A stretch of 26,218 bases of DNA, taken from a virus. Below are positions 1-26,218 of the stretch, piece by piece. The notes beneath the pieces are model-generated. The model made no database searches and had not been told where the DNA came from. It saw only the letters and a program-made list of their open reading frames with translations. Each line of letters opens with the position of its first letter. Positions within the stretch are counted from its first letter, which is position 1. The translations under genes and the position numbers were made by a program. Location: IMG/VR virus record IMGVR_UViG_3300043408_000010, positions 1-26,218 of that record; one strand, given 5' to 3'.

Positions 1-3000
1 GCGGTGTTGAACTTCTTTTCCCAAGCGGTTAGCTCGGTTTTGTTGCGAACTGTGAGAAGTTCTGAACGGCGAAGTTCGTATAGTGCTTCTGCTTCAGCAA
101 GTCTTGAGGTTGCTTTTTCAACTTTTTTAGCACTTGGCTTTGGTAGGTGCTCGTAGCCTTGGCGACCAGTGAGCTTTGCTGGGCCATCGACTTTGTACAT
201 GTTGTTTACCATGTCGATGATTTCTAGCATCTCTTTTTGGTCTGAGGCTAGGTTTGCTAGGACGACATCTTGACCGCGAGAGGTTTTCTCTACGAGGCTC
301 TTTAGTTTGCCGCCGTTTAGGTAGATCATGGCTGATGCGCGGAATACTGCTTCGCCAACTTCTGAGCCCTGCTGCTTGAATGTACCTGACAGGTAAACCA
401 TGCGAGCAAAGAGCTCCTTGACAAGCTTGATGCGCTTTGCGTCGCTCATGTCGCCCTTGCCTACGGCTTGTCTCCAACCGTTGATTAGGGTGTTGAACAG
501 GTCCTCTGAGAGGGTTTCTGCTGATGCGATTGCTTCGTCTGCTGCAGCAAGTAGGTTCTTTTTGTGAACTACATTGATCTGAGTTAGGACTCGGTTGTCG
601 CTCATAATGTGGTCTGCCATCTTTTCGGCAGTCTTCATCACGGTGTTGCTGAACTTCTCGGTGGTTTGAGCTTGACCCTTGCCTCGTGAAACAATCCGGC
701 GGACAAGTTCTCCACGAACGATCGGCTTGCCTGCTTCGGTCATTTCCATTGCGTAACGAACAGCATCAGTCAGGCCTTGGAATGAGAGCGAGTCAGTTTT
801 GCGGTTGATGCCTTCACCTGTAGGGAAGAATCCCTTGTAGATTAGGTCAGCCTTGCCGGTTTCACGGAATGCTTCCATGATGTCGCCAAGGTGGAAGAAC
901 GCAAAGTGCGCTTCGTTCGCTGCCTTTAGGTTTGGGTCTTGTACGCGGATCTGCACAAAGCGTGAGCCTAGGGTCGAAACCACTGCGTCTGCTGAAAGCT
1001 TCATGTCCGCGATGAATTGTTCCATGCGGAGCGCTGGCTTGCTTTCGATTGCCTTTAGGCCCTTGTCAAGGAGCGCTTCAATCTTCTTGCCTTCGCGGTA
1101 GGTTGTGATACCTAGCAGCGAACCAATCATTGAAGTCTGGAACATCTGGTTGATTTGGAGCTTTAGGATTGCGCGTGAGTCTGCATCCCAAGCGCCCTCG
1201 CTTGTGCGTACGGCGGTGTCACCTAGGTTGGTGATACCTTCCCACCAAGTCTTTTGGTCGGTGATGCTTTCGACGCCTTCAAAGCGGGTTGTGAATGCTC
1301 GGTTGATTGAGTTGCTGACTCGGGCCACGTCGCTTGGAACTGCGGTCGCTAGGCGCTCAGAAGCCGCCTCACGGGCTGCGTCAAGGATGGTAGCGAGCTC
1401 TAGACCGCTTTGCGCTGCTGCGGCCTCCTCGGTCATCCTAGGGTCAATTCTGGCGTTGATGTAGTCTGCTGCAACGTCAGAATACGCAACACCCTGCGAC
1501 TTGAGGAGAGTTGCTGCGTTAATTAGGTCGATGCGCTCTTGAGTTTGCGCAGCGGTCTGGATACCACGAGTGACTAGAAGGTTGCTGATGAATTCGTTTG
1601 CAGCCTTCTTGGTGAGGTTCTTGACGTCTGCAGTCCAAGCCTTTGATGGATCAAGCGCTTCAATAATGTTTGACAAGGTGGCGTTGTCTACAGAATGACC
1701 AGCCTTGAGTCCTGCAACAAGGGCCTCGAAACCATCATAAGTAACCTCGGTCGTTTTCTGCTTTTTGGTTGCGGTTGCGACGGCCTGAATAGCTAGACGG
1801 TTAATGGTGTCTAGGGTCTTCTGGGCCTTCTTGGCCTCAGTTGAGTTCGCTGGAAGCTTCGAAAGGATCTCGATTGGAGCCTGAGTCGGCGTGACGTCTA
1901 GAAGTGGCTCAGCGACGCCCTTGATGCTTGCACGTAGCGCTTCGCCTTCGCTGGTGATGTACTTTTGTGCTGCAGCTTCAGTCGGGAAGCTGTAAGTGTT
2001 TTTTCCGTTGCTAACGTAAGTTTTGCCATTCTTGGCGACAACTGGGGTGTACTTAGGGAAGGTCATTGTTTCGCCGTCGGCTAGACGGGTTGCAGCCTCT
2101 GCTAGGTTGCTTTCGCCTTCAAGTTTTGCCACAGCAAGCTCAGGGTTACGCTTGAGCATCTTGCGCTCTTGGCGTGCGTATTTTGCTATGAAGTCGCGTG
2201 CATTGTCTGCGACGACGGTGTTGACTGCTGCTGATTTTCCTGCGTCGAAAGCTGAGCCTAAAACCTGTCCAACCTTTTGGGTTACAGTGCTTGGGGCTTC
2301 AATCTTTACAGCCTTGTATTCACCGGCAGCAAGTTTCTCGGTTGCTTTGCGGAAGCGCTCTCCGGCGGGAGTGACGTCGGTAGCGATGAGGCGACCTTCT
2401 TTGTAAAGCTTCTGGGCTGGCTTTACAGCAACTGGCTCAGCAGCCTTTACAAGCTTCTTTATAGCCTTCTCATCTGGGGCTAGGTCTACGGCGCGGTTTA
2501 GACTGACAACGTTGTCTGCAGCCTTCACGCCAGCCTTTACAGCAGCCTTACCAACTTCGTTTGCTACCTTGACTGGGGCGATAAGGACTTTACCGGGAAT
2601 AAGGTTTGTTGGGTCAAGAAGGATGTCACCAGCAAGACCCGCGATGAAAGCTGCAGGTGTGCCTTCTTCGATGAGGGCACCTGAGCCTTTTTTGCCAATA
2701 GTGCCAGCTTCGCGAAGAACGTCTTGGGTGAATACGGTTTTCTTACCAGTTGCTGAGGCTGCTGCGTTTTCAAAGCCTGCAGTCAAGCGCTTTAGAAGAT
2801 CGGCGGTGCCAGCGTTGCTCTGCTTGGTTGCCTCGTTTAGGAATCCGGTGACGCCTGCGAGTGGTGCAGAAATTACGCCAAGAACGGTCTGACCGAACGA
2901 AACGATCTCGTCAAGTGGAGTTTTTGCGACTGGTGCAGCAGGCTTTTTTGCCGTGACCTTTTTAGGCCTAGCTCCGGGCGCGAGAAGGGCAGAAGTGTCG

Positions 3001-3092
3001 ACCTTAGAACCAGTCTTCGCTAAACCGGGAGTGGTGCCAGCCTTCTTCAAAATAGAAGTGTCAGGCTTTGGTTTTGGGATTGGAGTAGCCAA
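1..3092 (-). CDS. Very large internal virion / ejection-type protein, 3' end beyond window
   Basis: The frame is open from 3092 to the left edge, giving at least 1030 residues with no stop. I place the start at a TTG codon (3090-3092): an in-frame TAA lies two codons upstream and AGGA sits 7-8 nt before the TTG. The N-terminus is a Lys/Pro/Ala-rich tether (about residues 1-60). A hydrophobic stretch around 64-82 and a segment reading AGDILLDPTNLIPG (154-167) follow. LLDPTN-like motifs recur in giant minor virion proteins of podoviruses. The rest is predominantly helical and Ala/Lys/Glu-rich, with no enzymatic motif that I recognise; a lytic domain could lie beyond the edge. It is the last visible gene of the tail/ejection series, the position held in T7-like phages by proteins ejected with the DNA. 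Role inferred from size, composition and order only. Confidence 0.75.
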   Translation of the reverse strand, partial: MATPIPKPKPDTSILKKAGTTPGLAKTGSKVDTSALLAPGARPKKVTAKKPAAPVAKTPLDEIVSFGQTVLGVISAPLAGVTGFLNEATKQSNAGTADLLKRLTAGFENAAASATGKKTVFTQDVLREAGTIGKKGSGALIEEGTPAAFIAGLAGDILLDPTNLIPGKVLIAPVKVANEVGKAAVKAGVKAADNVVSLNRAVDLAPDEKAIKKLVKAAEPVAVKPAQKLYKEGRLIATDVTPAGERFRKATEKLAAGEYKAVKIEAPSTVTQKVGQVLGSAFDAGKSAAVNTVVADNARDFIAKYARQERKMLKRNPELAVAKLEGESNLAEAATRLADGETMTFPKYTPVVAKNGKTYVSNGKNTYSFPTEAAAQKYITSEGEALRASIKGVAEPLLDVTPTQAPIEILSKLPANSTEAKKAQKTLDTINRLAIQAVATATKKQKTTEVTYDGFEALVAGLKAGHSVDNATLSNIIEALDPSKAWTADVKNLTKKAANEFISNLLVTRGIQTAAQTQERIDLINAATLLKSQGVAYSDVAADYINARIDPRMTEEAAAAQSGLELATILDAAREAASERLATAVPSDVARVSNSINRAFTTRFEGVESITDQKTWWEGITNLGDTAVRTSEGAWDADSRAILKLQINQMFQTSMIGSLLGITTYREGKKIEALLDKGLKAIESKPALRMEQFIADMKLSADAVVSTLGSRFVQIRVQDPNLKAANEAHFAFFHLGDIMEAFRETGKADLIYKGFFPTGEGINRKTDSLSFQGLTDAVRYAMEMTEAGKPIVRGELVRRIVSRGKGQAQTTEKFSNTVMKTAEKMADHIMSDNRVLTQINVVHKKNLLAAADEAIASAETLSEDLFNTLINGWRQAVGKGDMSDAKRIKLVKELFARMVYLSGTFKQQGSEVGEAVFRASAMIYLNGGKLKSLVEKTSRGQDVVLANLASDQKEMLEIIDMVNNMYKVDGPAKLTGRQGYEHLPKPSAKKVEKATSRLAEAEALYELRRSELLTVRNKTELTAWEKKFNT

Positions 3093-3134
3093 GTCTTATT
3101 CCTAATCAGTCGTTAGGACAATTATAGACCAACC

Positions 3135-4640
3135 CTAGTTGTTGTAGTAGTTGTCTACGTAGTCGCGTGCGTATGTGCCGTACTTTGCAGAATCGAAGCC
3201 AAGAGCCTTCCAAGCTGACATGATCTCAGCCTTTGATGGAGCTTTTGCAACAAACTTGCCCGGCTGTGCAGTCTTCTTTGCAGAAGCGTTCTTACGCTGC
3301 GAAGCCAGCTGTGCTGCCTCTTCGATAGACGCTGAGATGACATCAAAAGGTACGCCAGCGTCAGTTAGGCGCTGCTGGAAGCCGTAGATATCCTTGCTGT
3401 ACTTTTTAGTGCTAGTCGAGCCCGAGGCTGCTGCGCGGTTGTTTGCACCCTGCTGCTGCATCTGGATACCTGCAAGCTTTGCCTGTGCCTGAGTGTTGGC
3501 AACATTCTGTGAGCCTTCGTTCTTGAGGAGCTGAAGGTTCAATGCGTCAAGAGTCTTCTGTGCAGCAGCAGCAGCAGCTGCGTCGCCTGCAGCGTATGCG
3601 TTCTGTGCATCAATCTTTGCTTGCGCAATCTGTGACTTGAGGGTCGCCTCTTGAGTGCCAAGGTTAGACATGGTGTCTTCGAAGTTCTTTGAAAGCGCAG
3701 CGAGCGCTCCAACTTGCTGCTGACCGTAGCCTGCACCGCGGTTATTGACGTCGATCTGTGCCTGAGCTTGGTTAGCCTGCATGAGGCCCTGCCAGTTAGA
3801 CATGATGGCATTTGCGTTGCTGATGCCTTCTTCAGCTGCAACGCTGATCGGGTTGACTGCCATTTCTGGTCCTGCGCCACGCTCGGCACCAGTAGCCTCA
3901 GCCTGTGCGACACCTGCAGCGGTTTCTGAGCGCTGTTGTGCGGTGCGAGCAGCCAAGTCCATTTGCTGCTTTGCAATAGAGTCGGTGAACTGCTTGTCAA
4001 TGCGGATACGGTCCGCATCGGCAACCTTGGTTAGCGCACCGAAAATGTTTTTAATGTCTGCTTGGTTTGTGGCGTAGCGTGACTCAGCGGTCTTCTTCTG
4101 AGTTGCTAGAAGGTCGCCTAGTGGGCCGTAGACCGCTGCTAGGTTAGCTTCAATAGTCTTGTTGCGTTCAGCATCAAGGGCGGCAGCATCGGCCTTAGTT
4201 TTTGCTGCTGCTGCTTCATCTGCCATGCGCTGTGCGGTTCCTGCTGCCTGACCCGGCACATAAGGCTGGCCAAGTTTCTTAGCCATCATCATTTCGTTGT
4301 AACGTGCGCCAGACTGAACTGCGGTTGCAGGAGTTGCTCCCGGCACTGCGCTAGTCACGGCTGAACGTGCGTTCATCTTGTTGTTCACAGCGTCCATGAT
4401 AGGGTTCGCTAGGGGCTGCTTCTTTACTGGAACGTAAGAGTCGCGAACGCTGCCACCGGTTGCGCGAGGGGTTGCGTTGCCTAGGTTAGAGGTTACTGGA
4501 GCGCCTTCGCTAACAAACTCTGCACCTGCAGTTCCCCAGCCCGGCTTGATTCCAAGACCTTCCCATACGCGCTGGAATGGGAGGGTGAAGTTAATTGCAT
4601 TTTTCTTTGAAGCAAACGGGTTAGTGTAATCAGTAGCCAT
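3135..4640 (-). CDS. Ala/Gln-rich virion protein, probable internal/ejection protein
   Basis: A 501-residue protein. The N-terminal ~110 residues are Gly/Pro/Asn-rich and probably extended (begins MATDYTNPFASKKNAINF). Residues ~130-400 are dominated by Ala, Gln, Lys and Asp with heptad-like spacing, so a long helical or coiled-coil segment is likely. The C-terminal ~90 residues look globular (KYSKDIYGFQQRLTDAGVPF onwards) and end in DNYYNN. Its ATG overlaps the TAA of the upstream gene as TAATG (4638-4642), so translation is probably coupled. Composition and location between the nozzle and the giant C-terminal gene suggest an internal virion or DNA-ejection protein. No catalytic motif is visible, and I do not recognise a named family. 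Confidence 0.75.
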   Translation of the reverse strand: MATDYTNPFASKKNAINFTLPFQRVWEGLGIKPGWGTAGAEFVSEGAPVTSNLGNATPRATGGSVRDSYVPVKKQPLANPIMDAVNNKMNARSAVTSAVPGATPATAVQSGARYNEMMMAKKLGQPYVPGQAAGTAQRMADEAAAAKTKADAAALDAERNKTIEANLAAVYGPLGDLLATQKKTAESRYATNQADIKNIFGALTKVADADRIRIDKQFTDSIAKQQMDLAARTAQQRSETAAGVAQAEATGAERGAGPEMAVNPISVAAEEGISNANAIMSNWQGLMQANQAQAQIDVNNRGAGYGQQQVGALAALSKNFEDTMSNLGTQEATLKSQIAQAKIDAQNAYAAGDAAAAAAAQKTLDALNLQLLKNEGSQNVANTQAQAKLAGIQMQQQGANNRAAASGSTSTKKYSKDIYGFQQRLTDAGVPFDVISASIEEAAQLASQRKNASAKKTAQPGKFVAKAPSKAEIMSAWKALGFDSAKYGTYARDYVDNYYNN

Positions 4641-5344
4641 TATGCTGCTCCAAGTCGTGCTAGTTGTGCGGTGATGGCAGCCTGTGCTGCGTCAGTCTTG
4701 TACTGCTGACCAACAAGAGTACCAGTCCAATCGGTGCCAGTAGCGCCAAAGTTCTCTAGGTACTGCTGGTTCATAGCGCTGATCTTGTCAGCGATAGAAG
4801 TTTGTGCTGCAACTTGGCGTGCGTTTGCCTGTGCTTCAGCAAGGGTTAGTGCACCTGCTGCACCGCCAGCCATGCCACGTGCAGCATAGTTGCCTGCAAG
4901 GCGACGGCGACCTTCGGTTGCGTTTACGTCTAGTTGCTGACGTTCGCCTTTAGCTGCAAGCTCGGCAGCGTTTTTGTCGGCCATCGCAGCGTTGCGGGCG
5001 TAGTTGAACTTTGCCTGCCCGGCAGCCATTGCCGCTTGGTAGGTTGGGTCGCCTTCAAGAGTCCAAGCAGTGGTGCTACCCGTGGTTAGCTCGACTGGTT
5101 TCTTTTCGGGCTCTTTTTCAGGTTCCTTTACTGGCTCTTGTTTACGGTCAGGTGAAAGCTTAAAGTTTACGTTGCCGCCAAGATCGACCTGATTAATTGG
5201 TCCGGGGTTGTTTATAGCGTCGACTTCAAAGTCGGTAAGCATACGGCCAGTGTTGTTGCGAATGACGCGCTCTACAGGCGTCCTTGTCGGCATAACAAAG
5301 GTATCTTCACCGGGAGCAATTTTAGTAGTTGTTGAAACCGCCAT
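4640..5344 (-). CDS. Ala-rich virion protein with Pro/Glu/Lys linker, probable internal/ejection protein
   Basis: A 234-residue protein in two parts. The N-terminal ~65 residues appear folded (MAVSTTTKIAPGEDTFV) and lead into a charged tandem linker PVKEPEKEPEKKPVE at about 72-86. A C-terminal Ala-rich helical region of ~140 residues (TYQAAMAAGQAKFNYARNA and following) has few hydrophobics other than Ala/Leu. This is the same style as the 501-residue protein encoded next, and the two may be partners or anciently related. Both flanking junctions are TAATG overlaps (5344 and 4640), placing it firmly in the virion operon. Function inferred from neighbourhood; no family recognised. Confidence 0.72.
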   Translation of the reverse strand: MAVSTTTKIAPGEDTFVMPTRTPVERVIRNNTGRMLTDFEVDAINNPGPINQVDLGGNVNFKLSPDRKQEPVKEPEKEPEKKPVELTTGSTTAWTLEGDPTYQAAMAAGQAKFNYARNAAMADKNAAELAAKGERQQLDVNATEGRRRLAGNYAARGMAGGAAGALTLAEAQANARQVAAQTSIADKISAMNQQYLENFGATGTDWTGTLVGQQYKTDAAQAAITAQLARLGAA

Positions 5345-5580
5345 TATTTACCGAACCTTAGAGCGTTAGGGTTTGCATAAGCGCCAGCGTTGTTGGCTTT
5401 CATCTTTGCAAGAACAGCAGCCTTCTTAGCTGCAATACGGCGGTCACGAGAAGCGTAGCCAGACTTGTCTACAGGTCCACGAGTTGGTGCACCAGACATG
5501 TTTGCATACATTTTGTTGCCTGCAGCGTATGGGTTGAACTCAAAGTTGCCCAGCAATGCGTTGCGCTCAGCACCGGCCAT
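5344..5580 (-). CDS. Small basic virion-operon protein, unknown function
   Basis: A 78-residue, Ala/Lys/Arg/Asn-rich protein starting MAGAERNALLGNFEFNPYAAG and ending NALRFGK. The middle (RDRRIAAKKAAVLAKMKA) forms a likely amphipathic basic helix. Its start overlaps the stop of the 545-residue nozzle gene by one base (TAATG) and its own stop overlaps the start of the next gene in the same way. That supports it being a real, translationally coupled gene despite its size. Being basic and encoded among ejection-type genes, it could bind DNA or act as a virion decoration, but nothing in the sequence proves this. Confidence 0.65.
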   Translation of the reverse strand: MAGAERNALLGNFEFNPYAAGNKMYANMSGAPTRGPVDKSGYASRDRRIAAKKAAVLAKMKANNAGAYANPNALRFGK

Positions 5581-7217
5581 TAGTTAGCTTCCTTTGAAAT
5601 CTTCGCCTTAGCACCAATCAGCGGAGTGATGCTAAAGACCTGTACAGGTGATGTGAGCGCCGTACCGTCACAGTCTAAGTATAACTCAAAGTAGATTCGA
5701 CGGAAGCGTAGAGACTGATTCAACTTAGCCTCCATGCGTAACACAGCACCAGAAGCAAACGCGTCAACAAGGGTGTCAATACCACCTGAAGGTTTGTCTA
5801 GGTTATCCCAAGTACCGTAAACAATGTCACCCGGCGCGTCATAAGATAGCTGATCCCACGTCTTGAAGCTTGCTTCGTCTGGGTAGTCTTTAGAGATTTG
5901 ATCCCAGCTGAGCTGCAAAGCCTGTTCAGGCAAAGCAACAGGGTAAACGACAGCCTTGACTGGCTTAGCAGTAGCGATGTCGGCAACCCACATAAACAGG
6001 CGCTTCCATTCGGCAGGGGTCTGGAAGTCGTAGATCTTTGTGCGAATAGAGCACTTAATGTTTTCGGTGCCTACTGGGCTGTAAGGTGAGTCTTCAATAC
6101 GCCACAGTGAGTGCTCAGTTGTGCCACCACTGATGCCATAGAAAAGTGATTCTTCTAATTCTTCTGAGCGTCGCGGGACGGTCCAGAAATATGCGACTTT
6201 GCTTGTGCTTTCCCACTCGCTCCATGTCTCCGTATCTAGGTTGTATGAGAACATACCGCCGTTGTGGAAAACTATGCAGCGACGTCCAACAACTGATACT
6301 GCGTGCTGGAAACGCTTGGGATAGTCGTATGCCTCAAACTTTACTCTAGCTGCGTTGAGTGGGTAATACAACCAGTTTTGGTACTTGTAAAGAATTCCGC
6401 CAGATAGAACAAAGTGGGCGTTTTCGAACTTGACAACTGATCTGCGAGATTCTGCACCAATGTCCTGTTGCATGGCCTGCATGGTGCCCTCTTCAGGGAC
6501 GTCGCCGTAGCTGTAACGGTAGGTGCTGCGGTTACGGAAGATAACGATGTCGTTATAACCTTGCGCGATTGCGGTAATCCATTGTCCGTCACCGCCACCA
6601 ATTTCAACGTACATGTAGTTGAGCTCAGTGGTTAGCCAGTTCCAGACCGAAGTTGATTCGCCTGAGGGGCCAGCGGTTGAAATGTTTGACCAGTAAATGA
6701 TGTTGGCGGTTGAGGTGCCTTCTACGCCGTAACCAAAGAAGCGAGTCTGGAATAGTTCGATACCGCCAAGCGCAGGCATGGTTGGGGTGTTGATAAAGGT
6801 ACCGTTTTCCCAGTAGCCGCCCTGACCTGCGGTGGTTGACGACAATACAATCTTGTTTAGGTATTGGGTGCAGTCTGAGGCTTTGAACGCTGCAATCTCG
6901 GTAAATGCTTTAGAGATAACGTTGTAGATCCAAGTTTTTGCGGTAGTTACAACAACAAGGTAACGAGTGCCATCATTTTTGATGTAAGTACCAATGATGT
7001 CAATGGCTTGCCCGGTCACTGGTGTAGTGATGACGGTTGAGCCATTCTTCTCTTGGTAGATTGGCGGGCGCGAAATCAAGGCACCGTTAGTGGTGAACTC
7101 CATGTTGATGATGGACGCGAGCTCGTTGTCTGCGATAGCAGATTGGTCCCAGTAGTTGTTTAGACCACCGGTGAACTGTTGTAGAACTACGGAACGTGAA
7201 CGAACAATCTGTGACAT
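5580..7217 (-). CDS. Tail nozzle / tubular-B-like protein
   Basis: A 545-residue protein beginning MSQIVRSRSVVLQQFTGGLN. The segment FTGGLNNYWDQSAIADNELA followed by a statement of the NGALISRPP type (residues ~15-52) resembles the opening of short-tail nozzle proteins (T7 gp12 / P22 gp10 class). In those, a GG-(L/I)-N/S turn precedes an acidic helix and an R-PP strand. The rest is rich in beta-type sequence with many Trp/Tyr/Phe, as expected of the beta-propeller/nozzle fold. It directly follows the adaptor gene: that gene's TAA (7218-7220) abuts this ATG (7215-7217) with no gap. Expected role: distal ring of the short tail through which DNA passes. The family is inferred from local similarity and synteny, not from a search. 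Confidence 0.68.
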   Translation of the reverse strand: MSQIVRSRSVVLQQFTGGLNNYWDQSAIADNELASIINMEFTTNGALISRPPIYQEKNGSTVITTPVTGQAIDIIGTYIKNDGTRYLVVVTTAKTWIYNVISKAFTEIAAFKASDCTQYLNKIVLSSTTAGQGGYWENGTFINTPTMPALGGIELFQTRFFGYGVEGTSTANIIYWSNISTAGPSGESTSVWNWLTTELNYMYVEIGGGDGQWITAIAQGYNDIVIFRNRSTYRYSYGDVPEEGTMQAMQQDIGAESRRSVVKFENAHFVLSGGILYKYQNWLYYPLNAARVKFEAYDYPKRFQHAVSVVGRRCIVFHNGGMFSYNLDTETWSEWESTSKVAYFWTVPRRSEELEESLFYGISGGTTEHSLWRIEDSPYSPVGTENIKCSIRTKIYDFQTPAEWKRLFMWVADIATAKPVKAVVYPVALPEQALQLSWDQISKDYPDEASFKTWDQLSYDAPGDIVYGTWDNLDKPSGGIDTLVDAFASGAVLRMEAKLNQSLRFRRIYFELYLDCDGTALTSPVQVFSITPLIGAKAKISKEAN

Positions 7218-7883
7218 TTAGTACCACAAATCAAGTGGGTCAGCTAGGACTGTTGGGTACTGCGAGTCCTGTGAGAGAGTGTCCTTAGTTGATAGGCGGT
7301 CTAGGCCGTCACGGAATTGACGCAACTTCATGTTTGATGCGTCATAGTTTTCGTCCATTTCAAGCGCCTGCGCTGTGACGTACGAAACAAGCTCGTTGAA
7401 GTAGCGGTCTGGAACTGAAAGGGCGCTGCTTAGCGCAGTGAGCGAAACAGGGTTCTTGATGTATTCAAGCTTGATACCGTTCGCGATGGTTGCATTTGGT
7501 ACAGGGAAAAGAGTGATGATGCCCGCGCGTTCATACCAAATCTCCGGGCGATCGCTCGTTAGCAATTTGGAAGGATCCTGTGACTGGATGAACTCGCGGG
7601 CAGCCTGTGGTGACAGGTTAGTCAGCGGATAACCTGAAATGTATAGCGCCTCGATTGAGAGCACTTTATCGTTAGGGAAGCTGTAATCTGACTGCCCTGC
7701 CACCACATCTGTAATTTTTGTTGCACGAAGGATTGGATTCGAGTTTACGATTTCGCGTTGACCGTCATTAATCCATGAGAGGATCGATGCGTCTGCGAGC
7801 TGTGCGCCAGAAGAGTCACCAAAGCCTGTGCGAACACGGCTTGCAACATCTGTGCCTGTGTGAGTGAATTCCTCTGCTGGCAT
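7218..7883 (-). CDS. Head-tail adaptor, P22 gp4-like
   Basis: A 221-residue protein. I choose the ATG at 7881-7883 (MPAEEFTHTGTDVASRVRTG). It has AAGGAAG seven nt upstream and follows the previous stop by 2 nt, whereas the longer 233-residue reading would overlap that gene by 34 nt. The pattern of an N-terminal helical hairpin (VASRVRTGFGDSSGAQLADA then ILSWINDGQREI), a beta segment with SYSFPND-type wording and PEIWYERAGIITLFPVPNA, and a C-terminal helix with FNELVSYVTAQALEMDE is characteristic of gp4-like adaptors. These dock below the portal in podoviruses and some siphoviruses. Gene position between capsid and nozzle agrees. Confidence 0.72.
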   Translation of the reverse strand: MPAEEFTHTGTDVASRVRTGFGDSSGAQLADASILSWINDGQREIVNSNPILRATKITDVVAGQSDYSFPNDKVLSIEALYISGYPLTNLSPQAAREFIQSQDPSKLLTSDRPEIWYERAGIITLFPVPNATIANGIKLEYIKNPVSLTALSSALSVPDRYFNELVSYVTAQALEMDENYDASNMKLRQFRDGLDRLSTKDTLSQDSQYPTVLADPLDLWY

Positions 7884-7885
7884 TT

Positions 7886-8302
7886 CTACTTCCTTAGAGT
7901 TTGTCCGTCGTGGGTCCAAGTGTTCTTATTGGACTTGAGAGCGCTTTTCAGAATGTCTTTCTTTTCAGCTCGCCATTCTTCTTCGCGTTTCGCCTCTAAC
8001 GCTTGATGTGCCATCTCTAGTAATTGTAGCTTATTTACCTTAGAGTCTGGGTCGTGCATGTTAGATTCCATGAGTCTTGCGAGAAGACGGTGGTCAATCT
8101 CTGACTCGTGCACGCTAGTGATTAGGTAAGAGTTGCCTAGTGGCGGTTCGTCAATCAATGCGAAAGGCATCTCAGGGTTGAACATTGGGTGGCCCGGCTC
8201 CATACGGATCAGGCGAACGGTTGGAAAGACGTCTTTGATGACTGCTGCAACACGTCTCTGCTGGTCTGTGTATAGACCATCTAATTGAGCAAAATTAATC
8301 AT
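7886..8302 (-). CDS. Hypothetical head/tail-region protein
   Basis: A 138-residue protein starting MINFAQLDGLYTDQQRRVAA. The first ~60 residues have mixed alpha/beta character with PGHPMFNPEMPFALIDEPP. The rest is helical and charged (LLEMAHQALEAKREEEWRAE), ending in a basic tail (HDGQTLRK). It is the first gene after the capsid terminator (stem 8323-8357). Only ~14 nt separate its start from the U-tract side of that terminator, so expression presumably relies on read-through or on a promoter I cannot identify. It occupies the place of a head-completion or adaptor partner, but I do not recognise the family. Confidence 0.65.
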   Translation of the reverse strand: MINFAQLDGLYTDQQRRVAAVIKDVFPTVRLIRMEPGHPMFNPEMPFALIDEPPLGNSYLITSVHESEIDHRLLARLMESNMHDPDSKVNKLQLLEMAHQALEAKREEEWRAEKKDILKSALKSNKNTWTHDGQTLRK

Positions 8303-8316
8303 AGTTCTATTGTAAT

Positions 8317-8365
8317 AAAAAACCCCCCTAACCAGCGAGACGGACCGGTTAGGGGGGAGTTTTTT
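8317..8365 (-). terminator. Strong intrinsic terminator after the major capsid gene
   Basis: Perfect 11-bp stem: CCCCCCTAACC at 8323-8333 pairs with GGTTAGGGGGG at 8347-8357, with a 13-nt loop. T-runs are present on both strands (A6 at 8317-8322, T6 at 8360-8365). It lies 10 nt beyond the capsid stop codon in the capsid transcript's direction and could stop transcription both ways. Confidence 0.92.
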
Positions 8366-8375
8366 AGCTATTTAC

Positions 8376-9608
8376 TTATGCACCAAGTTCGGTGATGTTT
8401 GATAGCTTGGCGTGTGCGTTACGACGGTAGGTACCGATTTCGCTGTACTGGTACAAGCGAGCTTCGTAAGCGTCAGTGTTTGCAACGCGTGACCACATTG
8501 AGCCGTCGCGGTCCATCCATGACCAGTCCTTCTTGCGGTTGATAACAAGTTCCTTTGAAGACAACGCGTAGATGGTGCCCTTTGGAGCTGCGTAGTCTGA
8601 AACGAACTTGATTGGCTTACCAAGAGCTTCGAAGGTGAATGAGCGCTGACCACCAGTTAGGCCTGCACCGTTGGTGAACTGACGCATGCCCTGAAGCAAG
8701 TTCCAGTAAGCGTTGTATACACCCGGTGAAGCTAGGAATACGTCAACGTCGCCACCCTTCTTGTCAACTGCCTGTACCAATGAGATAAGGTCCATCTCGG
8801 TTAGTGAGCCAGTTGCGGTACCCGGGGTACCCAAGGTGCGGATGGTTGAGTTCCAAGAAGAAACAGATGCGCCGTCGATGCCGTGTAGTGAGTTACCTGA
8901 ACCCACGATTGCACCTAGACCGGTTAGTTCCTTGTTGAATGAGTTAGCGCCACCTGATGCGCGGACGATGATGTCGCCTACTGCAGCAGTGGTGGTGGTG
9001 TCGAAGGTTACAGCGCCGGTAGTCTCGTTCACTGCTACAACAACAAGAGCTGCCTTCTTAACGGTAGGGGTACCGTCGGTTAGGTCAGTTCCGTCGAGTA
9101 GGTCAACGACCATGCCCTCTTCGATCCAGTGTGCGTCAACAAATACAACGGTTGCGTTTGCAGTGGTAACAGCGGTCTTTACAGCACCGAGGGTACCTGA
9201 TGCGTCACCGTAAATCTGACGGTTTAGGTCGCGAGTTAGGTCGCGCTTTAGACCCTTGATTTCAGCGTCAACAACGTTGATGAATGAGTTGTAGTTGTCT
9301 GCAGCCTGCTCGAAAAGCTGACCGTCAACCTCGATAGCACCGTATAGGTTCTTGAGGTATAGGTGAGCCTGCTTGTACTTCTGAGCGCCAGCTACTGGTA
9401 GAGCCTCGCGTACACCACGTGCACCGATGCCTTGGTTACGACCGATGTGAGTGTCGAATACGACCTCTTTACCGTTCTGGGTGATGTGCTGCGCCGACGA
9501 CTCGATGAACTCAAGTGCCGGGTTCTTGTCTGCAAGCTGTTCGTGAAGGTCGCCATAAACGAGCTTCAGCGCGTCACTTGCGAAGGTTAGGATTCCCTGA
9601 CCTGCCAT
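8376..9608 (-). CDS. Major capsid protein (HK97-fold type)
   Basis: A 410-residue protein from the ATG at 9606-9608 (MAGQGILTFASDALKLVYGD). A GTG three codons upstream is only 1-2 nt from the AGGAG ribosome site, whereas the ATG has ~10 nt spacing. Features typical of HK97-like coat proteins are an early helix, an extended loop region with Gly-rich GRNQGIGARGVREALP, a long spine-type helix (AEIKGLKRDLTRDLNRQIYG) and a C-terminal beta-rich part with a YAAPKGTIYAL-type strand. Between ~148 and ~218 there is a Thr/Val-rich beta segment that looks like an inserted surface domain. It follows the scaffold gene and is bracketed by two terminators, as expected for the most abundant virion protein. 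Family assigned from context and overall pattern. Confidence 0.8.
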   Translation of the reverse strand: MAGQGILTFASDALKLVYGDLHEQLADKNPALEFIESSAQHITQNGKEVVFDTHIGRNQGIGARGVREALPVAGAQKYKQAHLYLKNLYGAIEVDGQLFEQAADNYNSFINVVDAEIKGLKRDLTRDLNRQIYGDASGTLGAVKTAVTTANATVVFVDAHWIEEGMVVDLLDGTDLTDGTPTVKKAALVVVAVNETTGAVTFDTTTTAAVGDIIVRASGGANSFNKELTGLGAIVGSGNSLHGIDGASVSSWNSTIRTLGTPGTATGSLTEMDLISLVQAVDKKGGDVDVFLASPGVYNAYWNLLQGMRQFTNGAGLTGGQRSFTFEALGKPIKFVSDYAAPKGTIYALSSKELVINRKKDWSWMDRDGSMWSRVANTDAYEARLYQYSEIGTYRRNAHAKLSNITELGA

Positions 9609-9615
9609 GTGATTC

Positions 9616-9629
9616 ACTCTCCTAAGAGT
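9616..9629 (-). promoter_or_regulatory. Hairpin presenting the capsid gene ribosome-binding site
   Basis: On the minus strand ACTCT-TAGG-AGAGT forms a 5-bp stem with a 4-nt loop. The Shine-Dalgarno AGGAG is partly in the loop and partly in the 3' arm. A GC-rich inverted segment (GCCC...GGGC, about 9662-9681) lies further up the leader. Such structure may stabilise the capsid mRNA or modulate its translation. Confidence 0.35.
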
Positions 9630-9701
9630 AAAAGAAAATAACGAAAGTTAGTGTTATCGCTTGCCCTGACCCTCTTAGGGGCTGTACACGGATACTTTTA
9701 T

Positions 9702-9733
9702 CTTATAACACAAATGTTTCACGTGAAACACAA
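9702..9733 (-). promoter_or_regulatory. Probable promoter of the capsid gene
   Basis: This is the only sizeable intergenic gap in the structural operon (9618-9820), downstream of a terminator, so the capsid gene needs its own promoter. On the minus strand TTGTGT (9733-9728) is followed after 17 nt by TGTTAT (9710-9705). The overlapping TATAAG (9707-9702) is an alternative -10, which would pair with TGTTTC at 17 nt. The 9715-9730 palindrome occupies the -35/spacer region in either reading. The predicted leader is ~85-90 nt. Confidence 0.5.
9715..9730. promoter_or_regulatory. parS: Exact match to consensus chromosomal parS (ParB-loading site)
   Basis: The sequence TGTTTCACGTGAAACA is a perfect 16-bp inverted repeat. 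It equals the consensus parS bound by chromosomal ParB/Spo0J proteins in many bacteria, including Actinobacteria and Firmicutes; this is established knowledge. It lies 106 bp upstream of the capsid start, within the promoter region. It is the only copy I see in the window, and no parA or parB gene is visible here. Binding by a host ParB is inference. A phage-encoded regulator that happens to use the same palindrome is the alternative. Confidence 0.8.
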
Positions 9734-9774
9734 AGACGTTTTAAGATTTTCTGCAAATATGTTTTAAGAATTGC

Positions 9775-9804
9775 AAAGAAAAACCCCACCTTTACAGATG
9801 GGGT
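9775..9804 (-). terminator. Intrinsic terminator after the scaffold gene
   Basis: In the minus-strand direction ACCCCA (9788-9783 complement) and TGGGGT (9799-9804) form a 6-bp GC-rich stem with a 10-nt loop. It is followed by a U-rich tract (complement of 9783-9775). It lies 17 nt after the scaffold stop codon and separates portal/scaffold transcription from the capsid unit. Confidence 0.8.
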
Positions 9805-9820
9805 CTTCTTGTCAGCTTTC

Positions 9821-10660
9821 TTAGCTGTTGCGAGCGCGTTCCTCAAACATACGCTGCAACATTGCTTTCTTGCCTGCGTCATCTTTTGGAATGCTTAGAT
9901 CGTTTGACGGTACACCAGCACCGCCAGCTGAGCCTACAACCATTGGTGCTGGCTCAGAACCTGCTGGGCTGAAAGGCCCAACCATAGCCTGCAACTGCTT
10001 TGCAGCATCTGCAACAGTGATCTCGCGTCCAGCGTTTAGGGCTGCGTTCATAAGGTCATAGATTGCGACCTCGTGTGCCTCTGAAATGTTGTGAGCCTTT
10101 TTGAGGTTCGCCATCTCAGATTCAAGTTCAACAGTGTACTTCTCAGTTTCTTTAGCAAGCTCCTGCTGATAAATGTAGTCGTCAGCTTCAGACTGCTTAG
10201 CTTTGAGTGCGTCAATCTCCTTCTGCAAAGCTGCAGGGATTTTCTCGCCATCAAAGATGTCTTCGAAGTCTTCACCAGACTGCTCTTCCATCATGTCCTT
10301 AGCGACCTGTGCAGCCTCTTCTTTGAGAAGACCCTGATCGGTTAGGTAAGTTTTGAGCGAAGAATAAACTTCGGTCGGGTCGTTTTCGATTGCACGTGCA
10401 AGGTTTAGACCGCCACGAACCAGCTCAGGGGTTACGCCCTCATCAACAAGATCTTTGAACGGTGTGTACTTCTCAAGCTGCTGCTGGAAGTTGCGCTCGT
10501 TCTCCTGAAGGTAAGGAGTTACTTTTGCGTGCCAAGCTTCTGGAAGCTCAGCAAGCATCTTGTCCCATGCTGGGTGTGCTTTGGTTTCTTCAACCGGGGT
10601 CTCTACTGAAGTTTGCTCCTCAGTAGTCTGTTCAGGTGATACCTGCGTCTCGTCAGACAT
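9821..10660 (-). CDS. Capsid scaffolding protein
   Basis: A 279-residue, strongly acidic protein rich in Glu/Gln. The N-terminus MSDETQVSPEQTTEEQTSVE is disordered. The central region (~90-205) is helical and coiled-coil-like, with LQKEIDALKAKQSEADDYIY. A Gly/Pro linker around 225-250 leads to a short charged C-terminal helix (KKAMLQRMFEERARNS), like the coat-binding end of scaffolds. No protease triad is evident, so it is probably not a protease fusion. It has AAGGA five nt before the ATG, sits 8 nt after the portal stop, and immediately precedes the capsid gene, the classic scaffold location. It should assemble inside procapsids and leave before DNA packaging. Confidence 0.8.
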   Translation of the reverse strand: MSDETQVSPEQTTEEQTSVETPVEETKAHPAWDKMLAELPEAWHAKVTPYLQENERNFQQQLEKYTPFKDLVDEGVTPELVRGGLNLARAIENDPTEVYSSLKTYLTDQGLLKEEAAQVAKDMMEEQSGEDFEDIFDGEKIPAALQKEIDALKAKQSEADDYIYQQELAKETEKYTVELESEMANLKKAHNISEAHEVAIYDLMNAALNAGREITVADAAKQLQAMVGPFSPAGSEPAPMVVGSAGGAGVPSNDLSIPKDDAGKKAMLQRMFEERARNS

Positions 10661-10668
10661 TGTTTTCC

Positions 10669-12837
10669 TTACTGTAGTTGTTCAGATGTTTGGCCCATTT
10701 GGGGTGGCATCTGTGCAGCCTCAGACGGTAGTGCCTGAGGAGTTCCTTGTGCATTAGGGTCTTGACCCATCTGCGCAGCCATCATCATTTTCTGCTGCAA
10801 AGCTGCTTCGTGCATCGAAATGTGCTTCTGGAATTCTGCCTTGATTTCGTCAGGGAGAATGTCGAAGCTTTGCGACTTACGGAAACGGTTGTGAATTTCA
10901 ATGTGCACAGCGTGGTTGTCATAGTCGTGGACCTGTACAACTGCTGGAACTGAAAGCGCAATAGGCTTGCCTTCTGCATCGACCTGACCCGGAACGGTCT
11001 TGTCTGGGTCGCCGTTTGCAGCGCCCTGCTCCCACTCGCTCTGGAACTGTTCGATAACATCTGGGGTCAAACGCTTCATCATTAGGTTCTCGCGTGAAGC
11101 GTGGTTCTCGTCGAGCTTCAAAATGTTGTAGAAGTTCTTGAGCATACCCATGTCGAGCATCTTCAAACCCTCTTGCGGGGTGATGAACTGCATCTTCATC
11201 CATTCCGTAATCAATGCCTGACGTGCAGACTTTGAAGTTGGAAGAGCTGAGCCAGACTCGATACGGATGTCGTTACCTGAAGCAATGTCTGCACCTGAAA
11301 GAACAGTTGCATCAAATGCGCCGTCGGTGCCAACGGTCTTGATTAGGCGTGGCTGGTCGACGTACTGAATAAATAGGCTGAGCGACTGCTTTGCAACCTT
11401 CTCCACGGCAGCTTCAATGCTTGAGAAAATGGTGGTTAGGTAAGCGTCGTCGCGCTCCTGTAGGTAGTTGATTGCGGTTGCAGCGGTTACGCCACCTGAT
11501 TCACCGCGTGAAACTTGGTGCTGACCTGAAATGTCTTCGAAATCTGCCTGCAACTGCTGCACTTCTTGGAGTACATAGTTTGGTAGAGGCTGGATTGGTA
11601 CCGGCTGAGGCATTGAGAACCCCGGACGGACAGGAATCCAAAGACCAGCCTTAGCTGAAATCTTCCTAGGGTCTACAGCGCCCTCGTGGTACATCATCTG
11701 AGGCTTAGCCATAAGGTTCTTAGCCTGCACGATCTGTGAACGAGTGCGGTTGAGCTCACGCTGCAAAGGAATCAAGTTCTTGATAACTGAACGGCGGTAG
11801 AAATTTCCAGTCGCAATCGCATAGGTGTGTGCAAAAGGGTAGCTCTTGTGTGCGTAAGGGATACCATTTTCTGCAAACTGTACGATTTCGTTGTCAACGA
11901 TGGTGATTAGGCCACCCTTTGGCAAGAATGGGCAACCGTTTGGCTTAGCCCACATTTCAATGACGAGTACAGCGTCTGGGCGGGTTGCGCCACCAGACTT
12001 GGTGTTGATTAGTGCGTTGTCCATGATTTCAGTTGCTGAAACCTTGGTTGGCTTGAAGTCTTTAGGGAGTACGCCACCGAAGGTGCTCTTTACCCATGCT
12101 TCGCTCTTGGTGTAAACGTTGAAAATGTATGGCTGGTTTTCAAGGTTTTCTTCAGCCAAGTCTGGAACAAATAGGTGGAACGGTGAAACTACTTCATGTG
12201 CGACGTCGCCAGTTGAGGCAACCTGCTGGATGATCTTCTTCTGTCCAGTGTATGGGTCTTCAACGGCGGTTGGCACAACTTCTTTAGCTGAAGAGTCCCA
12301 CAAGGTTTTGATGAAAGCGTTTCCGCAAACTGCACGCCAAAACTCTGACTTCTGCAGAATGTCGGTCTGGAAGTTTGCTTTGTCGTACATTGCTTGCCAA
12401 ACCTGTTCGGCAGCTGATGCAGCCATTAGGTCGTCATCGTCGTTTGATGCTGGCACTACGGTTGCGCTTGGGTGCCCTGAAGATGTTTTAGCAATTTCGG
12501 TACGGATGATTGGTTCGATTTTGTTTACAACAAGGCGTGGAACACGAGAAGGGTTAGGTGGGTCCATGAGCTGCTGTGGACCGCCCTTGATTACCTCGGT
12601 CCATTCACGGTATTGTGCACCGTTGTAGAAGGCAAGCTGCAAATACCAGTCTTGTTCTTCTTGCTTGCGAGCAGCCTTAGCCTTCTCGTATTCGCCTTTG
12701 ACCCATGAGACTAGCTTCTTGGCTTCGTCTTTACGCTTGAACTGGTTGAGGATGCTGTCTTCAGCCATCGCTCCTTCAACCGGGGTACCAGAAATGTACT
12801 GCCCAGTTTTACCGTCAAAGTATTGTTCGTTTGCCAT
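10669..12837 (-). CDS. Portal protein (P22-like)
   Basis: A 722-residue protein, the size of P22-type portals and larger than most siphovirus portals. The N-terminal helix carries WVKGEYEKAKAARKQEEQDW and the LAFYNGAQYREW segment typical of the family. ASSGHPSATVVPASNDDDDL (~113-133) and RSVIKNLIPLQRELNRTRSQ (~356-375, the region leading into the tunnel/stem helices) are also portal-like. The C-terminal ~70 residues are Gln/Met/Pro-rich (barrel-type tail). It forms the dodecameric channel at the capsid vertex, binding terminase during packaging and the adaptor afterwards. Gene order (terminase upstream, scaffold downstream) agrees. A GGAATAGG-like site precedes the ATG. Confidence 0.85.
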   Translation of the reverse strand: MANEQYFDGKTGQYISGTPVEGAMAEDSILNQFKRKDEAKKLVSWVKGEYEKAKAARKQEEQDWYLQLAFYNGAQYREWTEVIKGGPQQLMDPPNPSRVPRLVVNKIEPIIRTEIAKTSSGHPSATVVPASNDDDDLMAASAAEQVWQAMYDKANFQTDILQKSEFWRAVCGNAFIKTLWDSSAKEVVPTAVEDPYTGQKKIIQQVASTGDVAHEVVSPFHLFVPDLAEENLENQPYIFNVYTKSEAWVKSTFGGVLPKDFKPTKVSATEIMDNALINTKSGGATRPDAVLVIEMWAKPNGCPFLPKGGLITIVDNEIVQFAENGIPYAHKSYPFAHTYAIATGNFYRRSVIKNLIPLQRELNRTRSQIVQAKNLMAKPQMMYHEGAVDPRKISAKAGLWIPVRPGFSMPQPVPIQPLPNYVLQEVQQLQADFEDISGQHQVSRGESGGVTAATAINYLQERDDAYLTTIFSSIEAAVEKVAKQSLSLFIQYVDQPRLIKTVGTDGAFDATVLSGADIASGNDIRIESGSALPTSKSARQALITEWMKMQFITPQEGLKMLDMGMLKNFYNILKLDENHASRENLMMKRLTPDVIEQFQSEWEQGAANGDPDKTVPGQVDAEGKPIALSVPAVVQVHDYDNHAVHIEIHNRFRKSQSFDILPDEIKAEFQKHISMHEAALQQKMMMAAQMGQDPNAQGTPQALPSEAAQMPPQMGQTSEQLQ

Positions 12838-12851
12838 AAGCCTATTCCGAA

Positions 12852-13175
12852 TCAGTTGTAAGTTTCAAAGATCGCAGAAAGTTGCTTTTCGGCTTCTTCC
12901 AGCTCTAGTTCTTCACCAGTCTTATACAATCCAGTATAGCCAGTTTCAGCGTTTATCACAGGTTCAACCGTGACGGCTTGCAACTGTTGGAATGCCATAG
13001 GGTCTTTACTTGCGAGAAGGTTTGACAGGTGTAGGATTGACTGCTCCCGCATTTTCTCCGTCGCTGCTTGGTTCGTCGACAGGAGCATTATCATCCTGAA
13101 CATCCGAATCGCTATGAACGTGAGCGCTGTAAGAAACAGCGAAGATAAAATCAGTAACGCTACTACGAATTCCAT
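12852..13175 (-). CDS. Small membrane-anchored protein, unknown function
   Basis: A 107-residue protein. Residues 3-32 form one hydrophobic segment (VVALLILSSLFLTALTFIAI and onward) with no obvious signal-peptidase site, so it is probably an N-terminally anchored inner-membrane protein. The remaining 75 residues are helical and charged (KMREQSILHLSNLLASKDPM), ending EELELEEAEKQLSAIFETYN. AAGGA lies 7 nt before its ATG, inside the upstream reading frame. The first 170 nt overlap the zinc-ribbon gene in another frame. The portal gene begins 14 nt downstream. Its presence between terminase and portal is unusual. It could be a lysis-related, superinfection or virion-associated membrane protein, but the sequence does not decide. 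Confidence 0.6.
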   Translation of the reverse strand: MEFVVALLILSSLFLTALTFIAIRMFRMIMLLSTNQAATEKMREQSILHLSNLLASKDPMAFQQLQAVTVEPVINAETGYTGLYKTGEELELEEAEKQLSAIFETYN

Positions 13176-13446
13176 TAATCAATCCTTCTACTAGGTCGGG
13201 TACTTTAGCTAGTTCCATTTCGCGTGCTTCGACGTCAGCTTCTAGTGCAAAGATGCGTTCCTCTAGTGGCGCTTCTTCTGCGTAGCCGATGAACAAAGCG
13301 AGCTCGGTTGCACAGTTCTTGCACAACTGGGCTGAACCGCCTGATAGCAGCTCGCGTCCTAGGTCGAATAGTTCCTTGTTGTTTCCGCATGAAACGCAAG
13401 ACGATGGGAATGGGCCACCGTTTTCGAAGTAATTAAAGTGTCTCAA
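13006..13446 (-). CDS. Zinc-ribbon protein between terminase and portal
   Basis: A 146-residue protein from a TTG start (13444-13446) with AAGGA six nt upstream, 3 nt after the terL stop. C17-x2-C20 and C42-x2-C45 (SCVSCGNNKE and LCKNCATELA) make a probable zinc ribbon. Residues 56-82 are an acidic helix (LEERIFALEADVEAREMELA). From residue 91 onward the frame is overprinted by the membrane-protein gene. This tail is Ser/Asp/Pro-rich and probably disordered, ending PTPVKPSRK. The protein may bind nucleic acid or terminase. The family is not identified, and the position next to terL suggests a packaging or head-assembly accessory role. Confidence 0.65.
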   Translation of the reverse strand: MRHFNYFENGGPFPSSCVSCGNNKELFDLGRELLSGGSAQLCKNCATELALFIGYAEEAPLEERIFALEADVEAREMELAKVPDLVEGLINGIRSSVTDFIFAVSYSAHVHSDSDVQDDNAPVDEPSSDGENAGAVNPTPVKPSRK

Positions 13447-13449
13447 TTT

Positions 13450-14985
13450 TTATCCTTCTAGTTCTGTTATGGATGACGCACCGCGCCATTCTTGACCCCA
13501 AGGGTCTTGTTCATCATACTGCGTAAACTTGGATGTGCCACCAAATTCTGACCTAAAAGCCATGTGGAAACTTTCGCTTGCTTGCACTGGCGTTTGTGCG
13601 TCAGGGGCAAGGTTAGGCATAAAAGTCATCGCATACTTGAGAGCGTCGTAACAGTGGTTGTCTTTGTCACGGATCTCTTCAAGCTTGTTTTTCATCTCAG
13701 CAATCTTTGGTGAAGCGTGTTTCTTCCACTTCAACTTAGGTAGTTCCGCAATGAGTTCTGGACAGTCGTCAGTGATCATCAGCCAAGGCTTGCCAGTCTT
13801 AGGGTTGATTTTCATGTACTGCTGCAAACGTTCTAGACCAATTCGGCGGTCGTTAGGGATTTGGTCTACCGCAATATAGATGCCATGCTTTGCGTACTCT
13901 TGCTGAATGCTGGTGCCTGTGTGTTCTTTTGTTTGCTTAATCGCAGGGTCGCCAGTGGTGAGATAGAGCTCCGCACCTGATTCGCGAAGTATCTGTTTTG
14001 TACGCTTGTTGACCTCAACGGAGTGGTAGTCAACGTTTTCTCTGGCTTTGTAGTATTCGTTGAAGACGACAATAGTTCCATCTTCGTCAACTGCCAGCCA
14101 CAGCCAGACTGTGGGGTTGGTAAACCCTGAATCCATTGTTCGAACAATGCGATGCTTTCCTGTGGGTTTGAACTGCCCTCTAGGAATACAGTGTGTTGTA
14201 GGTGAGAATTCTGAAAAGACTGAACCGCCAAGATGGACGTATTGTCCGTTGCGTCGGATGAGCTGCTCTTCTGGGCTGAGCGACTCCATGTAGCGTGCGA
14301 TAGCTTCGCGCGACAACGTTGGGTTGTCGTCCATGCTCGCTTCAACCACGCCAATGTCTTTTGTTCCTTCTTGTGCTGGGATGTATACGTCTTCTAGGAT
14401 CCACTCCATACCTTGGACTGGGGTTTGTGACATCCACCAATCTCCGTCGGTGTCAATCAAACGTGCCAAACATTCTTGCCAAACAGTTTTTGGGCATTCT
14501 TCGTCGAAGTGTACAAAGTGTCGGCTTGAACCTGCGAACTTGTCTAGGTCTTGGTCTTGCGACATGAACTCTACGAAGCTACCGTTGTTGAGCGTTAGCA
14601 CGTGACGTTCGCGAGAGTAGCTGTCTTCCCAAGAACCGTTGATTAGGTATTTCTTGGGCAGCCATTGTTTCCAAAGGGGCAGAATAATTTTGTCTACACC
14701 GTTTAGGAAGTCAACTGCGACCACTCGTCCACGTACTGCTTCGTCTGGCATCTTACGCCACGGGTGTGTCTTTGTGACGTAGTAGATGCCTTCAATGGTA
14801 GAACCGAGGGATTTACCTGATCGGTTTCCGCCAATGTAAAGTCGTGCTTTGTTTTGCATCTTGTGAAACATCTCTTGTTTCTCGGATGCTTTGTAGTTGT
14901 ATAGGTTTGGTGCTGCAGCGGATTCTTGGATTGATTCACCAAGCCCGCGTAGTACGTCTGCTAAGTCGAAGTTATCTTTCGCCAC
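13450..14985 (-). CDS. terL: Terminase large subunit (packaging ATPase/nuclease)
   Basis: A 511-residue protein from a GTG start (14983-14985) preceded by AAGG. The ATPase domain shows Walker A GGNRSGKS (52-59) and Walker B FVHFDEE (157-163). MSQTPVQGMEW near 185-195 fits the coupling-motif area. The RNase-H-fold nuclease is indicated by RTMDSGFTNPTVW (D285), FNEYYK (E310), TTGDPAIK (D345) and a late Asp in HCYDALKYAM (D446). It docks on the portal, cleaves concatemeric DNA and translocates it into the procapsid. No recognisable small-terminase gene adjoins it. A 74-residue helix-turn-helix protein at 22717-22941 is a candidate partner. The first 14 nt overlap the upstream nuclease gene. Confidence 0.95.
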   Translation of the reverse strand: MAKDNFDLADVLRGLGESIQESAAAPNLYNYKASEKQEMFHKMQNKARLYIGGNRSGKSLGSTIEGIYYVTKTHPWRKMPDEAVRGRVVAVDFLNGVDKIILPLWKQWLPKKYLINGSWEDSYSRERHVLTLNNGSFVEFMSQDQDLDKFAGSSRHFVHFDEECPKTVWQECLARLIDTDGDWWMSQTPVQGMEWILEDVYIPAQEGTKDIGVVEASMDDNPTLSREAIARYMESLSPEEQLIRRNGQYVHLGGSVFSEFSPTTHCIPRGQFKPTGKHRIVRTMDSGFTNPTVWLWLAVDEDGTIVVFNEYYKARENVDYHSVEVNKRTKQILRESGAELYLTTGDPAIKQTKEHTGTSIQQEYAKHGIYIAVDQIPNDRRIGLERLQQYMKINPKTGKPWLMITDDCPELIAELPKLKWKKHASPKIAEMKNKLEEIRDKDNHCYDALKYAMTFMPNLAPDAQTPVQASESFHMAFRSEFGGTSKFTQYDEQDPWGQEWRGASSITELEG

Positions 14986-15412
14986 GAATTAGCCTTACAA
15001 GATCTTGAAGTCTGATGCGTACAAGAGTGTCGTCATCGTGATCCAAATAAGTGCGCAAGAAGACAAGATCTCCCAGCTTCGCATAAGCCCACCACTCGCC
15101 AGCGCGAGGATAACCAACGCCAGCACGCTGGGTAACAAGGAAACCAAACTTGCCTGAAGCATTGTGTTTTTCCAGTTCGGCTTCTTGGAACCATTTTTCA
15201 ATTTGCCCATACGATGCTTCCTTGGCAGATTTGCCACCTTTTACTTCGAATACGATTAGCCCTTTTGTGGGTTCGCGCAACCAAACGTCACCTTCGTCGT
15301 TGGTGCCTTTGAGGACGTTGCGGTGAGCTTCAAGCTCGGTGTAGTCCTGTGATAGCAGAAAGTTTCTTACTGCAGTTTCGGCAGCTGTGCCGATTTGCTT
15401 TGCTTTACTCAT
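14972..15412 (-). CDS. PD-(D/E)XK nuclease, Holliday-junction-resolvase-like
   Basis: A 146-residue protein starting MSKAKQIGTAAETAVRNFLL, with GAGGAG six nt before the ATG. The N-terminal Glu in a GTAAETAV helix (E12), Asp in EGDVWL (D42) and the E-x-K pair in FEVKGGKS (E56, K58) match the catalytic layout of PD-(D/E)XK nucleases of the archaeal-resolvase/VRR-like type. The remainder (RAGVGYPRAGEWWAYAKLGD) looks like the fold's later strands. It probably resolves branched replication or recombination intermediates before packaging, which fits its 14-nt overlap with terL. A restriction-like or repair role is possible. It is the first gene of the leftward late operon. Confidence 0.7.
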   Translation of the reverse strand: MSKAKQIGTAAETAVRNFLLSQDYTELEAHRNVLKGTNDEGDVWLREPTKGLIVFEVKGGKSAKEASYGQIEKWFQEAELEKHNASGKFGFLVTQRAGVGYPRAGEWWAYAKLGDLVFLRTYLDHDDDTLVRIRLQDLVRLIRGER

Positions 15413-15435
15413 AGTCGTCTCCTCGAAGTATGCGA

Positions 15436-15445
15436 TAGAATTCTA
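15436..15445. promoter_or_regulatory. Palindromic -10 element shared by divergent promoters
   Basis: TAGAATTCTA reads TAGAAT on both strands. Rightward, it ends 6 nt before the ATG at 15448 and there is no Shine-Dalgarno sequence, so that mRNA would be leaderless. Leftward, the transcript would start ~20 nt before the nuclease ATG and include its GAGGAG site; TTGTCG lies 15 nt upstream (complement of 15461-15466). No good -35 is seen for the rightward promoter. The whole gap between the divergent genes is 35 nt. Confidence 0.45.
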
Positions 15446-15447
15446 AC

Positions 15448-15702
15448 ATGGCTATTATCCCGACAACAGAAGAAGTGAACCGGTTTCACTTAAACTCTGA
15501 CAAGGACTCTAGCGCAACGGCTTTGCACCACACGCTTGGCACTGGCCCATCGCAAGCTTCACCGGGTAATCACAACCACGATGGCAAGAACTCTAGGCGA
15601 ATAAAGTTCTCAGACATTGAAGACGGATGGATGAACATTGACGGCGGCGAACCTCACACCGTCTACACACCTATTCCTCACATGGACGGCGGTTCAATTT
15701 AA
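15448..15702 (+). CDS. Small His-rich virion/fibre-associated protein
   Basis: An 84-residue protein starting [20 protein letters not shown]. The core [22 protein letters not shown] (~25-46, His-rich) is a wording I know from small proteins next to fibre genes of actinobacterial and marine phages. The clustered His residues suggest metal binding, as in HxH-containing tail-tip regions. This is the first gene of the rightward adhesin block, and its TAA overlaps the next ATG (TAATG at 15700-15704). No ribosome-binding site precedes it, consistent with leaderless translation. It may attach or trimerise the fibre encoded next. Confidence 0.7.
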
Positions 15703-17441
15703 TGGCAGTTATTATTCAGATTCGTCGCGGTGTTGCGTCTGCTTGGACTTCAGCTAACCCTGTTCTTGCGCAAGGTGAGATGGGCGTTGAAACTGACACG
15801 CTCAAAGTAAAGATTGGTAACGGCACTAGCAACTGGGTTTCTTTGCCTTACTTCACTCAAGGTGTTGCAGGTTTGTCTGCGTACCAGATTGCGGTTGCTA
15901 ACGGCTTTGTTGGTACTGAGGCTGCTTGGGTTGCGTCACTTGAGGGCGATGTTGGCCCACAGGGACCGCAAGGTATTCAGGGTCCAACTGGTGCAACTGG
16001 CGCAACTGGCGCTACCGGTGCGACTGGTCCGCAGGGCTTGCAAGGTATTCAGGGTGAGATTGGCCCACAGGGTATTCAAGGTATTCAGGGTGTCAAGGGT
16101 GACACTGGCGATACTGGTCCACAGGGTATTCAAGGTATTCAGGGTATTCAAGGTATTCAGGGTGAAACTGGTCCTACTGGCCCGCAGGGTATTCAGGGTA
16201 TTCAGGGTCCTATTGGTGCTGCAGCAACCATCGAAGGTTCTGTACCTACCGTAGGTGACTTGCCAACAACCGGCGTTACCTCTGGTGACGGTTACATTGT
16301 TCAAGCTGACGGCGACCTTTACATTTGGAATGGCAGCGCTTGGACTAGCGTTGGTCAGATTGTTGGACCAGAAGGTCCGCAAGGTTTGACTGGTGCTACT
16401 GGTGCTACTGGCCCTACTGGACCTCAAGGCCCACAAGGTATTCAGGGCGACACTGGTCTAACTGGTCCCACTGGTGCTACTGGCCCTCAAGGCCCGCAGG
16501 GTATTCAGGGTATTCAGGGCGATGTTGGCCCTACTGGCCCACAAGGACCCCAAGGCTTACAGGGCGACACCGGCTTGACTGGTGCCACTGGTGCTACTGG
16601 CCCACAAGGCCCGCAAGGTATTCAGGGCGACACTGGACCTGCCGGTCCAACTGGCCCTACTGGTGCTACTGGTGCTACAGGTGCTACAGGTCCGGGCGTA
16701 GCAGCGGGCGGTACTACTGGGCAGATCCTTGCCAAGGTTGATGGCACAGATTACAACACAACTTGGATTGACAACTACACGGGTCAAGTCAAGCATCTTG
16801 TGAAGAATAACTCTGGGGCTACCATGCCTAAGGGTTCGGTTGTCTACATTTCGTCTTCTGCCGGAACAAACATGAACGTTTCGCTTTCGGATGCAGACAC
16901 TGAGCCTACATCGTCGAAGACCATGGGCATCCTTGAATCCGAGCTGGTTACTGGCGGCATCGGCTACGTAATCACTGAAGGCCTACTTGCAGGTTTGAAC
17001 ACTAGCACCGCTACTGCTGGTCAGTCGATTTGGCTGTCTTCAACTGCTGGTCAGTTTGTGTATGGCGCACCACCTGCAAAACCTGCACACTCGGTTTACC
17101 TAGGCGTTGTCACCCGCGTACAAAGCATCAACGGCGAAATCTTCGTCAAGGTTCAGAACGGCTACGAAATTGAAGAGCTCCACAACGTTTCGATTGATGG
17201 GTCGCTTGCAAACAAGCAGGTAATCCAGTACGACTCTGCGACTTCTTTGTGGAAGAACGCAACCATCTCTGCAGGTGTTAGCGTCTCAGAAACTCCGCCG
17301 TCTTCGCCAAGCGCAGGCGACATGTGGTTCAACTCGACCACCGGCCGCATTTTCGTGTACTTTGATTCGTTTTGGGTAGAGCCAACACCGACACCTCAAG
17401 TAACCCCAGATCCGCTTCACCCATTCTTGCTAGGAGTGTAA
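15702..17441 (+). CDS. Collagen-like tail fibre / host-recognition protein
   Basis: A 579-residue protein. Residues 1-50 ([20 protein letters not shown], with [18 protein letters not shown]) match the short N-terminal virion-binding domain common at the start of phage fibres. [20 protein letters not shown] (57-76) is a frequent linker before collagen segments. Two Gly-X-Y tracts follow (82-172 and 222-331), dominated by GPQ, GIQ and GAT triplets. They are separated by a ~50-residue beta domain with [20 protein letters not shown]. The C-terminal ~245 residues are beta-rich, including [20 protein letters not shown] and [19 protein letters not shown], and end with a Pro-rich tail. It is expected to form a trimeric rod with a terminal receptor-binding domain. 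The 3' end abuts the next ATG. Confidence 0.85.
15945..16217 (+). repeat. First collagen-like coding repeat (Gly-X-Y)
   Basis: About 30 Gly-X-Y triplets encoded by near-identical 9-nt units of the ggtattcag / ggtattcaa kind (GIQ) mixed with GPQ and GAT units. The densest run is near 16066-16158. Slippage or recombination here would change fibre length in frame. Confidence 0.9.
16365..16697 (+). repeat. Second collagen-like coding repeat (Gly-X-Y)
   Basis: About 37 Gly-X-Y triplets. It has a higher-order pattern in which [13 protein letters not shown]-type blocks recur at about 16420, 16490, 16540 and 16605. The second tract is more regular than the first, suggesting more recent internal duplication. 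Confidence 0.9.
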
Positions 17442-17747
17442 ATGGCTGCAATTAATTTCCCAGATTCGCCGACCTTAAACCAAGTCTTTACTGTAGACAG
17501 CAAGACTTGGAAATGGGACGGCTCGTCTTGGACTGGGGTTCCTTACACTATTACCGGAGAAGTTGGCCCACAAGGTCCACAAGGTCCACAAGGCGCAACC
17601 GGTGCAACTGGCCCACAAGGCGCAACTGGTGCAACCGGCCCACAGGGGGCAACTGGTGCAACCGGCCCACAGGGACCAGCCGGGCCAACCGGACCAGCAG
17701 TGAGTGCTGGTAAAATTATCGCTATGTCAATAGTCTTTGGAGGATAA
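17442..17747 (+). CDS. Short collagen-like fibre protein
   Basis: A 101-residue protein. Residues 1-35 ([20 protein letters not shown] then [12 protein letters not shown]) are a well-known small N-terminal module of phage fibres (F-P-x-x-P...F-T...W-x-W-x-G-x-x-W). Residues 39-86 are 16 collagen triplets (GPQ/GAT). A short hydrophobic C-terminus ([11 protein letters not shown]) follows. With TAGGAG before its ATG, it begins immediately after the long fibre stop. It could be a short side fibre or a partner of the long fibre. The hydrophobic end may plug a trimer. Confidence 0.75.
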
Positions 17748-17749
17748 AA

Positions 17750-18109
17750 ATGGCAGCACCCAACATTGTAAACATCGCCAGCATCACGGCAAAATCTGCG
17801 GTGCAGGCCGTTTCTACTACAGCCACGGACATTGTTACGAACTCGGCCGGCAGCAATACTGCTGTAAAAGTTAACGTTCTAAGCATTGCGAACGTCAACG
17901 GGTCTGCAGCAGCAACTATTACGGCATCGATTTACCGTTCAGCTACCGAATACAAGGTAGCGCATGTTATTTCTGTTCCAGCTGGGGCCACGCTTGTCGT
18001 CATTGACAAAACTTCTTCAGTTTACCTAGAGGAGGGCGATTCATTACGCCTTACGGCATCTCTCAACTCCTACCTTCACGCCGTTTGCTCCTATGAGATA
18101 CTTGCCTAA
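17750..18109 (+). CDS. Small beta-rich virion accessory protein
   Basis: A 119-residue protein with an excellent GGAGG site six nt before the ATG. It is Ala/Ser/Thr/Val-rich with alternating hydrophobics ([20 protein letters not shown], then [20 protein letters not shown]) and ends in a YEILA strand. The layout of strand, IANV, exchangeable strand, then the acidic turn before DSLRLTAS parallels the 110-residue protein at 19805-20137 (SIHIANVTSAVATFRLYLRI ... EGMTLSATDVVTVQS). Both probably have the same small jelly-roll or Ig-like fold. It is probably a fibre- or capsid-decorating protein. Confidence 0.65.
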
Positions 18110-18885
18110 TGTCTAAGGGCCACAGGGACACCGGAAACTATGTAGGGTTTACCGGGAGCTATGCTGCAGGCGGAGTCTTTTCACTTAAATCTGCTCAATT
18201 ACTTAAAAGCGCGGGAGCTTGGGGAGGGCTTCCCGGAAACGGGCTGCAGCTACACTTAGATGCGTCGACATATCCGGGATCGGGCACTCTATGGAGCGAT
18301 CAAAGCGGAAATGCTCGACACTTTTCTTGGACCAGCACGCCTTCGTTTACGACGGGAACTGTACCTTACTTCAACATGAACGGGTACGGAGCAAACGGTC
18401 CGGCATCGAACTCTTATGGGATAAACAACACTTCCGGTTATACGATTTTTGTTGCGTTTTATAATAACTCTTTAACTTACAACGGAGCGTTCAAGTTTGT
18501 CGGCTCGCCAAGCCGAGGCATTTTTTCGCACCTGCCTTGGATTAGCGGAACTATTTATCTAGACCAAGGTGGCTGCTGTAGCGTAAACCAGCGCGTAGAA
18601 GTAGCGATGAGCAACTCTACCGGAGCTTGGAACGTCATTGCTTTTAGATGTAATCCCGCAACGGAAAGAAGCATTTGGCAGAACGGCACAAAACTTATTG
18701 CAAATACCAACGCTGCTGCGGACATAAACCTAACCGCAGATGCGGTGAGATTGAACAGCGATTCTGAATATGGCACCGCTTGGGATGCAAAACTTTCTCA
18801 GTTTGTTGTCTACAATCGAGCGCTGACGGACGCAGAGATGGGGACCGCAACCGCATTTTTGAAAAAGAAAGTCGGGCTGACTTAA
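18109..18885 (+). CDS. LamG/concanavalin-A-like adhesin
   Basis: A 258-residue protein starting at a TAATG junction. After an N-terminal leader with GGVFSLKSAQLLKSAGAW (~23-40), residues ~43-255 carry the hallmarks of a LamG-like jelly roll: LQLHLDASTYPGSGTLWSDQ, SGNARHF, YTIFVAFY, GAWNVIAFRCN, IWQNGTKLIAN and SQFVVYNRALTDAEM. The last is the usual closing helix of this domain in phage and environmental proteins. LamG domains bind glycans, so this is a strong receptor-binding candidate. Its motif GG-V-(F/W)...K-AG-x-W is shared with the next gene. Confidence 0.78.
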   Translation: MSKGHRDTGNYVGFTGSYAAGGVFSLKSAQLLKSAGAWGGLPGNGLQLHLDASTYPGSGTLWSDQSGNARHFSWTSTPSFTTGTVPYFNMNGYGANGPASNSYGINNTSGYTIFVAFYNNSLTYNGAFKFVGSPSRGIFSHLPWISGTIYLDQGGCCSVNQRVEVAMSNSTGAWNVIAFRCNPATERSIWQNGTKLIANTNAAADINLTADAVRLNSDSEYGTAWDAKLSQFVVYNRALTDAEMGTATAFLKKKVGLT

Positions 18886-19421
18886 TGAATGGCGGAATTA
18901 CTGGGCCGGTGAATTCTACGACGGCATCTTCTTCTTCCGGGGTATGGGAGGTCGAGGAAGCTTTGGCAGCAAAAAAAGCTGGCAAATGGCAACTTCCAGT
19001 TCCTCCGCCGGTTGTTGTCTTTGATGAAACAACTGGCCCTAATAGCGCAGGCACAGGCGGATGGTACTACCAGCATGGCGATGGCGGATCTTACGTGTCT
19101 ATCGGCACTACATCTAATGCAATTTGGACGTATGCTCCTTGGTGGTCAAGCGGCAATGCTGTTACAAATAACAACATCAATACAACCGGTGCAACGTCTG
19201 TTACTTTAGTTTTTCAAGGCTATACAGACAATCAATACGGCTATGCTTGGGTTAACTTTCCCGGCGGTGGAAACACTTTTATTTACCCGCAGCAAACGTA
19301 CTTATCTAAACAGTCCTTCACTTTGCCGGTCACGAACGGTGGGGTAGGGAAACTGCAGTTTGGAGCAGCGAACACTAGGCAGTATAACTATTTATTTAGT
19401 TTTCAGATTAACTACTCATAA
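18885..19421 (+). CDS. Fibre-associated beta-rich protein
   Basis: A 178-residue protein from the ATG at 18885-18887, which overlaps the preceding stop (TAATG). A longer in-frame reading from 18780 lies inside the LamG gene and is unlikely. The N-terminus contains SGVWEVEEALAAKKAGKW (18-35), matching the leader motif of the previous gene and similar modules in cyanophage fibres. The rest is rich in Gly/Asn/Thr/Tyr/Trp beta sequence (WVNFPGGGNTFIYPQQTYLS) with no enzymatic signature. It is probably an adhesin or fibre-tip protein. I cannot name a domain for the C-terminal ~140 residues. Confidence 0.68.
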   Translation: MNGGITGPVNSTTASSSSGVWEVEEALAAKKAGKWQLPVPPPVVVFDETTGPNSAGTGGWYYQHGDGGSYVSIGTTSNAIWTYAPWWSSGNAVTNNNINTTGATSVTLVFQGYTDNQYGYAWVNFPGGGNTFIYPQQTYLSKQSFTLPVTNGGVGKLQFGAANTRQYNYLFSFQINYS

Positions 19422-19429
19422 GGATTAAA

Positions 19430-19747
19430 ATGAGCCATTGGGCCGAACTTGATGAAGAAAATGTAGTTCTTCGCGTCGTTGAAACGGACTTCACCTCAAA
19501 ACCGGAACTTCCCGGGCTTTGGATTGAGACGTATCAAGATACTGCAAAGATGCTAAACATAGCAAGCGCCGGAGATCTCTATGACGAAGCGAGCGGCACC
19601 TTCATTCCGGCTCAGCCCTACGAGTCGTGGTTTTTTTCAGGAGAAGACAGGCTTTGGCATCCACCAATTGACATGCCTAGCGATGGCGCTTTTTACAGCT
19701 GGAATGAGGCTTCCAAAGATTGGGTAGCATCAGGCAATTCGGCCTAG
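19430..19747 (+). CDS. Small phage accessory protein, paralogue of 21089-21415
   Basis: A 105-residue acidic, Trp-rich protein with AAGGA before the ATG. It begins SHWAELDEENVVLRVVETD and contains FIPAQPYESWFFSGEDRLWH, then AFYSWNEASKDWV. This is the widespread small family found after fibre genes in marine and actinobacterial phages: LDENN-V-V start, a F-x-P-P-Q-P-(Y/F)-x-S-W centre, then W...P...Y and a W-x-E...W end. The 108-residue protein at 21089 has the same order. Its role is unproven; fibre assembly or decoration has been suggested for such neighbours. It closes the first part of the adhesin block. Confidence 0.72.
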   Translation: MSHWAELDEENVVLRVVETDFTSKPELPGLWIETYQDTAKMLNIASAGDLYDEASGTFIPAQPYESWFFSGEDRLWHPPIDMPSDGAFYSWNEASKDWVASGNSA

Positions 19748-19755
19748 CAGTCCGT

Positions 19756-19761
19756 TATAAT
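19756..19761 (+). promoter_or_regulatory. Possible internal promoter (-10 TATAAT)
   Basis: A perfect TATAAT hexamer lies in the 57-nt gap between two plus-strand genes, ~43 nt before the ATG at 19805. No convincing -35 is present at 16-18 nt (GGCAAT-like at best), so activity is uncertain. It would start a second transcript for the Gly-rich and Cys-rich adhesins. Confidence 0.35.
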
Positions 19762-19804
19762 GAATTTTAGGGACGCAACATCTTGAGCTCATTTAAGGAA
19801 GCTA

Positions 19805-20137
19805 ATGGCATTTACATACAAAGTGTTAGGGCAGGCAGCCCCAGCCAATACGTCAAACGCTGACCTGTATACTGTAGGCGCTGGAAAGTCTGCCGTCGTA
19901 TCCTCCATTCATATCGCAAACGTGACATCGGCTGTTGCGACTTTCAGGCTGTACCTAAGAATCGGTGGCGCTGCTGCGTCGGATGCAAACTGTCTAGGAA
20001 AAGATATTTCGATTGCGGCTAATAGCCTATTTTCACTCAGCGAGGGAATGACGCTATCCGCAACAGACGTAGTTACGGTACAGTCTTCGGTTGCAAGCGC
20101 ACTGACGTTTACGCTGTCAGGTAGCGAGGTTTCCTAA
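19805..20137 (+). CDS. Small beta-rich virion accessory protein
   Basis: A 110-residue protein (MAFTYKVLGQAAPANTSNAD) with AAGGA before the ATG. The pattern of TVGAGKSAVVSSIHIANVTS, a strand-rich middle and GMTLSATDVVTVQSSVASAL is typical of small tail or baseplate-decorating proteins seen in many marine phages. It appears to share its fold with the 119-residue protein at 17750. The following gene starts inside its stop (TAATG at 20135-20139), so it is probably translated together with the Gly-rich adhesin. It could form the attachment base for that adhesin. Confidence 0.68.
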   Translation: MAFTYKVLGQAAPANTSNADLYTVGAGKSAVVSSIHIANVTSAVATFRLYLRIGGAAASDANCLGKDISIAANSLFSLSEGMTLSATDVVTVQSSVASALTFTLSGSEVS

Positions 20138-21084
20138 TGGGCATCTCGGTTTTCCCGGTTCCATCTTCCGGATCCTTCACTTCATTTTATGCAAAATTTA
20201 CCGGAGCTCAGGCTCAGGCCGTAATGGTAAATATCCCAGTTGGTTACTACGAGTTTTCATGGATTCAAAACGATCTTGCCACTGGAACAACTTTTGGAAC
20301 ATTCTCACTTGTAGATACTTCTGGCACTTCAACCGCCTACACAACGGTTGACAACAACAGCGCCGACGGAAGAAACGTCTCAGTTATAAACGTAAACATA
20401 ACTGTGCCAATTTCATCTATTACAACAACATCTCAGACCGGCAACCTAGTTTGCCGTCGAATTGGCGACGTAAAGACGACTCTTACTGGAAACGTAACCG
20501 TCTACACCACTAGCCAAAGCATCACCCTCACCGCATCTACGCCCTGCATCCTTGAAGGTGGTGGCGGTGGTGGCTCCGGCAGCACTGGCAGCAGCTTTGG
20601 TGGTAATGGCGGTGGAAGTGGCTACTTCCAGTTTTTCACCGCTCCTGCGGGGACCTACGCTTTTGTGGCTGGAGCTGCTGGAGCGGCCGGAGCGGGAATT
20701 AACTGGGACGGCGGAGCCGGAGGGACATCAACTTTTGCAGGCTACTCTGCCAACGGAGGAAGCGGTGGCAGGGGCGGTGGCTATGGCTCTATCTCTACCG
20801 CCGGAGGGGCTTATGGTGGTGGTGCTGGAAGCAGCGGTGCTACGCCTACCGGCTTCCCATCATGGAGGACTCCGGGCACTGGAGGTCAAGGCTACGGTGG
20901 CGGTGGCGGTGGCGGTGGCGGTGGCGGTATCGGCAATGGTGGAAACGCGTCGGGAAGCTCGAACGTAGCAGGCTCACCCGGAACCGCGGGAAGCGGCGGA
21001 GGCGGAGGGTGTGGCTACAGTAGCACCGTTTACTCCGGCGGAGCTGGCGGAGCTGGCGCGCTGGCAGCATTGGTTTGGAGTTAA
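20137..21084 (+). CDS. Glycine-rich tail adhesin
   Basis: A 315-residue protein. Residues 1-138 are a beta-rich N-terminal part (FYAKFTGAQAQAVMVNIPVG ... VYTTSQSITLTASTPCILEG). From 141 to ~306 it is extremely Gly-rich, with runs such as G6 at 141-146 and G11 at 254-264, interspersed with short Tyr/Ser/Asn/Trp segments. It ends ALAALVWS. The alternation of polyglycine stretches with variable short loops recalls the T-even gp38-type tip adhesin, in which polyglycine helices pack together and present the receptor-binding loops. Two Cys (C137, C292) flank the Gly domain. Homology to gp38 is not claimed; the similarity is of architecture. Confidence 0.72.
   Translation: MGISVFPVPSSGSFTSFYAKFTGAQAQAVMVNIPVGYYEFSWIQNDLATGTTFGTFSLVDTSGTSTAYTTVDNNSADGRNVSVINVNITVPISSITTTSQTGNLVCRRIGDVKTTLTGNVTVYTTSQSITLTASTPCILEGGGGGGSGSTGSSFGGNGGGSGYFQFFTAPAGTYAFVAGAAGAAGAGINWDGGAGGTSTFAGYSANGGSGGRGGGYGSISTAGGAYGGGAGSSGATPTGFPSWRTPGTGGQGYGGGGGGGGGGGIGNGGNASGSSNVAGSPGTAGSGGGGGCGYSSTVYSGGAGGAGALAALVWS
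20896..20928 (+). repeat. Tandem GGTGGC hexanucleotide tract
   Basis: Five copies of GGTGGC plus GGT encode 11 consecutive glycines in the adhesin. This simple repeat could change in length by slippage, altering the tip protein without a frameshift. Confidence 0.9.
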
Positions 21085-21088
21085 TAAA

Positions 21089-21415
21089 ATGAGCGTATTT
21101 GCAATTCTTAAAGATAATAAAGTAGAAAACCTAGTTGAGTCAGAAACTCAAGAGATTCTTCAGATGCTTTTGCCTGACGCTCAGCTTCTTGAAGTGACCG
21201 ATGCAACCGGCGTGGCTTACCTAGGCTCAGACTATGACATTAAAAAGAAAAAGTTTGTTCCGCCTCAGCCTTTTGCTTCTTGGACGTTTAGTAGAACCTT
21301 GTGGTCTTGGAGCGCCCCGAAAGCTTATCCGGAAATAGAAGAAAAATTCTTCATTTGGGATGAGGAGCAACTTGATTGGGTAGAGCCAATAATCGAAGAG
21401 ATCGTAGCCGAATAG
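21089..21415 (+). CDS. Small phage accessory protein, paralogue of 19430-19747
   Basis: A 108-residue acidic protein from the ATG at 21089-21091 (MSVFAILKDNKVENLVESET), with GGAG eight nt upstream. An upstream in-frame ATG at 21011 lies within the Gly-rich gene and is unlikely. The centre KKFVPPQPFASWTFSRTLWS, then APKAYP and FFIWDEEQLDWVEP, repeats the signature of the 105-residue protein at 19430. Divergence is high, so this is an old duplication or separate acquisition. The C-terminus is very acidic (IIEEIVAE). Each copy follows a fibre or adhesin gene, suggesting that each serves its own neighbour. Confidence 0.72.
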   Translation: MSVFAILKDNKVENLVESETQEILQMLLPDAQLLEVTDATGVAYLGSDYDIKKKKFVPPQPFASWTFSRTLWSWSAPKAYPEIEEKFFIWDEEQLDWVEPIIEEIVAE

Positions 21416-21422
21416 GAACCCA

Positions 21423-22223
21423 ATGCCAATCCCTCTAGGTATTCTTGCAGCGTCCATCAAAAAAGGTATCAGTGACCTTTTTAATAGGACCACTTCTGGC
21501 ACGCTTGGCACAGCCGACAGCGGGCAGGTTTGGGCTAACCTTCGCGGAACTTGGTTTGCTAACGGCAGCAAAGCAACAACCGCTACTGCTGCGTCGTCTT
21601 ACCCTATCGCCAGCATTGACATGTCGGTGCAAGATGCGACCACTTCTGCCTCTGTAACTAGCGGTACCGGCGTTGCCTTTTGGATTACTGACTCAGGCAG
21701 CTGGTGGGCTTCGACGTCGCAGAACACTCAGGAAAGCTACACTTACCAGTGCAACCCGCACACTCGCTACACCTATAGCTGCAGCTTTAACTGCAATGGT
21801 CAGGCTATAAGCACGAGCGGATCAAGCGACACCAATCAAGGATGTTCTAGCATTGCAAGCAATTACTGCTCCGGAACAGTAACAAATGTTTCTGGCTCAT
21901 TCTCGCCTTACACAGCGTATGACACTTGCACTGGCTACAACTACTACTACTACCTACGCCTAACCAAATCAGTCGTTGGTACTGTAAGCAACGTAGTTTC
22001 AGACGTCTCGCTAGGCGCAATGCCTACAGCGATCAAGGTCGTTACGTCAGGTGACACCATCACCGCACAGGCTTACTCGGACGAAGCATTGACTAGCCCG
22101 CTAGGTTCAGCAATCGTAACCACCCCGGCAAGCCCAACCAAGGGCACCTCAGTTGGTATCATCGTGGCACCAACAAGCTACAACCAGCAAGCATTGGTAG
22201 ACAACTTCAAGTCCGCTAGATAG
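21423..22223 (+). CDS. LamG-like virion protein with a Cys-rich insertion
   Basis: A 266-residue protein. Residues 20-100 (LFNRTTSGTLGTADSGQVWA, GTWFANGSKA, GVAFWITDSGSWWAS) and 176-266 (YLRLTKSVVGTVSNVVSDVS, ITAQAYSDEALTS, ALVDNFKSA) together read as one LamG-like/jelly-roll domain of the D-S-G-x-W-W...L-R-L-x-K type found in actinobacterial phages. Between these halves lies an insert of ~75 residues with six Cys (110, 120, 124, 141, 149, 169) and many Tyr/Ser/Asn, where related domains have a short loop. The N-terminal helix MPIPLGILAASIKKGISDLF may anchor it. It is the last adhesin-type gene of the block. AGGA precedes the ATG. Confidence 0.68.
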   Translation: MPIPLGILAASIKKGISDLFNRTTSGTLGTADSGQVWANLRGTWFANGSKATTATAASSYPIASIDMSVQDATTSASVTSGTGVAFWITDSGSWWASTSQNTQESYTYQCNPHTRYTYSCSFNCNGQAISTSGSSDTNQGCSSIASNYCSGTVTNVSGSFSPYTAYDTCTGYNYYYYLRLTKSVVGTVSNVVSDVSLGAMPTAIKVVTSGDTITAQAYSDEALTSPLGSAIVTTPASPTKGTSVGIIVAPTSYNQQALVDNFKSAR

Positions 22224-22235
22224 TAGACTGAAACA

Positions 22236-22472
22236 ATGAGCGAGAGACCAGCAAGACCTTGGGACCTATTCAACAAAAACATTGGACGAGTTGAAGGCCC
22301 AGTCGCTGCCGAACGTTTAGCGATCTGCAAGCAATGCCCCAAGCTTTTGCCAACAGGCAACTGCACTGAATGCGGTTGCTTCATGTCCGCAAAAACCAAA
22401 CTACCCAACGCCTTCTGCCCGCTACACAAATGGGACAAGGTTGAAGTTTCATACAAGGAGGAAACCAAATGA
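22236..22472 (+). CDS. Small zinc-ribbon protein (six Cys)
   Basis: A 78-residue protein starting MSERPARPWDLFNKNIGRVE. C31-x2-C34, C43-x2-C46-x-C48 and C61 with a following His (CKQCPKLLPTGNCTECGCFM ... FCPLHKW) form a zinc-binding module. I know this arrangement as a small family common in cyanophages and freshwater phages, often near fibre or terminase genes, with no established function. Its stop overlaps the next start by 4 nt (ATGA at 22469-22472), implying co-translation. Confidence 0.72.
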   Translation: MSERPARPWDLFNKNIGRVEGPVAAERLAICKQCPKLLPTGNCTECGCFMSAKTKLPNAFCPLHKWDKVEVSYKEETK

Positions 22473-22678
22473 TTGGTGCCAAAGAAAACCCAGAAATGCC
22501 ACCAAAGAAAATCGCACTCATCATTGACGGTGAAGTTGTTGAAATGTTGCACGCCGACGAACGCCTTGCAGCTATCTTTCTAAGCAACCCAACCATCGTT
22601 GACGTCACAGATGTATACACAGGCACCACCTTTGTAAACAAATCGTACGACGAAGCCACTGGCGTTTTCTCTGACTAA
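22469..22678 (+). CDS. Small hypothetical protein
   Basis: A 69-residue protein preceded by the strongest Shine-Dalgarno in this segment (AAGGAGG, ~6 nt spacing). MPPKKIALIIDGEVVEMLHA followed by DERLAAIFLSNPTIVDVTD and a final FVNKSYDEATGVF strand suggest a small alpha/beta fold. This wording is frequent in short phage proteins near fibre genes. The coupling to the zinc-ribbon gene suggests the two act together. Function unknown. Confidence 0.65.
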   Translation: MIGAKENPEMPPKKIALIIDGEVVEMLHADERLAAIFLSNPTIVDVTDVYTGTTFVNKSYDEATGVFSD

Positions 22679-22716
22679 CCTGTTAGGCTAAAGTTACTAA
22701 CCGAGACGGGGAATAA

Positions 22717-22941
22717 ATGTTAGAAAACCTAAAACTTCCTGAAAAGGAAGCGCTCTGCCCAATGATGCTCAGCGCAACAAAGCAACTTGAAGCCAAAGAT
22801 TTGAAAATCCTTATTGAAGCTTTAGACGATCCTCGCTGGACCGCTAAAGCTTTGAGTGCACAGTTGATCTCAGCAGGCTTTAGAGCAACCGACAGTCAAA
22901 TCTTCAAGCACCGTTCAAAGAGTTGCGCTTGTGCTAGGTGA
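22717..22941 (+). CDS. Helix-turn-helix protein, candidate small terminase
   Basis: A 74-residue protein, MLENLKLPEKEALCPMMLSA, with a GGGGA site four nt upstream. Residues 28-40 form one helix (DLKILIEALDDPR) and 42-66 a helix-turn-helix (TAKALSAQLISAGFRATDSQIFKHR), ending SCACAR. Similar short proteins in actinobacterial phages recognise DNA, and some act as small terminase or regulator, so either role is possible. The next gene starts inside its last codons in another frame (11-nt overlap). The separate leader of ~38 nt may hold its own promoter, but no clear hexamers are visible. Confidence 0.6.
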   Translation: MLENLKLPEKEALCPMMLSATKQLEAKDLKILIEALDDPRWTAKALSAQLISAGFRATDSQIFKHRSKSCACAR

Positions 22942-23902
22942 TCTACGCCCGCAACCGAAGTGGGAGCCAGTGCAAGCAGCGAAACCAGTAACAATCACGG
23001 CACCTAAACCGCACAAGCAACCTAAAACCAAACACAAGGTACACGTTGCTTTACCTGACCCACAAATTGGGTACCGTTTCATCGACAACAAGTGGAGCGA
23101 GTTTCACGACGAACAAGCAATGGATGTCGCTTTACAGATCGTCTCATACCTTGCAGACAACGACCGCGTAGACAGTGTTATCAACCTTGGCGACTACCTA
23201 GACCTACCAACCTTCGGCAGGTTTGAACAAGAGGCAGCCTTTGCAGGCACCACACAAAACGCTTTCAACCGTGGACACTTGTTTCTACAACAGCAGCGAG
23301 CTGCAGCAGGCCCAGACGCACACATCGTTCTCATCGAAGGCAACCACGACCGCAGGCTTGAAAAGTTTATTCAAACCAACGCTGCAGCAGCATGGGGGTT
23401 GAAGCGTGCAAACGCAAACGAACTGCCCGTAATGAGCATCCCTTATTTGTTGAGACTTGACGAGATCGGCGTGGAATACATCGATGCATACCCGGCAGGA
23501 GCCTATTGGCTCACACCAAACATTCGTGCAGTACACGGTAACAAAGCAAGATCAAATGGTTCAACCGCCTCAGCGTATACGAACGCTGACCCTCACATCT
23601 CAACCATCTTTGGACACGCCCACAGACTTGAGCTTCAAAGCAAAACAGTCTTCAACCGAGACGGGCACATTCGTTCTATCGCCGTCTCTCCGGGCTGCCT
23701 ATGCTCAGTCTTGGGTGAAGTTCCTAGCGTCAACGGCAGTACGCGAAATGATGGCACCGCTGCAAGATATCCAGAAAACTGGCAACAAGGAATTTGCGTT
23801 ATCACTATCGACGAAAACGACGAAGCCTTTTACGAATTAGTTCAAATTGACAGCGGGGTATCTTGGTTTCGCGGAAAGAAATTTGTTTCTAAGAAAGCTT
23901 AG
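22931..23902 (+). CDS. Calcineurin-like metallophosphoesterase
   Basis: A 323-residue protein from a GTG start (22931-22933), the first start codon after an in-frame stop, overlapping the HTH gene by 11 nt. Metal-site motifs are DPQ (43-45), GDYLD (87-91), GNHD (137-140), VHG (201-203) and GHAH (228-231). The first motif has Gln where the canonical D-x-H has His. Such enzymes hydrolyse phosphodiesters or phosphomonoesters. Phage versions are often linked to DNA metabolism, and the substrate cannot be deduced. A Lys/Pro-rich N-terminal stretch of ~35 residues precedes the fold. The 3' end overlaps the converging HNH gene by 14 nt. Confidence 0.88.
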   Translation: MLGDLRPQPKWEPVQAAKPVTITAPKPHKQPKTKHKVHVALPDPQIGYRFIDNKWSEFHDEQAMDVALQIVSYLADNDRVDSVINLGDYLDLPTFGRFEQEAAFAGTTQNAFNRGHLFLQQQRAAAGPDAHIVLIEGNHDRRLEKFIQTNAAAAWGLKRANANELPVMSIPYLLRLDEIGVEYIDAYPAGAYWLTPNIRAVHGNKARSNGSTASAYTNADPHISTIFGHAHRLELQSKTVFNRDGHIRSIAVSPGCLCSVLGEVPSVNGSTRNDGTAARYPENWQQGICVITIDENDEAFYELVQIDSGVSWFRGKKFVSKKA

Positions 23903-24407
23903 GTCTAGATAAATTGCACTTTGCGTGAGCTGGGCGTACATTTTCCAGAGTATCTGGTCCGCCCTGAAAAATTGGTATAACGTGATCGACGTGCAACCCT
24001 AATTCCCAACCCTCTCTGCCAGCACGACGTGGCGCATTTAGGTCAATTGGGATAAGGCAAAGATGGCAGTTTATGCCATAAGTTTCAAGCATTTTCTTTT
24101 CAGTATATTTGACAGCCCCGTTGCCAAGCCTAAGAGCCCTGCGTCTTCTAGCATTTTCAGCGCTTTTTACTGGGTTCCTAGCTCTATACTCTCGAGAATA
24201 AACTCGAGCTAAATCTCTACGCTTTTCTAACTGTGCAAAAACCTTTGCTTTATAAAGCTCCGGATTTTTAGCCTGCCTTTTACGGCGAAGCTCTCTATTG
24301 TAAGCACGCAAACACTCGAGGCACTTTCCGCGAAGTCGACCATTGCTTTTAGGAAAAGTATCAAGCGGATACTCTACTAAGCAAAAGTTACAGACTCTAG
24401 TTTGCAT
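23889..24407 (-). CDS. HNH endonuclease with N-terminal zinc ribbon
   Basis: A 172-residue protein. The N-terminal zinc module has C6-x2-C9 and C29-x2-C32 (RVCNFCLVEYPLDTFPKSNG, GKCLECLRAYN). A Lys/Arg-rich helical linker follows at ~35-95. The C-terminal HNH/treble-clef nuclease has C114-x2-C117, DH 141-142 (LHVDHVIPIFQGGPDTLENV), N156 and H161-x2-C164. Free-standing HNH genes in phages are homing nucleases or DNA-processing enzymes, sometimes assisting terminase. It overlaps the preceding HNH gene by 11 nt and converges on the phosphoesterase gene. Codon and base composition look somewhat more A+T-rich than the neighbours by eye, hinting at acquisition. Confidence 0.85.
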   Translation of the reverse strand: MQTRVCNFCLVEYPLDTFPKSNGRLRGKCLECLRAYNRELRRKRQAKNPELYKAKVFAQLEKRRDLARVYSREYRARNPVKSAENARRRRALRLGNGAVKYTEKKMLETYGINCHLCLIPIDLNAPRRAGREGWELGLHVDHVIPIFQGGPDTLENVRPAHAKCNLSRPKLS

Positions 24408-25023
24408 TGATGCGCTTCATTTCAGTTTCCATAATTTCTTCTGGAGTAGCCTTAGTAACTGCATCGTGGAGCCACCAGTCTACGCCAAGTTCGCCAGATG
24501 GAATGAAAGGTTTGGTGTGCTCAGGGCGCTCGCCGTAAGCTGGATCGTTTTGCGCATGCCAAGTGTTGTGGCAGTGATCGCAAATGCGATGAAGGTTAGC
24601 TGGAGCATTGTTCATTGTATTTTTATCTGGACCATGATGCCTGTCCGATGCAGGTCTGCCAATACATCCGATAATCGGCTTAACGCCACCGCCAGCTCTT
24701 GCGAGCCCACGCCATTCGCACTGCATTCCAGAGTGTATTTGATACATTTCTTTTGCGCGCTTACGTCCGGTAGAGATAGGATCCGTGTACTCACTAAGGC
24801 TCTTGTTGCCTGAGTACCCGTCGTTGATATATCCATTGTCAATCTCTCCAGTGTCAAAACCTGCCTCGACGGCATCTTCAGCAAGCACATTGCCTGCCAT
24901 GTCAAACTTTATTTCGCCACCGCAACAACATTCTTGTTCAATGACGTCAAGCCAGACTGATTCGCACTCGTTGTGAAACCCTGCCCTGCAGCCAAAGCAA
25001 GGGTTATCTCTTCCAATACTCAT
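24397..25023 (-). CDS. HNH-type endonuclease, Cys-rich
   Basis: A 208-residue protein from the ATG at 25021-25023 (MSIGRDNPCFGCRAGFHNEC), chosen because AAGGA lies five nt upstream. A 14-codon-longer version is possible. The N-terminal Cys cluster (C9, C12, C20, C32-C34) probably binds zinc. The nuclease region shows C102 and C120, DRHHGPDKNTMNNAPANLHR (127-146), C148-x2-C151 and H156, an HNH arrangement. It overlaps the helicase gene stop by 20 nt and the second HNH gene start by 11 nt, so the three are one leftward transcript. Role: DNA cleavage, possibly homing, recombination or host DNA degradation. Substrate unknown. Confidence 0.78.
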   Translation of the reverse strand: MSIGRDNPCFGCRAGFHNECESVWLDVIEQECCCGGEIKFDMAGNVLAEDAVEAGFDTGEIDNGYINDGYSGNKSLSEYTDPISTGRKRAKEMYQIHSGMQCEWRGLARAGGGVKPIIGCIGRPASDRHHGPDKNTMNNAPANLHRICDHCHNTWHAQNDPAYGERPEHTKPFIPSGELGVDWWLHDAVTKATPEEIMETEMKRINAN

Positions 25024-26218
25024 CTTTTTCCTTGTCATCAATGTAACCGAGGATGTCGTCAACACTTGACTTGTTGTTGGTGCTGTCGATCTTCAACAGC
25101 TCCACACCAATAAACATGCGGTAGCCTGCAGTTTCTGACTCTTGCACGCCTAGACGACCCTTGACTTCACGGCCAAGAGCGTTCTGTGTGATTGGCTTTT
25201 CACCGTTCTCGTTACACCAGTCACGGTAAGCGTTATACAGAGAAACCTTAGTGACTACAGCGGTGTCAGCAAGAAGAGTTTTCTCATCCAAGAACTTGGC
25301 GATGTGGTCTTCTTCATGGCGGTAAGACTGGGTTGCCATCTTGACAGACTCAGGTTCGTTGAAGCCTTGAGTGCTAACACGCACAGCACCCTCAATCATC
25401 CACTGCAAAATACCTGCGCCTTCTTCGGCTACAAGTTTTCCACTCAAACCTTCTTTGCGTTTCTCAACTGGGATAGTTTTCTTGAAATCGATTTTTCGAA
25501 GCCTACGCCAGAACCCATCACCACCAGATTTAACTTCAGGAAGATGGTTAACTGCCATAAAGAGAGTGTGCGTGGGTTTGAAATCGAAAAAGTTTTGCCC
25601 CATAAAGCGAGCACTAAGAGTATCGCCACCTGTAAGCATCTTGACGCGAGATTCGTTGAACTTACCGTCAGGACGCGTCTCTGATGCCACTGCAAGTCGA
25701 ACTCCGCGAAGGCGTGCGATGTCCGCTGGATGAGCATTCCCAGTAGTGTCCAACAAGAAATTTTCTGGCATTGTGGCTGCATAGTCATTTAGAATCCCTG
25801 CTATAACGTCGATGATGGTTGATTTACCGTTGGCTCCAGTTCCCACAAAGACGGGTAGGACGTGGAAGCGTGAGTCCCCAAATAGTGACGCACCAAACAG
25901 TTCTTGCACATACATAATTCGGTCCGGGTCTTCAATAGTTTCTTTGAGAAACGCGTCCCATAAAGGAGTAGCCATTGCTCGCGGGGTGACGGCGGTCTGC
26001 CGTGTGTTGAGGTCCACACCCTTGACAGCAGGTCTAATTTCGCCAGTGAGTAGGTTGACAATTCCGTCAGGTGTGCAGATGTTATTTGCTTCTGCGTCCA
26101 ACTCGATCGCGGAGATAAGAATTTCTGGGCTAGTTGCGCTAATAGCAATCGCATTAGTTAGTCGGTCCTTGTTCTTTGACGACTCAATCCAACGCTTACC
26201 TTCTTTACCCATCTCAAG
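25004..26218 (-). CDS. Phage/plasmid-type primase-helicase (SF3, D5-like), 5' end beyond window
   Basis: The frame is open to the right edge. The first ATG inside is at 26210-26212 (402 residues), but the protein probably starts further upstream. Numbered from that ATG: D5_N-type region ~10-115 (LDAEANNICTPDGIVNLLTG), Walker A GTGANGKST (124-132), acidic motif RLAVASE (E178), sensor FMAVNHLP (N222), arginine finger GFWRRLR (~R236-R237). These are the SF3 helicase motifs seen in P4-alpha/D5-like proteins, which unwind DNA at phage origins, often fused to a primase. A winged C-terminal part (~312-380) fits the family. It is expected to drive phage replication and heads the HNH-containing leftward unit. 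Confidence 0.9.
   Translation of the reverse strand, partial: LEMGKEGKRWIESSKNKDRLTNAIAISATSPEILISAIELDAEANNICTPDGIVNLLTGEIRPAVKGVDLNTRQTAVTPRAMATPLWDAFLKETIEDPDRIMYVQELFGASLFGDSRFHVLPVFVGTGANGKSTIIDVIAGILNDYAATMPENFLLDTTGNAHPADIARLRGVRLAVASETRPDGKFNESRVKMLTGGDTLSARFMGQNFFDFKPTHTLFMAVNHLPEVKSGGDGFWRRLRKIDFKKTIPVEKRKEGLSGKLVAEEGAGILQWMIEGAVRVSTQGFNEPESVKMATQSYRHEEDHIAKFLDEKTLLADTAVVTKVSLYNAYRDWCNENGEKPITQNALGREVKGRLGVQESETAGYRMFIGVELLKIDSTNNKSSVDDILGYIDDKEKDEYWKR

Follow-up and report, generated by a model that had tools for sequence, protein, structure and literature searches.

The window, by which we mean the whole stretch of 26,218 bases analysed here, is a viral record that represents a 26-kb piece of a genome of about 42-45 kb, and its minus strand encodes a podovirus-like head module. 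The module comprises terL, the gene for the terminase large subunit (13450-14985; PHROG 5653, 8.5e-12; Pfam Terminase_3C), the portal protein gene (10669-12837; PHROG 156, 1.6e-49; Pfam P22_portal), a gene at 9821-10660 that matches PHROG 33339, of unknown function, and the major capsid protein gene (PHROG 14242 major head protein, 1.8e-84; Pfam SU10_MCP). The capsid gene was called as a GTG-start ORF at 8376-9617, and its probable start is the ATG at 9608-9606. The placement of the 9821-10660 gene between the portal and capsid genes suggests that it is scaffold-like. A further gene between terL and the portal gene, gpX, lies at 13006-13446 on the minus strand. Two ORFs in this interval (12852-13446, minus strand) lie in different frames and share about 170 nt, and relatives retain this overlap. 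The capsid region of the window has no nucleotide similarity to cultured phages.

The intergenic space between the scaffold-like gene and the capsid gene contains a 16-bp palindrome, TGTTTCACGTGAAACA (9715-9730), located 98 bp upstream of the GTG-start capsid ORF. The palindrome is an exact match to the chromosomal parS consensus. The same 16-mer is the consensus parS used in PMC10197239 and is found at two M. tuberculosis sites (PMC2346475), and the exact match to TGTTNCACGTGAAACA agrees with a predicted ParB-loading parS site. An exact parS palindrome upstream of the capsid gene had been claimed from the sequence of the window, with a chance of about 6 in a million; its position, identity and intergenic placement were confirmed, and the expected number of exact copies in the window was recomputed as 5.8e-6 from base composition and 1.7e-5 under a first-order Markov model. 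No second parS was found in the 26,218-base window with up to 3 mismatches allowed.

Several candidate expression signals flank the palindrome on the minus strand. A terminator-like hairpin, CCCCATCTGTAAAGGTGGGG followed by TTTTT (9784-9803), was read directly from the sequence, and a comparable hairpin with a T run occupies the same place in many relatives of the window phage; a simple scan did not call it because the loop limit of the scan is shorter. A putative -10 element of the capsid promoter, TATAAG extended by TGT (9702-9707), was recognized by comparison with TGTGCTACTAT in relatives, and a simple promoter scan of the window found none. The capsid mRNA leader (9616-9687) is kept across the family and consists of a conserved hairpin, ACAGCC(variable)GGTCAGGG (9663-9687; identified by alignment and fold), together with CTCTTAGGAGAGT around the Shine-Dalgarno sequence. 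Some pairs of the leader hairpin show compensatory changes, and its loop, CCTAAGAG, is in several family members complementary to the Shine-Dalgarno hairpin. An Rfam scan of the window, capsid leader included, gave no match. Translational control of capsid synthesis is a possible role for this leader.

No parA or parB was visible among the window ORFs scanned, as originally reported, and the near-complete relatives also lack ParB. The ParB_N domain was found in none of 41 records of the window's family (family A), in none of 16 further records from two other families (B and C, below) and cultured phages, and in 3 of 50 other parS-bearing viral records, being absent from the remaining 47. Additionally, no tyrosine integrase was found in 38 records. 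The parABS cassettes of extrachromosomal prophages and phage-plasmids encode their own ParA and ParB and use their own sites. In the relatives and nearly all other carriers no ParB_N was found, which agrees with the original distinction between the window site and these cassettes.

The placement of parS within family A was examined in 80 loci collected via capsid similarity and 64 via terminase similarity. The nearest relatives of the window phage (L122 and L123, 98% capsid identity) have the same leader and lack parS. An exact parS is found upstream of the capsid gene in L166-L170, at 70% capsid identity, and L261 carries a copy with one mismatch upstream of the capsid gene, directly after the terminator. 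L131, L139, L152, L153 and L243 instead have an exact parS within gpX, at a distance of 3.5 kb, and there it encodes Val-Ser-Arg-Glu-Thr (VSRET). The same VSRET is encoded in gpX of L137 (1 mismatch) and L248 (2 mismatches), with changes in the outermost bases only, such that the parS core of L248 is intact despite its mismatches. The corresponding place in the window is gpX codons E73-M77 (GAAGCACGCGAAATG, 13216-13230, minus strand), from which parS is absent (alignment row AGCTGACGTCGAAGCACGCGAAATGGAACTAGCT). Owing to the rapid divergence of gpX, a direct search for its relatives gave just 2 loci.

No family A record has both parS positions together. Each of four near-complete or long family A carriers has exactly one copy. 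Most family A members have no parS, including 13 near-complete genomes in which none was found with up to 1 mismatch allowed (up to 2 for three of the genomes), and the site is thus not essential. In a portal tree, carriers occupy several separate places with non-carriers between them, suggesting that parS has been lost and/or regained repeatedly, and the window lineage differs in parS position from its gpX-type tree neighbours. Distant relatives of the window phage infect Arthrobacter, Microbacterium and Cellulosimicrobium, and these distant actinobacterial phages, the sole pointer to a host, point to Actinobacteria as the candidate hosts. The cultured actinophage relatives Jasmine, Brad, Casserole, Shocker and DS1 have no parS, and a search of GTDB genomes for the window family by capsid alignment gave no match.

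A second group of carriers, family B, consists of pelagiphages unrelated to family A, in which parS is read in frame as VSRET near the N-terminus of the scaffold gene. Family B was sampled as 80 loci by capsid similarity, not chosen for parS. Among the 56 with a readable scaffold start, 19 have an exact parS, 27 have 1-3 mismatches and 10 have none. Copies that read VPRET carry TGTTCCACGTGAAACA, which is compatible with TGTTNCACGTGAAACA. The nearest cultured family B phage, EXVC031P Hodr, carries the centre-altered TGTTTCAAATGAAACA at the same place, and L446, L450, L464, L479 and others have the centre-altered forms CACATG, CACAAG and CAAATG at the same codons. Such variants indicate that the constraint has been lost or altered in some lineages, and they may represent either decay or a fit to hosts with other ParB specificity.

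Where parS lies within a gene, codon choice distinguishes conservation of the DNA from conservation of the peptide. The fraction of identical codons in family A is 0.905 in parS and 0.657 at other identical residues (112 of 20,000 random column sets reach 0.905), and in family B it is 0.959 in parS and 0.612 elsewhere (0 of 20,000 sets reach it), the sequences being related rather than independent trials and the comparison being internal to the same genes. All family B VSRET copies use GTT TCA CGT GAA, for which codon usage would predict about 0.7% (five codons), and the Arg codon is always CGT, though AGA makes up 69% of family B Arg codons. Since codons vary far less in parS than at conserved residues elsewhere in both families, it is the DNA and not the peptide that is conserved. 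The parS DNA sequence is under selection in the relatives and in family B, on which the test was done; the window copy is intergenic and alone in its clade.

Clustering by shared genes placed 229 parS loci, among the matches listed, in 94 components, the third group of interest, family C, being a single component with 78 of these loci. In about 15 family C loci parS lies shortly upstream of a PHROG 38 terL, and some records have 3-5 copies. The cultured relatives of family C are the Pelagibacter phages HTVC027P and HTVC023P. HTVC027P, in which no ParB was found, carries CGTTTCACGTGAAACA at 16412-16427, with the 14-bp core intact, between the convergent genes gp31 and gp32. The cultured pelagiphages HTVC010P, HTVC034P, HTVC035P, HTVC100P and HTVC203P have no parS. 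We compared these sites with those of 28 SAR11 genomes, found by means of a peptide pattern of ParB. In 25 of the 28 the 14-bp core GTTTCACGTGAAAC is present exactly once, about 1.63 kb from the parB motif where the flank was covered. The outer bases of parS vary alike in SAR11 chromosomes and phages while the core stays constant, and for SAR11 relatives of the family B and C hosts the phage parS matches the host's own site.

The parS 16-mer is present in at least 120 IMG/VR stretches, compared to 1 match for the reversed palindrome and 3 for a second palindrome of the same composition. The 16-mer extended by three fixed bases still gave at least 120 stretches, and since 10 of the 120 first loci carry the 3-base extension, we estimate by extrapolation a total of >1,000 to >1,400 stretches. 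IMG/VR records are fragments; with naive ORF calling and among the matches listed, 70 of 146 parS copies are intergenic, compared to 8.8% non-coding sequence in the same DNA. The ORFs flanking parS in 73 loci match terminase, portal, head-tail, scaffold and microvirus replication families, and the contexts checked are therefore largely viral. A general enrichment near terL was not found, as the distance from parS over all loci is no shorter than random and only family C is consistent there. Clusters of 2-5 parS copies, each within about 1 kb, occur on some viral contigs (L043 at 6704-6779, L017, L044 and G176), and in L043 VSRET is repeated in one protein. In L006 (2788-3708, minus strand) parS adjoins a microvirus-type replication gene, PHROG 942, suggesting that small ssDNA phages may also carry parS.

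The original prediction named absence from close relatives as a refutation, and the relatives at 98% capsid identity do lack parS. Yet parS is found again at a different position in other relatives, and in families unrelated to them, which argues for repeated selection rather than accident. Overall, the original prediction is partly supported: the site is a non-chance, exact, host-type parS without a phage ParB, and sites of this kind are kept at the DNA level. The binding of host ParB, also part of that prediction, we infer from the sequence. Together, identity with the host site, the same tolerated variation, DNA-level constraint and the lack of a phage ParB make host-ParB loading the best reading of the palindrome, and we consider it very probable. 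As the phages have an exact host-type parS and no proteins that act on it, they probably borrow the chromosome-segregation machinery of the host.

On balance, we favor the conclusion that the window palindrome is an orphan host-type parS, a predicted host-ParB loading site that is kept by selection and serves partition or positioning. Hijacked positioning or partition appears to be the likeliest use, as it fits a site that occurs singly and at flexible positions in phages in which no tyrosine integrase was found; ParB titration is its main rival. In the proposed mechanism, host ParB would load as CTP clamps at the single phage parS after injection and spread along the phage DNA. Host ParA, possibly with SMC and polar partners, would then treat the phage genome as a second chromosome origin, so that, in slow infections or a carrier state, the genome would be positioned, retained and distributed within the cell. 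Alternatively, the benefit may lie in bringing the phage genome to the place best suited to its replication and packaging. The host's own centromere would face competition as a result. There is precedent for a single site acting in this way, as PMC2346475 states that one parS stabilises an unstable plasmid via host Soj/Spo0J.

The sequence itself does not separate partition from titration or SMC recruitment. Titration resembles incompatibility: replicated phage genomes with one parS each would deplete the few host sites of ParB, the host would fail to segregate its origin and control its division, and the cell would be held for phage production. A burst of phage genomes would outnumber the chromosomal core site, of which SAR11 hosts typically have one, and the parS copies of SGI1 destabilise its helper plasmid (PMC10954446). 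The 3-5 copies in some family C records also fit, but titration alone should favor more copies and most phages have one, and the site has been lost in many relatives. We regard titration as unlikely, if still worth serious consideration. Less probable again is SMC recruitment, with host condensin loaded by ParB on the phage parS to organise or untangle replicated phage DNA for packaging. ParB is established to load SMC at parS in bacteria (PMC10197239), and in several families the neighbours of the site are genes for the head and for packaging (terL, portal, scaffold, capsid); the parS-terL distances, no shorter than random over loci generally, argue against this role, and no phage feature depends on it.

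The original prediction had also raised a coupling to capsid transcription, in which ParB or a phage regulator on the palindrome would control the capsid promoter. In the window, L166 and L261 parS directly precedes the inferred -10 element, and ParB is reported to repress promoters adjacent to parS (PMC5521831). However, close relatives retain the capsid leader without parS, and parS lies inside gpX in other relatives, inside the scaffold gene in family B and between convergent genes in HTVC027P. The site thus holds no fixed position relative to a promoter across relatives, and with these coding and convergent-gene locations we reject a role as capsid-gene operator as very unlikely. Least credible is an origin by neutral capture, by chance or by the mis-binning of host DNA as viral, for although some IMG/VR matches may be host DNA and presence within families is patchy, three families have the site among terL, portal, scaffold and capsid genes, the two control palindromes are nearly absent, and the fixed synonymous codons already contradict it.

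We return to hijacked partition or positioning, and with it lean towards a broader hypothesis: that centromere mimicry is a widespread convergent strategy in which unrelated, apparently lytic lineages, pelagiphages included, have independently gained and keep one host-type parS, even in structural-region genes, so that host ParB, and via it ParA and SMC, may act on the viral genome. ParB/parS is a near-universal bacterial chromosome-segregation system, and among the carriers are phages of the ocean's most abundant bacterium. Should host ParB load on such genomes, some of the most abundant viruses would interact with their hosts at a level so far unrecognised, and this could explain the persistence of non-integrating phages or a disturbance of host division. 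The proposal is directly testable because the cultured pair HTVC027P and Pelagibacter HTCC1062 carries the site.

The literature covered here, openly licensed papers and a few preprints, yielded parABS encoded by phages, laboratory-made parS tags and the case of SGI1, and no orphan chromosomal parS in phages. The parABS cassettes of extrachromosomal prophages and phage-plasmids, for example those of mycobacterial prophages (PMC7157519), likewise place a centromere-like site on a phage genome, whereas in the family records searched here neither ParB nor a tyrosine integrase was found. Compared to chromosomal parS, the phage 16-mer is identical and shows the same outer-base freedom around the 14-bp core as SAR11 chromosomes, and bacterial sites are also found within coding sequence, as in the M. 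bovis site in parA (PMC2346475). The phage site differs in that it is carried on a genome without parA/parB, away from the chromosomal origin, and codes for VSRET in structural-region genes of the relatives. SGI1 has plasmid-type parS sites and hijacks the ParABS encoded on its helper plasmid, a function that has been tested, whereas the phage site is chromosomal-type, belongs to apparently lytic phages and has a predicted function. The likeness is that SGI1 is also a mobile element with parS copies and no cognate parAB that uses the ParB of another replicon (PMC10954446), an arrangement in which the phages described here, with parS on an element without cognate parAB, would take the host chromosome as that replicon.
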